A DNA stretch of 64,000 nt from Deltaproteobacteria bacterium. Its GTDB lineage: Bacteria > Myxococcota_A > UBA9160 > UBA6930. The stretch lies in contig JAJDAP010000085.1 of NCBI GenBank assembly GCA_029261795.1, positions 22,412 to 86,411 on the forward strand. The letters run 5' to 3'. Of this stretch, positions 1-64,000 are shown piece by piece. The first letter of the stretch is position 1. Each line of letters starts with the position of its first letter. Both the position numbers and the translations under genes were made by a program. Under the pieces are notes generated by a model. The model saw nothing but the letters and a program-made list of their open reading frames with translations. It was not told where the DNA came from and searched no databases.

Positions 1-84
1 GAACAGCGGCTCGGCGCCAGCAACGAGGTACGCGGAGCGGAGCGTCCCGCCTGCCAACTCGCCCTTTAGCTCGGCCGGCGTCAC
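1..84 (-). CDS. holA: DNA polymerase III delta subunit HolA, N-terminal fragment
   Basis: This is the first 28 codons of a gene that runs off the left edge, read from a GTG whose GTGA overlaps the lptE stop codon. The fragment translates as a short acidic leader followed by LRSAYLVAGAEPLF, which matches the N-terminal strand and loop of HolA proteins (usually ...YLLYGDEPLL), the clamp-loader subunit that opens the beta clamp. lptE followed by holA is a very common pair in proteobacteria, and that context carries much of the call. It is too short for the ORF track. Confidence 0.72.
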   Translation of the reverse strand, partial: MTPAELKGELAGGTLRSAYLVAGAEPLF

Positions 85-659
85 GGCGTCGCCGGCCTCG
101 GAGCCTCCGGGAAAGCGGCGGACTCGAGGAAGGTGTCGTGGATCCGGGTTGCCAGGAGTGCGGCGAGTCGTCGAATCGCCTCTTCGCGATGGGTACGCGT
201 CACTTCCACGTCGGCACTGGCGAGGTAGCGCTCGCTCTCCCGAAGCACGTTGGAGTCGAGCACGAGGGCCGAGCCATCCTGGCGTGCGATGGTCACGGCG
301 AGCCGCAGGTAGACTTCGTACTCGAGCGAGAACGCGACGGAGGAGAAGCTCCGGCTCTGTGTCTCGATCTCGGTCACGACGCCGCTGAGGATCCAATCGG
401 CGGCGCCAGACTCCGCCACCAGGCGCAGGGCGCCGCGGCGCATGATCTCGCTGGAAAGGGCGTCGGTGACGACACCGTCGACTCCGGCTTCGAAGGTGTC
501 GTTGCGAAAGCCGTGTACGGCGATGCGATTCGCCTCGCCGAAGGTCTCCCCGTAGCGAACCGCCTGATAGCCACAGCCAGCGCAGAGCAGGCCGACTGCC
601 AGGATCGAAAGGAGTACCGGTGACCGCCGCTTCACGGCGGATTGGAATAGCACACGCAC
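81..659 (-). CDS. lptE: LPS-assembly lipoprotein LptE
   Basis: This 192-residue lipoprotein has a signal peptide ending in LLCAGC (Cys about residue 29) followed by GYQAVRYG, the typical mature start of LptE. LptE plugs the LptD barrel at the outer membrane and helps deliver LPS to the surface. The body shows the expected alternation, including the conserved IAVHGFRNDTFEAGV stretch and a C-terminal helix. It follows cheY by 20 bp and overlaps holA by 4 bp, so it may be read through from the chemosensory operon, although its function is unrelated. Its presence shows a diderm, LPS-bearing cell. Confidence 0.88.
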   Translation of the reverse strand: MRVLFQSAVKRRSPVLLSILAVGLLCAGCGYQAVRYGETFGEANRIAVHGFRNDTFEAGVDGVVTDALSSEIMRRGALRLVAESGAADWILSGVVTEIETQSRSFSSVAFSLEYEVYLRLAVTIARQDGSALVLDSNVLRESERYLASADVEVTRTHREEAIRRLAALLATRIHDTFLESAAFPEAPRPATP

Positions 660-679
660 ACCGGACCGTCCGCGCGGGT

Positions 680-1057
680 CTACTCGATCTTGAGCAGCGC
701 CTTCGCGATGGCCAGCACCTTGTTCGCCTGGATCGGCTTGGTCAGATACTCGTCCGCGCCGAGGGCCAGAGCCCGATCGCGGTCCTCCTTGGCGCCTTCC
801 GTGGTAATGACCACGATCGGCATGTCCTTGAGGCCGTCTTCGTCACGGATCAGGCTGATCAGCTTGAGGCCGTCCATCACCGGCATGTTGATGTCCACGA
901 GGGCCAGATCGAAGTCGTCACTGGTCACCTTGCGCAAGCCGTCCAGACCATCCTGGGCTTCGACGATTTCGGCGCCTTTGAGCCGCTTGAGGGCGAACAC
1001 GAGCAGCTGGCGCATCGTGGGACTGTCTTCGACGATGAGAATTCGATGTCGTTCCAT
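680..1057 (-). CDS. cheY: Single-domain response regulator, CheY-like
   Basis: A 125-residue stand-alone receiver domain. The acidic pair (E10/D11 in LIVEDS), phospho-acceptor D55 (VDINMP), the Thr pair at 85-86 and K107 (YLTKPI) are all present, so it should accept phosphate from a CheA-type kinase. It is the last gene of the chemosensory operon, 13 bp after the GAF protein. A second CheY-like regulator sits at the start of the operon. With no cheZ, cheC or cheX in view, one of the two may be a phosphate sink and the other the output; the sequence does not show which. Confidence 0.93.
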   Translation of the reverse strand: MERHRILIVEDSPTMRQLLVFALKRLKGAEIVEAQDGLDGLRKVTSDDFDLALVDINMPVMDGLKLISLIRDEDGLKDMPIVVITTEGAKEDRDRALALGADEYLTKPIQANKVLAIAKALLKIE

Positions 1058-1070
1058 GGTCGTTCTCCGG

Positions 1071-1886
1071 CTACTTCGTCAATAGATCGATGAAGCCCTG
1101 GATCGTGTTGAGCTTTCGCTCACTTTGGGCGTGGAGTTCGGCGGCGAAGATCGCGGTGGCGGCGTGGCCAGCGAGCAACGTGAACAACTCGTGATCCAGG
1201 AGTGTGAACTGCTCCTTCTGGGCAAGGAGCTTGAAGATCGCGATCGCCCCGATCGGGCGATCCTCGACGCGGAGCGGAATCGACACGATCGGGGACTCAT
1301 AGTCCGCGGACCCATTCGAATCCGTCGCGTGGGTATCGCCGCTCGCGACCGAGACACCGACGATCCCGGTACCCATCGGCACCGAAGGGAACGCGGGCAC
1401 TTTCTCGCCTTCCGCGGCCACCGGCTCGAGCAAGCCCGTCTTGTCGTCGTGCACGTAGACACAGAAGATCTCGGCGCCGACGAGGTTGATCACGATCTCG
1501 ATGATGATCTTGAGCACTTCCGAGAGATCGAGCGTCGAATGCAGCTGGTACGAGGCGACGTAGAGGTTCGCGAGGTTGTTGTTCTCCTCTTCGATCTCCA
1601 CGTAGCGATTGGCGAACTGCCGGTTCTCCTCCTCGAGGGCTCGGAGCCTCTCCAGCACGTCCTCCTTCTCGACCTCGAGGCCCTCGATGTGTGTCAGCAG
1701 TTGTTGACGCAGCTTCCCCCACTCGGTGGTGTCCTGTGCGGCGTCGTTGTCGCGCCGGTCCACCTCGACGATCTGCCCACGAAGGCGTTGATTCTCCTCG
1801 ACCAGCTCCCTGGTGAACTCGGCGCCCCGACGGAACACCGCCAGGAACTCGTCCGCCCGCTTGAAGATGTCGTCGCGGTCGCTCAC
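1071..1886 (-). CDS. Coiled-coil GAF domain protein
   Basis: This 271-residue soluble protein starts at a GTG that overlaps the cheB stop (GTGA). Residues about 10-115 are Glu/Leu/Gln-rich and predicted coiled coil (for example LRALEEENRQFANRYVEIEEE). Residues about 118-255 are a GAF domain with the usual core (LHSTLDLSEVLKIIIE..., GTGIVGVSVASG, PLRVEDRPIGAIAIFK). No kinase, GGDEF or other output domain is attached, so it is probably a sensory or scaffolding partner of the Che complex. The ligand is unknown. Its place between cheB and cheY makes a role in the same pathway likely by association. Confidence 0.82.
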   Translation of the reverse strand: MSDRDDIFKRADEFLAVFRRGAEFTRELVEENQRLRGQIVEVDRRDNDAAQDTTEWGKLRQQLLTHIEGLEVEKEDVLERLRALEEENRQFANRYVEIEEENNNLANLYVASYQLHSTLDLSEVLKIIIEIVINLVGAEIFCVYVHDDKTGLLEPVAAEGEKVPAFPSVPMGTGIVGVSVASGDTHATDSNGSADYESPIVSIPLRVEDRPIGAIAIFKLLAQKEQFTLLDHELFTLLAGHAATAIFAAELHAQSERKLNTIQGFIDLLTK

Positions 1887-2950
1887 TCGGACCTCCCTCG
1901 GCTCGAGCCACCCTCGGCGAATCCCTTCTGGATCACCGGGGCGATCAGATCGAGCGCTATTACCGCATCGACCGAACCGGCTCGAATCGCTTGCTGCGGC
2001 ATCCCGAAGATCACCGCGGTTTCCTCTGACTCCACGATCACGTTCCCTCCCGATCGTTTCACGGCCTGGACGCCCTCACGACCGTCATCTCCCATTCCTG
2101 TCAGAACGATTCCCAACAAGTCGGCCCCGTAGTGCTTGGCCGCCGAGGTGAACATGCGATCGACCGACGGTGCGTACTTGTCGGCATCGTCGCGCGCGAC
2201 GACACGCGCGACGACGCGGCCACCTTTCGCCTCGAATTCCAGGTGCTTGCCGCCCGGCGCGATCAACACCAGACCGTCCTCGACGATGTCCCCGCTCTGC
2301 GCCTCGCGGGCGCGAAGGTGCGTCATCCGATCGATGCGCTCCGCGAAGCCGAGGGTGAAGCCCTCGGGCATGTGCTGCGAGACGATGAAACCGCAAGGCG
2401 GCGGCTCGGTAAGCGCGCCGAAGATCTGCATCAGGGCTGCCGGACCGCCGGTGGAGGAGCCGATCGCGACGACCCGGTGGGCGGCGCGTGTCGCTTTCCT
2501 GGGTGCCAGTGTCGGCATCTGTGCGATCCGGTCGGCGACGCGATCGATGCGCAGTTGACGGATGCCGTGCACCTTCCGGATCAGCTCCTGCTCGATCGTC
2601 GCGAGTTCCGGCGTTGCGTGCGGCGACGGCTTCGCCACGAAATCCACGGCCCCGAGATCGAGCGCCTTGAACACATCCTGGTCGCCGGCGTTGCCGCTGA
2701 TCACGATGACCGGCGTCGGCTTCTGCGCCATCAAGATCCGCAGGAACGTGAAGCCATCCATGCGCGGCATCTCGAGATCGAGCGTGATCAGGTCGAGATC
2801 GAGTTCGAGGGCCTTCCGAAGCGCCTCCTCGCCGTCGCGTGCCCAATCGACGACCTCGACGAGCGGCGACTTCTCCAGCATGCGCTTCACGGTGCGACGC
2901 GTGAAGGCGGAGTCGTCGATGACGAGCACACGGATCTGCTCTCGAGTCAT
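1883..2950 (-). CDS. cheB: Chemotaxis response regulator methylesterase/deamidase CheB
   Basis: A 355-residue CheB. The start is the ATG of MTREQIRVLVIDDS, which overlaps the cheR stop by 4 bp; the longer ORF in the track reads through cheR in another frame. The N-terminal receiver has IDDS and LDLEMP. The C-terminal methylesterase has the catalytic Ser in IGSSTGGPAAL, the His in SQHMPEGFT and the Asp in GMGDDG. It removes methyl groups from (or deamidates) receptor glutamates and is activated by CheA phosphorylation, giving adaptation opposite to CheR. The pair shows that the cognate receptor is adaptable. Confidence 0.96.
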   Translation of the reverse strand: MTREQIRVLVIDDSAFTRRTVKRMLEKSPLVEVVDWARDGEEALRKALELDLDLITLDLEMPRMDGFTFLRILMAQKPTPVIVISGNAGDQDVFKALDLGAVDFVAKPSPHATPELATIEQELIRKVHGIRQLRIDRVADRIAQMPTLAPRKATRAAHRVVAIGSSTGGPAALMQIFGALTEPPPCGFIVSQHMPEGFTLGFAERIDRMTHLRAREAQSGDIVEDGLVLIAPGGKHLEFEAKGGRVVARVVARDDADKYAPSVDRMFTSAAKHYGADLLGIVLTGMGDDGREGVQAVKRSGGNVIVESEETAVIFGMPQQAIRAGSVDAVIALDLIAPVIQKGFAEGGSSRGRSE

Positions 2951-3882
2951 CGCTCGCCCCTGCCATCCGTGTCGGTCACGCGAATCGCCGCGCGAGCCGC
3001 CGCATGCCACGGGTCCGTCCGTTCTTCGCCAGGAAGCGGCTTTCGGTAGACCAGGTCGCGCTTCAGGTGACGCAGTTCGAAGGCGCTCGTGACGTTGATC
3101 AGGGATTCGGCGTGGCCCAGCAGCAGGTACCCGCCGGACTGAAGCTTCTCGCTGAAGACGTCGATGACCTGGCGCTTGGTCTCGATATCGAAATAGATGA
3201 TGACGTTCCGGCAGAGGATCACGTCCATCGTTCCGAGCAACCCCAAGCGGGAGGGATCGAGCAGGTTGAGGCGTGAGAACATCACATGGCGCTTCACATC
3301 GTCGGAGATCTGCCAGTGTCCGTCCTTCTCGTTGAAGTGTCGGCGCTGGACGTGCGGCTCCGTCTCGCGGAATGAGGCGGGCCGATAGATCCCCTGGCGC
3401 GCCTTGTGTAGGACGCGGCGCGAGATGTCCGATGCGTAGACGCGGAAATCCCGGCCCGGGACATAACCGGCCTCCATCGCCATCATCACGATGGTGTAGG
3501 GCTCCTCGCCGCTCGAGCATCCGGCGGACCAGATCGAGATCGGCGGTCCGCCGCGAACACGACGATCGAGTAGTTCCGGAAGCACCTCACCCACCAGGGC
3601 TTCGAGTTGGTTTCGCTCGCGAAAGAAATAGGTCTCGTTCGTGGTCAACTCGTCGATGACGGCAGCGAGTTCCTGTTCGCCCGACTCGTCGCGACGCAGC
3701 ATGTAGTAGTAGGAGCGGAAGCTCCCGAGTTCGAGCTCCCGCACTCGTCGGGCCAGTCGCTTCTCCAGCAGGAAGCGCGAATCTTCACCGAACGAGAGCC
3801 CGCAGACATCTCGAAAGAAATCCCGGAACATCCGAAACTCGGCGTCCGTCAGGATCAGGTCTGCGGATTGGAGAAGACTCAT
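2947..3882 (-). CDS. cheR: Chemotaxis protein methyltransferase CheR
   Basis: This 311-residue protein is the SAM-dependent methyltransferase that methylates chemoreceptor glutamates. It has the all-alpha N domain, the ELTTNETYFFRE segment, the SAM-binding motif WSAGCSSGEEPYT and the LCRNVIIYFD motif that are diagnostic for CheR. There is no C-terminal NWETF-binding TPR extension. It overlaps cheB and the HEAT-repeat gene by 4 bp on either side, which indicates tight translational coupling. Confidence 0.96.
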   Translation of the reverse strand: MSLLQSADLILTDAEFRMFRDFFRDVCGLSFGEDSRFLLEKRLARRVRELELGSFRSYYYMLRRDESGEQELAAVIDELTTNETYFFRERNQLEALVGEVLPELLDRRVRGGPPISIWSAGCSSGEEPYTIVMMAMEAGYVPGRDFRVYASDISRRVLHKARQGIYRPASFRETEPHVQRRHFNEKDGHWQISDDVKRHVMFSRLNLLDPSRLGLLGTMDVILCRNVIIYFDIETKRQVIDVFSEKLQSGGYLLLGHAESLINVTSAFELRHLKRDLVYRKPLPGEERTDPWHAAARAAIRVTDTDGRGER

Positions 3883-5969
3883 CCGGCTTGGCTCTCGAGG
3901 GATTCGAGGGCCTGCAGCAGGGCCGTGCGTACGAACTCGTCCCGTTCGACATCCAGACAGCGAAGCATCGCGGGGAGCGCCTGGACCACGCGCCGTTCAG
4001 CCAGGATCTGTACCGCGTGGGCGCGCACCATCCACTCGGGGTGCGAGAAGAGCGACACCATCTCCTGCAGGTCCGCGTGGGTTCCATGCTTCCCGATACA
4101 GGTGAGAGCCGCTTGAACGATCTCCCCATCCACATCCTCGAGCGCGCCGCGCGCCAACGGCACCACACTGGCGCCACCGATGCGAGCCAATGATTCGAGG
4201 CTCGCCATCGCCGTCGCTCCGCCTCGACGCAGACCGACCGAGAGCAGCGCGAGCGCAGCATCGTTACCCGTACCATCGCTTTGCGCCGCGGCCCAGGCGC
4301 CGACCGCCCGCATCGCGGCTCCGCGGACCAGCGGGTCACCGTCATCGGCCAGGTGCGCGAGGTCGGCGATCGCATCCGAGCGGCTCGAACCTGCGAGGGC
4401 CGTGGCTGCGCCGATCCGCACGAGTGCGGATTCGTCTGCCATCGCCACCCGCAGCGGTTCTGTCACGTCGGGGGCGACCTTGGCAAGCGCTGCAGTTGCA
4501 GCGCGCCTCACCCGATCGCTCGGATCCGTGAGTAGCAATTCGATTCTGGGCACGTCGGAGTCGCGGCCGACCCGGCCCAACACCTCGGCAGCTGCCAGTC
4601 TGAACTCTTCCTCGGACCCCGCCAGGCGTTCCCCGAGCAACTCGATCGCGCGTTCCGCGGCGTCGTTCCCCTTCGCCTCGATCACCTTCACGATCGCGTC
4701 GGCGATCGCGACGCCTTCACCCTCGTCGTCGAAGTCGTAGCCACTCTCGGTCACGTTCGCGAGGCGCGAGACGAGGTCAGACAGTGCCTCCGCATCCCCT
4801 CGAGTGCCGAGCGCACGAAGCGCGGCGAGGCGAAGCGCCGGGTCCGGCGAAGCCAACGAGAGACGCAGCCGAGACCCTCCGAAGTCTCCGTTGGTACGGG
4901 CCAGGACGTGGCAAGCCAGGGTCTGCGATTCGGGCGAGAGATCTGCCCAACTAGCATCGATGAGCGCATCCACCCCGTCGCCGTGGGTCTCGAGCACACC
5001 GAGCACGACCTCCGAAAGCGCTTCGTCTCGACCGGCGTCGAGCAGTGGCGCGATGGTCTCGGGCAACCGCAACAGGCCAAGGAACTGAACCAATGCGAGT
5101 CTCGTGGCGAGCGGCGCATCTTCCAGTCTCGAGTTGGCGTCGGCGAGGAAGAGCTCGGAGCCGGTCCACGCTTCGCGCAGTCGATTCCCGAAGTTCTCGA
5201 CCTCCGAGGCCTCGACCCGACTCGCCTGGATCAACAGGGCATCGACGGCAGACTCCCGGGCGGAGCGACCGGGGCTTTCGAGTGCCTTGACCAGGGCATC
5301 GAATGCTGCTGGATCGTCACTGTTCCCGAGGGCCGCGAGGGCGCCCGACCGCAACAGGGGTTCGTCCAATGCGGCTGCGACGTCCGCCACATCGAAGCTG
5401 AGCTCCAGTCGAGCCAACGCTCGCAGGGCGGACAATCTGACCAGCGGCTCTGCGTCGTTCGAGATGCTGTCGAGCAGATCCGCCACGGCCTCGGCAACAC
5501 CGATCGCGCCAATCGCGTCCGCCGCGGCGGCGCGCACGTTCGCATCATCGTCGCATAGCAGCTCCCGCAGGCGCGGCCCTGCCGCTAGATCACCGATACC
5601 GGCAAGTACATCGACGACCTGCTTGCGAACATCGACATCCGCATCGGACGTCGCATCGAGAAGCACCGGCAGTGCTGCGGCACCGGTACGAACCAGGGTT
5701 TCGAGTGCCGCGTTGCGTCTCCCGGGGTTCTCCCCATCGCGCAGCGCTTCGATGAGTGCGCGAGCGGCGAAGGAAAGTTCTGGCGAGCCGGCCAGGCGGT
5801 CGATCGCGGCCTTCCGCACGCGCCAGCTCGAGTCGCCCAGGGCCTCGATCAGGTGGGGAACCGCTTCGGTGGGGGTGAACCGGCTCAGCCGCTCCACGGC
5901 AAGTCGCCGCAGCTCCTCGTCCGCATGCTCCAGATCGGCGAGGACGTTGTCACGTTCCCGGGCTTCCAT
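3879..5969 (-). CDS. Large HEAT-repeat protein of the chemosensory operon
   Basis: This 696-residue protein is built almost entirely of HEAT repeats of about 31 residues, with recurring cores such as PHLIEALGDSSWRVRKAA, VRKQVVDVLAGIGD and VRRAATAALAKVAPD; I judge about twenty units. No catalytic domain, signal peptide or TM segment is visible. HEAT solenoids act as protein-protein scaffolds. Its position between the zinc-ribbon protein and cheR, with 4-bp spacing or overlap on both sides, suggests a fixed part of this signalling complex, perhaps organising receptor, CheA or output partners. That role is inference. Confidence 0.85.
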   Translation of the reverse strand: MEARERDNVLADLEHADEELRRLAVERLSRFTPTEAVPHLIEALGDSSWRVRKAAIDRLAGSPELSFAARALIEALRDGENPGRRNAALETLVRTGAAALPVLLDATSDADVDVRKQVVDVLAGIGDLAAGPRLRELLCDDDANVRAAAADAIGAIGVAEAVADLLDSISNDAEPLVRLSALRALARLELSFDVADVAAALDEPLLRSGALAALGNSDDPAAFDALVKALESPGRSARESAVDALLIQASRVEASEVENFGNRLREAWTGSELFLADANSRLEDAPLATRLALVQFLGLLRLPETIAPLLDAGRDEALSEVVLGVLETHGDGVDALIDASWADLSPESQTLACHVLARTNGDFGGSRLRLSLASPDPALRLAALRALGTRGDAEALSDLVSRLANVTESGYDFDDEGEGVAIADAIVKVIEAKGNDAAERAIELLGERLAGSEEEFRLAAAEVLGRVGRDSDVPRIELLLTDPSDRVRRAATAALAKVAPDVTEPLRVAMADESALVRIGAATALAGSSRSDAIADLAHLADDGDPLVRGAAMRAVGAWAAAQSDGTGNDAALALLSVGLRRGGATAMASLESLARIGGASVVPLARGALEDVDGEIVQAALTCIGKHGTHADLQEMVSLFSHPEWMVRAHAVQILAERRVVQALPAMLRCLDVERDEFVRTALLQALESLESQAG

Positions 5970-5973
5970 CGTC

Positions 5974-7059
5974 CTACTCCATGCCTCGCGAGCGAGCGAC
6001 CCGGATCAATTCGTCCATCAGATAGTCGCGGTCACCGCGAACCCGCGGGTCGATCCGCCCCTCGAAGAGGCCTCTCCCCTCGACCAGGTCCGGACCCAAC
6101 ACCTCGGCAACGTTTCCGGCAGCGATGCACTGGGTGAACTTGTCCTCGTTGTAGAGAATGATGTCGCTGACGATGATGCGGGCGAGTCGCTCGGCGGCGG
6201 CGCGTTCCTCTCCGAGCCCGTCTACCGGCTCCTCGGCAGCGGCGGGCGGAACCCGCGGCGGAGCGGAAGCCTTGGGCGGTGCCGGGGCTAGCGGCTGCGG
6301 GGGCGAATCGATCTCGAGCGGCGGCTCGGTCCCGATCGCGAACTCGTCGGTGCCGATCGCCGGCGGCGCGGGCACCTCTACCGGGGCCGGGACGGGCGCG
6401 GGCGCAGCTGCCGTGTCGGGTACGCCAGCGGCCCTGATTCCAGCTTGTTCGAGGATCGGTAGCAGGCCGCCGGGAAGGTCGGGGGCTTCGAGGTAGGCAT
6501 CCGCTCCGTAGATCTCTTCCGCGGGACGCCGATAGCGATCCGGATGGTGGATTGCCCCGACCAACACCACATGGATGTGGTTCAGGCTCTCGTTGCGCTG
6601 GACGACCTCGCAGACCTGGAAGCCGAACATCTTCGGTAGATCGGCGGCCAATACGACCGCACTCGGCAGCTTTCGCTGAATCTCGAGCATGGCCTGGCTG
6701 CCATCGTGAACCACGACCGGGGCGTAGCCAGAAGCGGCCAGCAATTCGCTCGTTTGTTTGGCGAGATCCGTGTCAGGCGTTGCGACCAGGACGCATGGCC
6801 CGGTCGCTGTGGGCGTGGCCGGGGCCACGGGTGCCGGGGCCGCTGGCGCTTCGGCAACCACAGGCTGGGGCGGCGGGGCAGCGACCGGCGCCGGCGCACT
6901 GATTGGCGCCGCGGGCTGGGGCGGTTCTGTGGGCTCTTCGGGAGCGCGAACACGGAACACGGCCTCACATTTGGTGCAGCGCAGACGCACTGCTCCGTCG
7001 ACGAGCTTGTCGCGATCGATGCGATATCGAGCCGCGCATTTCGGACATCCGGCGATCAT
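5974..7059 (-). CDS. Zinc-ribbon protein with pseudo-receiver domain
   Basis: I start this at the ATG of MIAGCPKCAARY because a strong GGGGAGAG ribosome binding site lies 6 nt upstream; the track start adds nine residues. Residues 4-35 form an MJ0042-type zinc ribbon (CPKC...RCTKC). A Pro/Ala-rich linker follows, then a receiver-like domain (about 85-205, GPCVLVATPD...VVLAADLPKMFGF) in which Ala sits at the phospho-acceptor position and the acidic pair is lost. After another Pro/Ala linker, a C-terminal helical segment carries ARIIVSDIILYNEDKF, a motif I recognise from zinc-ribbon proteins of deltaproteobacteria. It is probably a phosphorylation-independent adaptor. Confidence 0.78.
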   Translation of the reverse strand: MIAGCPKCAARYRIDRDKLVDGAVRLRCTKCEAVFRVRAPEEPTEPPQPAAPISAPAPVAAPPPQPVVAEAPAAPAPVAPATPTATGPCVLVATPDTDLAKQTSELLAASGYAPVVVHDGSQAMLEIQRKLPSAVVLAADLPKMFGFQVCEVVQRNESLNHIHVVLVGAIHHPDRYRRPAEEIYGADAYLEAPDLPGGLLPILEQAGIRAAGVPDTAAAPAPVPAPVEVPAPPAIGTDEFAIGTEPPLEIDSPPQPLAPAPPKASAPPRVPPAAAEEPVDGLGEERAAAERLARIIVSDIILYNEDKFTQCIAAGNVAEVLGPDLVEGRGLFEGRIDPRVRGDRDYLMDELIRVARSRGME

Positions 7060-7122
7060 TTGTTGCTCTCCCCACCCTGGAACCAACCGCCCAGTTCGAC
7101 TGTGCGGTATTGAACGAAGGAC

Positions 7123-9789
7123 CTAATCGATCCGAAACCTGCGTACGTCATCGCGCAGGCGTTCCGCCTGCCGTTGCATGGCCAATGCTGCTTCTCGCAG
7201 TTGATCCGCAGACTCGTCATTCGACTGTGTACGGCTGAAGACCTCTTGCAAGAACGAGAGTGCCGCGGTGCAGGCTTCGCCTTGCTCCTGAAGAGCGTGG
7301 TGAATGTGCTCGACGGCTTCGCGCACGCTCTCCATCGAATCCCGAATTCGCCCGGCGCCACTCGACTGCTCTTCGGTCGTACGTTGGGTCTGCTGTGCGA
7401 CATCCCGCATGACCGATGCGCCCCGCATCACGACCTCATTGCCGCGCTGTTGCTCGAGCCCGGCCTCGCGGATTTCCTCGACGCGGGTACTGACGCGTTC
7501 CATCAGCTGTTCGACGTGACCTGCCGCCTTCGCCTGCTCGCGAACCGCCGCCACGATCTCCTGGATCCGGCCTCCGCTATCCCGAGCCGCGCTGGTGATC
7601 TCTTCCAGCGCGACGCCGGCCTCTGCGGAGAGATTGACGCCTCCCTGCACACTCTCGGTCCCACGCCCGATCGCTCGGGCGGCCGCGCTGCTCTCACTCT
7701 GAACGGACGAGATCAACGAGCCGATCTCCTTGGTGCTGGAGAGCACGCGATCCGCCAGGTCCTTGATCTCGTCGGCCACGACCGAGAATGCCCGACCCTG
7801 TTCCCCGGACTGCGCGGCGATGATCGCGGCGTTCAAGGCCAGCAGATTGGTTTCGTCGGCGACGTCATCGATCACGTCCACGATCGCGCCGATTTCATTC
7901 ATCCGGCCGGCGAGTCCGCGGATCACCTCATCGGCGGTCTCGGTGGCGTCGCGGATGTTGTCCATCCCCTTGATCGTTTCCTGAACCTGTTCGCGACCCG
8001 TCTCGGCGAGTTCGATCACGTGCAGCGAGAGCTTCGCGGTCTCCGTCGCGTGTCCCTCGACCTCTCGCATCGAGCGAGTCATCTCGGACATCGACGACGA
8101 GGTCTCCGACACGGCCTCGCCCAGACCCTCGGTGTGTTCGCCGACGGAGTTCACACTCCGGACCATCTGCTCGATCGAGCTCGTTACCTCGCTGACTTGT
8201 TGGTTCAGCGCCTGGGCCGTGGAATGAAGCTCCTCGCCCGCGGCGCCGAGCTCGAGCACCGATGAACTCGCTTCCTCGACGTTGCCCGAGAGCGTGTGCG
8301 ACGACTCCGTGATCTGCGAAACGTTGTGGTGGATCCCGGCGACGTGTGACGTCGCTTGCTCGATCCCGGCCACCTGCTCTTGACTGTTCTGTGCCACGCC
8401 ACCGCCGATCTCGGCGAGACCGCTCGCGGATTCATCCACGCGGCCCGCGGCGGCACTCACGCCGGCGACGGTGTCCCGTAGCGCGAGCCGCATCTTCGAG
8501 AAGGTGCGCGCCAGATCTCCGAGTTCATCCTCGGACTCGACGAGTTCGGCGACCTGCAGGTTCCCGGCCGTGATCTGCTCGGCCTGGTGCTTGATCTCGT
8601 TCGCGGTTCCGGTGATGTCCTGCACCAGCAAGTAGGCCGTCGCCAGACCGAAACCGAGCGCGCCGATGAAGACCAGCACGAAGATCGTCAGGCTGCCCGC
8701 GATCGCGGAGGAGAATACGGAGCGAGGCGTGACCGCCACGAGCACCCGGCCGGATCCATCCGGAATCGCGAGCCACACGAAGCTGTGATCGGAATCGAGT
8801 TCGGCGCTGTCTCCCCCTGCCGGGTTCGCCAACACCCGCTCGATCTCATGGGCCAGCATCGTCGTTTCGCCGCCGAGAACTCGGCCGGTCTCCGCATCGA
8901 ACAAGGCGAATTGCTGCGCGGCCAGGAATCGTCGCCCCAGCTTCGAGAGATCCTCGAAGCTCTGTGCTGGAGCGGCTTTGGCAACCGGCGCGGGCTCGAG
9001 GGCGATACCCTCGTCGGCACCCGCTGCTTCTCCGCGCAGCTCGAGCCGCGCTTCGACCGGTGCCTCGCCAGGCACGAGTTGTTGGACCGCGTAGGCCACG
9101 AATGCGTGCTTGGCGAGCCGATCCTGGTTTTCCATCGGCCGGGTCGCGATCGCGTACGCCAACACGCAGACGAAAATGACGGTGGCTGCCGAGATCGCGG
9201 CCACCGGAAAGCGGAGCTTGTGCCGCAGCGAGACCGAAACGGTGTGGGTATGGCGCGCCTCGGCACCGATCAGTCGGCCCCAGTATTCGCGGAGCGGATG
9301 GACCAGCGTGCGCAGCGAGTAGTAGACGAACGGGGCGATGGCCAGGCCACCCGTGAGGGCGGCGACCACGATGCACACGACGGCGAAGGTCGAGAGCGTT
9401 CCCAGCCAAAGCGCCATGAAGGGAGGAACGATCGCCGCTGCGATCACCCAATTCGAGAAGTACCAGAGCATGCCCCGGATCGGAAGCTGCGAGGCCTGGG
9501 CGTAGGCTTCGATCCTGTCGGTCTCCGTGACGCTCCCTTCGATCTCACGATCGATGGCATGGGTCATGCGGCGATCCATCCGCCGGGCGGCCCATTGACC
9601 GAGGGGCGTGAGCACCACGGTCGCAAACGCCACTGCTGCCAACAGCGCGCGCCACTCGTCGGCACCGAGCTGAAGGACTGCGCTCAGGTACGCGAGCACC
9701 ACGGCCGCGGCCGTGACGCCGGGCACTGTCGATCTGCCGAGATGGACGGCACGGAAGTGCTTGCCGCTGCGAAAGGGAAGCTCGCTCAT
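7123..9789 (-). CDS. Methyl-accepting chemotaxis protein with multi-TM N-terminus
   Basis: An 888-residue chemoreceptor. Its N-terminal part has several TM helices (about 25-45, 47-66, 107-135, 137-160 and 196-215), then an extracytoplasmic domain of about 150 residues with no recognised fold, another TM (about 370-392), a HAMP domain (LLVQDITGTANEIKHQ...) and a long signalling domain. The hairpin tip reads DETNLLALNAAIIAAQSG, close to the standard QTNLLALNAAIEAARAG but with E to I and AR to AQ changes. Many Glu/Gln pairs suit CheR/CheB. It is the only receptor in the operon, so it is the likely input of the pathway. Signal unknown. Confidence 0.93.
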   Translation of the reverse strand: MSELPFRSGKHFRAVHLGRSTVPGVTAAAVVLAYLSAVLQLGADEWRALLAAVAFATVVLTPLGQWAARRMDRRMTHAIDREIEGSVTETDRIEAYAQASQLPIRGMLWYFSNWVIAAAIVPPFMALWLGTLSTFAVVCIVVAALTGGLAIAPFVYYSLRTLVHPLREYWGRLIGAEARHTHTVSVSLRHKLRFPVAAISAATVIFVCVLAYAIATRPMENQDRLAKHAFVAYAVQQLVPGEAPVEARLELRGEAAGADEGIALEPAPVAKAAPAQSFEDLSKLGRRFLAAQQFALFDAETGRVLGGETTMLAHEIERVLANPAGGDSAELDSDHSFVWLAIPDGSGRVLVAVTPRSVFSSAIAGSLTIFVLVFIGALGFGLATAYLLVQDITGTANEIKHQAEQITAGNLQVAELVESEDELGDLARTFSKMRLALRDTVAGVSAAAGRVDESASGLAEIGGGVAQNSQEQVAGIEQATSHVAGIHHNVSQITESSHTLSGNVEEASSSVLELGAAGEELHSTAQALNQQVSEVTSSIEQMVRSVNSVGEHTEGLGEAVSETSSSMSEMTRSMREVEGHATETAKLSLHVIELAETGREQVQETIKGMDNIRDATETADEVIRGLAGRMNEIGAIVDVIDDVADETNLLALNAAIIAAQSGEQGRAFSVVADEIKDLADRVLSSTKEIGSLISSVQSESSAAARAIGRGTESVQGGVNLSAEAGVALEEITSAARDSGGRIQEIVAAVREQAKAAGHVEQLMERVSTRVEEIREAGLEQQRGNEVVMRGASVMRDVAQQTQRTTEEQSSGAGRIRDSMESVREAVEHIHHALQEQGEACTAALSFLQEVFSRTQSNDESADQLREAALAMQRQAERLRDDVRRFRID

Positions 9790-10289
9790 ACTCTCTCCTC
9801 GGCGAAGCCGCTTGCAGGTTTCGCGGAGCGGTAAACGGTCTCGAGCAGCTGCTCGATCGACAGCACCATGACCGGGGCCTCTCCAGGACGACGCACGACG
9901 GCACGCACCGCGTCATAGCCGGACTGGGTCGCCAGGGCCGGCGGCTCGTCGACTTGCGAGGCATCTACGGACAGCACGTCTACGGCGACGGCGACGCGCA
10001 AGCCGAAGACCATGTCGTCGACTTCGAGCACAGCGATTCGCGCCTCCGTCGTTTCCTCGATGGCCTCGCCACCCAACACACGGCCGAGGTCCACGACCGG
10101 GACGACATTGGCACGCAGATCGATCACACCCTCGATCAGCGCCGGCGCCATCGGTAGCGGTGTGACCTCCTGCCAACGCACGATCTCTCGGATCTGCAGG
10201 ACGTCCACGCCATAGGTCTGATCGTTCACGCCGAAGCAGGCGAGCTCGACCGTGACGTCGTTCGTGTTCTGGGCGCTAGAGGCTGCCAA
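9786..10289 (-). CDS. cheW: CheW-like coupling protein, first copy
   Basis: A 167-residue single CheW domain (VELACFGVNDQTYGVDVLQIREIVR; VIDLRANVVPVVDLGRVLG). CheW links chemoreceptors to CheA. The start codon is TTG, inside the last codons of the next cheW gene (14-bp overlap), with AAGGTG as a plausible ribosome binding site. It is followed directly by the receptor with a 4-bp overlap, suggesting this copy pairs with that receptor. It differs clearly from the neighbouring copy, so the two are not a recent duplication. Confidence 0.93.
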   Translation of the reverse strand: MAASSAQNTNDVTVELACFGVNDQTYGVDVLQIREIVRWQEVTPLPMAPALIEGVIDLRANVVPVVDLGRVLGGEAIEETTEARIAVLEVDDMVFGLRVAVAVDVLSVDASQVDEPPALATQSGYDAVRAVVRRPGEAPVMVLSIEQLLETVYRSAKPASGFAEERV

Positions 10290-10779
10290 GATCGAGCACC
10301 TTTTCCAGGTTCAGGAGTCCCACGAACGTTTCGCCTCGTGTGCAGAGGGAACTGACGAAAGCCGAGTCGTCGGTCGCTGGCAGCTGTATCGCCGACTCGT
10401 CCACCCGCAGTACCTCACTCACCGTGTCCACCAGGAGCCCGGTGACTTCACCTTCGTCGCCGTGAAGAACGACGATTCGCTGCGTACGGGTCGGCGGCGG
10501 CGCCGGAACCCCGAGGCGAAGCCGCAGATCGAGGACCTGCACGACTTCTCCACGAAGCGTGATGACGCCAAGAATCTCGGTGGGAACGCGCGGGATCGGC
10601 GTGATGGTCCGAAGTCGGACGATCTCGCGCACCCGCTCGACCGGGACCGCGTACGGGTCGCCGTCCACGGTGAAACAAAGGAGCTCTCGCAGCAGCCGGG
10701 CTTCCTCGAGGGCTTCGTTACCGGCCGCCGCGCGCGCGAGCGCGTCCCAGGCGTCGGTCACCATCGTCGAGGCACTCAT
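10276..10779 (-). CDS. cheW: CheW-like coupling protein, second copy
   Basis: A 167-residue CheW-domain protein with an N-terminal extension of about 30 residues (MSASTMVTDAWDALARAAAG) before the domain core LLCFTVDGDPYAVPVERVREIVRL and VITLRGEVVQVLDLRLRLG. It sits directly after cheA (4-bp overlap). Having two distinct CheW proteins allows array geometry or receptor binding to vary. The extension looks helical and amphipathic; no function can be assigned to it. Confidence 0.93.
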   Translation of the reverse strand: MSASTMVTDAWDALARAAAGNEALEEARLLRELLCFTVDGDPYAVPVERVREIVRLRTITPIPRVPTEILGVITLRGEVVQVLDLRLRLGVPAPPPTRTQRIVVLHGDEGEVTGLLVDTVSEVLRVDESAIQLPATDDSAFVSSLCTRGETFVGLLNLEKVLDLGSL

Positions 10780-12866
10780 GAGACTTCACCCTTCCGCACG
10801 ACGTCTTCGACCAGCGCCGAGACGTCGAGCACCAGGACCGCGCCCTTGTCGCCCATTTCGGTGGCGCCCGCGATGCCGCGTACCGAGGCGATCGGTCCTT
10901 GGATCGGCTTGATGACCGTGTCCTGCTGACCATCGAGATGATCGACCAGCAGACCCAGGCGAGCGTCCCCGACGCCCAGCACGACGGCATAGGACTTGCC
11001 GGTTTCCGGTGTGTCCAGGTCGAACTCATCGGCCAGCCGGCATAGCGGCAAGGCTTCGCCTCGGAGATTCATGAGTTGCCGGCCATCTGTTCGCTGAAGA
11101 TCGGAATCCTCGACGAGCAGCGTCTCTCGGATCGAGTTCAGGGGAATCGCGAAGCGGTGCTCGCCGACACGGACCAACAGCGCCTGGATGATCGCGAGCG
11201 TGATCGGCAAGGTGATCGTGAGGGTCGTGCCCTGGCCGACCTCGGAGCTGATGTCGACCAGGCCACCCAGGGCTCCGATGTTGGAACGCACGACATCCAT
11301 GCCGACACCGCGGCCGGATGTTTCCGTAACCTCGTCGCGCGTCGAGAGCCCAGGATGGAACACCAGGTCCAGCGTTTCGGACCGGGTGAGATCGCTCTCG
11401 GCGGTCACGAGACCCGCTTCGACGGCGCGTGCCCTGACCTTCTCCGCATCGATCCCGCGCCCATCGTCGCTCACCGTGATCAAGACATCATTGCCTCGCT
11501 GACTCGCGACGATCTGGATCAGGCCTTCCCGGGGCTTCCCGGCCGCTTCCCGCTCGTCGGCGGGCTCGATCGCGTGGTCGAAGGCATTCCGGATTACGTG
11601 CATCAGCGGGTCGATGAGTTCCTCGACGATCAGCTTGTCGAGTTCGGTATCCGCACCCTCGATCTCGAGCCGGGCCTCCTTCTCGAGGTCGAGCCGCAGG
11701 CGACGCGCGACGCGGGTAAGTTTGTCGAAGACCTGGCGCAACGGGACCATGCGGACTTCCAGGACGCCGGACTGCAACTCCTGGAGCTTGCGCTCGAGGG
11801 TCTTGTGAACCTTGGCGAGATCGGTGCCGATCCGGTGGGTCGCCGGATCCATGGCCAGCTTGGAAGCGATCTGCTGTACGGCGCTGCGCTGGATAGCGAG
11901 CTCACCTACGAGATTCATCAGCTCGTCGAGCTTTCGAATATCGACGCGTACGGTATCGCTGATCGACTTCAGGGTTCCCGGCTCGGCGATCTCGGGCTCC
12001 GCGCGAGCGGCCGCAGCCTTGGCCTCCGTCTGCCCGTCATCGTGGGAAGCCGACGCGCCCTGCGGCGCGGAGGCTTCCGTCTTCGCCGTGCCGAGCGGAG
12101 CCCGCGCGACCTGGATCGCGTTGTCCGCGAGATCCAGCCGACCGACGAGCGCCCCCTTGTCGAGCTCGGTCGCCGTGAGCAACGAGAAGCGGATGTGGGA
12201 CTCCAACGAGCCGCCGGGCGAGGGCAGTGTCGAGAGCACTTCGCCGACTTCGCGGATCGCCGACTGGATCTCGTGGAGACCCTCCTCGAAACTAGCAATC
12301 TCGAAATCCGCATCGATCACGTAGATGCCGCGTCCGCGTTCCAGATTGTCACTCAGCCGGTGTTCTTCGTACTCCGTGAGCGCCCGCAGCAAGGCCGGCG
12401 GGACATCGAGTTCCGGCACGACAGGGACCGCCTCGGCGCGAGGGGCGGCGTTCCAGGCCTCGATTCGCCCGATCAGATCTGCGATGCCCTCGGCGAGTGC
12501 GGCGGCTTCGCTCTCATCGCCGATCTTCTCGAGCGCGGTTGCGGCCATCGTCACCGACTCGTCGAAGAGCGCCAGGCCCGCACGATCGAGCACGGCTCGA
12601 CCCATTCGAAGTCGATCCAGGAGATCCTCGAGGTGGTGCGCCAGCTCGCTCATCGCCTCCTGGCCGAACATGCCGGAGAGCCCCTTCAGCGAGTGAGCCG
12701 AGCGGAACAGGCCGTTGATGGTCTCGGGATTCAGGTCTCCGTCGACGGTCTCGGCGAGCAGGCCGAGGTCGTCGCGCATCCGCTCGAGGATTTCTTCCGC
12801 CTCGGGGACGAACTCAGACTGGGCCTTGCTGGCCGCCGAGTTGGATCGTTTTCGCCGCGCTGCCAT
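10776..12866 (-). CDS. cheA: Chemotaxis histidine kinase CheA
   Basis: A 696-residue CheA with the standard order: P1 HPt domain with phospho-acceptor H58 (FRSAHSLKGLSGMFG), a variable Ala-rich linker, P3 dimerisation helix (LDELMNLVGELAIQRSA), P4 ATPase with N box (HVIRNAFDHAIEP) and G boxes (DDGRGID, GRGVGMDVV), and P5 CheW-like domain. It phosphorylates the operon's response regulators and CheB. There is no fused receiver, unlike FrzE of Myxococcus. It opens with a basic patch MAARRKRS. It lies 7 bp downstream of the response regulator gene and overlaps cheW. Confidence 0.97.
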   Translation of the reverse strand: MAARRKRSNSAASKAQSEFVPEAEEILERMRDDLGLLAETVDGDLNPETINGLFRSAHSLKGLSGMFGQEAMSELAHHLEDLLDRLRMGRAVLDRAGLALFDESVTMAATALEKIGDESEAAALAEGIADLIGRIEAWNAAPRAEAVPVVPELDVPPALLRALTEYEEHRLSDNLERGRGIYVIDADFEIASFEEGLHEIQSAIREVGEVLSTLPSPGGSLESHIRFSLLTATELDKGALVGRLDLADNAIQVARAPLGTAKTEASAPQGASASHDDGQTEAKAAAARAEPEIAEPGTLKSISDTVRVDIRKLDELMNLVGELAIQRSAVQQIASKLAMDPATHRIGTDLAKVHKTLERKLQELQSGVLEVRMVPLRQVFDKLTRVARRLRLDLEKEARLEIEGADTELDKLIVEELIDPLMHVIRNAFDHAIEPADEREAAGKPREGLIQIVASQRGNDVLITVSDDGRGIDAEKVRARAVEAGLVTAESDLTRSETLDLVFHPGLSTRDEVTETSGRGVGMDVVRSNIGALGGLVDISSEVGQGTTLTITLPITLAIIQALLVRVGEHRFAIPLNSIRETLLVEDSDLQRTDGRQLMNLRGEALPLCRLADEFDLDTPETGKSYAVVLGVGDARLGLLVDHLDGQQDTVIKPIQGPIASVRGIAGATEMGDKGAVLVLDVSALVEDVVRKGEVS

Positions 12867-12873
12867 CTCGCGC

Positions 12874-13251
12874 CTAGCCGCTGCGACCGAGCAGGTCGAC
12901 CACGAGCGTGCGTAGCGCGTCAGGATCGAAGGGCTTGACCAGGTACGCGTCAGCGCCCAGTTCGAGCCCCTTGTCGCGATCCCGTTCGGAACTCTCGGTG
13001 GAGACGATCACGAGCGGGATGCCCGCATAACGTTCGTCGCGCTTCACGAAGGAAACCAGTTCGAGGCCGTTGATGTCGGGCATGTTGATGTCGGTGAGAA
13101 TCAGGTCGTACGGGACGCGGGGGAGAAGACGCAGGGCTTCGAAGCCGTTTTCGGCCTCGTCCACCTTCACCGGCTCCCCCAACTCCTCGAGCGTCGACGC
13201 GATCAACGACCGCATCGTTCCGGAATCCTCGACAATCAGGATCCGCTGCAC
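12874..13251 (-). CDS. Single-domain response regulator upstream of cheA
   Basis: A 125-residue receiver domain. The true start is the GTG of VQRILIVEDS, with GGAGG 6 nt upstream; the track's ATG adds 14 implausible residues. Phospho-acceptor D54 (TDINMP), the S84/T85 pair and K106 (YLVKPF) are intact. It is 7 bp from cheA and resembles the CheY at the other end of the operon. Which of the two carries the output cannot be told from the sequence. Confidence 0.92.
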   Translation of the reverse strand: MQRILIVEDSGTMRSLIASTLEELGEPVKVDEAENGFEALRLLPRVPYDLILTDINMPDINGLELVSFVKRDERYAGIPLVIVSTESSERDRDKGLELGADAYLVKPFDPDALRTLVVDLLGRSG

Positions 13252-13386
13252 GTGCTGCCTCCTCCCTGGCCGCAAGCGCGGCTTTACCACCAAGTTTTCG
13301 GCTCCGAGGAGAGAATTCTTGAGGCTTCCCGCGAACTTCCGGCGAGTTCGCGCGCACCGCGGAGAGCCCCGGGCTGCGGCCTAGGC

Positions 13387-13415
13387 GAGGGATGCAACCC
13401 TCACCCCATTGGGGT
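13387..13415 (-). terminator. Tandem short hairpins after the PATAN gene
   Basis: Two adjacent stems read on the minus strand just past the PATAN stop codon: ACCCC-AAT-GGGGT and GAGGG-TTGCAT-CCCTC. They sit in the 163-bp gap before the response regulator. Neither is followed by a U-tract, so this is at best a weak attenuator or an mRNA 3'-end stabiliser that could separate the levels of the first gene from the che genes. Low confidence. Confidence 0.3.
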
Positions 13416-15298
13416 CACGCCTCGGCGGCTGCCAGTTCACGCTCCAGCAGCGTGCGCTCGAGCGCGATGCCGGCGGAATCGATCACGACCTCGAGGGCCG
13501 AGGTCTCGGGAAGCGGGTTGCGGCTCGGGAGGTTGTCCCCGTAGAGGATCGCGACCACGCGATCCGCTGTCTGAATCGGTGCCAGGTACGCCTCGGTCGG
13601 GATCTCGTTGCCCAGCATGACCGCCAGGCGCTGGTCGCCGTCGTCCGATGGTGCTCCGCTGTGGGGTGCACGCTCATCGAGCACGGCCCTGAACCAGGCG
13701 GGTTCTCGGGCATCGATGTAGATCTCGCGGAGCCCGTCTTCATCGGGGCCGCCCGCGCGGTTCAGCCCGAACTGGGCGATCCCGATGGCGCTCTCGTCGC
13801 GGATCATGAACAGCGCCACGCGAGCGAAGGTCTGGGCGGCAAAGGCCAACACCTGAGGCAACACGTCACCCTGGGCGGCGCCTTCGCGAATTCGCGCGCT
13901 GGTCTCGCGAAGCCGAGCGAATGCCATGTCCGGAGCAGTCTCGGTCTGGCTGGGCTCGGGCTTGGTTCCCGCCAAAGCGACCGCGCGCAGTTCGTGGACC
14001 AGGGAATTGGCGAGCCGCGCTCGCTCCTCGGACCGGCGCGGATCCGCGAGTTCGCTCGGATTGGGCTTTCGCACCACGACACTGGGACGGGCGTCCGTCG
14101 GGCTCTCGACCTCGCTCCCCTCGAGGGCCAGGATCGCCACGGGCATCCTTGTGGCCTGCCGCCTCAGGCGCCGCAGCAACTCGAAGGGCCCATCCGCTCC
14201 AGAAATCGGATCCCTGGGCACATCGATCGCCAACACGACCAGGGGCACCTGGGTGCGGGCAAGATATTGACGGATTCGCGCAATCGCGAGATCGGTTCGC
14301 TGGAAGATGTGAACCTGTGGGAACTGATCGCCCAGCGACGACTTGGCCCACTCGAGGACGGCGAGATTGGGATCCACCACCACGACCGCTGGCGGGGGCA
14401 GCTGCGACACGGCCACAGAGGCCGGGGCCTCGGGCTCCTGCCAGACCTCGCCTGCGCTGACCGGCTCGGCATCGATCGCCTCTGCCTCGAGCGGTTCGGC
14501 ATCCAGAGGTGCGGCCTCGAGCGACTCCGCTTCGACCGGCTGCGCTTCGACCAATGGGGCCTCGAGCGAGGCGACCCCCTCGAGCATCGTCTCGGCGTCG
14601 ACGCCGCTCTCGTCGAGCGGTATTGCGGTCGCATACTCGGGCTCGAGCTCCGATTCAACCTCCGCTTCCGACTCGAGTTCGGGAGCGAGTAGATCGTGCT
14701 CGGACAAGGGCGTGAGCGCGAGCTCAGTGGCCGGCACCTCGGCCTCGGCCACCGCTTCGGCGACGATGTGGGCACCCGCGAACGGGTCGCCGTCTGCTTC
14801 GCGACCGGCGAATGCGTTCTCGTCCGCGATGCGCGTTCCCTCGAGCGCGATGAATTGGGGATTCACGCCCGGGGTCGCATAGAACTCGTCTTCGTTTTGC
14901 TGCACTTCGCGCACTTCGAAGCTGAATTCGCCGGTCGGCCACCGGAACATCTCGATCACCGAGGCTTCGATGTGATCTCGCTGTATCCCGTCGAGGCTTT
15001 CAGAGTCGACCAGGTTTCGATCGCCTAACACCTGTGCCAGCTGGCAGCCGCGGGTGCGAGCGTCGTCGGCCGCCTCGCGGATCGCATCGGCGGCCGCAGC
15101 CTCCTTTGCGATCAGGAGTTCCGGCAGGGTCGTGGGGCCCCCCTTCAGGAAGGCTGCGCGAATCAGGCCGCGATCGAAGACGATCTCGGCCTCTCCGCTC
15201 TCTGACAGGAGGGCCAGCCCGCCGGACTTTCCCGACAGATGGATGATCTGCAGGATGTCGCCAAGGCCCAGATCTTCCAGGCTACCGACGAGACTCAT
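13415..15298 (-). CDS. PATAN/DUF4388 protein with pseudo-receiver and GAF-like C-terminus
   Basis: This 627-residue protein opens with a PATAN (DUF4388) domain (MSLVGSLEDLGLGDILQIIHLSGKSG...), found in regulators that work with CheA-type pathways and gliding or pilus systems. A very acidic repetitive linker (about 165-295, rich in EAEPLEAE-type runs) leads to a receiver-like domain (about 300-420) where VVLAIDVP has Ala at the phospho-acceptor place, with VVVRKP keeping the Lys-Pro. The C-terminal 170 residues look GAF-like (RLRETSARIREGAAQGDVL...). It is the first gene after a sigma-28-like promoter. A sensor or adaptor role is inferred. Confidence 0.8.
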   Translation of the reverse strand: MSLVGSLEDLGLGDILQIIHLSGKSGGLALLSESGEAEIVFDRGLIRAAFLKGGPTTLPELLIAKEAAAADAIREAADDARTRGCQLAQVLGDRNLVDSESLDGIQRDHIEASVIEMFRWPTGEFSFEVREVQQNEDEFYATPGVNPQFIALEGTRIADENAFAGREADGDPFAGAHIVAEAVAEAEVPATELALTPLSEHDLLAPELESEAEVESELEPEYATAIPLDESGVDAETMLEGVASLEAPLVEAQPVEAESLEAAPLDAEPLEAEAIDAEPVSAGEVWQEPEAPASVAVSQLPPPAVVVVDPNLAVLEWAKSSLGDQFPQVHIFQRTDLAIARIRQYLARTQVPLVVLAIDVPRDPISGADGPFELLRRLRRQATRMPVAILALEGSEVESPTDARPSVVVRKPNPSELADPRRSEERARLANSLVHELRAVALAGTKPEPSQTETAPDMAFARLRETSARIREGAAQGDVLPQVLAFAAQTFARVALFMIRDESAIGIAQFGLNRAGGPDEDGLREIYIDAREPAWFRAVLDERAPHSGAPSDDGDQRLAVMLGNEIPTEAYLAPIQTADRVVAILYGDNLPSRNPLPETSALEVVIDSAGIALERTLLERELAAAEA

Positions 15299-15373
15299 GG
15301 GACTGCAGATCCGTCCACGGCTGCACGCACTCCTTCATTGGTCTCGGAGCAGGCCGAGCCAACCAAAGGGATG

Positions 15374-15399
15374 CATCGGCGGCCGGCAACTTTACTTGA
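15374..15399 (-). promoter_or_regulatory. Sigma-28 (FliA)-like promoter of the chemosensory operon
   Basis: On the minus strand, TCAAGT is followed by 13 nt and then GCCGATG. This matches the FliA consensus known from pseudomonads and vibrios (TCAAGT-t-N12-GCCGATA) with correct spacing and one mismatch at the last position. It lies 76 bp upstream of the PATAN start codon, inside the 156-bp gap that divides the housekeeping operon from the chemosensory one. Seen directly; actual use by FliA is inference, and no fliA gene is in the window. Confidence 0.6.
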
Positions 15400-15454
15400 C
15401 CCGAAGCACGCCCGATTCGCTGCGGTTTCCCCCCTCGGCGTGTGTCCGCTGGAG

Positions 15455-16048
15455 CTAGAGCGAGCCCTGCTCGGCCACCTGTGGCCGGTCCCGCGAGTCG
15501 GATCGCGGATCCGCCGACGCCGCCAGTTCGAGCGTGATGCCAGCGAGTGGCGATTGGGCGGCGCGCTGGAGACCCGCCCAGGCTGCCCGGGCCGATTCTC
15601 GAGAGACCACCAGCCGGGCGTCGAGCGATTCCCCGGCCCTGGCGACGCTGGCCATCAGTCCGACCGCGAAGGCCTCGGCGATCCGGGCGGGATCCCCGAG
15701 CGCAGGCAGCGCCAGGGCCAGTCGCGCCACCCTGAGCGAGCGAACGCGCTCCACGATTCCCTCCGCTACCCGGCGCAGGCCTTCCTCGCTGACGTTCTCG
15801 GCAACGCCCAGCGCCAGGATCCAATCGGCACGGAGTCGACCGCCACTGGGTGCCAGCAGCACGGCATCCGCGCCCGCACTCGTGTCGCGTCGGAGGGTCT
15901 CCGAGAGCAGACCGCAAAGGCGCCAATCCGCCCAGGAAAGGGGTCCCCGCGTGAGCCCATGTTCGGGCACGAACGGCACCACCAGGACATCGGCCCCGAC
16001 CCTGTGGACCGGTCGCAGATCGAGCTCGAGCCGTAGCGTCTGCGTCAT
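15455..16048 (-). CDS. Stand-alone M17 leucyl-aminopeptidase N-domain-like protein
   Basis: This 197-residue protein resembles the N-terminal (macro-like, non-catalytic) domain of M17 leucyl aminopeptidases: VLVVPFVPEHGLTRGPLSWADWRLCGLLSE, then APSGGRLRADWILALGVAE. The catalytic domain with its metal ligands is missing, both here and in the flanking DNA. It is the last gene of the nusB-rib operon (4-bp overlap with nusB). Function unknown; nucleotide or protein binding is possible by analogy with macro folds. The call rests on motif resemblance only. Confidence 0.6.
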   Translation of the reverse strand: MTQTLRLELDLRPVHRVGADVLVVPFVPEHGLTRGPLSWADWRLCGLLSETLRRDTSAGADAVLLAPSGGRLRADWILALGVAENVSEEGLRRVAEGIVERVRSLRVARLALALPALGDPARIAEAFAVGLMASVARAGESLDARLVVSRESARAAWAGLQRAAQSPLAGITLELAASADPRSDSRDRPQVAEQGSL

Positions 16049-16476
16049 TCCTGCTCCTTCTCCAAGAACGCGCCGAGCACGCCATTCACGAAGCGGGGCG
16101 AGCCGTCATCCCCGAAGCGTCGGGCCAGCTCGACGGCTTCATCGATGGCGACTTCGGCCGGCGTACCGGAAAAGCCAAGCTCCCAGGCCGCGATCCGCAA
16201 GACATTCCGGTCGACGGCAGCCATGCGCGCCAGACGCCAGTTGCGTGCACACGCCTCCAATCGAAGGTCCAGGGTGACCTGCTCGGCCACGACACCGGCC
16301 ACCAACTCGTCGGCGAATTCGCGCGCACCAGGGGTGAACTCGAAGTGCTCGGCGACGTTGGCGAGCGACGCTGCAGCGAGCGCGAGATCCGCGCGCGGAC
16401 CGACGTCGACGGCATACAGCGCTTGCAGCGCCGCTTGCCGGGAGCTTCGCCGCGAGGCACTCGGGGGCCGACTCAT
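16045..16476 (-). CDS. nusB: Transcription antitermination factor NusB
   Basis: A 143-residue NusB. The start is the ATG of MSRPPSASRRSSRQAALQALYAVD, overlapping the ribH stop; the track extends it upstream in the ribH shadow. The hallmarks RQAALQALYA, DRNVLRIAAWEL, EVAIDEAVELARRFG and FVNGVLGAF are present. NusB binds boxA RNA with NusE for rRNA antitermination. ribH-nusB is a classic gene pair. Confidence 0.95.
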   Translation of the reverse strand: MSRPPSASRRSSRQAALQALYAVDVGPRADLALAAASLANVAEHFEFTPGAREFADELVAGVVAEQVTLDLRLEACARNWRLARMAAVDRNVLRIAAWELGFSGTPAEVAIDEAVELARRFGDDGSPRFVNGVLGAFLEKEQE

Positions 16477-16967
16477 CCGGGAGCCCCGTCGTCGAGCGAA
16501 CCGGCCGCCACGTTGGTCAGCAGGTTGGCCAACTCGATTGCCGCAAGGGCCGCGTCCGAGCCGTTGTTGCCTCGCTCGCCGCCGGCCCGACTGAGCGCCT
16601 GGTCGATGTCGTCGGTCGTCAGGACGCCAAAGGCCACCGGGCAACCGGTGTCGCGCATGACTTCGCGCACGCCATCGGTGACACCGATGCAGACGTAGTC
16701 GAAGTGCGGCGTGCCGCCACGAATCACCGAACCGAGGGTGATCAATGCGTCATACCGTCCGCTCTCGGCCAGCTTCCTGGCCGCCAGTGGAATCTCGAAC
16801 GCGCCCGGGACCCAGGCCACGTGGATCTGGTCCGGGTCCGCGCCACGTTCCACAAGCGTCTCCGTCGCGCCGCGCAGCAGACGCACCGAGATCGGATGGT
16901 TGAAGCGAGCGACCACGATCGCCACGCGCAAACCCTCGGCGCTCCGATTCACCGGAATCGTCCTCAC
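16473..16967 (-). CDS. ribH: 6,7-dimethyl-8-ribityllumazine synthase RibH
   Basis: A 164-residue lumazine synthase that condenses the ribityl-aminouracil and dihydroxybutanone phosphate in riboflavin synthesis. The motifs VARFNHPIS, VPGAFEIP and GSVIRGGTPHFDYVC (catalytic His) are clear. There is a C-terminal tail of about 10 residues beyond the usual end. It overlaps ribD and nusB by 4 bp. ribE and ribBA, usually found between ribD and ribH, are absent from this operon and must lie elsewhere. Confidence 0.95.
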   Translation of the reverse strand: MRTIPVNRSAEGLRVAIVVARFNHPISVRLLRGATETLVERGADPDQIHVAWVPGAFEIPLAARKLAESGRYDALITLGSVIRGGTPHFDYVCIGVTDGVREVMRDTGCPVAFGVLTTDDIDQALSRAGGERGNNGSDAALAAIELANLLTNVAAGSLDDGAPG

Positions 16968-18115
16968 CGCCGCCTCCCCTTCGGATCCGGGGAAGTCCCG
17001 ATCCGCGCATGAACGTACAGGTCAGGCCCGCATCGGCGCACCTCCCGCACATCGAGACGTACCCGATCCACCAGCCGAGAGAGCCCTAGCTCGCCGATGG
17101 CCGGGCGCGCGTCGGCACCGAGCAGGCTCGGGGCCGCGAACCAATGGAGTTCGTCCACCAGGCCTCGCTGCAAGAGGGCCGCAGCGAGGCCCCCGCCACC
17201 CTCCACCCAGATCGAGGTCAGACCCTCGGCGGCCAGCCGCTCGAGTGCGCGACCGAGATCGATATGCCCAGCGCGGGCGGGAACCTCGATCACGCGGGCG
17301 CCGGCCGATTCGCGCAGTGCGCGGCGGCGCTTCGAATGTCCACGTCGGGTAAGACATAACGTGCGGGCCGCCGCATCATCGCGGAACAGCGCAGCCCGGG
17401 GCGAGAGCGCGAGCGCTCCATCGATGACCACGCGCACGGGCCAGCGCAGCACCTGACCGTCGGCCCGGCGGATGCTCAGCGCCGGGTCGTCTGCCCGCGC
17501 GGTGCCGGAACCCACCACGACGGCGTCGTGACGATCGCGCAGCCGATGCACACGCGCGCGCGACTCCGGACTGGTGATCCAGCGCGATTCGCCGCTGGCC
17601 GTCGCGATCCGTCCATCCAGGGTGGCGGCGAGTTTCAGCGCTACCCAGGGACGCCCGCGGCGCATCGCGGAGAAGAAACCACGATGTTGGTCGGCACAGG
17701 CTTCTGCCAGCGTTCCGACCTCGACTTCGAGCCCGGCGCGCCGCAGCCGCCGGATGCCTCGGCCGGACACGTGCGGATTTGGATCCCGTTGTCCGATGAA
17801 GACCCGGCGAATGCCGGCTGCGATCACGGCATCCGCGCACGGTCCAGTGCGACCCTGATGGGAACAGGGCTCGAGCGTGACGGCAAGACTCGCGCCGCGC
17901 AGGCTCTTCTCTCCGTGGCGCTGACTCGCTCGTCGCATCGCCAGGATTTCCGCGTGGGGGCCGCCGGCCGGACTCGAATGGGCCCCGCCCAGAAAGCGAT
18001 CGCCGCGAAACAACACCGCGCCCACCGACGGATTCGGGAACGTGCGGCCATCTCCCTTGCACGCCATCGAGAGCGCGCGTTCCATCGCGCGTTCAGCCGT
18101 CACCCGGGCCGCCAC
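16964..18115 (-). CDS. ribD: Bifunctional riboflavin deaminase/reductase RibD
   Basis: This 383-residue protein carries the diaminohydroxyphosphoribosylaminopyrimidine deaminase domain (zinc ligands in HAEILAM and PCSHQGRTGPC) and the C-terminal RibD reductase domain (VALKLAATLDGRIATASGESRWI...; IWVEGGGGLAAALLQRGLVDELHWF). It catalyses steps two and three of riboflavin synthesis. It starts 3 bp after nrdR. No FMN riboswitch is visible upstream, which fits its position inside a long operon. Confidence 0.95.
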   Translation of the reverse strand: MAARVTAERAMERALSMACKGDGRTFPNPSVGAVLFRGDRFLGGAHSSPAGGPHAEILAMRRASQRHGEKSLRGASLAVTLEPCSHQGRTGPCADAVIAAGIRRVFIGQRDPNPHVSGRGIRRLRRAGLEVEVGTLAEACADQHRGFFSAMRRGRPWVALKLAATLDGRIATASGESRWITSPESRARVHRLRDRHDAVVVGSGTARADDPALSIRRADGQVLRWPVRVVIDGALALSPRAALFRDDAAARTLCLTRRGHSKRRRALRESAGARVIEVPARAGHIDLGRALERLAAEGLTSIWVEGGGGLAAALLQRGLVDELHWFAAPSLLGADARPAIGELGLSRLVDRVRLDVREVRRCGPDLYVHARIGTSPDPKGRRR

Positions 18116-18118
18116 GAG

Positions 18119-18586
18119 TCAGCTCCCGGAATCGTCGTCCGCAACCAGGGTTGCGAAGAATGCGTCGTAGTCGGCTGCACTGGTGAAGTCGCGGAAGACC
18201 GATGCGAAGCGCGCGGCCGCAAGCGGGTCGAGGGCGATCAACTCCTCGAGCATCAAATCTCCGATCAGGTCACTCTCGACCTCGGCCTCGCCACCCTCAC
18301 CGAGTCGGCGCTCGACGCGATCTACCAGGCGCTGGATGGCATTCTCCGAGATCGGCCGCTTCACACAGGCCTTTTGGATCGAGTGTTCGAGCTTGGCTCG
18401 GTCGAACTCTTCGCGGCGCTCGTCGCGCTTGATGATCTTGGGAACGAGTACGTCGACCCGCTCGCGGGTGGTGAAGCGCCGCCCACACTCGTCGCACTCG
18501 CGACGACGCCGGATCTCCTGCCCTTCTCGGCTGAGCCGCGAGTCGACGACGCGATTCGACGGGTCGTTGCAGAAGGGACAGTGCAT
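18119..18586 (-). CDS. nrdR: Transcriptional repressor NrdR
   Basis: A 155-residue NrdR. The start is the ATG of MHCPFCNDPSNRVVDSR; the track adds 19 residues upstream. It has the N-terminal zinc ribbon (CPFC...CDEC) and an ATP-cone domain (VPKIIKRDERREEFDRAKLEHSIQKAC). NrdR represses ribonucleotide reductase genes in response to ATP/dATP. glyA-nrdR-ribD is a well-known conserved order. Confidence 0.95.
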   Translation of the reverse strand: MHCPFCNDPSNRVVDSRLSREGQEIRRRRECDECGRRFTTRERVDVLVPKIIKRDERREEFDRAKLEHSIQKACVKRPISENAIQRLVDRVERRLGEGGEAEVESDLIGDLMLEELIALDPLAAARFASVFRDFTSAADYDAFFATLVADDDSGS

Positions 18587-18596
18587 CGGCGGCGGA

Positions 18597-20300
18597 CTAG
18601 CTCGCGCTCGGGGCCCGGTCCGGGTAGAGCGGGAAGTTCGCACAGAGTGCCAGAACCTCGGCGCGGACCGATTCCTTCAGCGCCTCGTCATCGGCGTTGG
18701 AAAGGACCTGGGCGATCCAGGCGCCGATCTGGCGCATCTCGTCCGGCCCCATCCCACGCGTCGTCATGGCCGGTGTGCCGATGCGGACGCCGGAGGTCAC
18801 GAAGGGCTTCCGGGTATCGAACGGCACCATGTTCTTGTTGGTCGTGATCCCGGCTTCCTCGAGTACCCGTTGGGCCTTCTTGCCGGAAACGTCACGATCG
18901 ATCAGCGAAAGCAGGAAGACGTGATTGTCGGTGCCGCCCGAGACGATCTTCAAACCATGCTCGGTGAGCGAGCCGGCGAGTGCCTGGGCGTTCTCGATGA
19001 TGCGCCCCGCGTAGACCTTGAACTCCGGCTGCAGCGCCTCCTTGAACGCGACCGCCTTCGCCGCGATCACGTGCATGAGCGGTCCGCCTTGCCCGCCCGG
19101 GAAGACCGCGCTGTCGATCTTCTTGGCGAAGGGTTCGTCGCACAGGATCATGCCGCCGCGCGGTCCGCGCAGTGTCTTGTGGGTGGTGGTTCCGATTACG
19201 TGGGCACGACCGACAGGCGTCGGGTGATGCCCCGCCACGACGAGACCGGCGATGTGCGCGATGTCGGCGAACAGGAGCGCGCCCACTTCGTCGGCGATCT
19301 CGCGGAAGCGGTCGAAATCGATGATGCGTGAGTAAGCGGTCGCGCCGCACTGGATCAACTTCGGCCGGTGCTCCAAGGCGAGCCGTCGCAACGCGTCGTA
19401 GTCGATGCGCTCTGTCTCGGAATCGACCCCGTAGGGCACGATGTCGTAGAGCTTGCCCGAGAAGTTCACCGGGCTGCCGTGGGTCAGGTGCCCGCCATGG
19501 TCGAGGTTCATCGCCAGCACGGTGTCGCCGGGTTCGATCACCGCCTGATAGATCGCCTGGTTGGCCTGGGAGCCGGAGTGCGGCTGCACGTTGACGTGAT
19601 CGCAGCCGAACAACTCCTTGGCGCGCGCGATCGCCAGATTCTCGGCCTCGTCGAGAATGTCGCAGCCGCCGTAGTAGCGGCGTCCGGGATAGCCCTCCGC
19701 GTACTTGTTGGTGGCGACCGATCCGACGGCTTCCAGGACCGCCTCGGAGACGAAGTTCTCCGATGCGATCAACTCGAGATTCTGCGCCTGACGCTGTGCT
19801 TCGCGCGCCAGGATGCCCGCGATCTCGGGATCCTCGGCGGCCAGATGTCCGGAATCGGTGCGCGTCAGCGAATCGATCTGTTGCACGCGGCCCACGTGGC
19901 GGCCGCCGGCGAAGGGCGTCTCGAGCCAGACCTTCACGATTTCCCAGGCCGTCTCCACATCGATGTGATCGCCGGCCAGGGCCAGCATGTTGGCGTCGTT
20001 GTGCTCGCGCGAGGCCTTCGCCATTTCGAGATCACGTACCAGCGCAGCCCGGACTCGCGGGAAGCGATTCGCCGTGTAACTAACACCAAGCCCGGACCCA
20101 CAGATCACGATACCGCGCGAGGCTTCGCCTTCCGAAACCGCGCGAGCCGCCGGCGCGGCGAACTCGGGATAGTTCACCGATTCGTCCCCGTGCGGGCCGA
20201 AATCCTTCACCTCGTAACCTGCGGCTTCTAGCCGCTCGCGCAGGGCCGCCTTCAACGGTGCTCCCCGGTGGTCACCGCCCAGGACGATCGGGTCCCCCAT
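18597..20300 (-). CDS. RpiB-GlyA fusion: ribose-5-phosphate isomerase B + serine hydroxymethyltransferase
   Basis: One uninterrupted 567-codon frame encodes two complete enzymes. Residues 1 to about 145 are RpiB ([12 protein letters not shown], catalytic C67 in [24 protein letters not shown]). From about residue 154 the chain is a full GlyA ([37 protein letters not shown] lysine in [13 protein letters not shown]). The linker is about ten residues ([12 protein letters not shown]) with no stop and no Met; in-frame GTG codons exist at the RpiB end but lack a good ribosome binding site. The start ATG shares one base with the fabF stop. It links pentose phosphate and one-carbon metabolism, which are usually separate adjacent genes. 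Confidence 0.88.
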
Positions 20301-21544
20301 CACGACTCTCCTCGTTCGAATACAAGCGAAGCATTCACGCCCCCGAATCCGAACGAGTTGCTCATCGCCACCCGGGCCCGGGTGGGCCGGGCCTTGTTGG
20401 CGACGTGGTCGAGCGTGCATTCCGGATCGGGGGAATCCAGATTCAACGTCGGTGGAAGTGTACCCGTTGCGAGCGCCCTCACCGAGAGGATCGCCTCTGC
20501 GGCACCGGCGGCGCCGAGCAGATGGCCCGTCATGCCCTTGGTCGCCGAGACCGGCAACTGATCGACATGGGCGCCGAAGGTCGTGCGCACGGCCGCCGCC
20601 TCGACCGCGTCGCCGGCCGGCGTGCTGGTCGCGTGGGCGTTCACGTGGTCGACATCGGTGGGCGCCAGCTCGCAATCGGCCAGGGCCGCCTGCATGCTGC
20701 GGCGGGCGCCGCCGCCCTCGGGATCCGGGGCTGCCATGTGCGAGGCATCGCCGGCGGTGCCGTAGCCGCGTACGAACGCCAGGATCCGGGCCCCGCGGGC
20801 CCGCGCATGTTCTTCCCGCTCGAGCACCAGCACGGCCGCACCCTCGCCGAGCACGAAGCCATCACGATCGAGGTCGAAGGGACGACTCGCGCGTTCGGGC
20901 TCATCGTTGCGCTTGGAAAGCGCCTGCATCTTGGTGAAGCCGGCAATCACCAACGGCAGAATCGCAGACTCGGACCCACCAGCCAGCATGATATCGGCGG
21001 CACCGAACTGAATCGCTCGGAGCGACTCGCCAATCGCCTGGGCGCTCGCCGCGCACGCCGTGACGTGGCACAGGTTCGGCCCCCGAAGCCCGTGGTGGAT
21101 CCCGACGATTCCGGAAGGCATGTTCGCGAGCGACATCGGAATCGTGAACGGGGACACGCGCCCCGGTCCCTTCTCGAGATAGATCCGGTGCTGCTCGAGC
21201 AGGTTCCCGACCCCGCCGATCCCGGAGGCCACGGCCACCCCGGCACGATCTCCATCGAACGAATCGGGCGCGGAGAAACCGGCATCGGCCATCGCTTCGT
21301 GGGCCGCTCCGAGCGCGAGCACCACCGAGCGATCCATGCGCCGAAGCTCCTTCGGCGAAACCTCTCCGACGTCGACTTCCGCGGGTGCGGGCGCACAGAT
21401 CCGGATCGCCAGGCGCTCGTCCATGTCTTCCGGCAGCGGGACGACACCGCTCTTGCCCGCGGCCGCAGCCTGCCAGGTACTCTCGACGTCGCTTCCCAGC
21501 GGCGTCACACAGCCCATCCCGGTGATGACGACGCTGGTTTTCAT
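20300..21544 (-). CDS. fabF: Beta-ketoacyl-ACP synthase II FabF
   Basis: A 414-residue condensing enzyme of fatty acid elongation. The catalytic triad is visible: Cys in [14 protein letters not shown], His in [11 protein letters not shown], and His in [15 protein letters not shown]. The N-terminus [13 protein letters not shown] is standard for KAS II. It follows acpP by 1 bp, the usual acpP-fabF order. fabG and fabH are not in this operon. Confidence 0.96.
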
Positions 21545-21545
21545 C

Positions 21546-21785
21546 TCAGGACGCCTCGAGCTTGCCCTTGAGATACTGGATGGCAGATCCGATCGTCTGG
21601 ATCTTCTCGGCGTCTTCGTCGGGAATCTCCACGTCGAAGGATTCCTCCATCGCCATCACCAACTCGACGATGTCGAGCGAGTCGGCGCCCAGGTCGTCGA
21701 TGAACGACGCCTCGACCACCACCTCGTCGGCGCTCACGCCGAGCTGTTCGATTACGATCTCGCGGACGCGATCTTCCAGTGCCAT
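21546..21785 (-). CDS. acpP: Acyl carrier protein
   Basis: A 79-residue ACP with the 4'-phosphopantetheine attachment serine S36 in the motif [16 protein letters not shown]. It is acidic and four-helical as expected, and carries growing acyl chains for FabD and FabF, which flank it. Spacing is 11 bp from fabD and 1 bp from fabF. Confidence 0.97.
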
Positions 21786-21796
21786 CGGTTCCCTCT

Positions 21797-22744
21797 CTAC
21801 TGCGCATCCGAGGCAAGCACTTCGGCTACCTCGGCGATTTCTGACAAGTTGCTCGCGGAACTCCGCGAAAGGCCTCGATCTATCCGGGCCACGAGCCCTG
21901 AGAGCACCCGGCCGGGGCCGAGTTCGAGTACGTGCGTCACGCCGAGCGAGGCAAGTCTTGCAACACTCTCATTGAAGCGCACCGGCGCCGTGACCTGTTG
22001 TTCGAGCAAGGCCGGAATACGCTCGGCTTCGTCGTTCGGCTCCGCCTCGACGTTGGTGACGATCGGCACCGTCGGCTTCGAGAAGCTCAGCTGGGCCATC
22101 TCGGAGGCGAGCTTGTCGGCCGCTGGCTGCATCAGGGCGCAGTGAAATGGCGCCGAGACGGGCAATGCCACGGCCTTCTTGGCTCCGGCCTGCTTGGCGA
22201 GCGCGATCGCACGCTCGACGGCGGCAACGGCGCCCGCGATCACGGTCTGGGCCGGCGAGTTGTAGTTGGCGGGCGAAACCACCTGGCCGATCTCGGCTGC
22301 GGCGGCACGACAGGCATCGCGAATGATCTCGGGCGTCGCACCCAGAATCGCCGCCATGGCGCCCTCGCCCTCGGGCACCGCCTCCTGCATGAATCGTCCG
22401 CGCGCGTTGACCAATGCGGCGGCGCTGTCGGAGGCGATGGCGCCAGCGGCGACCAGGGCCGAATACTCACCGAGGCTGTGCCCGGCGACATAGGCCGGCC
22501 GAATCGAGAGCCGCTCCTCGAGGGCGCGCAAAGCTGCGATGCTCGTGGTCAAGATTGCGGGCTGCTGCTTCTCGGTGAGACGCAGCTCGTCTTCCGGACC
22601 TTCGAAGCACAACTTCGAAAGGGAAAACCCGAGCGCCGCGTCGGCCGCATCGAAGACGGCGCGGGCTGCAGACGAGCCATCGTACAGGTCGCGCCCCATG
22701 CCGACCTCCTGGGAACCCTGGCCCGGGAAGAGGAGCGCGAGCAA
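21797..22744 (-). CDS. fabD: Malonyl-CoA:ACP transacylase FabD
   Basis: A 315-residue acyltransferase. I choose the TTG that encodes the start of [12 protein letters not shown], because GAGG lies 7 nt upstream and it begins 2 bp after the rpmF stop; the track start lies in the rpmF shadow. Catalytic Ser is in [14 protein letters not shown], the Arg in [12 protein letters not shown] and the His in SAPFHCALM. It loads malonate onto ACP. plsX and fabH, which usually sit between rpmF and fabD, are missing. Confidence 0.94.
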
Positions 22745-22746
22745 CG

Positions 22747-22929
22747 CTAGTCCTCGTCGGTCTGGAGGACGGTGCGCCCGCGGTAGGTTCCACAATTCGA
22801 ACAGATCCGGTGCGGCGCCTTCGGCTCACTGCACTGCGGGCAGCTCGACTGGCTCGGTCTCGAAAGCGCGTCGTGGCTCCGCCGCTTGTTCTTTCGTGCC
22901 TTCGACGTCCTTCGCTTGGGGACGATCAT
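22747..22929 (-). CDS. rpmF: Ribosomal protein bL32
   Basis: A 60-residue bL32 with the N-terminal basic stretch VPKRRTSKARKNKRRSHDAL and a zinc-binding C+ form (CPQC...CSNC). It overlaps the yceD gene by 4 bp, and yceD-rpmF is a nearly universal pair. Being the zinc-dependent form, it implies normal zinc supply; no zinc-free paralogue is visible here. Confidence 0.96.
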   Translation of the reverse strand: MIVPKRRTSKARKNKRRSHDALSRPSQSSCPQCSEPKAPHRICSNCGTYRGRTVLQTDED

Positions 22930-23513
22930 CGGGATTCTCCTTCAGGTTCTCCGCGCTTGGTGCGGAGCTTCTCCAATGCTGCGAAGGGCGACCGGGGCCG
23001 CTCCTCGGAACAATCGCAACTCTCTTGATTCTGATCGACCCCGCAGCGTGGACACAATCCGCGGCACTCCTCGCGACACACCGGTTGAACTGGGAGCGCC
23101 AGGACCACGATCTCGGACACGTACCGATCGAGGTTGATCTCGGGTCCGCGAAACCAGCCGGTCTCGAGTTCGTCGCTCAAACATAGGCCGTCGGCCTCGA
23201 GGGCGGCGGCCCCTTCGGGATCGGCCGGAATCCGGTCACCCGCGGGTTCGAGAACGAGCCGGAATTGCTCGCGAATCGGCGCACAATAGCGAGCCAGGCA
23301 CCGGCTGCACGTCAGTTCGGATTCTGCGGCCACGGAGCCGTCGAGATAGAGGTTCGAGGCGAGGGCCCTGGCCGCAATCGAGACCTCGATATCGCCGAGA
23401 CCAGGCTCTCCCGGAACCTGGTTCAGCGCCAGGTGCGTTGCCTGCCAGGCTCGATCACCGACGAAGGTTTGCTCGGAAACATCCTCGGTTACGCGATCGA
23501 CCAGCCACTTCAC
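22926..23513 (-). CDS. yceD: YceD/DUF177 family protein
   Basis: A 195-residue DUF177 protein, a family linked to 23S rRNA accumulation and always near rpmF. The central Cys pair (TCSRC) and the C-terminal motif CREECRGLCPRCGVDQNQESCDC are typical. It is the first protein gene of the long housekeeping operon and starts 60 bp downstream of tRNA-Gln. No clear promoter was recognised in that 60-bp gap, so read-through from the tRNA is possible. Confidence 0.92.
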   Translation of the reverse strand: MKWLVDRVTEDVSEQTFVGDRAWQATHLALNQVPGEPGLGDIEVSIAARALASNLYLDGSVAAESELTCSRCLARYCAPIREQFRLVLEPAGDRIPADPEGAAALEADGLCLSDELETGWFRGPEINLDRYVSEIVVLALPVQPVCREECRGLCPRCGVDQNQESCDCSEERPRSPFAALEKLRTKRGEPEGESR

Positions 23514-23573
23514 GAGGAAATACCTGCAAAATCAGGGGTTTGGGCTCTTCCGAAGCAGCCTGAAGGGCGTCCG

Positions 23574-23647
23574 TGGATCCCCGGGGAGGATTCGAACCTC
23601 CACGAACAGATTCAGAGTCTGTGGTCCTACCATTAGACGACCGGGGA
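23574..23647 (-). tRNA. tRNA-Gln (anticodon CTG)
   Basis: Read on the minus strand, the acceptor TCCCCGG pairs with CCGGGGA, the D-arm is GTCTAATGGTAGGAC, and the anticodon stem ACAGA/TCTGT encloses loop CTCTGAA with anticodon CTG. The T-arm is GGAGG-TTCGAAT-CCTCC and CCA is encoded. The discriminator reads T, whereas I would expect G in most bacterial tRNA-Gln; this is worth checking. Confidence 0.95.
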
Positions 23648-23722
23648 ACGGCGGGCGAGGAAGGTAGAGGACCCCGGTGGGTTCTCAAGCCATATCGACC
23701 CAGTTCGGGCCAGGGCCCCCGA

Positions 23723-25864
23723 TCAGGGGCCAGCGGCGTCCGATGCATGTGCCGGGGGCGGAGCCAGGGCCCGCGTCCGCTCGGCATGCAGACGCGCCTG
23801 GAACCGTGTCGCGAGCGGATGCCCGGGGTGTCCCGCGAGTACTTCCTGGAGCAGTTGCGCCGCCTCTACCGTCTCGCCTCGAACCGCGTGGGCGACGGCC
23901 AAGAACGAGACGAGGTCCGGATCGCGCCCCGATTCGCCCGCGCGCTCCCGCGCCGCATCGCTCCTGGCGCGCTCCCCGCTGCGAGCCCAATGGATCGCCA
24001 GACGCATCTGTAGGCGCGCAGCCTCCGGATGGCGTTCGGCGCCTTGCTGATACACGATGCTGGCCGCTTCGTATTGCCCACACCGCTCCCACGCGTTGCC
24101 GATCGATTCGTAGCGCTCCGACCCGTCGGCCCCCTTTTCGAGGGCGATCCTGGCGTCCTCGCGGGCCTCCTCGACCTCACCGCGGAGGCAACGCCAAACG
24201 CTTCCGGCTCTGGCATCCGGATCGTCGGGGGCGATCTCGACGCCTCGGCGATAGCTCGCGATCGCGGCATCCAGCGCACCCGTCGCAAGCTGCAGATCTC
24301 CGAGCTGCACCCAGTAGCCGACCCACTCGGGCACCGCTTTCGCCGCACGTTCCGCGTAGGGGAGCGCCTTGGCCGGCTCGCCTTTCGCGGCCCACACCCG
24401 CGCCAGCATATCGAGCAGCAGCGGGCTATCGGGTAGCTCCAGCAGCCCCCTCTCAGCGAGGGCGAGGGATTCATCCAGCCGCCCTGCAAAGTAGTGCCCA
24501 TTCACGGCGTACTGGAGCTCGGCCAGACGGTGCACGTCCTTCGGGTCCGCGCCGGTCGCGGCCGCGGCAGCCACCGGGACGACATAACCAAGGGATTCGA
24601 TCCGAGCGCGTGTCGCAGCGTCGAGACGAGCCGTCGATGTCGCCTCGGCCGATGCCAAGGTCTGCTCGATGCGCGCGTTGGCCTCGGCCACCCGCTCATC
24701 GATACGTGCAGAAGACGCCGTGTCCGCCAACCGGTTGTTTCGCTGGCCGGGGTCCGGGCCAACCTCGTAGTACTCGGCCTGCGGCGCGCGGATGAAGCTC
24801 GCCTCATCGGTGCGGACCGCGAACAACGGGCTCCAACCATGATCGAGCTGTGAGGCCATTCCCTCGGCGTACGCCCAGTGCTCGCCCATCTGCGACGGCG
24901 TTGCCCAATCCGTCGAGAGATCCCGACCATCCAGGGAATCCGCCTGCTGCAAGCCTGCCAACGCCTCCAGCGTCGGTGCCACGCTGGCGAGGCTGGCCAC
25001 TTCCGTGCGCCTGATTCCGGCGGGCACACCGGGGCCCGCGAAGATCAACGGCACCTTCAGAACCGTGTCATAGACGAAGTAGCTATGCGTGGTCTCCGCG
25101 TGCTCGCCGAGGCCCTCGCCGTGGTCGGATGTCACCGCGACCACGGTCTCGTCCAATGCGCCGCGGTCCTCGAGGAACGCGATCAGTCGGCCCAGCTCGT
25201 GATCGACGTAGGCGATCTCGCCGTCGTAGGGATGATCCGGGAAGCGGCTTCGGTAGGGCTCCGGCGGTGCGTAGGCCGCGTGGGGATCGTAGTAGTGCAC
25301 CCAGAGCATGAACGGGCGGTCGCCGTTCTCCTCGAGCCAGGCCATCGCCCGATCGGAAACTTCCGACGCCTCTCGCTCGGGGAAGCCGATCGCGCTTGCC
25401 CGCTTGGATTCGTCACCGAAGCGCTCGTCGAAGTGGTCGAAACCCTGCGCCACCCCGAAACCCGAGCCGAGCACACTCGCTCCGACGATGGCCGCACTCG
25501 ACCACCCCCGGGCCTGGAAGCGCTCGGCCATGGTCGTGACCGATTCGTCGATCCGGTGGATGCCGTTGTGGCGCGCGCCGTGAGCGGGCGGATACAGCCC
25601 TGTCAGGATCGTCGCGTGGGAGGGAAGCGTCAGGGGTGCCGCAGCGATCGCGGTCTCGAAGCTGACCCCGCGCCGCGCCAGACGATCGAGGGTGGGCGTC
25701 TGCGCGGCATCGTTCCCGTAGGCACCGACGTGATCCGCCCGAAGGGTGTCGATCGTGACCAGCAGGACGTTAGGCCCGGTCGGAACCGGATCCGCTGCCT
25801 GGCAACCAGCGGCACCGAGGCTGAGGACGAGCGCCGCGTGGATCACGAATCGCGCGTGTTTCAA
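23723..25864 (-). CDS. Sulfatase-fold/TPR lipoprotein, copy 2 of a tandem pair
   Basis: A 713-residue lipoprotein (signal ending LGAAGC) with an alkaline-phosphatase/sulfatase domain at about 30-400 (NVLLVTIDTLRADHVGAYG; DHGEGLGEH) and a C-terminal region of about six TPR units. The nucleophile motif reads TLPSHATILTG: Thr replaces the Cys/Ser that is turned into formylglycine in true sulfatases, and His replaces the motif Arg. This points to a phosphohydrolase or phosphoethanolamine-type transferase rather than a sulfatase. It overlaps its paralogue by 4 bp. Probable site: periplasm or outer-membrane inner face. Substrate unknown. Confidence 0.83.
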   Translation of the reverse strand: MKHARFVIHAALVLSLGAAGCQAADPVPTGPNVLLVTIDTLRADHVGAYGNDAAQTPTLDRLARRGVSFETAIAAAPLTLPSHATILTGLYPPAHGARHNGIHRIDESVTTMAERFQARGWSSAAIVGASVLGSGFGVAQGFDHFDERFGDESKRASAIGFPEREASEVSDRAMAWLEENGDRPFMLWVHYYDPHAAYAPPEPYRSRFPDHPYDGEIAYVDHELGRLIAFLEDRGALDETVVAVTSDHGEGLGEHAETTHSYFVYDTVLKVPLIFAGPGVPAGIRRTEVASLASVAPTLEALAGLQQADSLDGRDLSTDWATPSQMGEHWAYAEGMASQLDHGWSPLFAVRTDEASFIRAPQAEYYEVGPDPGQRNNRLADTASSARIDERVAEANARIEQTLASAEATSTARLDAATRARIESLGYVVPVAAAAATGADPKDVHRLAELQYAVNGHYFAGRLDESLALAERGLLELPDSPLLLDMLARVWAAKGEPAKALPYAERAAKAVPEWVGYWVQLGDLQLATGALDAAIASYRRGVEIAPDDPDARAGSVWRCLRGEVEEAREDARIALEKGADGSERYESIGNAWERCGQYEAASIVYQQGAERHPEAARLQMRLAIHWARSGERARSDAARERAGESGRDPDLVSFLAVAHAVRGETVEAAQLLQEVLAGHPGHPLATRFQARLHAERTRALAPPPAHASDAAGP

Positions 25865-28008
25865 GGGGTCGGCTCCGCGGATTTGGCCGGTGGCGCAGTT
25901 CGGTCGCGAAGACGGGCGAGATGCAGACGCGGCCGCGGGTCGTCGGGATGCCTCGCCGCGAGTTCGCTCAGCAGCGCTGCGGCCGTTTCCGATTCGCCGC
26001 GAGCGGAGTAGACGATCGCGAGTCGCGTCACGAGGTCGACATCGTTGCCGAAAACCCGGGCGTTGGCCCGATGAGCGGCCGAGCGAGCATCGTGGCCGAA
26101 GCGGGCCCAGAGAACCGCCAGGTGCATGTGGAGCCGATCCTGGGCCTCCGGATAGGTATCGAGAAGGGCACGATAGGCGTCAATCGAGCGCTCGTATTCA
26201 CCCATGCTCTCCCATTGGGCAGCCACCGAGAGCGCTCCCTGCAACTCGTCCGGCGCCAACGCACGCGCGCGTTCGGCGTGGTGGTCCGCGTCTTCGAGCC
26301 TGCCGCCGAGCGCACGGCGCCACATCAGACCGAGCTGAACCCCTGGATGCTGTTCATCGAGGGCCGCCCCGGCCTCGAACGCGTCGACGGCGCCTTCGAC
26401 GTCGCGCAGGGCCAACCGTGTCATTCCGAGCTGGACCTGGTTCTCGACACTCTCAGGGTAGAGCCGCACCGCCGTCTCGATGGAAGGCAATGCCCGGTCG
26501 GGCCGCCCGCGCGCGAGTTCGACCTGCCCGAGAACGGCATGGGCCTGGCCGCTGCCCGGGATCACTTCGAGGGCCTCGCGAGCGAGTGCCTCCGCCTCGG
26601 CCCAGTCACCATCCATGACATGGCCAAGGGCCTCGTGAACCTTTGCCGCGTGGACGTGGACGTCCTTCGGGTCCTCGCCTGTCTCTTTCATGCTCCCGCG
26701 AGGGACGGCATAACCGAGCGATTCGAGACGCGCGCGCATCTCGGCATCGATGGCTCGCGGCACCGGAACCTCCTCGTCTTCGAGGAGAAGCGCGACGCGA
26801 GAATCGAGCCTCGAGACATGGGCCGCCATTGCGTCGGAATCACCATCGACCAACAAGTTCCTGGCTTCTTCCGGGTCCACGAACGTATCGAAGAGTTCCG
26901 GCTGCGGAGCGCGCACGTAGTGCAGGCGATTGCCACGAACCCCATGGATCGCGGACCAACCGAAATCGAGACGGCCCGCGAGGCTCTCGGAGTACGCCCA
27001 GGCCTCTGGATCCAACACCGCGTGTTCTGCCCAGAGGGGAGCCAGATCGGCGACGTCCGCATCGGGTAGTGACTCGGCACCTGCCAACCCGAGGATCGTC
27101 GGCGCGATGCCCGCGTTGGAGACCACCTGGGCCACGCGAACCGCCGAAGGGATTCCGGGCCCGCTGACGATGAGCGGGACATGGGCCACGGAGTCGTAGA
27201 TCAGATAGCTGTGGGTTCCCTCTCCATGTTGGCCGAGACCCTCTCCGTGGTCCGAGGTGACCACCACGATCGTATTCTCGAGGCGACCCTGGGCTTCGAG
27301 CGCCGCCAGCAGCCGGCCGAGTTCATGATCGACGTAGGCCACCTCTCCTCGGTAGGGCGAGTCGGGGTAGAGCTCGGAAAACGGCTCGGGTGCGCTGTAG
27401 TTCGCGTGCGGATCGTAGTAGTGCGTCCAGAGGAAGAAGGGACGCTCCGTGTCCTCCAGCCAGCGCGTGGCGAGGTCGGTCACCTCGGTGGCGTTTCGCT
27501 CGGCATAGCCCGCCGAGTTCGCCCGGGTGCCGGTTGCGATCGCGTCATCGAAGGCATCGAAGCCCTGATCGAGACCGAAGCGACGCTCCAACACCGAGGC
27601 CGCGACGACGGCTCCCGTGGCATAACCAGCGTCGCGCATTCGTTCGGCAAGCGTAACGGACTCGGCCGCCAGCTTGAACACACCGTTGTGTCGAACGCCA
27701 TGACTCGGTGGGTACTGGCCGGTCAACAGCGAAGCGTGTGACGGCAGGGTAAGCGGTGCGGTTGCCATTGCGCGATCGAAGGACACCCCATCCCGTTTGA
27801 GCCCCTCGAGGACGGGCGCTTCGACATAGGCGGTTCCTGCGTGATCTGCACGGAGGGTGTCGATGGTGACCAGCAGGATGTTAGGCCCACTCGGCCGGGG
27901 CCCGGCGGAGAGCGCTTCCTGCTGACAGCCCGAAAACCCAGAGGGCGCCATCAGCAGCAGGCAAAGGCTGCAGCTAAGACCCCATTCCCGCACGCTTCTT
28001 GTGTCCAC
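25861..28008 (-). CDS. Sulfatase-fold/TPR lipoprotein, copy 1 of a tandem pair
   Basis: A 715-residue paralogue with the same architecture: lipobox FSGC, metal-site motif NILLVTIDTLRADHAG, nucleophile motif TLPSHASLLTG, DHGEGLGQHGEGTHSYLIYD, then TPRs to the end. Similarity to the downstream copy runs the full length but is divergent, so the duplication is old. Both lie between tRNA-Gln and pilD on the same strand, 60 bp after pilD. A role in envelope glycan or phospholipid modification is plausible; the pilus neighbours do not prove a link. Confidence 0.83.
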   Translation of the reverse strand: MDTRSVREWGLSCSLCLLLMAPSGFSGCQQEALSAGPRPSGPNILLVTIDTLRADHAGTAYVEAPVLEGLKRDGVSFDRAMATAPLTLPSHASLLTGQYPPSHGVRHNGVFKLAAESVTLAERMRDAGYATGAVVAASVLERRFGLDQGFDAFDDAIATGTRANSAGYAERNATEVTDLATRWLEDTERPFFLWTHYYDPHANYSAPEPFSELYPDSPYRGEVAYVDHELGRLLAALEAQGRLENTIVVVTSDHGEGLGQHGEGTHSYLIYDSVAHVPLIVSGPGIPSAVRVAQVVSNAGIAPTILGLAGAESLPDADVADLAPLWAEHAVLDPEAWAYSESLAGRLDFGWSAIHGVRGNRLHYVRAPQPELFDTFVDPEEARNLLVDGDSDAMAAHVSRLDSRVALLLEDEEVPVPRAIDAEMRARLESLGYAVPRGSMKETGEDPKDVHVHAAKVHEALGHVMDGDWAEAEALAREALEVIPGSGQAHAVLGQVELARGRPDRALPSIETAVRLYPESVENQVQLGMTRLALRDVEGAVDAFEAGAALDEQHPGVQLGLMWRRALGGRLEDADHHAERARALAPDELQGALSVAAQWESMGEYERSIDAYRALLDTYPEAQDRLHMHLAVLWARFGHDARSAAHRANARVFGNDVDLVTRLAIVYSARGESETAAALLSELAARHPDDPRPRLHLARLRDRTAPPAKSAEPTP

Positions 28009-28068
28009 GCAGCGTTCATCGGCCGAGTCCCGGACGAAGTTGAGCGCTCCGCGAGACGCCTGCCTCGG

Positions 28069-28926
28069 TCAGCCCGGGAAGGGCAGCGGGAGAACGATCG
28101 CGACCAGGGCTGCCGCCGCGATCGCCGGGCCGAAGCCGAAGGGTGTGGATGCGCCGCGGCAGACGAACAGCAGCGCCACCCCGAGCACGAGCCCCAGGAT
28201 CGCCGCCAGGAAGATCACCTGAAGCACACCCACGGGGCCCAGGAATGCGCCAGCCATCGCCATGAGCTTGACGTCACCGAAGCCGAGGCCAGGGAACCAG
28301 ACCCAATAGTCGAGGTTCGATGGACGAGGGATCTCCTCGCCCTCGCCCGGCCAGTGCGCGAACTCGCGCCCGGTCCAGACCGACACGCGTGCGTGCACGA
28401 AACCCACGACCCAGAGCAGACCACCGCCCAGTACTGCGCCGATCACCGACGAGAGGAGGGCATCCGGATAGCTGCCATGGAGCAGCCCCTGAACCGCCGG
28501 GACCAGCGTGAGACCCACTGTAAGACCGCCAAGGGAAAGCGAATCCGGGATCCATTGCTCGTCCCAGTCGATGCCGGCCACCGCGATCATCAACGCGGCG
28601 AAGATCCAGAACACCAACGTCATGGGCGAGACGCCGTGTACGGCGACGATGGCCGCGAAGGCGAGGCCCGTGCCGAACTCGATCGCGGGATAGCGCGCCG
28701 AGATCGCGAGCTGACAATTTCGGCAGCGGCCGCGCAGAACGAGCCACGACAACACCGGAATGTTGTCGAAGGACGCGATCTGCTGTTCGCAGCGAGGACA
28801 ACGCGATCGGGGCTTCACGATCGAGAGGCCGTTCGGAACCCGGTGAATCACCACGTTCAAGAATGAGCCGATCACCAACCCGACAGCGAAGCCGAACCCG
28901 ACGATGCTCAACGGGACGCCCAGCAT
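28069..28926 (-). CDS. pilD: Prepilin peptidase/N-methyltransferase PilD
   Basis: A 285-residue inner-membrane aspartic protease that cleaves and methylates type IV prepilins. It has the N-terminal GSFLNVVIHRVP, the tetra-Cys zinc site (CPRC...CRNC), catalytic Asp in GIDWDEQWIPD and the second Asp in GFGDVKL, with about eight TM helices. It is the last gene of the pilus block, 30 bp after pilI. The pilins it should process are encoded 3-4 kb upstream. Confidence 0.95.
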   Translation of the reverse strand: MLGVPLSIVGFGFAVGLVIGSFLNVVIHRVPNGLSIVKPRSRCPRCEQQIASFDNIPVLSWLVLRGRCRNCQLAISARYPAIEFGTGLAFAAIVAVHGVSPMTLVFWIFAALMIAVAGIDWDEQWIPDSLSLGGLTVGLTLVPAVQGLLHGSYPDALLSSVIGAVLGGGLLWVVGFVHARVSVWTGREFAHWPGEGEEIPRPSNLDYWVWFPGLGFGDVKLMAMAGAFLGPVGVLQVIFLAAILGLVLGVALLFVCRGASTPFGFGPAIAAAALVAIVLPLPFPG

Positions 28927-28956
28927 CCGTTCTCCCTGCCCTTCGATCTCTCGAAG

Positions 28957-29733
28957 CTAGCGGAAGTCCCGTCGCGCGAACGTCACGACGGAGATTCCCA
29001 GGAATGCGGTGCACCAGGCCAGCCCGGCGAGAAGTGCAGCACCGATTTCCGTGTTCGGGATCGGGATTCCGTGCACGGCTTCGATCACACGGTTGAACGA
29101 TGATAGGTCGGGCAAGACCCGGTGGATCCACACCGTGACCGATTGTACCACCTCGGAGTTCCCGGCTTCGCCGATCGCGCGAAGGTCCCGCGTGAGGTGG
29201 CCGACGAGATAGAGCCCGAGACTGTAGCTCGCGGCCAGGAACGGCGTCGCGAAGGAGGAGAACAGCGTGGCGATCGAAACCAGCACTGCGAGTTCTACCG
29301 CGACGAGCCCAAGAGCGGTCAGGTGGCCGCCATCGAAGGGCGCGCCAGAGATCCCGGACACCAGCCAGAAGGACGCGCCCATGATGGCGAGTTGCATCCA
29401 CAGCGTCGCGAGCAGGCCCAGGTACTTGCCCAACAGGAATTGCGCACGGGTCACCGGCTTCGAGAGGATCGTGTAGATCGTGCGCCGATCGATCTCGCGG
29501 TGCACCAGGCCGACCCCCATGAAGATCGCGATCCCTGCACCGAAGAAGCGGATCGCCGAGAAGCCGATGTCCTGCAGGATGCGTTCGCGTTCGACGTAGG
29601 AAAGCGTCGAGAGCAACGCACTCGCGACGATCATGACCAGTGCGAAGAACAGCAACACGTAGAGCACGCGATTTCGGACCGCGTCGCGCAGGGTATTATG
29701 CGCGATCGCGAGAATGGGTCCCTTGCCGGTCAC
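28957..29733 (-). CDS. pilI: ABC-2 type permease, Myxococcus PilI-like
   Basis: A 258-residue membrane protein with six TM helices of the ABC-2 permease type, including the coupling-helix region REIDRRTIYTILSKPVTRAQFLLGKYLG. It overlaps the ATPase gene by 4 bp, forming one transporter. In Myxococcus xanthus the ABC genes pilH/pilI lie between pilA and pilD and are needed for pilus biogenesis; the same order is seen here. The name refers to that system, not to Pseudomonas PilI (a CheW protein). Confidence 0.82.
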   Translation of the reverse strand: MTGKGPILAIAHNTLRDAVRNRVLYVLLFFALVMIVASALLSTLSYVERERILQDIGFSAIRFFGAGIAIFMGVGLVHREIDRRTIYTILSKPVTRAQFLLGKYLGLLATLWMQLAIMGASFWLVSGISGAPFDGGHLTALGLVAVELAVLVSIATLFSSFATPFLAASYSLGLYLVGHLTRDLRAIGEAGNSEVVQSVTVWIHRVLPDLSSFNRVIEAVHGIPIPNTEIGAALLAGLAWCTAFLGISVVTFARRDFR

Positions 29734-30683
29734 GATTCGGATCCTCCACTGCTTTCTTCCACAGCGTGGAGGAACAGGCTTTCGAGATCGGCCCGCACCG
29801 GCAGGAGTTCCTCCACCTGGGCCCCTTGTGCCAGTGCGGAACTCAGCAGATCGGAGACCTGCTTCTCGGGCGTCCGCATCGTGATGCGATCGCCGCGACC
29901 GGAGAGTTCGGCTCCGAACCGGGAACCGGCTTGCTCGGCGAACTCGGGCGTGAGGCCGAGAAGCGTTACGTCCACGCGGCGCTCGTCTCCGCCGATCGCG
30001 CCGTCGACGCCGCCCTGGTAGGCGATGCGCCCGGCCACGATGATGGCGACGCGATCGCAGATCATCTCCACGTCCGAGAGGATGTGCGTGTTCATGAAGA
30101 CCGTCTTCCCGTCGCTGTTCAACTCCACGATCAGGTCTCGGATCTCCTTGCGCCCCACCGGATCGAGCCCGCTCATCGGCTCGTCCAGGAACACGACGCT
30201 CGGGTCATGAACGAGCGCCTGGGCAATCGCCACGCGCTGGAGCATGCCCTTCGAATAGGTGCGCAGGCGCGCGTCCGCGGCATGAGCCAGCCCGACCTTT
30301 TCGAGGACACGAGCCACGGCATCCGGCCGTTGCTTCGAACTGACGCCGCCGAGGTTCGCGTAGAAATCGAGAATCTCTCTTCCCGTCAGGAAGTCGTAGA
30401 AGTACGGACTCTCCGGAGCGAACCCGATCTGCTCGCGAAATGCCGTTTCGCTGACATCGTGGCCGAGCACGCTGCAGGCTCCTTCGGTCGGCCGGATCAG
30501 GCCCATCAAGACCTTCAAGGTCGTGGTCTTGCCGGCGCCGTTGGGTCCGATGAAACCGAAGACCTCGCCCTTCTGGACTTCGAACGAAATCCCGTGCAAC
30601 ACGCGCTTCCGGCGTAGTCCGAAACCCGGCCGAAAATCCTTGACGAGCCTCTCGACCCGTACGATCTCCTGCTCCGCGTTCAT
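29730..30683 (-). CDS. pilH: ABC transporter ATPase, Myxococcus PilH-like
   Basis: A 317-residue ABC ATPase with Walker [11 protein letters not shown], signature [15 protein letters not shown], Walker [13 protein letters not shown] and an H-loop in [10 protein letters not shown]. The C-terminal 80 residues form the usual accessory domain of ABC-2 exporters. It couples with the downstream permease. In M. xanthus, PilH is required for type IV pili and social motility; the substrate is unknown. Overlaps on both sides are 4 bp. Confidence 0.85.
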
Positions 30684-31612
30684 GAATTTCCCTCGCTCGA
30701 GCGCGAGTTCTCCCGGAATTTCCGGAGTAGCTCGCGGTTGGTCCCATCGACCTTCACGTCGTATCGATGACCCACAATCGACGAGACGATCGATCCACTG
30801 AACTCGTCAACGATCCATTTGCCGCCCCGCGGCTCTGGCGGAAGCCGGCGCAGGATCGGGGGATCGACTCGCACGAGGTCCCCGACGGACTGGATGTCGC
30901 GGCGGTGTCGCTCGACGAAGCGCTCTCGCGCCAGATCGAGGATGCGGGCCCGTCGCTCGACCTCGATCTCGTAGAGCGACTCGCGATAGGCGGCTTGGGC
31001 CCGTTCGTTCGGAGCCTGGCGGATCAGTTCGCCGAGGAAGGCGGCAGCAGCATCCAGGCCACCGGACTCGACCTTCAGACGCGCGACCAGGAGATCGAGG
31101 TACCCGGGTCTGCCTTCCAGTGCGAGCGCGGGCTCCAGGACGGCCGCGGCTTCCTCGCGCTCGCCCAGGTAGAAGAAGTGGTTGAAGCCGAGATAGAAGC
31201 GGTTTCGCCAGTCGTCGGGGTGCGCTTCGATCCCCCGGCGAAGCAGGCCGTTGGCCTGACGGACCGCGGCCTCGTCATCCAGCATCCAGACCGCGGCAAA
31301 GCGGTAGGGATGATCGACCCAGGGATCGAGACGCGTCACGACTTCGAGCAGGTCGCCGATCTCTCGACTACGCCCGGCCGCACCATCCGCGTCGCCCACG
31401 ATCTGGATGGCTTGGATCCAGTAGTAGTCGGCGGCCAGCGAATCGAAGCCGAAGCTGGCCAGACGCAACCACTCGGGATCCGGGGTGATCCCCGTCTGTG
31501 TAGAGCCGACAGGCTCCTCGGGTAGCCAGACCTGTGAAACAGCGATCGCCGCAGCCACGGCCGCGGCGATCAGCATCCCCTTCAGGACACGCAAACTCTC
31601 GCCCTCCAACAA
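30680..31612 (-). CDS. pilG: TPR-like membrane-anchored protein, PilG position
   Basis: A 310-residue protein with one N-terminal TM helix (about 10-28) and a periplasmic region with TPR-like helices (SFGFDSLAADYYWIQAIQIVGD; YLGFNHFFYLGEREEAAAVLEPAL; VARLKVESGGLDAAAAFLGEL). It occupies the place of M. xanthus pilG, between pilA and the pilHI transporter genes, and overlaps the ATPase gene by 4 bp. Identity as PilG rests mainly on position and architecture. It probably supports transporter function in pilus assembly. Confidence 0.7.
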   Translation of the reverse strand: MLEGESLRVLKGMLIAAAVAAAIAVSQVWLPEEPVGSTQTGITPDPEWLRLASFGFDSLAADYYWIQAIQIVGDADGAAGRSREIGDLLEVVTRLDPWVDHPYRFAAVWMLDDEAAVRQANGLLRRGIEAHPDDWRNRFYLGFNHFFYLGEREEAAAVLEPALALEGRPGYLDLLVARLKVESGGLDAAAAFLGELIRQAPNERAQAAYRESLYEIEVERRARILDLARERFVERHRRDIQSVGDLVRVDPPILRRLPPEPRGGKWIVDEFSGSIVSSIVGHRYDVKVDGTNRELLRKFRENSRSSEGNS

Positions 31613-31638
31613 GCGTCCGCCAGATGGTTCATCTGGAA

Positions 31639-32208
31639 TCAGTAGTCGTCGGCCGCCGGAGGGAGCTGCCGCGCGGGTGCATTCAGGATCTGCAGTCCGG
31701 TCTGGAAGTCGAGCGGCGGCGGAAGCGCCAGCGCCTGGGTGAGACAGATGTTGCCGCCGCTATCCGGATGCGCGTAGGTGAGGACGGCGACGTTTCCGTC
31801 ACCCTCGAGGTCGCCATACGCGGAAGCCGTGAAACATTCGCCGCCGGGACACGTGGCGCAGAGGCCTGTCGGTGCCGCGACGTCGTAGTCGAAGTAGGCC
31901 GCACCTTCGGCGGCGAATCCGATGATGTCGAAGGAGTTACCCGCCACCGAAGCCCACTGCCGAGCCCTGGGGCCGATCGGCGGTGCCGTACCCGGCGGAA
32001 CGACCGGCGGGTACATACCGTACTCGCCGAAATAGCTCTTCTGCATCTTGGCGATGGCTTCGAGGTTCGTCATGCCCTCGGTCCGCTTCGCTCGAAGTTG
32101 CTGATCCCTGAACATTGCGATCGCGGTCGCCGACAAAATGCCGATGATGGCGACGGTGATCATCAACTCGACCAGGGTGAATCCGTTGTTCTGGTGCTTG
32201 GAACGCAT
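31639..32208 (-). CDS. Second type IV pilin-like protein
   Basis: A 189-residue prepilin. The start is the ATG of MRSKHQNNGFTLVELMITVAIIGILSA with GAGG just upstream; the track start is earlier and unlikely. The class III leader is nine residues, with cleavage before Phe and E5 of the mature pilin kept. The globular domain has four Cys (two in CATCPGGEC). It diverges from the upstream pilin beyond the N-terminal helix and is separated from it by tandem hairpins. It could be a minor pilin or an alternative major subunit. Confidence 0.88.
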   Translation of the reverse strand: MRSKHQNNGFTLVELMITVAIIGILSATAIAMFRDQQLRAKRTEGMTNLEAIAKMQKSYFGEYGMYPPVVPPGTAPPIGPRARQWASVAGNSFDIIGFAAEGAAYFDYDVAAPTGLCATCPGGECFTASAYGDLEGDGNVAVLTYAHPDSGGNICLTQALALPPPLDFQTGLQILNAPARQLPPAADDY

Positions 32209-32237
32209 CGCTAGTTCCTCCCCCTCTGCGTCTGATT

Positions 32238-32292
32238 CAGCCGTCTCGTTGAACGGCTGGAGGGCCGGGGCCAAAAAAATGCCCCGGCCCTC
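32238..32292 (-). terminator. Tandem hairpins between the two pilin genes
   Basis: A perfect 12-bp stem (GAGGGCCGGGGC with a 9-nt loop containing seven T) at 32260-32292 directly abuts a 7-bp stem (CAGCCGT/ACGGCTG, 8-nt loop) at 32238-32259. Both lie just past the pilA stop on the minus-strand transcript. There is no U-tract after the stems; the poly-U is in the loop. This suggests an RNA stabiliser or partial terminator that keeps pilA mRNA abundant over the downstream pil genes. Confidence 0.55.
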
Positions 32293-32312
32293 GCTCGAGT
32301 CTCTCGCGCGGT

Positions 32313-32867
32313 CTAGAAGTTGACCTGACCGTCGAGGTTGGTGCACGGGCCCACCGTGTTCAGCAGACCGGGGCCGGCGATGGCCGGGTCGAACACGCCG
32401 GCCGCGACGCAGCTGCCGAGGCCAGCGGCGATACCGGCAGCAGCACCCGGGATCGGGTGGACGTAGCCATAGTTCGAGACCGTACCGTTGGCGTCGAGGT
32501 CACCCGTCGTTCCGGCCGTGTACGCGGCACCAGCGGTGGCGACGTTGTACAGGAAGAAGACCTGACCTTCGGGCGCCCAACCGAGCTGGTCGAACGCGGT
32601 GCCGGTCACCCAGGGCTGCTTCTGCGAGCGGGCGTTGACGACCAGGGGCTGTGTCGCCGAGGGGACGTAGCCACCGAACTCGGCGAAGTAACCTTCCTCA
32701 GCCGTACGGATCGCGGCCAGGTTGGTCTTCGCTTCGCCCGTCTTGGAGCGGAGTTGGAACATGAGGAAGTTCGGGATGGCGATGGCCGCCAGGATCCCGA
32801 TGATGGCGACCACGATCATCAGCTCGATGAGGGTGAAGCCGCCTTCGCGGTTTTGAAGCTTTCGCAT
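32313..32867 (-). CDS. pilA: Type IV major pilin PilA
   Basis: A 184-residue prepilin. I start it at MRKLQNREGGFTLIELMIVVAIIGILAAIAIPNF, the canonical class III signal with cleavage after the second Gly and E5 present. The globular domain is Ala/Gly-rich with one Cys pair near the C-terminus (CVAAG...GPCTN), fitting the D-loop of pilins. A sigma-54 promoter lies about 110 bp upstream. It is first in the pil block, as in Myxococcus, so I call it the major pilin. Confidence 0.9.
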   Translation of the reverse strand: MRKLQNREGGFTLIELMIVVAIIGILAAIAIPNFLMFQLRSKTGEAKTNLAAIRTAEEGYFAEFGGYVPSATQPLVVNARSQKQPWVTGTAFDQLGWAPEGQVFFLYNVATAGAAYTAGTTGDLDANGTVSNYGYVHPIPGAAAGIAAGLGSCVAAGVFDPAIAGPGLLNTVGPCTNLDGQVNF

Positions 32868-32974
32868 GGTATTTGGATTCTCTTTTTTGTTTCCGAACAT
32901 CCCTCGACTTGGCTCCATGCCTTGCTTCGGGTCCGCTGTGCGGGTCATTCGGATCGGCGTTCGCTCGGGGGAAA

Positions 32975-32990
32975 AGCAACAGACGTGCCA
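32975..32990 (-). promoter_or_regulatory. Sigma-54 promoter of pilA
   Basis: On the minus strand the sequence TGGCACGTCTGTTGCT matches the RpoN consensus TGGCAC-N5-TTGCW at every defined position, with GG and GC ten bases apart. It is 107 bp upstream of the pilA start, implying a 5' leader of roughly 95 nt. In Pseudomonas and Myxococcus, pilA is transcribed from an RpoN promoter under PilS/PilR; pilR is not in the window. Confidence 0.85.
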
Positions 32991-33220
32991 AGCCCTTCCC
33001 GACGTACGCACGGATCGGCAGCTCGGCGGCGGAACTGAAGGCTGCATCGGCGATTCCTGCCCGAGCGATTTCGAAGAAGCAACGTGGCGTTCCTGCCCCA
33101 GCGGTGACGACCCGCGTCGCTTCGACGACGAAATGTGTCACCGGACACCAATCGCGCTCTCAACGCGTCCCAGAATTGACACGATCGGGGGCGCCCGGCT
33201 ACGGTCCCGCCCCCTCCAGT

Positions 33221-33296
33221 GCTCCCTTCGTCTAGTGGCCTAGGACGCGGCCCTCTCAAGGCTGAAACACGGGTTCGACTCCCGTAGGGAGCGCCA
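33221..33296 (+). tRNA. tRNA-Glu (anticodon CTC)
   Basis: The cloverleaf is complete: acceptor GCTCCCT/AGGGAGC, D-arm TCTAGTGGCCTAGGA, anticodon stem CGGCC/GGCTG with loop CTCTCAA (anticodon CTC, codon GAG), T-arm ACGGG-TTCGACT-CCCGT, discriminator G and encoded CCA. It lies divergent to pilA. The gap between it and pilA (32868-33220) holds the sigma-54 promoter and no further gene that I recognise. Confidence 0.96.
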
Positions 33297-33510
33297 CTTC
33301 CGTCCAAGTACCTCCTGCTAGTTCAGGGCCTTGGGGTGCGCGATTCGGCCTATCCCCAGTGTGTCTCCAGATACGATTGGGTGCGCGCGCTCGGCCTCCA
33401 TAACGCGGATCCGCTTCCCGGCCAGCGGCCCGAACGGACTGCGTGTCGGGTGCGGCTGCGCCCTTTCATCTTTCCGGCTGACCCCGAGATAATCTCTCCC
33501 GGGGGGAATC

Positions 33511-34192
33511 ATGGAGCTGAGCACATTCGAGCGGGCCGATCTCGAGCGAGCGTATCGGCAGTGGCTGCTTCCGGACCAGCGCAAGGAAGTGATCCTGCTC
33601 TGTGTCGTCGCCACGATCTTTGTGCTCTTCGCCGCCGGGGACCTTGGCTCCCGTGGCATGGGCGGGGCCTCGCCAGGGCGCTGGATCATCCGCGGCCTCT
33701 TCGTCGTCTCCTCCGTGGGGGTGGCGTTGGTCGCACGCCGGGAGGACTCCTACAAGAGGCTGGATGCCCTGGATACCGGCTGGTGGCTGGCCTTCGCGAC
33801 GACGCTCATCTGGATCAACATAGAAGCGCGTTCTGCCGGTTTGGAGCTTGTTGGCTCGCTGATCATCGTGGGAGGCGTGTTGCTTCCGCGGCGCCCGATG
33901 TTGCTGCGATTGGGCGTCCTTGGCCTCTATCTACCCGTTAGCCAGTTCGTCGCGCTCGAACTCGGGGGCGAAGCAGAGATTCCTGCAGCACCTCGCCTTG
34001 GAACAGTACGAAACCCTGGGGCCAGACATCGTCCCGATCTGTGCTCACTGCGACCGGGCGCGCTCTCCAGTGACGAACCTCTGGCGCACCACACTGCAGT
34101 ACATCAACGATGTCGCCTCCGGTCGCATCAGCCACGGGATCTGCGACCAGTGCATCGAGGAGCACTACCCGGAGTACGCCGACGATCTGTAG
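33511..34192 (+). pseudogene. Frameshifted multi-TM protein with HGIC zinc-knuckle tail
   Basis: The 5' part (frame of 33511) encodes five to six TM helices (VILLCVVATIFVLFAAGD, WIIRGLFVVSSVGVALVA, LVGSLIIVGGVLL). From about 33964 the coding frame moves by one: the +2 frame encodes KQRFLQHLALEQYETLGPDIV, then PICAHCDRAR...SHGICDQCIEEHYPE, a tail typical of sensor proteins in these bacteria. Removing one G from the GGGGG run at 33964-33968 joins the two parts as VALELGAKQRFLQ. It could be a true mutation, a sequencing error or, less likely, programmed slippage. The ATG has a GGGGGG-type ribosome binding site. Confidence 0.7.
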
Positions 34193-34230
34193 GCTGGATC
34201 GTGGCGTTCATGCTCGGGGATGGGAGACGG

Positions 34231-34560
34231 TTACGAGACGCCGGACTCGATCCGGTCAGGCCCAGCTTCTTCGATCTGAGCCAACACGGCCCCAACGCCC
34301 GCCGCATACGCAGCGTCGAGATCGAGCGCGAAGCCCGATGAGGTCCGACGAACGACCGCGCCATCCACCACCATTGGTTCCTGTTCTTCCTCGATGATCG
34401 CAATACGGATCCTCGCCCCCACCGGAGGCTGAGCGCTCTCGCAATCGATCCAGGCGCCCATTCGAGAGAGAGTCCCAAGGACACCTACGCCATCGAGACT
34501 GCCCGCGGCCCAGACGGCGTCGAATCTGACCTCACTGCGAACCTGGGAGCGGCGCTCCAT
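34231..34560 (-). CDS. PilZ-domain-like protein
   Basis: A 109-residue protein with a basic start (MERRSQVRSEVRF, RxxxR-like) and a beta-barrel pattern with TLSRMGAWIDCES, matching the (D/N)xSxxG region of PilZ domains with L-S-R-M-G in place of the usual D-x-S-x-x-G. PilZ domains bind c-di-GMP; the incomplete second motif makes binding uncertain. It is a lone gene, convergent with the frameshifted membrane gene and near the pilus block. A c-di-GMP synthase candidate is encoded at 59.3-60.7 kb. Confidence 0.6.
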   Translation of the reverse strand: MERRSQVRSEVRFDAVWAAGSLDGVGVLGTLSRMGAWIDCESAQPPVGARIRIAIIEEEQEPMVVDGAVVRRTSSGFALDLDAAYAAGVGAVLAQIEEAGPDRIESGVS

Positions 34561-34886
34561 CGCGTACCTCGCTGCGGTGTCCAGTGCCCGCGGACGGTTG
34601 AGTGAGCTACGCCGGATCCCGCACGATGGTTACCTGCCGACGAAGCCTTCATGCGACAGCGATCGTCCCGAGCGCTCCACCGTGCGATCGATCGACACCA
34701 GCGCCTGGTCTGATTCGGCGCCAAGCTGCCCATCTACGCTGATCGATCCCGTCGGGAGATTCCGGCTCTGACACGCTAGGGTGCCTGCCAACCGGGTTCA
34801 CGGCGCCGCCCGGCGATCGCCTGAGAGTGCCATTGTGCCGCGCCCCGCCGTCCAGGTACGGGGCGCCAGCCAGGAAGTCGAAGCCG
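34561..34886. other. Intergenic region, no gene recognised
   Basis: This 326-bp stretch lies between the divergent PilZ and exonuclease genes. ORFs of 82 codons on minus and 64 on plus are present, but both are low-complexity Arg/Ser-rich translations with no recognisable domain and no convincing ribosome binding site. I see no RNA gene, clear promoter or repeat. Confidence 0.5.
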
Positions 34887-35489
34887 TTGGCGGATTTCTC
34901 CTATCTATTCCTCGATTGTGAGTTCGGTGGTCTCGACCCCGAAAGCCATGACATCACCGAGATCGGCGTGATCCTCACCGACGACCGGCTGGCCGAGATC
35001 GAGGGTGGCGAGAAGGAGTGGAAGGTGATTCCACGGCCTGATCGCGTCACGCCGGAAGCCGCTGCCATCTTCCACTACGACGAGCAGCTGTGGCGCGACG
35101 AAGGCGTACCGGTCCGTCAGGCGCTGACGGAGGTCGCCGACATGCTGCCCGCGGGCAAGAAGATCGTGCCAGCGGGACAGAACGTCCGGATGGACGTGCT
35201 CTTCCTCGAGAAAGCCTTCAAGGCCTGCGAGATCCCCTACCCCTTCGACTATCACGTCATCGATCTGGCCACGCTCTACTTCTCCTGGTCGCTGGTGGCC
35301 GGCGAACCGGTCTCCGCCCTCTCCCTGCGCCAGGCGGCAACCCACGCCGGCCTCAGCCAGGACAAGGTGGAGCACCGCGCCCTCGCCGACGCCCGCCTCA
35401 CCCTCGAAACCTTCCGCCACTACATCGGCCGACTAGCACCCCGGCCGCTACCGGACAACGACCCGACCCCGGCGAAGGGCGACGAATAA
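34887..35489 (+). CDS. DnaQ-like DEDDh 3'-5' exonuclease
   Basis: An approximately 200-residue exonuclease-fold protein. Exo I is FLDCEFGGLD (D and E ligands), Exo II includes PAGQNVRMDVLFLEKAF, and Exo III is VEHRALADARLT (H and D). I prefer the TTG at LADFSYLFLDCEFGG with AGGAAG 9 nt upstream; the track's GTG start adds 20 residues that look non-coding. It lacks extra domains, so it may be an RNase T/oligoribonuclease-like or proofreading-type nuclease. Substrate not determinable. Confidence 0.83.
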   Translation: MADFSYLFLDCEFGGLDPESHDITEIGVILTDDRLAEIEGGEKEWKVIPRPDRVTPEAAAIFHYDEQLWRDEGVPVRQALTEVADMLPAGKKIVPAGQNVRMDVLFLEKAFKACEIPYPFDYHVIDLATLYFSWSLVAGEPVSALSLRQAATHAGLSQDKVEHRALADARLTLETFRHYIGRLAPRPLPDNDPTPAKGDE

Positions 35490-35540
35490 CAACGAGTTTT
35501 TCGCTCACCCGCGCCACGGCGGCCGGCAGCTCGGGAAAGA

Positions 35541-36119
35541 TCAGCCCTGGCCGGTAGGGCGGTCGCCGAGCTTGGCTTGCCATTTTCGCAGGGCCGAGCG
35601 GTCGAGGGCCGCGAGCAGGGGCAGGCAGAGCTTCGCGGCGAGGCCTCCCGGCGCGAAGACCAGGGCTGAGCCGAAGTCGATCAACACGGGTCGGCCGTCT
35701 TCGCCGCAGAGGATGTTGTCGCGGTGTTTCAGGTCGAGATGAACGATGCCTCGGGCGTGCATCTCGGAGATGGCCTGGGCCAGGCGGGGCAGGAATTCGG
35801 CGTCGGCCTCGGTCCTCCTGGAGAGGTAGCGGCCCGGCCGATATTCCACCGCGAACGCCAGCTCATCGATCTTCCCGATGAAGCGGGGAACGGCGGGATG
35901 GCCGTCAAGCGCGCTCCAGGCGCGAGCCTCACGCGCGGTGATCCAGCGGCCCAGGGTGCGACGGACCCAGGCACTGCGGGGCGCGAAATCCTTGACCACC
36001 ATCGGGGTACCGCACCATTCGATACGCCAGACATCCGGATTGCGGGAACCGCCTTCGGACAGGCACTCGCGTCTGGCCGCGGGGAGCTCGGCGCGGCTGG
36101 GGACGGATGCATCGCTCAC
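35541..36119 (-). CDS. Small RIO/Kdo-kinase-like protein
   Basis: A 192-residue protein-kinase-fold protein with a compact N-lobe lacking a clear glycine loop, a Lys in MVVKDFAPRS, the catalytic loop HARGIVHLDLKHRDNIL and the metal site LIDFGSAL. This matches the lipopolysaccharide/Kdo kinase and RIO clan found in Gram-negatives, but it is shorter than WaaP/KdkA (about 240-270 residues). It may phosphorylate an LPS sugar or a small molecule. No LPS genes adjoin it. Activity with such a reduced N-lobe is uncertain. Confidence 0.68.
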   Translation of the reverse strand: MSDASVPSRAELPAARRECLSEGGSRNPDVWRIEWCGTPMVVKDFAPRSAWVRRTLGRWITAREARAWSALDGHPAVPRFIGKIDELAFAVEYRPGRYLSRRTEADAEFLPRLAQAISEMHARGIVHLDLKHRDNILCGEDGRPVLIDFGSALVFAPGGLAAKLCLPLLAALDRSALRKWQAKLGDRPTGQG

Positions 36120-36171
36120 GGCGCGGGAGGGTCGCGCAACGCGGCGGCGTGTAAAGAGGGCCGGTTCCGCG

Positions 36172-36429
36172 CTAGCTCTCGTCGTCGTTGCCGGTCCCGT
36201 ATTGCGTCCGGACCAGTTCCTTCGTGTCCGCGCGCAGACGTTCCTTGAATGCTGGATCCGCCTGCGTGGGATACAGATCTCCCTCGAGGAAATCCATCAG
36301 TTCCTCGGTGGAAAACTCGGCTGCTACTTCGTTCGACAACGTGGGTCCTCTTCGGGGGAGGGGTTCGGCGTGCAATCGGCTGCGGCGCCGACGAAACCAG
36401 TTCAACCAGCGCTTCGGGGTACCGCTCAT
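36172..36429 (-). CDS. Small basic protein coupled to an ECF sigma factor
   Basis: An 85-residue protein with an Arg-rich start (RRWLNWFRRRRSRLH on the native chain: KRWLNWFRRRRSRLH) and an acidic, helical C-half (FLEGDLYPTQADPAFKERLRADTKELVRTQYG). It overlaps the sigma factor gene by 4 bp. It has no Cys/His zinc motif and no TM, so it is not a classic ZAS anti-sigma factor, but its position suggests it modulates the sigma factor. Function unknown. Confidence 0.6.
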   Translation of the reverse strand: MSGTPKRWLNWFRRRRSRLHAEPLPRRGPTLSNEVAAEFSTEELMDFLEGDLYPTQADPAFKERLRADTKELVRTQYGTGNDDES

Positions 36430-37073
36430 CGAGAACGGCCGATCGGCATGTCGTCACCAACTTCCATCAAAAGCTTCTTCACGCGGTACAAACCGGATCG
36501 CACAGCATCGTTCGAGCGCCCGGTGCGCCGCGCGATCTCCACGATCGAGAGGTTCTCTCCGTGCCGCATCGAGAAGGCCTCGGCCTGCCAGGGCGCGACA
36601 TCGGATAAGCGGTGCTCCATCTCGTCGGTGGCGCGACTCAGGTCGAGCTGCTCTTCCGGCGTGAACGACCAGGTCGGCGAGTTGGTGACCAGCGGCGACG
36701 GGCCCGCTTGTTCGAGCCGCTCGCGACTCATCCGCAAACGCCGCATGTGATTCGAGACCGTATTCTTCGCCACACCGTAGATCCAGGCCAGTGGACTGGC
36801 ACGTCCCCCCCAGCCATCGGCTGAGCGGAAGACGACCGTGAAGGTTTCCTGGGTCAGTTCCTCGGCGTCCGCATGATTGCGCGCACGGAGGTAGACGAAA
36901 GCGTAGAGCCGCTGGAAGTAGCGCTCGTAGATCACATTGAAGTGCGGCTCGCTTCCGCGGCACAGCTGCTCGAAGAGCGCCTCGTCGGACCACGTCGACA
37001 GCGGGCCCTTGGGCTCTTCCCGGCGTCGGCGCTGGGCGCCGGAGTCGGTCGTCGGTGGGCGGGGCCGGGGCAA
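36426..37073 (-). CDS. ECF-type sigma factor, first
   Basis: A 215-residue sigma-70 family protein. Region 2 is FNVIYERYFQRLYAFVYLRARNHADAEELTQETFTVVFRSAD...ASPLAWIYGVAKNTVSNHMRR and region 4 is SMRHGENLSIVEIARRTGRSNDAVRSGLYRVKKLLM. It is likely an alternative sigma factor of the extracytoplasmic-function group. It may start a few codons later than the track start. It overlaps a small basic protein gene. A second ECF-type factor begins 137 bp upstream on the same strand. Confidence 0.9.
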   Translation of the reverse strand: MPRPRPPTTDSGAQRRRREEPKGPLSTWSDEALFEQLCRGSEPHFNVIYERYFQRLYAFVYLRARNHADAEELTQETFTVVFRSADGWGGRASPLAWIYGVAKNTVSNHMRRLRMSRERLEQAGPSPLVTNSPTWSFTPEEQLDLSRATDEMEHRLSDVAPWQAEAFSMRHGENLSIVEIARRTGRSNDAVRSGLYRVKKLLMEVGDDMPIGRSR

Positions 37074-37209
37074 GGCACACTCCTGCTGTGTGCCCTTCCC
37101 AGGTTGGCATCAACCTCTATATGGGAGTGGTTCGATGCCCCCTGGAGGTGGCGGAGAAAAACCCGCCCCAGGGGGGAACGACGTTTGGATTCGCCGCTCC
37201 GGCTGGGCC

Positions 37210-37890
37210 TCAGGCGCCCAGGATCTGATCGAGGCCCGGCGCCGCCTCGGCGATGGCGCGCCGCATCCGGTAGAGGTTGGCCTTGATGGCGTCCTCGGAT
37301 TTCCCGAGGGATTCCGCAATATTGCGGATCGACTGACGCCGCAGGTGCTTCAGATGGAAGATCCGGCGCTGGAGCGGTGTGAGCCGCGATTCGATGACGT
37401 CTTCGCAGTGGGCGAGCATCCGGCGGGCATCGACGGCCTGATCCGTCGGCGCGTCGGCCGAGACCACGGTGAGGGCGGCCTCGCTGTTGACGGTCTCGAG
37501 CTTCGCTCGCAAGCCCCGGAAACGGCGATTCACCTTGTTTCGGGTGATCCCGAAGATCCAGACCAACAGGGTCGAGTTGCCCTGGTAGCTCCCGAGTGCC
37601 CGGAACACCGTGACGAACACCTCCTGGGTGACGTCCTCGGCCTCGCCCGAGTCGCGCAGGCGCTTCATCGCGAAGCGATAGACGCGGGGGAAGTAGGCGT
37701 GATAGAGAAGATCGAAGTGCTTCTCCGAGCCTGCGAGGATGGCCTTGACCAGATCCTCATCACTCTCCCAGGGAGAGTCGTTGGCGCGCTTCTGCTTGCG
37801 CCGGGGTGCGGCGACCGTTTCGGTCTGGGCATCGCCAATGGTTCGCGGACGGCTCGGCCTTGCAGCCGGCTGGGGGACCTTGCTGATCAA
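37210..37890 (-). CDS. ECF-type sigma factor, second
   Basis: A sigma-70 family protein with region 2 (HFDLLYHAYFPRVYRFAMKRLRDSGEAEDVTQEVFVTVFRAL...LLVWIFGITRNKVNRR) and region 4 (LTPLQRRIFHLKHLRRQSIRNIAESLGKSEDAIKANLYRMRRAI). I choose a TTG start (LISKVPQPAARP) with GGGAG 9 nt upstream, giving 226 residues; the track's 293-residue version begins with an unlikely aromatic/basic leader. No anti-sigma gene follows, only the other ECF unit. Target genes unknown. Confidence 0.87.
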   Translation of the reverse strand: MISKVPQPAARPSRPRTIGDAQTETVAAPRRKQKRANDSPWESDEDLVKAILAGSEKHFDLLYHAYFPRVYRFAMKRLRDSGEAEDVTQEVFVTVFRALGSYQGNSTLLVWIFGITRNKVNRRFRGLRAKLETVNSEAALTVVSADAPTDQAVDARRMLAHCEDVIESRLTPLQRRIFHLKHLRRQSIRNIAESLGKSEDAIKANLYRMRRAIAEAAPGLDQILGA

Positions 37891-38069
37891 ATTTTCGGAC
37901 TCCCTGGCAGGGGGTTTGCTTCTCAAGAGTGAGGGACCGAGGCCCCGAAGGTCGTTGAGCAAGCTCCATGCCAGCGACGGGGGGACCAGCATCTTCGCAC
38001 GAAGTCGCCTGAAACTCGAAGGCAATCCGAAGAAGAAGCGGCTCGCATTCGACCCTGCACTTCCATGCG

Positions 38070-38090
38070 TGTGGACAAAGATTTTCCACA
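38070..38090. repeat. Inverted repeat TGTGGA-N9-TCCACA upstream of the second sigma gene
   Basis: The 311-bp gap 37891-38201 holds no gene I can support. Within it, TGTGGA and TCCACA face each other 9 bp apart. The right half (TTTTCCACA) also fits the DnaA-box consensus TTWTNCACA, and the left half fits with one mismatch on the other strand. It could be an operator for the sigma gene 180 bp downstream, or chance. Confidence 0.35.
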
Positions 38091-38201
38091 TCTATGGCAC
38101 CAAAATCCCCAGACCCCGTGATCCGGTGAATCCCCAAGAATGGGTCCGGGTGAAGCCCTGGGGAGAGCCGCCGGCGGAGCCGCTCCGCGGGGTTGGGGCG
38201 G

Positions 38202-38831
38202 TCAGATCGCGCCGGGCACGATCCACCAGACGCCGTCGGCCCGCTCCCAGCGGTCTTCCCGAACGAGCTCGGTCTCCCACCAGCGCAGCGGCAGATTGTT
38301 CTCCCCGACGATCCGGGTGCGGACGGTGGCCCGTCCGGGTCCGTCCACCCGGAGCTCGAGCACGTCGAGGACGACCGGGGTGTTCTGCTCGAAATTCGCG
38401 ACCCGGAGCGCCTGGGTCAGGTCGGCGTAGTAGTCGGAGTGGCTGCGCTCGTCCTTGAAGAATTCCCGAAGGAAGGGATCGCGATAGGTGGAGAGGGTGT
38501 TGAAGCGGCGTCCGGCCAGGCGTCCGTAGAACCCCTGGGCCCGTTGGTAGAACGAAGCGACGGCCTCGTTGTCGACGACGGCGACGCCCTGGGCCAGATC
38601 CGGACGCGGACCGGCGTCATCGCTCCCGAAGGGCCACAGATCGACGTCCGGGAGATCCCAGTCGGGCAGATCGGGCAGCCAGCTGAAGCGCTCCCCGTCG
38701 CGTGGGTCCGGTAGCTCGGCCGGTTCCGGCAGGTCGGGGCCGCCCCAGGGCCAGAGGGACGAGAGCGAGGCACAGGCACTCATCGAGAGCGCGCAGAACA
38801 ACACCAGGGCGGATGCGATCGCTCGAATCAT
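38202..38831 (-). CDS. Predicted lipoprotein of unknown function
   Basis: A 209-residue lipoprotein with signal MIRAIASALVLFCALSMSAC, followed by a Pro/Asp/Trp-rich spacer (LPDLPDWDLPDVDLWPFG) and a conserved-looking domain (YQRAQGFYGRLAGRRFNTLSTYRDPFLREFF...). The family was not recognised. It overlaps ppdK by 4 bp and ends the operon. The Asp/Pro spacer suggests a stalk holding the domain away from the membrane. Confidence 0.7.
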   Translation of the reverse strand: MIRAIASALVLFCALSMSACASLSSLWPWGGPDLPEPAELPDPRDGERFSWLPDLPDWDLPDVDLWPFGSDDAGPRPDLAQGVAVVDNEAVASFYQRAQGFYGRLAGRRFNTLSTYRDPFLREFFKDERSHSDYYADLTQALRVANFEQNTPVVLDVLELRVDGPGRATVRTRIVGENNLPLRWWETELVREDRWERADGVWWIVPGAI

Positions 38832-41695
38832 GCGCGTCCCTTCTTCTTGTCGCCAAGTTCAATGGCTGCCTGCGCCGCCGCCAGGCGCGCCACGGGGACG
38901 CGGAACGGCGAGCACGAGACGTAGTCGAAACCGAGCGTCGCACAGAACCGGATCGATTTCGGATCGCCGCCGTGCTCCCCGCAGATGCCCACCTTCAGCT
39001 TCGGCCGCACCGAACGGCCCAGCTCGGTGCCGATCTGCATCAGCCGGCCGATCCCGTCCTCGTCCACCGAGACGAACGGATCGTCGTCGATGATCCCTTG
39101 CTCGATGTACTCGGGCAGGAACTTGCCCGCATCGTCGCGCGAGAGGGCGTAGCCCGTCTGCGTCAGATCGTTGGTCCCGAACGAGAAGAACTCGGCGTGC
39201 TCGGCGATCCGGTCTGCGGTGAGCGCGGCACGGGGCACCTCGATCATCGTGCCGATCGAGGGCCTCACCTGACTCCTTGGAAACCGCGCCAGAACGGACT
39301 GGATCTCACCTTCGACCAGCGCGCGGAGCCGCGTCAACTCACCCACATGCGAGATGAGCGGCAACATGATCTCGGGCTGTACCCGGATGCCGCGGTCTGC
39401 CATGGCGCAGGCCGCCTCGACGATCGCGCGCACCTGCATCGCGTAGATCTCGGGGAAGGTCACGCCGAGACGACAACCACGATGACCTAGCATCGGGTTG
39501 AACTCCTTGACCTCCTCGACCTTGGCTCGCAGCGCCGCAGCGCTGACGTCGATCGAACTCGCAACCTTGTGGATGTCCTCGTCGCTATGCGGCAGGAACT
39601 CGTGCAACGGCGGGTCGAGCAGTCGGATCGTCACCGGGAGCCCGTCCATCGCCTCGAAGATGCCTTCGAAGTCGCCGCGCTGCATCGGCAGCAACTTGTC
39701 CAGCGCGCGCTGCCGCGACCCGGGCCCGTCAGCCAGGATCATCTGACGCACGGCGAGGATCCGGTCGGGCTCGAAGAACATGTGCTCTGTGCGGCAGAGG
39801 CCGATGCCTTCGGCACCGAAGCGCCGAGCCACCGCTGCATCGGTCGGCGTGTCCGCGTTCGTGCGCACCCGTACCTTGCGAACCTTGTCCGCCCAACGCA
39901 TCAGCTCCGCGAACGAGCCACCCAGTTCCGGCGTGACCGTGGGCACCGCGCCGTGCATGACGAGACCGGCGCTTCCCTCGAGGGTGATCGTCTCGCCCTC
40001 TTTGTAGGTCTTGCCACCGATCGTCATCGTGCCGGCCGCGTAATCGATGCGGAGCATTCCGCAGCCCGCCACACAGCACTTTCCCATGCCCCGGGCGACC
40101 ACGGCTGCGTGGGAGGTCATCCCGCCGCGTGCCGTCAGAATGCCCTCGGCGGCGTGCATCCCGTGGATGTCGTCGGGCGAGGTTTCGATCCGAACCAACA
40201 CCACCCTCTCGCCGGTTCTCGCCCGCGCCTCCGCTTCGTCAGCCGTGAACACGATGCTGCCGACCGCGGCTCCGGGCGACGCGGGGAGACCGGTCGCGAT
40301 GATCTCACGGGGCGCTTCGGGATCCAGCGTCGGATGCAGCAACTGCTCGAGCGAATCCGGCGCCACCCGACACACGGCTTCGTCGCGCGTGATCAGTCGC
40401 TCTTTCGCCATGTCCACGGCAATCTTCACGGCGGCCTGGGCGGTGCGTTTTCCATTCCGCGTTTGCAGCATCCAGAGTTTGCCTGTCTGGATGGTGAACT
40501 CGATGTCCTGCATGTCCCGGTAGTGCTTCTCGAGGCGCTTGTAGATACGCACGAGTTCCTTGTAGGCCCGCGGCATCTCTTCTTCGAGCGTCGGCAGATG
40601 CTTCGAGTCGTCCTTGCGACTCGCCTTGTTGATCGGCTGCGGCGTCCGGATCCCGGCGACGACGTCTTCGCCCTGGGCGTTCTTCAGGTACTCGCCGTAG
40701 AAGTTCTTCTCCCCGGTCGACGGATCTCGGGTGAAGGCGACCCCGGTCGCACAGGCGTCGCCCATGTTCCCGAAGACCATGGCCTGCACATTGACGGCAG
40801 TCCCCCATTCCTCGGGGATGCCCTCGATCTGCCGGTAGCGGATCGCCCGCTCCGTATCCCAGGATCGGAACACGGCCGCCACGGCCCCCCAAAGCTGATC
40901 GTGGGGATCTTGCGGAAACGGCCGGCCAGTCTGGTCCTGGATGATCTCGAAGTACTCGCGGATCAGGTTCTTCCAATCGCCGCCGGTGAGTTCGGTGTCG
41001 TTATCGACGCCGCGGTCGTCCTTCAGATCCTCGAGGCGCGACTCGAAACGGTCGTGGGGGATCTCGAGGACCACGTCGCCATACATCTGGACGAAGCGGC
41101 GATAGGAGTCATAGGCGAAGCGCTCGTCGGCGGCGGCGGCGAGACCGCGCACGGTCTCGTCGTTGAGACCGAGATTCAGCACGGTGTCCATCATGCCCGG
41201 CATCGAGACGCGGGCCCCGGAGCGTACCGAGACCAACAACGGATCGGAGACATCGCCGAACTTGCGGCCCATGACCCGTTCGACCTTGGCGAGCGCGGCC
41301 AGTGCATCGCGCTTCACATCATCGGGGATCTGACCGCCGGCGCGGTTGTACTCGGCGCAGACCCCCGTCGAGATCGTGAACCCGGACGGCACCGGGACCC
41401 CGAGGCGCGTCATCTCGGCGAGGTTGGCACCCTTCCCGCCCAGGGTCTCCCGCATCTCGGCACTACCCTCGGCCCGGCCAGCGCCAAAGAAGAACACCTT
41501 TCGCCGATTGCGAGCGTTCGCAGCACCGGCAGCCGCCTTCTTGGCACGCTTCGGGGCAGCGCGTTTCGGCGCAGCGCGTTTGGCGAGCACAGGCTTCTTC
41601 GCAGTGGCTGCGGTCTTGCGGCCAGGCTTGGCAGCGACCTTCTTCTTCTTCATCTTGGCGGCCGTCTTGGCGGCCACCTTCTTCCGCGCGGTCAA
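38828..41695 (-). CDS. ppdK: Pyruvate phosphate dikinase with histone-like basic N-tail
   Basis: A 955-residue PPDK converting pyruvate + ATP + Pi to PEP. Visible are the N-terminal nucleotide-binding domain (LGGKGANLAEMTRLGVPVPSGFTIS), the phospho-His in GGMTSHAAVVARGMGK and the C-terminal TIM barrel (GLCRTEHMF, NPMLGHRGCRLG, CGEHGGDP). The start is TTG with GAGG 7 nt upstream. The first ~65 residues are unusual: a run of KKKK, AAK, KRAAPKRAAPKRAKK repeats like a histone H1 tail, before the normal PPDK start at KVFFFGAG. It shares an operon with glyS and recO. Confidence 0.95.
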   Translation of the reverse strand: MTARKKVAAKTAAKMKKKKVAAKPGRKTAATAKKPVLAKRAAPKRAAPKRAKKAAAGAANARNRRKVFFFGAGRAEGSAEMRETLGGKGANLAEMTRLGVPVPSGFTISTGVCAEYNRAGGQIPDDVKRDALAALAKVERVMGRKFGDVSDPLLVSVRSGARVSMPGMMDTVLNLGLNDETVRGLAAAADERFAYDSYRRFVQMYGDVVLEIPHDRFESRLEDLKDDRGVDNDTELTGGDWKNLIREYFEIIQDQTGRPFPQDPHDQLWGAVAAVFRSWDTERAIRYRQIEGIPEEWGTAVNVQAMVFGNMGDACATGVAFTRDPSTGEKNFYGEYLKNAQGEDVVAGIRTPQPINKASRKDDSKHLPTLEEEMPRAYKELVRIYKRLEKHYRDMQDIEFTIQTGKLWMLQTRNGKRTAQAAVKIAVDMAKERLITRDEAVCRVAPDSLEQLLHPTLDPEAPREIIATGLPASPGAAVGSIVFTADEAEARARTGERVVLVRIETSPDDIHGMHAAEGILTARGGMTSHAAVVARGMGKCCVAGCGMLRIDYAAGTMTIGGKTYKEGETITLEGSAGLVMHGAVPTVTPELGGSFAELMRWADKVRKVRVRTNADTPTDAAVARRFGAEGIGLCRTEHMFFEPDRILAVRQMILADGPGSRQRALDKLLPMQRGDFEGIFEAMDGLPVTIRLLDPPLHEFLPHSDEDIHKVASSIDVSAAALRAKVEEVKEFNPMLGHRGCRLGVTFPEIYAMQVRAIVEAACAMADRGIRVQPEIMLPLISHVGELTRLRALVEGEIQSVLARFPRSQVRPSIGTMIEVPRAALTADRIAEHAEFFSFGTNDLTQTGYALSRDDAGKFLPEYIEQGIIDDDPFVSVDEDGIGRLMQIGTELGRSVRPKLKVGICGEHGGDPKSIRFCATLGFDYVSCSPFRVPVARLAAAQAAIELGDKKKGRA

Positions 41696-41729
41696 TGGGG
41701 GACCTCAATGGTTGTCCGGTGGATGCGGA

Positions 41730-43064
41730 TCAAAGAGCGTCCATCCGATCCTGGAAATACGTTCGCAGCTGGTCGGCAGAGACGCGCTCTTGACTCATGC
41801 TGTCGCGCTCGCGGACCGTGACCTGTCCGTCCTCCTGGGAGTCGAAGTCGTAGGTCACGCACCACGGCGTGCCGATCTCGTCCTGGCGCCGGTAGCGGCG
41901 CCCGATGGCACCGGACTCGTCGTAGAAGACGTTGAACCGCTTGCGAAGATCCGCGGCCAGCTTCTTGGTGGGCTCGCGCAGCTTCTTCGAGAGGGGGAAC
42001 ACGGCGACCTTGATCGGTGCAACCCTCGGCGAGAAGCGCATCACCGTGCGCGTTTCGCCCCCCTCGAGTTCCTCTTCGTCGAAGGCGTTGCAGAGCAGCG
42101 CCAAGGTCGTGCGATCGGCACCGACCGAGGTCTCGACGACAGCCGGGACGTATCGCTCCTTCGACTGCTCATCGAACTCGCTGAGGTCCTTGCCGGAAAA
42201 CTCGGTGTGCTGCGTCAGGTCGTAGCTTCCGCGGTCGTGGATGCCCTCGATCTCCTGCCATCCGAACGGGAACAGGAACTCGACGTCTTCCGCAGCGTTG
42301 GCGTAGTGGGCCAACTCATCGGGTGCATGAGGACGCGTTCGAAGATTCGATTCGTCGAAACCGAGATCGCGGTGGAATTGCAGGCGCACGCTACGCCAAT
42401 GCTCGAACCACTTCGCACTCTCATCGGGATGGCAGAAGAACTCCAGCTCCATCTGCTCGAACTCGCGAGAGCGGAAGATGAAGTTGCGCGGGTTGATCTC
42501 GTTGCGGAACGCCTTGCCGATCTGGGCGATGCCGAAGGGGACCTTCTGGCGCGATGCATCCCGCACGCGCTTGAAGGCGGTGAAGATCGGACCGCAAGTC
42601 TCTGCGCGCAGGTAGGCTACCGAGGCCGCGTCGGCGCTGGCGCCAATGTGCGTCTCCAACATCAGGTTGAAATCGCGCGGCTCCGTGAGCGAGTGCTCCC
42701 CGCCCCTCCCTTCCGTGCACTTGGCAATGCCTTCGAGCTGGTCCGCGCGGAAACGCTTCTTGCAGAGCCTGCAATCGACCATCGGGTCGCTGAAGTTCGC
42801 GATGTGGCCCGAGGCTTCCCAGGTGCGCGGGTGGGTGATGATCGCGCCGTCGAGGCCCTCGACATCGTCGCGCTCGCGGACCATGCGCTGCCACCAGAAG
42901 GCCTTCACGTTGTTCTTGAGTTCGACCCCGAGCGGGCCGTAATCCCAGAACCCGTTGATTCCTCCGTAGATTTCGCCGCTCTGGAAGATGAAACCGCGGC
43001 GCGCGCACAGCGACACCAGGTCCTCCATTCGGACATCGGAACGGGCGTCATCGGGCGCGGACAT
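41730..43064 (-). CDS. glyS: Glycyl-tRNA synthetase, homodimeric type
   Basis: A 444-residue class II GlyRS of the alpha2 type (not the GlyQ/GlyS heterotetramer). The start is MSAPDDARSDVRMEDLVSLC; the track ORF extends through recO in another frame. Motifs: RRGFIFQSGEIYGGINGFWDYGPLG, a zinc site CRLCKKRF, motif 2 FRNEINPRNFIFRSREFEQMELEFF, anticodon-binding domain at the C-terminus. It lies 35 bp after recO and 34 bp before ppdK. Confidence 0.95.
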   Translation of the reverse strand: MSAPDDARSDVRMEDLVSLCARRGFIFQSGEIYGGINGFWDYGPLGVELKNNVKAFWWQRMVRERDDVEGLDGAIITHPRTWEASGHIANFSDPMVDCRLCKKRFRADQLEGIAKCTEGRGGEHSLTEPRDFNLMLETHIGASADAASVAYLRAETCGPIFTAFKRVRDASRQKVPFGIAQIGKAFRNEINPRNFIFRSREFEQMELEFFCHPDESAKWFEHWRSVRLQFHRDLGFDESNLRTRPHAPDELAHYANAAEDVEFLFPFGWQEIEGIHDRGSYDLTQHTEFSGKDLSEFDEQSKERYVPAVVETSVGADRTTLALLCNAFDEEELEGGETRTVMRFSPRVAPIKVAVFPLSKKLREPTKKLAADLRKRFNVFYDESGAIGRRYRRQDEIGTPWCVTYDFDSQEDGQVTVRERDSMSQERVSADQLRTYFQDRMDAL

Positions 43065-43099
43065 GTCGGGGGGAACCTCGGTCGGGGGTCGGGCCTTCG

Positions 43100-43912
43100 C
43101 TAGGGCCTGGCCTCGGGAGGACGCAGTTTCCCCTCGGGCTCTCGGAGTGTCAATTGCGTGAGGAAGGCTTCGCTCCGAAGCTCCAGACCCACATGAAAAC
43201 GTAGGAAGCGTCTCAGCAGCCCCTCCGCCTCTCCGAGCGCGTTTCCCGACAGTCCGATCCGGGCGAGGGCCGATAGCTCGAAGCCCAGACTCGACTGGAG
43301 GGCTCGAAGCGTGCCGAGATGAATCGGCAACCCCTGATCCTCGGGGCTGCGGCAAGCCGCGCAGACCGGTCCGCCGTCGCCGACCCGGAAGGGCACCAGC
43401 GGGCCATCCGCCGGGCCCAGCGCCGAGGCGCAGCGGACACAGCGGGCCAGCTCCGGCCGCAGCCCAACGGCGTCGAGGGTGCGCAGTTCGAGCAGCACCC
43501 GCATCCGGCGATCCGGTGTCCCGCCATCGATCCAGTCCAGGGCAGCCAGACCGAAGTGGAACAAGCGCTCCCGCTCGACGCGTGCGCCGCCCTCCGGTGC
43601 CAGCCGGTCGAGCGCCTCGAGCACGTAGCAGCCAAGGGCGAAGCGGCCGGGATGCTCTCGAAGCCCATGGAAGGTGCGCTCGAGCTTGGCCAGTTCGAGT
43701 CGCGCCATCGATGTGGGCCGGCGCTGCTCGATCTGGATCCGCAGGTGGTTGAAGAAATCCAGGTTCCCGCCGAAGCGCTTGACGCTGCGCCGGGCGCCCT
43801 TGGCGATCACGGTCACGCGCCCGGTCTCCGGAGTGAGCAGGTGCAGGATCCGATCGGATTCGCCGAAATCGTTCGAGCGCAGCAGCAGCGCGTGGGTGTG
43901 GGTCGTCGTCAC
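43100..43912 (-). CDS. recO: DNA repair protein RecO
   Basis: A 270-residue RecO, which loads RecA onto SSB-coated DNA with RecR. It has the OB-fold start ALLLRSNDFGESDRILHLLTPETGRVTVIAKGAR and a central zinc site (CVRC...CAAC). recO beside glyS-type genes and ppdK is a common order in deltaproteobacteria. It begins 3 bp after the RodZ-like gene. Confidence 0.94.
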   Translation of the reverse strand: MTTTHTHALLLRSNDFGESDRILHLLTPETGRVTVIAKGARRSVKRFGGNLDFFNHLRIQIEQRRPTSMARLELAKLERTFHGLREHPGRFALGCYVLEALDRLAPEGGARVERERLFHFGLAALDWIDGGTPDRRMRVLLELRTLDAVGLRPELARCVRCASALGPADGPLVPFRVGDGGPVCAACRSPEDQGLPIHLGTLRALQSSLGFELSALARIGLSGNALGEAEGLLRRFLRFHVGLELRSEAFLTQLTLREPEGKLRPPEARP

Positions 43913-43915
43913 GAA

Positions 43916-44494
43916 TCACGGATCCGAAGCGGGCGCGTCAGCCGCGGCGCCGGACGGCGGGAGGGCACCGAGGCGTTCGTCGGCCGTGATCGCACCGGTC
44001 TCGAGGGCGAGCGCTCGTACCGCGTCCCGACGCACCGGGAGTTCGGTCCGATGATCCGGTGCTGACGCCGGCGTGTCAGCCGGTTTCAGCCCCGCCCAAC
44101 CGACGAAACCGAGCGCGACCACCACGCTGACCAGGACGAGTGCGATCAGGGCGTTGCCCAACCACGAGATCGAGACGCGGGAATCCAGTTCCGGCTCAGA
44201 GAGCATCCGGGAGACGGTCTCATCGGCGTCGAGCCCGATCGCAGTAGCGACGGTCCGGACGAAACCCCGGGCGAAGCCGTCGGGCTCGTGATCGAAGGCG
44301 CCGGCCTCCAGACGCTCGAGAGAGCGCAGCGGAATTCGCGTGCCACGCGCCAACTCTTCGAGGCCAATCCCGCGGAGCTTGCGCTGGCGGGCCAGGTAGC
44401 GCCCGATGGACTCCCTTGCGCCGTCCTCCTTGGCAGGAGACGTGCGGGCCGCTGCGTCGCCTGGATTCCGCGGCTCGGAATCCTTGGCGCTCAG
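43916..44494 (-). CDS. RodZ-like helix-turn-helix membrane protein
   Basis: This approximately 192-residue protein has a HTH_25 domain (SIGRYLARQRKLRGIGLEELARGTRIPLRSLERLEAGAFDHEP), then a TM helix (ALIALVLVSVVVALGFVGWAG) and a short periplasmic Ala/Pro tail, the layout of RodZ, which links the MreB skeleton to cell shape. The periplasmic domain is much shorter than in E. coli RodZ. No ATG, GTG or TTG fits upstream of the HTH; the only sensible start is CTG in a CTGA overlap with the preceding stop codon. Start is uncertain. Confidence 0.65.
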   Translation of the reverse strand: MSAKDSEPRNPGDAAARTSPAKEDGARESIGRYLARQRKLRGIGLEELARGTRIPLRSLERLEAGAFDHEPDGFARGFVRTVATAIGLDADETVSRMLSEPELDSRVSISWLGNALIALVLVSVVVALGFVGWAGLKPADTPASAPDHRTELPVRRDAVRALALETGAITADERLGALPPSGAAADAPASDP

Positions 44495-45342
44495 CGCAGG
44501 CGCTTCAGGTAGTCCTCCGATCGTCTCCCCCAGGTCCCGCTGGGCTGCAGCGACGCAGCTTTGGCGAAGTGATGAATGGCCTGATCCCGGTTCCCGAAGC
44601 CGACATAGATCTCGGCGATCCGGTAATTCGCCTCGGCTACGCCGAGCGGCCCCGGTGCGAGGTCGGCCACGGCCTCGAGGCGCCGTATCGCGTCCAGCGA
44701 CTTGCCCTCTTCGGAATCGAGGATGGCGAGGTTCAGAATCGCGCGCCAGTACTTGTCGTGGTAGTCCACCGCCAGCTCCAGGCTCTGTCGCGCCGCGGCA
44801 AGATCGCCGAGTTTCATCTCGGCATAGCCCTGGTTCGTGAGCGCCAGCCAGGGCTGCGGGAAGGTCGGATCGTCCACGAGCAGGCGCGCGTAGACGATCG
44901 CCTCGGGGTAGCGCTCGGACTGGACGTAGAGGCCGGACAGGGTGAGCCGAGCTTCCTGGAATTCGGGATCGATCGCGACCGCGGTCAGCAGATGTCGCTC
45001 GCAGTCCTCCATCAGGTTCTTGCGGCGATATGCCTCGGCCAGGGCGAGCTGGACCCATTTGTCGGCCGGGTTCAGCTTCTCAGCGGCGCGAAGCTCGCGA
45101 ATCGCCAGTGCCACCTTGCCGTCACGCAGGTAGTTCACGCCGAAGCTCTGATGCGACCGGGCCTGGGCCTGGAGCTGCTGACTCACCGGAGCGGGTTTCT
45201 TGATCGGCCCGATTCCGGAAGGCGCGAGACCGACCTTCGCCGGCGGAGCCTCCGCCTTGGCTCCGATCCGACCGTTGGGCGTCGCGCAGGCGAGCGCGCC
45301 CGTCAATGAGATCACGGTCAGGACGATGCACAGGGTCTTCAT
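44491..45342 (-). CDS. TPR lipoprotein, Tgl/PilF-like
   Basis: A 283-residue lipoprotein with signal MKTLCIVLTVISLTGALACA and six or so TPRs (FGVNYLRDGKVALAIRELRAAEKLNPAD; AYRRKNLMEDCERHLLTAVAIDP; NQGYAEMKLGDLAAARQSLELAV). The start has a perfect AGGAGG site 7 nt upstream; the track start lies far upstream. The architecture equals PilF/PilW and Myxococcus Tgl, which help the PilQ secretin assemble. Given type IV pili in the window, that role is plausible, but it is not in the pil block. Confidence 0.75.
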   Translation of the reverse strand: MKTLCIVLTVISLTGALACATPNGRIGAKAEAPPAKVGLAPSGIGPIKKPAPVSQQLQAQARSHQSFGVNYLRDGKVALAIRELRAAEKLNPADKWVQLALAEAYRRKNLMEDCERHLLTAVAIDPEFQEARLTLSGLYVQSERYPEAIVYARLLVDDPTFPQPWLALTNQGYAEMKLGDLAAARQSLELAVDYHDKYWRAILNLAILDSEEGKSLDAIRRLEAVADLAPGPLGVAEANYRIAEIYVGFGNRDQAIHHFAKAASLQPSGTWGRRSEDYLKRLR

Positions 45343-45353
45343 TGGAGGACCTC

Positions 45354-46157
45354 CTAAAAGGAAGAGAGCACGCGTTGCAGCCAGGCACGTCGGGCAGCAC
45401 CCGCGTCGCCACGGCGTTTGATCAGCTTGAGTTTCCCGAGCGCCGCCCGGCCGCCGGCCTTCGCGCCGGGTTTCGCAGCGGGTTTCGGGTTCGGGTTGGC
45501 GGCCGCCTGGCCAACGACCGCTCGCGCCGCCTCGCGCGCGCCCGTGGTCTTCGCTTCGCGGGCCACGTCGCCGGTTTCGTCCGTCGGCAGCCGTTTGCGA
45601 AACTTCGAGAGCGGCACGCTCGGCACGGGCTCCTCGAAGCTGGCCGTCGTGAGGTCGAAGCCCGACTCGCCGGCGAGTTCGAGTTCCGACCGATCTTCCG
45701 AATCGTCCCAATCGAGCACGGGTTCCGACGAACCTTCGTCGGGTTCGATCGGTGCCAGATCGGTGAGTACCAGCACGCCATCGCTCTCGGAGGCGTCCCC
45801 CATCATTCCGTTCCAGCCGCTGAAAGCACGTCGGCCGGAATCAGGCGCACCGTCGTCGAACAAGAAGCCCATGCCTTCGGCGAAGGAGAGCGCGGCATCC
45901 ACCGCCACGTCCACGCGGGCCGGCTCCTCGAGTTCGGCATCACAGGTCCAGGTGGCCGCGTCGGCGCTCTTGAGGGAGCGAACACCGACCGTTACGGAGA
46001 CAGCACCCTCCGGTTCCTTGTGCACCAGGATCGCGGCGCGTGCGGGCCCGGATGGAATCTCCGGCGACGACACCACGGGAGAGTTCAGCGAAGTGCGCAA
46101 GGCGATCGCCCTCTCGGCGGTCAGCTCGACGGGCGCCTGGCGCCGCAGAAAGTACAT
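45354..46157 (-). CDS. Conserved protein of unknown function (MYFLRR...)
   Basis: This 267-residue protein starts at MYFLRRQAPVELTAERAIALRTSLNSPVVSSPEIPSGPARAAILVHKE, a well-formed N-terminal domain of about 110 residues that I believe recurs in deltaproteobacteria but cannot name. The middle is acidic (PIEPDEGSSEPVLDWDDSED) and the C-terminus basic and Ala-rich. No signal peptide or TM is seen. It is the first gene of the operon leading to recO, glyS and ppdK, divergent from korA. No good ribosome binding site was found before the chosen ATG. Confidence 0.7.
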   Translation of the reverse strand: MYFLRRQAPVELTAERAIALRTSLNSPVVSSPEIPSGPARAAILVHKEPEGAVSVTVGVRSLKSADAATWTCDAELEEPARVDVAVDAALSFAEGMGFLFDDGAPDSGRRAFSGWNGMMGDASESDGVLVLTDLAPIEPDEGSSEPVLDWDDSEDRSELELAGESGFDLTTASFEEPVPSVPLSKFRKRLPTDETGDVAREAKTTGAREAARAVVGQAAANPNPKPAAKPGAKAGGRAALGKLKLIKRRGDAGAARRAWLQRVLSSF

Positions 46158-46393
46158 GGGGCTGGTATCGGCGCCGTCGCGAGGCCACTTGACCTCTTTC
46201 GGATGCAGCCCGCGTCCGGAACCCTTCTGGATGAAAGCACTTTTCGGGCAGCGCCCAGAAACGGCATGGGATCCCCTTCGGGGGTTTCGCCCTCGGGGCG
46301 GGTGGATACAATCCCGAAGAACCGGCATCCAACCTGCGCCCACCCACCTCGTGGCCCCTCATCTCGTGGCGGCCATCGGAGCACCAGCCCGCC

Positions 46394-48229
46394 GTGTCCC
46401 AGACCAAGAAGCCGGTCGAGGAAATCGACCGCGTCGCGATCCGTTTCGCCGGGGATTCCGGCGATGGTATGCAGTTGACGGGAACCAAGTTCACCGAGGC
46501 GACAGCGCTTGCCGGCAACGACCTGTCGACGTTCCCGGACTTCCCCGCAGAGATCCGCGCACCCGCCGGATCCCTCGCCGGCGTGTCGGGCTTCCAGGTG
46601 CACTTCGCGTCGGAGGACATTCGGACGCCGGCCGATGCGCCGGACATCCTGATGGCGATGAACCCGGCCGCGTTGCGCGCCAACCTCGGCGACCTGCGGC
46701 CGGGCGGTATGGCGATCGTCAACACCGATGCCTTTTCGACCAAGAACGTCAGCCAGGCCGGCTACACCGAGGATCCGCTACCGGCACTTCGCGACAACTA
46801 TCGTCTCGTCGAGATCCCGCTGACCTCGCTCAACCGCGAAGCGCTCGCGAGCCTGAAACTCGGTGCTCGCGAAACCGATCGCTCGAAGAATTTCTTTGCG
46901 CTCGGCCTGATGTACTGGCTCTACAACCGCCCGATGGAATCGACCGAACGTTGGCTCGAGGGCAAGTTCAAGGGCGCGGTGCTCGAAGCGAACCTGCGCG
47001 TACTGAAGGCCGGCCACGCCTACGGGGAGACGACCGAGTTGTTTCCCGTTTCGTTCGTGGTGCCGAAGGCGAAGATCGAGCCGGGCACCTACCGGAACAT
47101 CACCGGCAACACGGCCCTCGCCTGGGGCATCATCGCCGCCGGACAGCTGCTCGGGCAGCCGATCTTCCTCGGTGCGTATCCGATCACACCGGCCAGCGAC
47201 GTGCTGCACGAACTCGCCCGCTACCGCCACTTCGGCATCAAGACCTTCCAGGCCGAAGACGAGATCGCGGCGGCGTGCTCCGCAATCGGCGCCTCCTTCG
47301 CCGGCCACCTCGGCATCTGTACCACGAGCGGCCCCGGCTTCATCCTGAAGCAGGAAGCGATCGGGCTCGCCGTGATGACCGAACTCCCGGTCGTGATCGT
47401 CAACATCCAGCGAGCCGGGCCCTCGACCGGAATGCCGACCAAGACGGAGCAGGCCGACCTGCTGGCCGCCTACTACGGCCGCAACAGCGACAGCCCGGTT
47501 CCGATCCTGGCGCCGGCCACGCCCGGCGATTGCTTCTACACCATGATCGAGGCCTTCGAGATCGCGGTGAAGTACATGACACCGGTGGTCGTGCTCTCGG
47601 ACGGCTACCTGGCCAACAGCTCCGAACCGTGGATGATTCCCGAGGTCGCGACACTGCCGCGCACCAACGTCGACTACCGGACGGACCCCGATGGGTTCCA
47701 GCCCTATCAGCGCGATGCCGACACCCTGGCACGACCCTGGGCCGTCCCGGGCACACCGGGTCTCGAGCACCGGCTCACCGGCATCGAGAGCGAGGACGTG
47801 ACCGGCAACGTCTCCTACCTCTCCGACAACCACCAGAAGATGGTGAACCTGCGTGCCGAGAAGATTGCCCGCATCGCGGCCGACCTGCCGCCCGTCGAAA
47901 TCAACGGCGCCGAGCGCGGCGAAGTGCTCGTGGTCGGGTGGGGCGGTACTTGCGGCGCCATCACGGCAGCCGTGAACGAGGCGCGCGCCGACGGACAGGA
48001 TGTCTCGAGCATCCACCTGCGACATCTGAACCCGTTCCAGTCGGACCTCGCCGACGCGCTGTCGCGCTTCAATCAGGTACTCGTGGCCGAACTCAACCAC
48101 GGACAACTCTGGCGCCTGCTTCGCGCCGAGTTCCTGGTCCCGGCCGAATCCCTCGCCAAGGTCGAGGGCCTTCCTTTCAAGATCGCGGAGATCCGCTCCC
48201 GCATCGATCAGATGCTGGCCGGCTCCTAG
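46394..48229 (+). CDS. korA: 2-oxoglutarate:ferredoxin oxidoreductase, fused gamma-alpha subunit
   Basis: A 611-residue protein starting at GTG. Residues about 10-190 are the gamma domain (IRFAGDSGDGMQLTGTKF) and the rest the alpha subunit (GAYPITPASDVLHELARY, EDEIAAACSAIGASFAG, TSGPGFILKQEAIGLAVMTELP). With KorB it oxidises 2-oxoglutarate to succinyl-CoA, passing electrons to ferredoxin. The 236-bp divergent gap upstream has a TACAAT -10-like box about 80 bp before the start, but no good -35. No ferredoxin (korD) gene adjoins it. Confidence 0.93.
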   Translation: MSQTKKPVEEIDRVAIRFAGDSGDGMQLTGTKFTEATALAGNDLSTFPDFPAEIRAPAGSLAGVSGFQVHFASEDIRTPADAPDILMAMNPAALRANLGDLRPGGMAIVNTDAFSTKNVSQAGYTEDPLPALRDNYRLVEIPLTSLNREALASLKLGARETDRSKNFFALGLMYWLYNRPMESTERWLEGKFKGAVLEANLRVLKAGHAYGETTELFPVSFVVPKAKIEPGTYRNITGNTALAWGIIAAGQLLGQPIFLGAYPITPASDVLHELARYRHFGIKTFQAEDEIAAACSAIGASFAGHLGICTTSGPGFILKQEAIGLAVMTELPVVIVNIQRAGPSTGMPTKTEQADLLAAYYGRNSDSPVPILAPATPGDCFYTMIEAFEIAVKYMTPVVVLSDGYLANSSEPWMIPEVATLPRTNVDYRTDPDGFQPYQRDADTLARPWAVPGTPGLEHRLTGIESEDVTGNVSYLSDNHQKMVNLRAEKIARIAADLPPVEINGAERGEVLVVGWGGTCGAITAAVNEARADGQDVSSIHLRHLNPFQSDLADALSRFNQVLVAELNHGQLWRLLRAEFLVPAESLAKVEGLPFKIAEIRSRIDQMLAGS

Positions 48230-48240
48230 GAGCGACACCA

Positions 48241-49266
48241 ATGGCGGCAGCAACCCCGCTCAAGGCCAAGGATTTCGTTTCGGACCAGGACGTGCGCTGG
48301 TGCCCGGGATGCGGCGATTACTCGATCCTCAAGAACGTGCAGCGCGTGATGCCCGATCTCGGAGTCCCGAAAGAGAACATCGTGTTCATCTCCGGCATCG
48401 GCTGCTCGAGCCGCTTCCCGCTCTACATGGACACCTTCGGCTTCCACACGATCCATGGCCGGGCCCCGGCCTTCGCCACGGGAATCAAGGCCGCGCGACC
48501 GGAGCTGTCGGTCTGGGTCGTCACCGGCGACGGCGACGGGCTGTCGATTGGCGGCAATCACCTGATGCACGTGTTGCGTCGCAATATCGACGTGCAGATC
48601 CTGCTGTTCAACAACCGCGTCTACGGGCTGACCAAGGGCCAGTATTCGCCGACTTCGAAGATCGGCATGAATAGCAAGTCGACGCCACAGGGCTCGATCG
48701 ACCACCCGGTGGATCCGGTCTCGTTCGCGCTCGGCGCCGGGGCGACATTCGTTGCGCGGAGCATCGATGTGGACGCACCGCATCTCCAGAAGATGCTGAA
48801 GCGCGCGGCCGATCACAAAGGCACCGCGATCATCGAGATCCTCCAGAACTGCCCGGTCTACAACGACGACATCTGGGTGGAAGTACAGGATCGCAAGTCG
48901 CGCGGCGAAGCTGCACTCGTACTCGAGGATGGCGAGCCGCTCGTCTGGGGCGCACATGGCCAACGCCGCGGCATTGCGATCAATGATGGCGTCCCGTCGA
49001 TCATCGCGCTCGGTGACGAGGACGATCCGGTTTCGAAGGGCGTGGCCATCCACGACGAGAGCCACGAGAGTGCGTCCTATGCGTTTGCGCTTGCAACCCT
49101 CGAACGCCCGGACTTCCCACTTCCGATCGGCGTGTTCCGCTCGGTAGAGAAGCCGACCTACGAAGCGATGCTTCAGGACCAGGTCGACAGCGCCGTCGAG
49201 CAACGCGGCGATGGCGACCTCGAGAGCCTGCTCCACTCCGGCGACACCTGGACCGTCGAAAGCTAG
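48241..49266 (+). CDS. korB: 2-oxoglutarate:ferredoxin oxidoreductase beta subunit
   Basis: A 341-residue TPP-binding subunit with WCPGCGDYSIL, GIGCSSRFPLYMDTFGFHTIHGRAPAFATG and the TPP motif GDGDGLSIGGNHLMHVLRRNID. The ATG is preceded by AGGAG, 11 bp after korA. The track ORF of 1282 codons in this frame runs through korA and is spurious upstream of 48241. It ends in a CTAG that also serves as the stop of the convergent gene. Confidence 0.95.
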   Translation: MAAATPLKAKDFVSDQDVRWCPGCGDYSILKNVQRVMPDLGVPKENIVFISGIGCSSRFPLYMDTFGFHTIHGRAPAFATGIKAARPELSVWVVTGDGDGLSIGGNHLMHVLRRNIDVQILLFNNRVYGLTKGQYSPTSKIGMNSKSTPQGSIDHPVDPVSFALGAGATFVARSIDVDAPHLQKMLKRAADHKGTAIIEILQNCPVYNDDIWVEVQDRKSRGEAALVLEDGEPLVWGAHGQRRGIAINDGVPSIIALGDEDDPVSKGVAIHDESHESASYAFALATLERPDFPLPIGVFRSVEKPTYEAMLQDQVDSAVEQRGDGDLESLLHSGDTWTVES

Positions 49267-49934
49267 GCGAGCTCCTCTCGTTCGGCTCTCGATCGGATAT
49301 GGACATCCTGCGGATCATCGTGATCGACGACCCAGTCCGCGATGCGCTCGAGCTGGCATTCTGCGAGGTAGAGTCGCTGTCCGGCGACATAGCGTCGTTC
49401 GTAGCGAGCCCGAACCCGCCCGGCGTCGCCACCATCGCGGAGCACCCCCCGCGGCACAGTGACTTCGAATCGGGTTTGCAGGAATACCGAGAAGTGCCAG
49501 GCATCGCGAAGCTCCGGGCGGTGCAGGAAGACACCCTCGACCAGCACGACCGTGTTACCCGCTAGCGGCTGCCAGGCGGGCTTGATCGCCTGGTCGCGCT
49601 CCAGGTCATGGCAGGCCGGGCGAACCCGCGGCGGCTTCGACAGGGCCGGCGTCAGGACGAATTCCGCGAAACGTTCGAGATCGAAGGTGTCCCGGTAGTA
49701 CCCCTCGCCGGACTCGCGGCCCCGACGATGACGAATCGCGGCGGATCGATGGAAAGCGTCGAACCCGATCTGAACCACCGGCCGACCGCGCGCTTCTACC
49801 GCGGCCGCGAGTTCGTGAGCGAGCGTCGTCTTGCCGGCGGCATCGACGCCATCGATCGCCACCATCGCGACAGCGCCGACGCGAACCGCGAGCAGCTCTG
49901 TGGCGAGTCGATCGATGAAGGAAGACCGGCGCAC
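49263..49934 (-). CDS. Uridine kinase-like P-loop kinase
   Basis: A 223-residue P-loop protein with Walker A GVDAAGKTTLAHEL, then IGFDAFHRS (Asp base region) and RPACHDLERD, LVEGVFLHRPEL, all typical of the uridine kinase/phosphoribulokinase-like group. The substrate may be a nucleoside or another small alcohol. Its stop codon lies on the shared palindrome CTAG with korB, so the two convergent genes overlap by 4 bp. It follows the small anchored protein gene by 9 bp. Confidence 0.8.
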   Translation of the reverse strand: MRRSSFIDRLATELLAVRVGAVAMVAIDGVDAAGKTTLAHELAAAVEARGRPVVQIGFDAFHRSAAIRHRRGRESGEGYYRDTFDLERFAEFVLTPALSKPPRVRPACHDLERDQAIKPAWQPLAGNTVVLVEGVFLHRPELRDAWHFSVFLQTRFEVTVPRGVLRDGGDAGRVRARYERRYVAGQRLYLAECQLERIADWVVDHDDPQDVHIRSRAEREELA

Positions 49935-49943
49935 GCCCAGAAG

Positions 49944-50312
49944 CTAGTTCAGGGCTTCCAAGCGCACAGCGATCGACTCACTGCTATCCAGCCAGATTCC
50001 GACCCAGTGATCGCGCCAACCGAACTGGCCACGGATCGCATTGCGCAGACGGTCGTGGGCAGCATCCTGTCGGACTGGGATCGCGCGGTACCTGGCACGG
50101 GCGCCTTCGTGGTCGAGCCAGAGCCCGGGTCGCGATTGGATATCCAGGTACCAGCCGTTCTGGGGCGTGCCTGCCTCGAGCCAGAGCGCGCCATCGATCC
50201 GGGCCGGCCAGACGTGGGTCGAACGCGCGCTGCCATCGGCTCGTTGCGTCTCGACGATTCCCACGCCGTCTGATTCGAGCGCAAGCCAGGTCACGCCGAC
50301 GAACAGCAGCAA
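49944..50312 (-). CDS. Small membrane-anchored nitroreductase/split-barrel-like protein
   Basis: A 122-residue frame from TTG; it very likely begins further upstream, at CTG 50348 or so, just after the sucD stop, giving the signal anchor [25 protein letters not shown]. The soluble part (HVWPARIDGALWLEAGTPQNGWYLDIQSRPGLWLDHEG...) resembles the deazaflavin-type nitroreductase/split-barrel family that may bind flavin or F420. Function unknown. It lies between sucD and a kinase gene on the same strand. Confidence 0.6.
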   Translation of the reverse strand: MLLFVGVTWLALESDGVGIVETQRADGSARSTHVWPARIDGALWLEAGTPQNGWYLDIQSRPGLWLDHEGARARYRAIPVRQDAAHDRLRNAIRGQFGWRDHWVGIWLDSSESIAVRLEALN

Positions 50313-50350
50313 CGCGCAAGCCAGGGCAGCGGCCAGGCTTCGAAGCAGGA

Positions 50351-51223
50351 TTATCGGAGCCCCGCGTGCTTCGCCAGGGTTTCACCGATTGTCGCCGGGC
50401 TCTTCGAGACGGCGACGCCGGCGGCTTCGAGCGCCGCCATCTTGTCGCTTGCCGCGCCCTTGCCTCCGGCGATGATCGCGCCGGCATGACCCATGCGCTT
50501 TCCCTTTGGTGCGTTCTGGCCCGCGATGAAGGCGGCCACCGGCTTCGACATGTGCTCCTTCACGAACTGGGCGGCCTCTTCTTCTGCAGAGCCGCCGATC
50601 TCGCCGATCATGACCACGGCCTCGGTCTCGCCATCGGCTTCGAACAGCGCCAGGGCGTCGACGAAACTGGTGCCGATGACCGGGTCGCCACCGATCCCGA
50701 GACACGTGGACTGTCCGATCCCGAGCCGCGAGAGCTGATCCACGGCTTCGTAGGTGAGCGTGCCGGAACGCGACACCACACCCACCGGGCCGGGCTTGGT
50801 GATCTGGGCCGGCATGATGCCGATGCGACACTGCTCGGGTACCACGACGCCGGGACAGTTCGGCCCGACCAGCCGGGTCTTCTTGCCTAGCATCGCACGC
50901 TTGGCCTTCGCCATGTCGATGGCTGGAATTCCCTCGGTGATGCACGCCGTGAGGTCGAGGCCCGCATCCACCGCCTCGAGGATCGCGTCGGCCGCACCCG
51001 GCGGCGGGACGAAGATCACGGACGCGTTCGCACCGGTCTTCTCCACGGCCTCTTCCACGGTCTCGAAGCAGGGAATGCCCTCGATGTTGGTGCCGCCCTT
51101 GCCGGGGTGCACGCCGCCAACGACCTGGGTGCCGTACTCGATCGAGAGCTTCGCATGGAACTGGCCCATGCGGCCCATCCCCTGGACCAGCAGTCGGGTG
51201 TCTTTGTTCGCGAGAATGGCCAT
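50351..51223 (-). CDS. sucD: Succinyl-CoA synthetase alpha subunit
   Basis: A 290-residue SucD with the CoA-binding Rossmann start ([33 protein letters not shown]), phospho-His region ([26 protein letters not shown]) and [15 protein letters not shown]. With SucC it interconverts succinyl-CoA and succinate with ATP/GTP. It follows sucC by 4 bp. Confidence 0.97.
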
Positions 51224-51227
51224 CGCC

Positions 51228-52394
51228 CTAAGCTCCCTGCGCCGCGGCGACGACGCGCTCGCCAGCTTCGCCCAGCGTTTCCGCCGCTGTGATGTTCAGA
51301 CCGCTCTGGGCCAGGATCTCGCGACCTTCGGCCGCGTTCGTTCCCTGCAGGCGCACCACCAGAGGCACGCCGATGCTCAGCTCATCCGCCGCGGCAACCA
51401 CGCCCTCGGCGATCAGGTCGCAGCGCACGATGCCGCCGAAGATGTTCACCAGGATCGCCTTCACGTTCTCGTCGCGAAGGATGAGCTTGAACGCCTCCTT
51501 CACCTTCTCCTTGTCAGCGCCGCCGCCGGCATCGAGGAAGTTTGCCGGCGATCCGCCGCAGACCGCGATCATGTCGAGCGTCGCCATCGCGAGGCCCGCG
51601 CCGTTCACCATGCAGCCGACGTTGCCGTCGAGGCCCACGTAGGCGAGATCGATCTCGTTGGCAGCACGCTCGCGCTCGTCTTCTTCGTCGGGATCACGCA
51701 ACTCGGCGATATCCGGCTGCCTGAAGAGTGCGTTGTCGTCGAAGTTGAGCTTTCCGTCGAGGGCGAGCAGGTCGCCGTCCACGGTTACCACCAGCGGGTT
51801 GATCTCGACGAGCGACGCATCCTTCTCGAGATACATCCGGAACAGACCGCGCAGGAACTTCTCGAGCTTCTTGGTCTGCGGCGGATCGAGTTCGAGCGCT
51901 CGTGCGACCTTCTTGATCTGGTATCCACAAAGGCCGACGTTCGGATCGATGAACTCGGTATGGATTCGCTCCGGCGTCTTCTCGGCGACTTCCTCGATAT
52001 CCATACCGCCTTCGGTGGACGCGATGATCGCGAACTCCTCGGTGCCGCGGTCGAGGGTGAGTGCGAGATACAGCTCACGAGAGATGTCGCTGCCCGCTTC
52101 GACGTAGACCTTGCGCACGAGCTTTCCCTCGGGCCCGGTCTGGTGCGTCACCAGGGTCATGCCGAGGATGTCACTCGCGTGCTGGAGCGCTTCCGCCGGG
52201 CTCTTGGCCAGCTTGACACCGCCGCCCTTGCCGCGGCCGCCCGCGTGGACTTGCGCCTTCACGACCGTTACCGGTGTGCCCAGCTTCTTGGCAGCCGCCT
52301 CGGCCTCGGCCGGCGTGGTCGCCAACTCCCCGGCGGGGACAGCGACGCCGTACTCGCGGAAGAGTTCTTTCGCCTGGTACTCATGAACGTTCAT
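51228..52394 (-). CDS. sucC: Succinyl-CoA synthetase beta subunit
   Basis: A 388-residue ATP-grasp subunit beginning [23 protein letters not shown]. The motifs [30 protein letters not shown], and [17 protein letters not shown] are typical. The track ORF extends through mdh in another frame and is wrong upstream of 52394. It lies 41 bp after mdh in an mdh-sucC-sucD unit. Confidence 0.97.
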
Positions 52395-52435
52395 TGGGTT
52401 TCCTAGAGCTCGATCCGGTTTTCTGGTCGCTCTCG

Positions 52436-53383
<948 letters not shown>

Positions 53384-53550
53384 TCAACGCTCTTTGCGCT
53401 CAGTGAGCGGGTGCGCAGAGCGTCCGACTACGCTCGGTCAGCAACGGCGCTGACCGGCGGATTCGGGGGTTGAGGGGATGCGGACCGGTGGCGGCGATTT
53501 AGCCCATCCGGGGCTCGCACGCACCCGAACGTGCCAAGAATGAGGTTCAG

Positions 53551-54000
53551 TCAAGGGCCGCCGATACGGCCGAGCCGGTCCTGGATCTCATGGATCGGAA
53601 TCCCCGCAGGGCAGACGCGACTACAGGCATCGCAACCGCTACAGGCGCCACCCGGGGAGACCCCAAGCCGGCGCCAGTCGATCTCGAGCCGCGAAGCGGC
53701 CACCACCGCATCGCGCGGGTCGAGGGTCGGCTCGCCGCCGACGCGACTGCATTCCATGGTGCAGAGGCCGCAGACTCGACAGGCTTCGGCCTGGTGGGCC
53801 AGGCGGTTGGCCGCGAGTTCCGGCGGGCGCACGCCATCTGGGCCGTAGTCTGCGTGAAAGCGCGCCACCGGATCTCCCTCGGGCCGACGGCCGGCGAGCT
53901 GCCGAAGCACGTGTGCGGCGCCGGTGCGAACTTGCAGCACCATTGCGCGCAGTGTGCCGGTGTGTCCCATCTCGCGGAAGAAGCCGCGGTAGCCCCTCAT
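53551..54000 (-). CDS. Short GlpC/HdrC-like double [4Fe-4S] protein
   Basis: A 149-residue iron-sulfur protein with CRVCGLCTMEC and CSGCDACSRVCPAGIP, giving two [4Fe-4S] sites. It sits in the place of glpC after glpAB (4-bp overlap), but the two CCG domains that complete a normal GlpC of about 400 residues are absent; it resembles HdrC instead. It probably relays electrons from GlpAB to quinones or another carrier. Confidence 0.8.
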   Translation of the reverse strand: MRGYRGFFREMGHTGTLRAMVLQVRTGAAHVLRQLAGRRPEGDPVARFHADYGPDGVRPPELAANRLAHQAEACRVCGLCTMECSRVGGEPTLDPRDAVVAASRLEIDWRRLGVSPGGACSGCDACSRVCPAGIPIHEIQDRLGRIGGP

Positions 54001-55322
54001 GCACTCGCTCCCCGACCGAGACGCGCTTCGGCGGCAGCGGCCGCGCGCCAGCCCGTCGCGAGCGCGACGCCCATGCCGGTGCGTTCGCGGGCGGGATCGA
54101 AGCCACCGACCAGATCGCCAGCGACGAAGAGCCGATCACTGCGCAGTTCGCCGCGGGCCGTCAGCGGCCGCATCTCCCGGTCGGCGCGGACTCCAGCCGA
54201 ATAGAGCGGCTGGGGGTTTCCGTATCCCTTGCGGGCGCTCCGATGCGCCGGGATGCCATCGACGCGGCGACCGTCTTCATCGAATAGGGGCAGCCCGAGC
54301 AGTGGCTCGCGGATGGTCTCCTCGGTTGCGAGGCCACCGCCGACATAACGTCCGGTGGCCAACACGAGGACCTCCGATTCGAGCTCCGTACCGCCCGCGA
54401 GGCGCAGCTGCCAACCCGTGTCTCCCTCGCGAACGGCTTCGACGCGGGCCTCGTGCTGTTCGAGGGAGGCGGTGGCCTGGGCCAGGGCGCGCTGGAAGCG
54501 ATACCCCGCGGTGGCATGGGGCGCATGGCCGAGTGCCTCGGCGACCGGACCGCCAGCCAACTCGACGAGTTCGCGGACCAGGCTGGCCGTTCGATCGACG
54601 CCCAGGATCGGCGGCAACAACAACAGGCGATCTTTCGCGCCACGTCCGGCGAGAATCGCAGCGAGCGCTGCGCGACCCTCTGGCCGATCGAGGCGCGGCG
54701 CGATCCGCCCCGCACTCGGCGCCGTCAACAGCGCGGGCCAATCCGGCCGTTCGACCCGGAGCGCGGGGACCGGCAGCCCGAGGGCTTCGAGTTCATGGGC
54801 CAGCGTGCGGGCTGAGAATGCAGGATCCCAGGCTTCCAGCCCGGGCACATCGATCCAGACGACCTCGGAAACCGCCGTGACGTCTGCCTCGGCCGGGCCC
54901 GAAACGACGAAATCGGCCACGCGCACGGTTCCGGGCAGGTTCGGCAGCACCCGGGCATGCTCGAGATCGCCCGCGATCTCGAGTCCGGGGCCCGCGAGCC
55001 AACCGCGCAAAGCTTCGATGGCTGCCGAGAGATCCTGGACCGCCTGGGCCGCATCATCGAACAAGACGGCGTAGGGGTGGGTCGGTGCCTCGGCGAGCAG
55101 CAGGTGCAGGCGTTCGACCGGTTTGAGCGGGCGGCCCTGCAACGGATCGCGCCAGGGCAGCCAGCCCACGCCTGGCGACGCGGCCGCAACGTCGAGGCTT
55201 CCCCCACACAGCGCCGTGGCCCCGTAGCCACCCACGACCTGGGTCACGTCGACCCCGCGTTCGGCCAACGCGAGCGCGGCCACGCTTCCAGCCAGTCCGT
55301 TGCCGATGACGATGGCGCTCAC
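53997..55322 (-). CDS. glpB: Anaerobic glycerol-3-phosphate dehydrogenase subunit B
   Basis: A 441-residue flavoprotein with Rossmann start MSAIVIGNGLAGSVAALALAERG and TALCGGSLDVA typical of GlpB, and a C-terminal FAD segment (LFVAGDLVGGFDPARERTGMGVALATGWRAA). It forms the GlpABC complex that oxidises glycerol-3-phosphate to dihydroxyacetone phosphate. It overlaps glpA and the short glpC by 4 bp. Confidence 0.9.
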   Translation of the reverse strand: MSAIVIGNGLAGSVAALALAERGVDVTQVVGGYGATALCGGSLDVAAASPGVGWLPWRDPLQGRPLKPVERLHLLLAEAPTHPYAVLFDDAAQAVQDLSAAIEALRGWLAGPGLEIAGDLEHARVLPNLPGTVRVADFVVSGPAEADVTAVSEVVWIDVPGLEAWDPAFSARTLAHELEALGLPVPALRVERPDWPALLTAPSAGRIAPRLDRPEGRAALAAILAGRGAKDRLLLLPPILGVDRTASLVRELVELAGGPVAEALGHAPHATAGYRFQRALAQATASLEQHEARVEAVREGDTGWQLRLAGGTELESEVLVLATGRYVGGGLATEETIREPLLGLPLFDEDGRRVDGIPAHRSARKGYGNPQPLYSAGVRADREMRPLTARGELRSDRLFVAGDLVGGFDPARERTGMGVALATGWRAAAAAEARLGRGASA

Positions 55323-56965
55323 GGCAGATCCTCGGAGAAACCGAGCTGGCCGAACAGGACGGCGCGATGGATCTCCATCGCGGCGACCTGCTCACCATCG
55401 AGGACCGGTGCCACATCGCGCCAACGCCCGGCGGCGAGTTCCGTCGCCTCGCGAATCGCGCGATCCGGCTCCCAGCCGAGTTCTTCGCCCAACACGGCCG
55501 CGGCAGCCGCCGCACATGCGGCACCCTGACAGGCCCCGACACCGAGACGGACGCGAAGCGTGCAATCGCTGAGCTTTCGGACGCCCTCATGACGCGCCAC
55601 GTGGCGCAGCTCGGTATCGAGCACCGGCTCGCATGCGCATACGATGCGCGGCGGCGTCCTGGCACCTTCCATCGGGGCGAGCACCCGCTCTGCCCGCACA
55701 CCGTGGCGGAAGCCGAGGCGCAACGCAGCGGGCATCCCGATCCGGAAGCGACGGGACACGGCCTCGAGATCGAGGGAGGCCTCTCCGCCGGGGAGCGGTA
55801 GCTCTGCGGTGCGACAAGGTGCGTCGACACCCAACCGCTCGGCGATCTGGTCGGCCGCATCCTCGGCCATCAATCGATAGGAGGCCAGCTTCCCGCCCGT
55901 GATCGTGAGCAACCCCGGCGCATCCCCTTCGGCGCCGTGATCGATGACACGGTAGTCGCGCGACAGTTCGTCCTCGTAGGCGCCGAACCCGAACATCGTC
56001 GGTCGAACGCCCTGGATCGCGTGGACGACGCGGTGCTCGCGAATCGACGGGATCGACCGCTCCATGGCTTCGAGCACGTAGGCGGCTTCGTCCTCACTGG
56101 TTTCGATGCGATCGAGATCGCCGTAGTAGTCATCGTCCGTGGTGCCCGCCATCGAATTCTGTTCGTGGGGGAAGACGAACATGTCGCGGCCATCGACACC
56201 CCGGGCGTAGACGGCGAGCGGACTGACCCGTCGTTCGAAGACCAGGTGGATGCCCTTGCCGGGCCGCAGGCGGAACGCTTCGCCCGCGAGTTCGGCCACT
56301 TGCGGGCCCCAGGGACCCGTCGCGTTCATCACCAGATCGGCTTCCACCACGAAGTCGTCGCCGCGCAACCGATCTCGAACCCGTGCGCCGGTCACCCGTC
56401 CACCCGGCTTCTCGCGCAGCAGCTCTCTTGCGGCGCAGTGCGTGAAGACGCGTGCGCCGCGATCGGCGGCATCCAGCGCATTCGCGGCACAGAGGCGGGC
56501 CGCATCGACGCCCCATTCGTCGAGGGTGAAGGCCCCTTCGATGTGCGGCGAGAGCTTCGGCTCGAGTTCGAGTGCCTGCGCCTTCGTCAGGCGACCGTGG
56601 GGACGTCCATTCTTGTGCGGCACGAACTGGTCGTACATCTCGAGGCCGATCTCGATGATCTCCGGGCCGATCGGGTCGTCCCGGAAGACCGGCATCAGGA
56701 ACGGAATGCGGAAGATGAGATGCGGCGCGATCCGCTGGATTGCGCCCGAATCGACGCACGAGTGGAGTGTGACCTCCGGATCCTTCTGCAGATAGCGAAG
56801 GCCGCCGTGGATCATCCCCGAACTGGCCCAGGTGGTGCCCGAGCCCAGTTCCTTCTTCTCCACCAGCACGACGTCGATGCCGCGTAGCGCGAGATCACGT
56901 GCGATCCCGGTGCCGTTGATGCCTCCGCCGATGATCAGGACACGGGTGCGGAGGACGCGACTCAC
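55319..56965 (-). CDS. glpA: Glycerol-3-phosphate dehydrogenase subunit A with BFD-like domain
   Basis: A 548-residue FAD protein starting at GTG (VSRVLRTRVLIIGGGINGTGIARDLALRG), which overlaps the LysM stop. The DAO fold covers about 1-400 (SSGMIHGGLRYLQ, GKGIHLVFERR, TGGKLASYRLMAEDAAD). The C-terminus carries a BFD-like [2Fe-2S] domain (CACE...CQGAAC), diagnostic for GlpA over GlpD. The track's longer start lies in the LysM shadow. Confidence 0.93.
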   Translation of the reverse strand: MSRVLRTRVLIIGGGINGTGIARDLALRGIDVVLVEKKELGSGTTWASSGMIHGGLRYLQKDPEVTLHSCVDSGAIQRIAPHLIFRIPFLMPVFRDDPIGPEIIEIGLEMYDQFVPHKNGRPHGRLTKAQALELEPKLSPHIEGAFTLDEWGVDAARLCAANALDAADRGARVFTHCAARELLREKPGGRVTGARVRDRLRGDDFVVEADLVMNATGPWGPQVAELAGEAFRLRPGKGIHLVFERRVSPLAVYARGVDGRDMFVFPHEQNSMAGTTDDDYYGDLDRIETSEDEAAYVLEAMERSIPSIREHRVVHAIQGVRPTMFGFGAYEDELSRDYRVIDHGAEGDAPGLLTITGGKLASYRLMAEDAADQIAERLGVDAPCRTAELPLPGGEASLDLEAVSRRFRIGMPAALRLGFRHGVRAERVLAPMEGARTPPRIVCACEPVLDTELRHVARHEGVRKLSDCTLRVRLGVGACQGAACAAAAAAVLGEELGWEPDRAIREATELAAGRWRDVAPVLDGEQVAAMEIHRAVLFGQLGFSEDLP

Positions 56966-57261
56966 TTGACCAGCGCTTCCGCCTCCCGGCGCAGCGCGGC
57001 GCGCTCGGCCGGATCGACTTCGGGGATCGCTAGACGCTGGCCCGGGTAGACCCTTGCGGGGTCCTTGATCTGGTCCCGGTTCGCCAGGTAGAGCGCGGGC
57101 CACAGGGTTGCGTCGCCGATCGCGCGCGCCGCGATCTTCCACAAGGTGTCCCCGGTCTCCACCTGGTAGACGGCGGGGGCGCCCTCCTCCGTCGCTACCG
57201 CTGCCGCTGCGGGCGCGACGCCGAGAAGTGCGACGGACACTGCGAGAACGATTCGCCTCAC
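56962..57261 (-). CDS. Small secreted LysM-domain protein
   Basis: A 99-residue protein with a signal peptide (MRRIVLAVSVALLGVAPAAAAVA) and one LysM domain (YQVETGDTLWKIAARAIGDATLWPALYLANRDQIKDP...VYPGQRLAIP), which binds peptidoglycan. A Glu/Ala/Arg tail follows. It overlaps aspS and glpA by 4 bp, an odd place for it. It may be a cell-wall anchor in the periplasm; partner unknown. Confidence 0.88.
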   Translation of the reverse strand: MRRIVLAVSVALLGVAPAAAAVATEEGAPAVYQVETGDTLWKIAARAIGDATLWPALYLANRDQIKDPARVYPGQRLAIPEVDPAERAALRREAEALVK

Positions 57262-59114
57262 GTCGCCTTGCGTTCCCGCACGCGCAGGTGGAGTTCGTCC
57301 AACTGGCTCTTTGCGAGGGCCGTCGGCGAATCCATCAGGAGATCCTGACCGCGCTGCGTTTTCGGGAAGGCGACCACGTCCCGAATATTGTCGGTCCCGG
57401 CGAGCTGCATGACCAGCCGTTCGACACCGAAAGCGAAGCCTCCGTGGGGCGGAGCCCCCGCCTCGAGGGCATTCAGGAGGAATCCGAACTGGTCTTCCAT
57501 CTCGTCCTTGGCGTAGCCCATGATCTCGAGAATTCGGCGCTGCACATCGGAACGATGGTTGCGCAGGCTTCCCGAGCCCAGCTCGCTGCCGTTCAATACC
57601 ACGTCGTAGTGGGTCGCGCGCACCCGGCCGGGATCGCTCTCGAGCAATGCCAGATCCTCTTCGAGCGGCGCGACGAAGGGCATGTGCATGTAGGTAAGGC
57701 CACCGCCCTCGCTTCGTTCGAAGAGCGGGAAGTCGACGATCACGAGCGGATCCCAGGCTCGCCCATCGGTGCGGCCGAGCCGGCTGCCGAGATCGACCCG
57801 CAGGCGCGCCAGGACTGCATTCACCTGGTCGAAGCCATCGGCCTGGAAGATGATCAGCGAGCCGGGCCGCGCCTCGGTTCGCTCGGCGATGACCGCGCGC
57901 TCTTCGTCGGACAGGAACTTGACGATCGGGCTCTGCCAGCTGCCGTCCTCGGTGATGCGAATCCAGGCCAGTCCCTTGGCGCCCAGCTCCTTCTTGACGA
58001 ATTTCTCGAGGCGATCGATGTCACCGCGCGAGAGTTCGCCCGCATCGTGGATCGGCAAGCATTTGACGATTCCGCCGGCATCGACCGCGGCGCGGAACGC
58101 ACGGAATTCGCTGGTTGCGAAGAGGTCGGTCAGTTCCACCAACTCGAGCTGGATGCGCGTATCGGGCCGATCGATTCCGAAGCGGCGCATGGCCTCTTCG
58201 TAGGACATGCGCGGGAAGGGTCGTTCGAGGCTCACACCGGCGGCTTCCTCGCAGACCCGAACGGTGAGCTCTTCGAGAACCGCCAGCACTTCTTCGACAC
58301 CGACGAACGACATCTCGAGATCGACCTGGGTGAACTCGAGTTGACGGTCGGCGCGCAGGTCCTCGTCCCGGAAACAGCGGGCGACCTGGAAATAACGTTC
58401 GAAGCCCGAGATCATCAACAACTGCTTCATCAGCTGCGGCGATTGCGGGAGCGCGTAGAACTCGCCGGTGTGATGCCGGCTCGGCACCAGGAAGTCGCGC
58501 GCGCCTTCGGGCGTCGCCTTCGCGAGGATGGGGGTCTCGATCTCGAGGAATCCCTGTTCGGACAGCGTGCGGCGGAACGCCTGATAGACGCGGTGGCGCA
58601 ACTCGAGGGTGCGCTGGAACACCGGCCGGCGCAGATCGTGGATGCGATGGCGCAGGCGGACCTGCTCGTCGACACCGGAGTCGTCCTCGATCGGGAACGG
58701 CGGCGGCACTGCGGCGTTGAGGATCCGGACCTCGCTCACCTCGACCTCGACCTCGCCGGTCGGAAGCTTGCGGTTCACGTCTGCGGGATCTCGGCGCCGC
58801 ACGATCCCGCGCGCCGCGATCACGTACTCGCTGCGGATCTCCTCGGCACGACCGTGGGTACCGGCATCGTCGTCGCGATCGAAGACCACCTGGACGACCC
58901 CGCTACGGTCGCGCAGATCGACGAAGATCAGGCCACCGTGATCCCGGTGGGAATGCGCCCAGCCCATGACGGTGACTTCGCTACCGACCAGGGCCGCATC
59001 CACGTCGTTGGCCATGTGCGAACGGCGCAGCTCTGAAAGGCCGTCGAGGCGCACGTTTCCGCGCGCCCCGTGGGCTGCAGACTCGGCGGATGCGCTGCCT
59101 TCTGAATCGCTCAC
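57258..59114 (-). CDS. aspS: Aspartyl-tRNA synthetase, bacterial type
   Basis: A 618-residue AspRS. I start at the GTG of VSDSEGSASAESA with GGAG 9 nt upstream; the track TTG adds five residues. It has the OB anticodon domain (GWAHSHRDHGGLIFVDLRDRSG), class II motifs (FLEIETPIL, FRDEDLRADRQLEFTQVD) and a bacterial GAD insertion. The RDHGG segment carries the His reported for non-discriminating AspRS enzymes that also charge tRNA-Asn, implying a GatCAB route. That is inference. Start codon moderately sure. Confidence 0.92.
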   Translation of the reverse strand: MSDSEGSASAESAAHGARGNVRLDGLSELRRSHMANDVDAALVGSEVTVMGWAHSHRDHGGLIFVDLRDRSGVVQVVFDRDDDAGTHGRAEEIRSEYVIAARGIVRRRDPADVNRKLPTGEVEVEVSEVRILNAAVPPPFPIEDDSGVDEQVRLRHRIHDLRRPVFQRTLELRHRVYQAFRRTLSEQGFLEIETPILAKATPEGARDFLVPSRHHTGEFYALPQSPQLMKQLLMISGFERYFQVARCFRDEDLRADRQLEFTQVDLEMSFVGVEEVLAVLEELTVRVCEEAAGVSLERPFPRMSYEEAMRRFGIDRPDTRIQLELVELTDLFATSEFRAFRAAVDAGGIVKCLPIHDAGELSRGDIDRLEKFVKKELGAKGLAWIRITEDGSWQSPIVKFLSDEERAVIAERTEARPGSLIIFQADGFDQVNAVLARLRVDLGSRLGRTDGRAWDPLVIVDFPLFERSEGGGLTYMHMPFVAPLEEDLALLESDPGRVRATHYDVVLNGSELGSGSLRNHRSDVQRRILEIMGYAKDEMEDQFGFLLNALEAGAPPHGGFAFGVERLVMQLAGTDNIRDVVAFPKTQRGQDLLMDSPTALAKSQLDELHLRVRERKAT

Positions 59115-59232
59115 GAACGCCCACTCCAATGGCCCGGGAAACCAAAACCCGAGCGAAAACGGGCGGTTGTTACCACACGCCCCACCCCGGCGCCATCAGC
59201 GGACCCCGCGCGCCAGGCGCCGGACCGCACCG

Positions 59233-59315
59233 GAGCGGGGACGGACTCCTCAAGTTTCAAGATTGCAAGTTTGAAAAACTTGCAATCTTGAAACTTGAGG
59301 AGTCCGTCCCCGCTC
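59233..59315. repeat. Perfect 40-bp inverted repeat with 3-nt loop
   Basis: The left arm begins GAGCGGGGACGGACTCCTCA and continues CAAGATTGCAAGTTT; the right arm is its exact reverse complement over all 40 bp, with GAA between. Its outer end overlaps the last two bases of the GGDEF stop codon. It lies between the GGDEF gene and aspS. There is no U-tract on either side. The inner half is AT-rich against a very GC-rich background, pointing to an inserted palindromic element or a cruciform/terminator structure. Confidence 0.9.
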
Positions 59316-60705
59316 AGAGTTCGTTGGCGCTGGTGACCTGGTTGCGGCCGGCGGATTTGGAGCGGTACATGGCCTTGTCGGCGGCATCCAGGATGGCTTC
59401 GCGGGTGCGGCCGTGGGTCGGGTAGGTCGCGATGCCCAGGCTGGCGCTGATTCGAAGCACGCCCTCGGGGCCGGCTTCGAAAGCGTTCTCGTCGATGCTG
59501 GCACGGATTCGCTCTGCGATCGTCCGGGCCAAGCGTTCGCCGGTATCCACCAACAAGATGGTGAACTCATCCCCGCCGTAGCGGGCCACGGTGTCCACCT
59601 GCCGGACACATTGCATCAGCAACTGGGAGACCTGGCGGAGCACGTTCGAACCGACCAGGTGACCATGGTTGTCGTTGACCAGCTTGAAGCGATCCAGATC
59701 GAGGAAAAGGATCGAGAGTTCGGCGCCATAGCGCTCTGCCCGACGAATCTCCCGATCCAGGGCCTCCAGCAGGTAGCGGGCGTTGTAGACCTCGGTGGTA
59801 TCGTCGATGAAGGCACGGTCCCGCGCGCGCCGGTAGCGCTCGGAGTTTCGCAAGGCGATCGCCGCCTGGCCGGCCACGATCCGCGTCCGCTCGAGTGCCA
59901 GGGGCGGAAGTTCCTGTTCCTCGCAGACCACGCAGAGCGCGCCGGCCTCGCCGTCGTCACCGACAACGGGGACCGAAATGACGGATCCCACCTGGATGCC
60001 GGCATCGCGAAGCAATTCGTGGAACGGACCGCTCTCGAGGCGTTCGACCTCCTCGAAGCGGGTGGGATCGATCCGCTTGGCCCGACCCACGGCGTCGCGC
60101 AAACGGACCTCGTCGTCCTCGCTGAAACCCCGGCAGTGAACCCCGTCGGATCCCGGAATCGCGTGGCGTTGGTAGACCCCGAAACCGCGCTGGAGCCCGG
60201 TCCCCCGGACGAACAGATCCAAGGAGACGGCATAGACGTCTTCCGGTTCGAGACACGTTGCCAGGGCGCGGCACGAATCGTAGAGCGCCAGCTCGTCGCG
60301 CATCCGGACGTTCTCGGAGAGCAGTTTCTGACGCGCCAGGGTGCGCTCGAGCGCGAGGACCAGATCCCCGGCGCGCACCGGCTTCTGGAGATAGTCGGTC
60401 GCTCCCCGGCGCAGGGCCTCGACGGCACTATCGACCGTGGCGTTCGCCGTGACGAGAATGAAATCCGTTGCGGGCCAGCGACGCTGGACCTGCTCGAGCA
60501 GTTCCAGTCCCGACGCTCCCGGCATCGCCAGATCGGAGAAGATCAGCTCCGCGGGTTCGCGATCGAGCGAAACGAGCGCCTCGGCAACGCCCGAACACGT
60601 CTCGACCCGCGCACGATCTGCCAGCACGTCCTTGGCCAGTTCGCGATGGAAGCGCGTATCGTCCACGACAAGAACCCGAGGCAGCGGCGACATCGTCTCG
60701 GACAT
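59314..60705 (-). CDS. REC-GAF-GGDEF response regulator, probable diguanylate cyclase
   Basis: A 463-residue protein with receiver (LVVDDTRF, phospho-acceptor in FSDLAMP, Lys in YLQKPV), GAF-like middle (about 150-290) and GGDEF domain (FLDLDRFKLVNDNHGHLVGS, RYGGDEF). The inhibitory I-site RQVD lies five residues before GGDEF, so product feedback is likely. It should make c-di-GMP when phosphorylated. No partner kinase adjoins it. Its stop codon lies in the end of a 40-bp inverted repeat. Confidence 0.94.
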   Translation of the reverse strand: MSETMSPLPRVLVVDDTRFHRELAKDVLADRARVETCSGVAEALVSLDREPAELIFSDLAMPGASGLELLEQVQRRWPATDFILVTANATVDSAVEALRRGATDYLQKPVRAGDLVLALERTLARQKLLSENVRMRDELALYDSCRALATCLEPEDVYAVSLDLFVRGTGLQRGFGVYQRHAIPGSDGVHCRGFSEDDEVRLRDAVGRAKRIDPTRFEEVERLESGPFHELLRDAGIQVGSVISVPVVGDDGEAGALCVVCEEQELPPLALERTRIVAGQAAIALRNSERYRRARDRAFIDDTTEVYNARYLLEALDREIRRAERYGAELSILFLDLDRFKLVNDNHGHLVGSNVLRQVSQLLMQCVRQVDTVARYGGDEFTILLVDTGERLARTIAERIRASIDENAFEAGPEGVLRISASLGIATYPTHGRTREAILDAADKAMYRSKSAGRNQVTSANEL

Positions 60706-60838
60706 GTCTCACTCCTTCGGTCCCGGGTCCCTCCTCGGCATCGACAGCCAAGCCCTGAGCCTTGAGAGAAGATAGGCAGCGGCCGCCTGGAGGAAAGGAG
60801 CGCGGCGCTCGGGCCGCTCGATCTGCTAAGTCCCCGTC

Positions 60839-62194
60839 GTGAGCCAGGTTCCCGCCGATCAGGCAAGAGACCCCGCTTCCGGGCGGGTGATTGCCGCACC
60901 CCGCGCGAGCTTCCGGGCAAGCGGCATTCCCCAGTGTTGGGTGATGGGCATCCTGGCCATCCGCCTCGCGGCCTCGCGCCTTCGGGGTGGTGCCGGCCGA
61001 CGTGCCCGAGAGGCGCGCGCGATCGCGGCCGCCCTCGGCCGCTTGAAGGGGCCGTTCGCCAAGGTCGGTCAGATGCTCTCGCTGCGGGTCGATCTCGCCT
61101 CGCCGGAACTGCGCGAGGCACTCGCCGGACTACGCAGCCAGGTCCCCCCGATCGCCTTCCCGCGCATTCGTGCCCTGCTCGAGCGCGAACTGGGGCGGCC
61201 GATCGACGAAGCGTTCTCCAGCTTCGAGGAAAACCCGCTCGGCGCGGCTTCGATCGCTCAGGTGCATCGGGCTCGGACGCCAGAGGGCCAGGACGTCGCG
61301 GTCAAGATCCAATACCCGTGGCTCGAAGCGTCACTCGGAGCCGACCTCGCCGTGCTGCGATTCCTGCTGGCGGTCACCCGGGTCGGGGTGCCGGACGAGC
61401 GCGTGCGGCTCTTCGACGAATTCGCTCGCGCGGTCCGAAACGAGCTCGATTTCGAGCGCGAAGCCGCCGCCGCTCGCGAGATCGCTTCGAACCTGCGCGG
61501 AAATCCGGAGATCCAGGTCCCCGAGATCCTGGACGCGCTCTCCTCGCGCCGCGTGCTCACAATGACCTGGCACGCGACGATCCCGATCGACGACGTCGCG
61601 GGTCTGCGAATGCGCGGCATCGACCCCGAAGAGGTGGTGACGACGGTCGCCCGCGCCTACGCGCAGCAAGTCTTCGTCGACGGACTGTTTCACGCGGACC
61701 CCCACCCCGGAAACCTCTTCGTGATCGATCCGCCGGAAGCTGGCCAGCGGCCCACGGTGTTATTCGTCGACTTCGGCCTTTGCGAACGTTTGCCCCCCGA
61801 GCTGACCCGCGAATTGCGAGCCGGAATCCTCTCCCTGCTCCAGGGCAGGCTCGAGGACTTTCTCGAAGCCATGCAACGCATGGAGATGATCGCGCCCGGC
61901 GCCGAACCGGCGGTCCGCGTGGCGCTGGAGCGCATCTTCGCGCGGTTCCGGGGAGACGGCGCTGGCGCACTCTCGCTCTCCGGAGAGCGGGTGCTCGGCC
62001 TCAAGGACGAGGCCAAGGTGCTGCTCTACGAGACCCCGGGGCTCGCGCTCCCGACGGAGTTGCTGCTCTACGCGAAGACGCTCTCGTATCTCTTCGCGCT
62101 CGGCCAGGAGATCGCGCCTGGATTGGACCTGATGAAGCTGATGGTCCCCTACCTGCTGCGCTTCCTGACGACCAAGGACCCGGAGAACGCTTGA
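60839..62194 (+). CDS. ABC1/UbiB-family atypical kinase
   Basis: A 451-residue protein with ABC1 hallmarks: FAKVGQMLS (KxGQ), Ala-rich loop GAASIAQVHRA, AVKIQYP, ExD in NELDFEREA, GLFHADPHPGNL and VDFGLCERL. UbiB-type proteins support quinone synthesis, probably by lipid-head ATPase activity. The C-terminal TM pair of UbiB is not obvious. The track GTG start adds 35 unusual residues; the ATG of MGILAIRLAASRLRGG at 60944 is an alternative. It is divergent from the GGDEF gene and converges on argG. Confidence 0.87.
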   Translation: MSQVPADQARDPASGRVIAAPRASFRASGIPQCWVMGILAIRLAASRLRGGAGRRAREARAIAAALGRLKGPFAKVGQMLSLRVDLASPELREALAGLRSQVPPIAFPRIRALLERELGRPIDEAFSSFEENPLGAASIAQVHRARTPEGQDVAVKIQYPWLEASLGADLAVLRFLLAVTRVGVPDERVRLFDEFARAVRNELDFEREAAAAREIASNLRGNPEIQVPEILDALSSRRVLTMTWHATIPIDDVAGLRMRGIDPEEVVTTVARAYAQQVFVDGLFHADPHPGNLFVIDPPEAGQRPTVLFVDFGLCERLPPELTRELRAGILSLLQGRLEDFLEAMQRMEMIAPGAEPAVRVALERIFARFRGDGAGALSLSGERVLGLKDEAKVLLYETPGLALPTELLLYAKTLSYLFALGQEIAPGLDLMKLMVPYLLRFLTTKDPENA

Positions 62195-62218
62195 TCCGCG
62201 CACGGGCAGAAGCTCCGG

Positions 62219-63424
62219 TCAGGCATCCACCTTGGGCAGGCGCAGCCCCTGCAGCTGGATGAAGCCCGTGGCGTCAGCTTGCACGTAGGTGTCCGCGGTG
62301 CCGGCATCCTCGAATGACGACATCGCTTCGTCGTACAACGAGACCGGCGAGCGCCGGCCCGTGACCTGGAGCGAGCCCTTGTAGAGCTTGATCCGTGCTT
62401 CGCCGGTGACGTTCGTCTGACTCTGCTCGATGGCGGCGCGGACGAAGTCCATTTCCGGCGCGTACCAGAACCCGTTGTAGATCAGCTCGGCGAAGCGCGG
62501 CATCAGCCGATCGCGCTCGTGCATCACCTCGCGATCCAGGGTGATGGATTCGATCGCGCGATGCGCCGCGTGCAAGACCGTTCCGCCCGGCGTCTCATAG
62601 ACGCCGCGGCTCTTCAAGCCGACGAAGCGGTTCTCGACCATGTCGACGCGGCCGACGCCGTGAGCACCGGCCAGTTGGTTGAGCCGATGCAACAAGTCGG
62701 CGGGGCCGAGGCTCTCGCCGTGTATGGAAACCGGGGTCCCGCGCTCGAAGCCGATCACGATCTCGGACGGCGTCTCCGGCGCGTCTTCCGGGTTCGTCGT
62801 GAGCACGAACATGTCCTCTTCGGGCGCGCGCCAGGGATCCTCGAGAATGCCACCCTCGTAGGAGATGTGCAGCAGATTGCGGTCCATCGAGTACGGCTTC
62901 TTCACCGTCGCGGTGACGGGAATGCCGAACTTCTGTGCGTAGGCCATGCAATCGGAGCGCGACTTCAGATCCCAGTCGCGCCAGGGCGCGATCACCGCCA
63001 ACTCCGGCGCCAGGGCGCGGAACGTCAGTTCGAAACGAACCTGGTCGTTTCCCTTGCCGGTCGCGCCGTGGGCCAACGCATCACAACCCGTCTCGCGCGC
63101 CACCGCGACGTGGTGCTTGGCGATCACGGGGCGCGCCAACGAAGTGCCGAGCAGATAGGTGCCCTCGTAGAGCGCGCCACCGCGGATGGCCGGATAGACG
63201 AAGTCGCCGACGAACTCGTCGCGGATGTCACGGATGATGCAATCGACGGCGCCGCTGGCCTTGGCCTTCTCGGGCAACCCGTCGAGCTCTTCTTCCTGCC
63301 CGACGTCGGCGCAGTAGGCTACGACCTCACAATCGTACTCCTCGATCAACCAACGCAGGATGACCGAGGTATCGAGACCTCCGCTGTAAGCCAGACAAAC
63401 ACGCTTCACGCCGGACCGAGCCAT
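62219..63424 (-). CDS. argG: Argininosuccinate synthase
   Basis: A 401-residue ArgG joining citrulline and aspartate in arginine synthesis. The ATP pyrophosphatase P-loop is [16 protein letters not shown]; also present are [13 protein letters not shown] and [20 protein letters not shown]. It stands alone here: no argH or argF adjoins. The 265 bp upstream (63425-63689) hold no gene that I recognise. It ends 24 bp from the convergent UbiB-like gene with no terminator between. Confidence 0.97.
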
Positions 63425-63689
63425 GGGAAACCTCCAGAGCGCGAGGAGTGTAGGCGCCGGGCGCCCCTCTCTCTAGAGCCTGGGTAAAGATCGCCGAGGA
63501 GCTCCCTGGGACGGCTCCCGCGGGTTCCACAGGTTTCGCGTGCTGGCGAAGGGTCTTGAGGGGTGGGGTGGCTCTCGACTCTTTGAGGAAGGCTCGCAGG
63601 TTGCTCTCGCGGGCGGGCTTCTTGGGTCGAGGATGCCCTGACTAGCGGTGCCTGCTCGAGGGGATGCCGGTCGGGGCCGCGGGGACGGA

Positions 63690-64000
63690 TCAGCCCGGAG
63701 CGGCAGCGGGGTCCAGGAGAGGACCGGCTCTCTTCCAGCCTTCGCTGAGGAGCCAGGTGTGGGTGAACGCGACGGCCCGGGTTCCGGGTCTTCCCTAGTG
63801 CCGCGATCACGAGATCGCGCGCCGAGCGCTTCCAGCCACCGAACCTTCGACCGGAAGAGGCGGGATCGATGCGCACGCTGCTGGGCGGCCGCTTCATGTG
63901 CCGTCTGGCATTCATCAGGACATACCGAAGTGCATTGCGCACCTGGGTCGGTGACTTCAAGACCACGTGGTGATACCGGTCCTTCAGGACCGGTCCAGAG
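63690..64000 (-). pseudogene. REP-associated tyrosine transposase (Y1) remnant, C-terminal
   Basis: The frame entering from the right edge reads LKDRYHHVVLKSPTQVRNALRYVLMNARRHMKR, the conserved region after the catalytic part of RAYT (REP-associated, IS200-like Y1) transposases. The usual ending WLLSEGWKRAG is found in a different frame (FTHTWLLSEGWKRAGPLLDPAAAPG) near 63700-63770, so a frameshift has occurred between about 63770 and 63850. The N-terminal part with the HUH motif and Tyr lies outside the window. It is probably inactive. Confidence 0.72.

Follow-up and report, generated by a model that had tools for sequence, protein, structure and literature searches.

The perfect inverted repeat beside aspS in this Deltaproteobacteria genome is very probably a non-autonomous mobile element, built of two TIRs of a TIRYT-type Y1/HUH element joined head to head and likely moved by a TIRYT (TIR-associated RAYT-like) transposase encoded on contig C79 of the same assembly. 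From sequence comparison, we infer that palindromes of this family move, and that they have settled mainly at the 3' ends of host genes.

The hairpin beside aspS and its dispersed relatives

The window, that is, the whole stretch of 64,000 nucleotides that was analysed, is part of a fragmented host assembly of 5.7 Mb in 139 contigs. At positions 59233-59315 it holds an inverted repeat with 40-nt arms, 100% complementary, around a 3-nt loop; its parts and neighbours are the following.

59233-59272, plus strand: left arm, GAGCGGGGACGGACTCCTCAAGTTTCAAGATTGCAAGTTT, whose terminal GAGC + GGGGACGGACTCCTCA is the TIR tip common to the TIRYT element on contig C79
59273-59275, plus strand: 3-nt loop, GAA
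59276-59315, plus strand: right arm, the reverse complement of the left arm
59314-59316, minus strand: stop codon (TGA) of the GGDEF gene, into which the palindrome end extends
59314-60705, minus strand: response regulator-GGDEF protein, the upstream neighbour, a host gene outside the element
57258-59129, minus strand: aspartyl-tRNA synthetase (aspS), the downstream neighbour, a host gene with an uncertain start codon

The preliminary description of perfect 40-bp arms, a 3-nt loop, no U-tract and an AT-rich inner half is exact, the arms being GC-rich outside and AT-rich inside. Its placement of the repeat between the GGDEF gene and aspS is right as to the site, except that the last two bases of the right arm fall inside the GGDEF stop codon (TGA, minus strand). 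No second hairpin of the same kind occurs in the 64-kb window. When folded as RNA, the palindrome forms a single hairpin (-77.1 kcal/mol; z = -18.8 relative to 200 shuffles), and this great stability, directly behind a stop codon, would suit a hairpin that serves the GGDEF/aspS region locally, as a terminator or regulator, and is maintained by selection. Such an explanation is highly improbable, and it is refuted as the origin of the palindrome because about 60 relatives are dispersed through the genome and the same place is empty in relatives despite gene synteny; moreover, the palindrome has no U-tract and found no match in an Rfam search. Any effect of a 3'-end RNA hairpin at aspS would be secondary.

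A genome search for the arm sequence, as had been proposed, returned these dispersed copies next to gene ends. With a strict pattern for both ends, 55 full palindromes were found in the genome, against 0 with the reversed-pattern control. Counted strand by strand, there are 66 and 64 instances of the half-site GGGGACGGACTCCT, again with 0 in the control. De-duplication left a catalogue of 57 copies, whose lengths, measured from GGGG end to GGGG end, form the classes 72-75, 81-84 and 89-92 nt; four copies are identical over 83 nt, the aspS copy among them. The arm family of the aspS palindrome is absent from all 60 relatives searched, from genus to order. The condition named earlier as favouring a local structure, a single copy conserved at aspS, is thus contradicted both by the copy number and by the absence in relatives.

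Comparison with close relatives, likewise proposed at the outset, located the empty site. The aspS and GGDEF genes were matched on one contig in 10 same-family genomes, and in a same-genus genome the C-terminus and stop codon of the GGDEF protein align directly, the stop being the same codon, while the aspS/GGDEF spacer has no palindrome. For about 20 further copies, the orthologous regions in the same-genus genome also lack the palindrome, several of them aligning continuously across the insertion join with stops at the same codon. The aspS palindrome is specific to this lineage, inserted right after the stop codon of the GGDEF gene. The initial impression of a recent mobile palindrome is borne out by dispersed copies at gene ends together with an empty site in a same-genus relative.

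Two variations on the full palindrome were also seen. At one stop codon (L133:3952-3982; G000:C29:80959), a remnant reads CTTCTAGC-GGGGACGGACTCCTC-GCTAGAAG, a single arm tip remaining between palindromic flanks. Some copies have longer palindromic flanks (up to 11 nt when contig ends are left out), for which arm extension was considered; the shared CT/GAGC context explains much of this, and in one copy the longer flank consists of a GGAGG ribosome-binding site opposite a CCTCC gene end.

A candidate TIRYT partner and comparison with known repeats

Among 30 Y1_Tnp matches in the genome, only one sits between GGGGACGGACTCCT ends. At this locus (L119, 6072-7127, contig C79), left and right palindrome halves bracket an intact Y1/HUH transposase gene (P0001), present in a single copy in the genome and flanked on both sides by inverted repeats of 32 nt. 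The open frame comprises 306 codons, counted from the first conserved Met; its protein scores above the cut-off for Y1_Tnp and below the curated cut-off for NCBIfam REP_Tyr_transpos (63 bits vs 80). A profile of 13 homologues, in which His60, His62 and Tyr119 are invariant, matches TnpA-REP of E. coli (PDB 4er8), and its C-terminal part matches DnaA (2z4r, E 9.6e-4), while a C-terminal HTH_23 match is weak and below cut-off (16.3 bits vs 24.6).

The original description of TIRYTs is of Y1 transposases whose flanking TIRs bear a GGGGWSAS-like motif and which in some cases are accompanied by dispersed TIR repeats (Di Nocera et al. 2013, PMC3733652). A later classification (Quentin et al. 2018, PMC6006769) grouped them with subclass 2.1, whose members end in a DnaA/HTH-like domain. 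Given its Y1 gene bracketed by TIRs, the TnpA-REP match and the C-terminal DnaA match, the C79 gene carries the features of a TIRYT transposase, predicted from sequence, and probably belongs to that subclass. The TIR tip GGGGACGG agrees with GGGGWSAS at 7 of 8 positions, the published consensus covering only the majority of TIRs. The matching ends are observed directly, and the single-copy C79 TIRYT would be the likely source of palindrome activity; another Y1 enzyme could have moved the family.

The preliminary description had linked the hairpin to a RAYT remnant 4.4 kb away through a shared 11-mer. A RAYT-type transposase does appear to be the partner, in the form of the C79 candidate, but the remnant was rejected in that role, as it belongs to a separate Y1 family without these ends in which the 11-mer is not conserved. 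The window ends, at 63406-64000, inside a copy of this second Y1/RAYT-like element (loci L051-L078) that is truncated at the contig end, which is about 1.1 kb long and present in roughly 28 copies, 76-91% identical and many at contig ends. The GGGGACGG ends are absent from this element, and the 11-mer at 63679-63689 varies among its copies, so that the resemblance is a coincidence. A classical IS200-type transposase of 161 aa (L121:709-1194, G000:C39; Y1_Tnp 138.7 bits) is distinct from both RAYT-like families.

The C79 element resembles the TIRtrons and TIRYT TIR families in having a RAYT-like Y1 gene inside long TIRs that start GGGG(A/T)(C/G).., and in the HTH/DnaA-like C-terminus of its product. 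TIRtron TIRs likewise occur scattered, whether alone, paired as dimers or grouped, and some are self-complementary, which is shared with the present family. Unlike the described TIRtrons, however, the repeats found here are nearly all perfect or near-perfect palindromes of 72-92 nt, their arms evolve in concert, and their tip is GGGGACGG rather than GGGGWSAS. The palindrome family is not previously listed, and its kind is described but little studied.

Features are also shared with the REPs, REPINs and TnpA-REP (RAYT) enzymes of E. coli, Stenotrophomonas and Marinomonas, which likewise involve a Y1/HUH enzyme, a hairpin substrate, the dinucleotide CT (and CA), placement at gene 3' ends and stops supplied by repeat ends (PMC8266576, PMC3116915). 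A REP or REPIN of the classical kind, tagged with GTAG or CGTC and dependent on a canonical RAYT for its movement, would draw on the same enzyme superfamily and the gene-end placement reported for REPs (PMC3733652), yet it is an unlikely identity for the palindrome, whose foot lacks an unpaired GTAG or CGTC tag, the former being the guide tag of REPs. Its perfect arms of about 40 nt far exceed stems of 6-13 bp, the partner's C-terminus is DnaA/HTH-like, as in TIRYTs, and the autonomous gene is carried between matching TIRs. Perfect inverted ends, many copies and small size would fit a MITE, the deletion derivative of a DDE-type insertion sequence with inverted repeats; this origin is very doubtful, since no target duplication, sought as direct repeats at every length of 3-10 nt, was found at 50 copies, and between these ends the only gene detected encodes a Y1 transposase. 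No DDE transposase gene bracketed by the same ends was seen among the DDE families searched.

Insertion sites and the concerted evolution of arms

The GGGG core is preceded by GAGC on 78 of 103 flank sides, and the dinucleotide before GAGC is CT on 41 of these 78 (background 5.5%, p = 6e-31) and CA on 9. Since CT and CA are the cleavage dinucleotides of TnpA-REP enzymes (PMC8266576), these 50 of 78 sides lend indirect support to a putative cleavage at CT/CA adjoining a single-stranded hairpin. What speaks against the favoured reading is CT|AG on both flanks, a greater symmetry than would follow from a plain rule of CT on one strand.

Placement relative to genes was assessed with gene calls based on open frames and codon-position GC only, and short-flank copies were excluded from flank statistics where possible. 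Among the 46 copies flanked on either side by 300 bp or more, a long-frame stop codon lies directly at an end in 30 and at both ends in 15. By codon-position GC, a gene stop lies 4-7 nt from the GGGG core on 47 flank sides. According to rough gene calls, about 2% of all intergenic positions are no more than 4 nt away from a stop. Many of the stops take the form T|GA, the GA being supplied by the element's terminal GAGC. At alignable sites, the gene of the same-genus genome ends with TGA, TAG or TAA at the identical codon position, and those genes were thus not shortened by the insertion. REPs near stop codons, and GTAG REPs supplying a stop, have already been reported (PMC3733652); the placement seen here is a known trait in a sharper form, which may reflect either target choice or the survival of insertions that do no harm.

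Comparisons among the copies make it clear that the arms of any one copy evolve in concert. Over 34 nt, the mean edit distance is 0.77 within a copy versus 4.08 between arms of different copies, and arms are identical in 36 of 57 copies, comprising 24 different sequences, while some copies retain mismatches. Changes on both sides were found in 11 of 40 pairs of the 75-nt class and 9 of 39 pairs of the 82-nt class, values that 0 of 500 shuffles reach in either class; although the counts are inflated by related copies, slid controls drop to 0-3 pairs. Length changes also affect both arms, as with an extra A in the 84-nt class and two missing bases in a 72-nt copy, and concerted arms were likewise seen in five other genomes. 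Selection for pairing alone would require two hits for each change and two matching hits for each length change. If pairing alone were selected through G.U intermediates, an enrichment of G.T among arm mismatches would be expected, and this was not seen (4 of 23, small numbers). Inverted-repeat arms are known to be homogenised by template switching (PMC8604942, PMC8794818), in which arms turn identical and substitutions arise on both sides at once. It would offer the simplest reading here, where the pattern extends across a family of mobile palindromes in several bacterial genomes.

An alternative source of matched arms is the assembly itself, in which an assembler might have perfected imperfect palindromes or folded flanks back. 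Differences between arms might in principle be merged by a graph assembler, and about six contig-end copies do have folded-back flanks, likely an assembly artefact caused by the palindromes. As a general origin this is very hard to credit beside the 46 copies with at least 300 bp of flank on each side, the synteny of both flanks with another genome at several sites, the coexistence of 24 arm sequences with retained mismatches, and the same pattern in five other assemblies. At L137, L079, L134, L092 and L105, the contig ends shortly past the palindrome, with the flank folded back on itself.

For the mobile element favoured here, the enzyme would bind the hairpin in its folded, single-stranded form, excise it and insert it 3' of CT or CA without target duplication. 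Insertions would persist chiefly at the 3' ends of genes, in many cases right at the stop codon. The arms would be kept matched by correction within a copy, for which template switching by the polymerase at the hairpin is the most likely process, with or without selection for movable hairpins.

Matched enzymes and palindromes across the order

A TIRYT homologue (E below 1e-20) is present in 19 of 80 genomes of the order, and inverted repeats starting GGGGACG, or nearly so, bracket most homologues examined. The generic pattern GGGGACG-N-CGTCCCC is commoner in genomes with the gene (median 14 vs 2, p = 1.5e-8). Among the palindromes listed, each genome has its own arm sequence, matching the TIR of its own transposase, and such matches between transposase terminal repeats and same-genome palindromes were found in seven other genomes of the order. 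In five of them (G022, G023, G008, G067 and G050), 0-1 of 22 nt separate the TIR from the palindromes of its own genome and 5-10 from those of the others, while in G002 and G032 the same matching was recognised by inspection; G005 and G009 have one palindrome family in common. This pairing of TIR and palindrome is the strongest evidence suggesting that the palindromes belong to these enzymes.

Two further arrangements were observed. G067 has a second palindrome family, GGGGACGTTCCTTCCG.., for which a matching TIRYT was not found in the G067 genome. On contigs C249, C341 and C349 of G032, one TIR arm repeatedly precedes units that are bounded by GGGGACG but differ in sequence, which points to TIR repeats of a clustered or composite kind.

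It is possible, and proposed only tentatively, that these pairs form an order-wide system, in which each genome's enzyme would maintain its own family of perfect palindromes. New variants would strike both arms at once via hairpin-templated copying, during transposition or replication, enzyme and palindrome would diversify together, and insertion at stop codons would keep host genes intact. Palindrome families of this kind provide a natural record of arm homogenisation, in which both-arm substitutions and length changes can be distinguished from selection for base pairing. Although TIRYTs are common, no reports testing their activity were found in the literature; with seven or more matched pairs of enzyme and palindrome, clear empty sites and CT/CA as the predicted target, the order makes their mobility directly testable.
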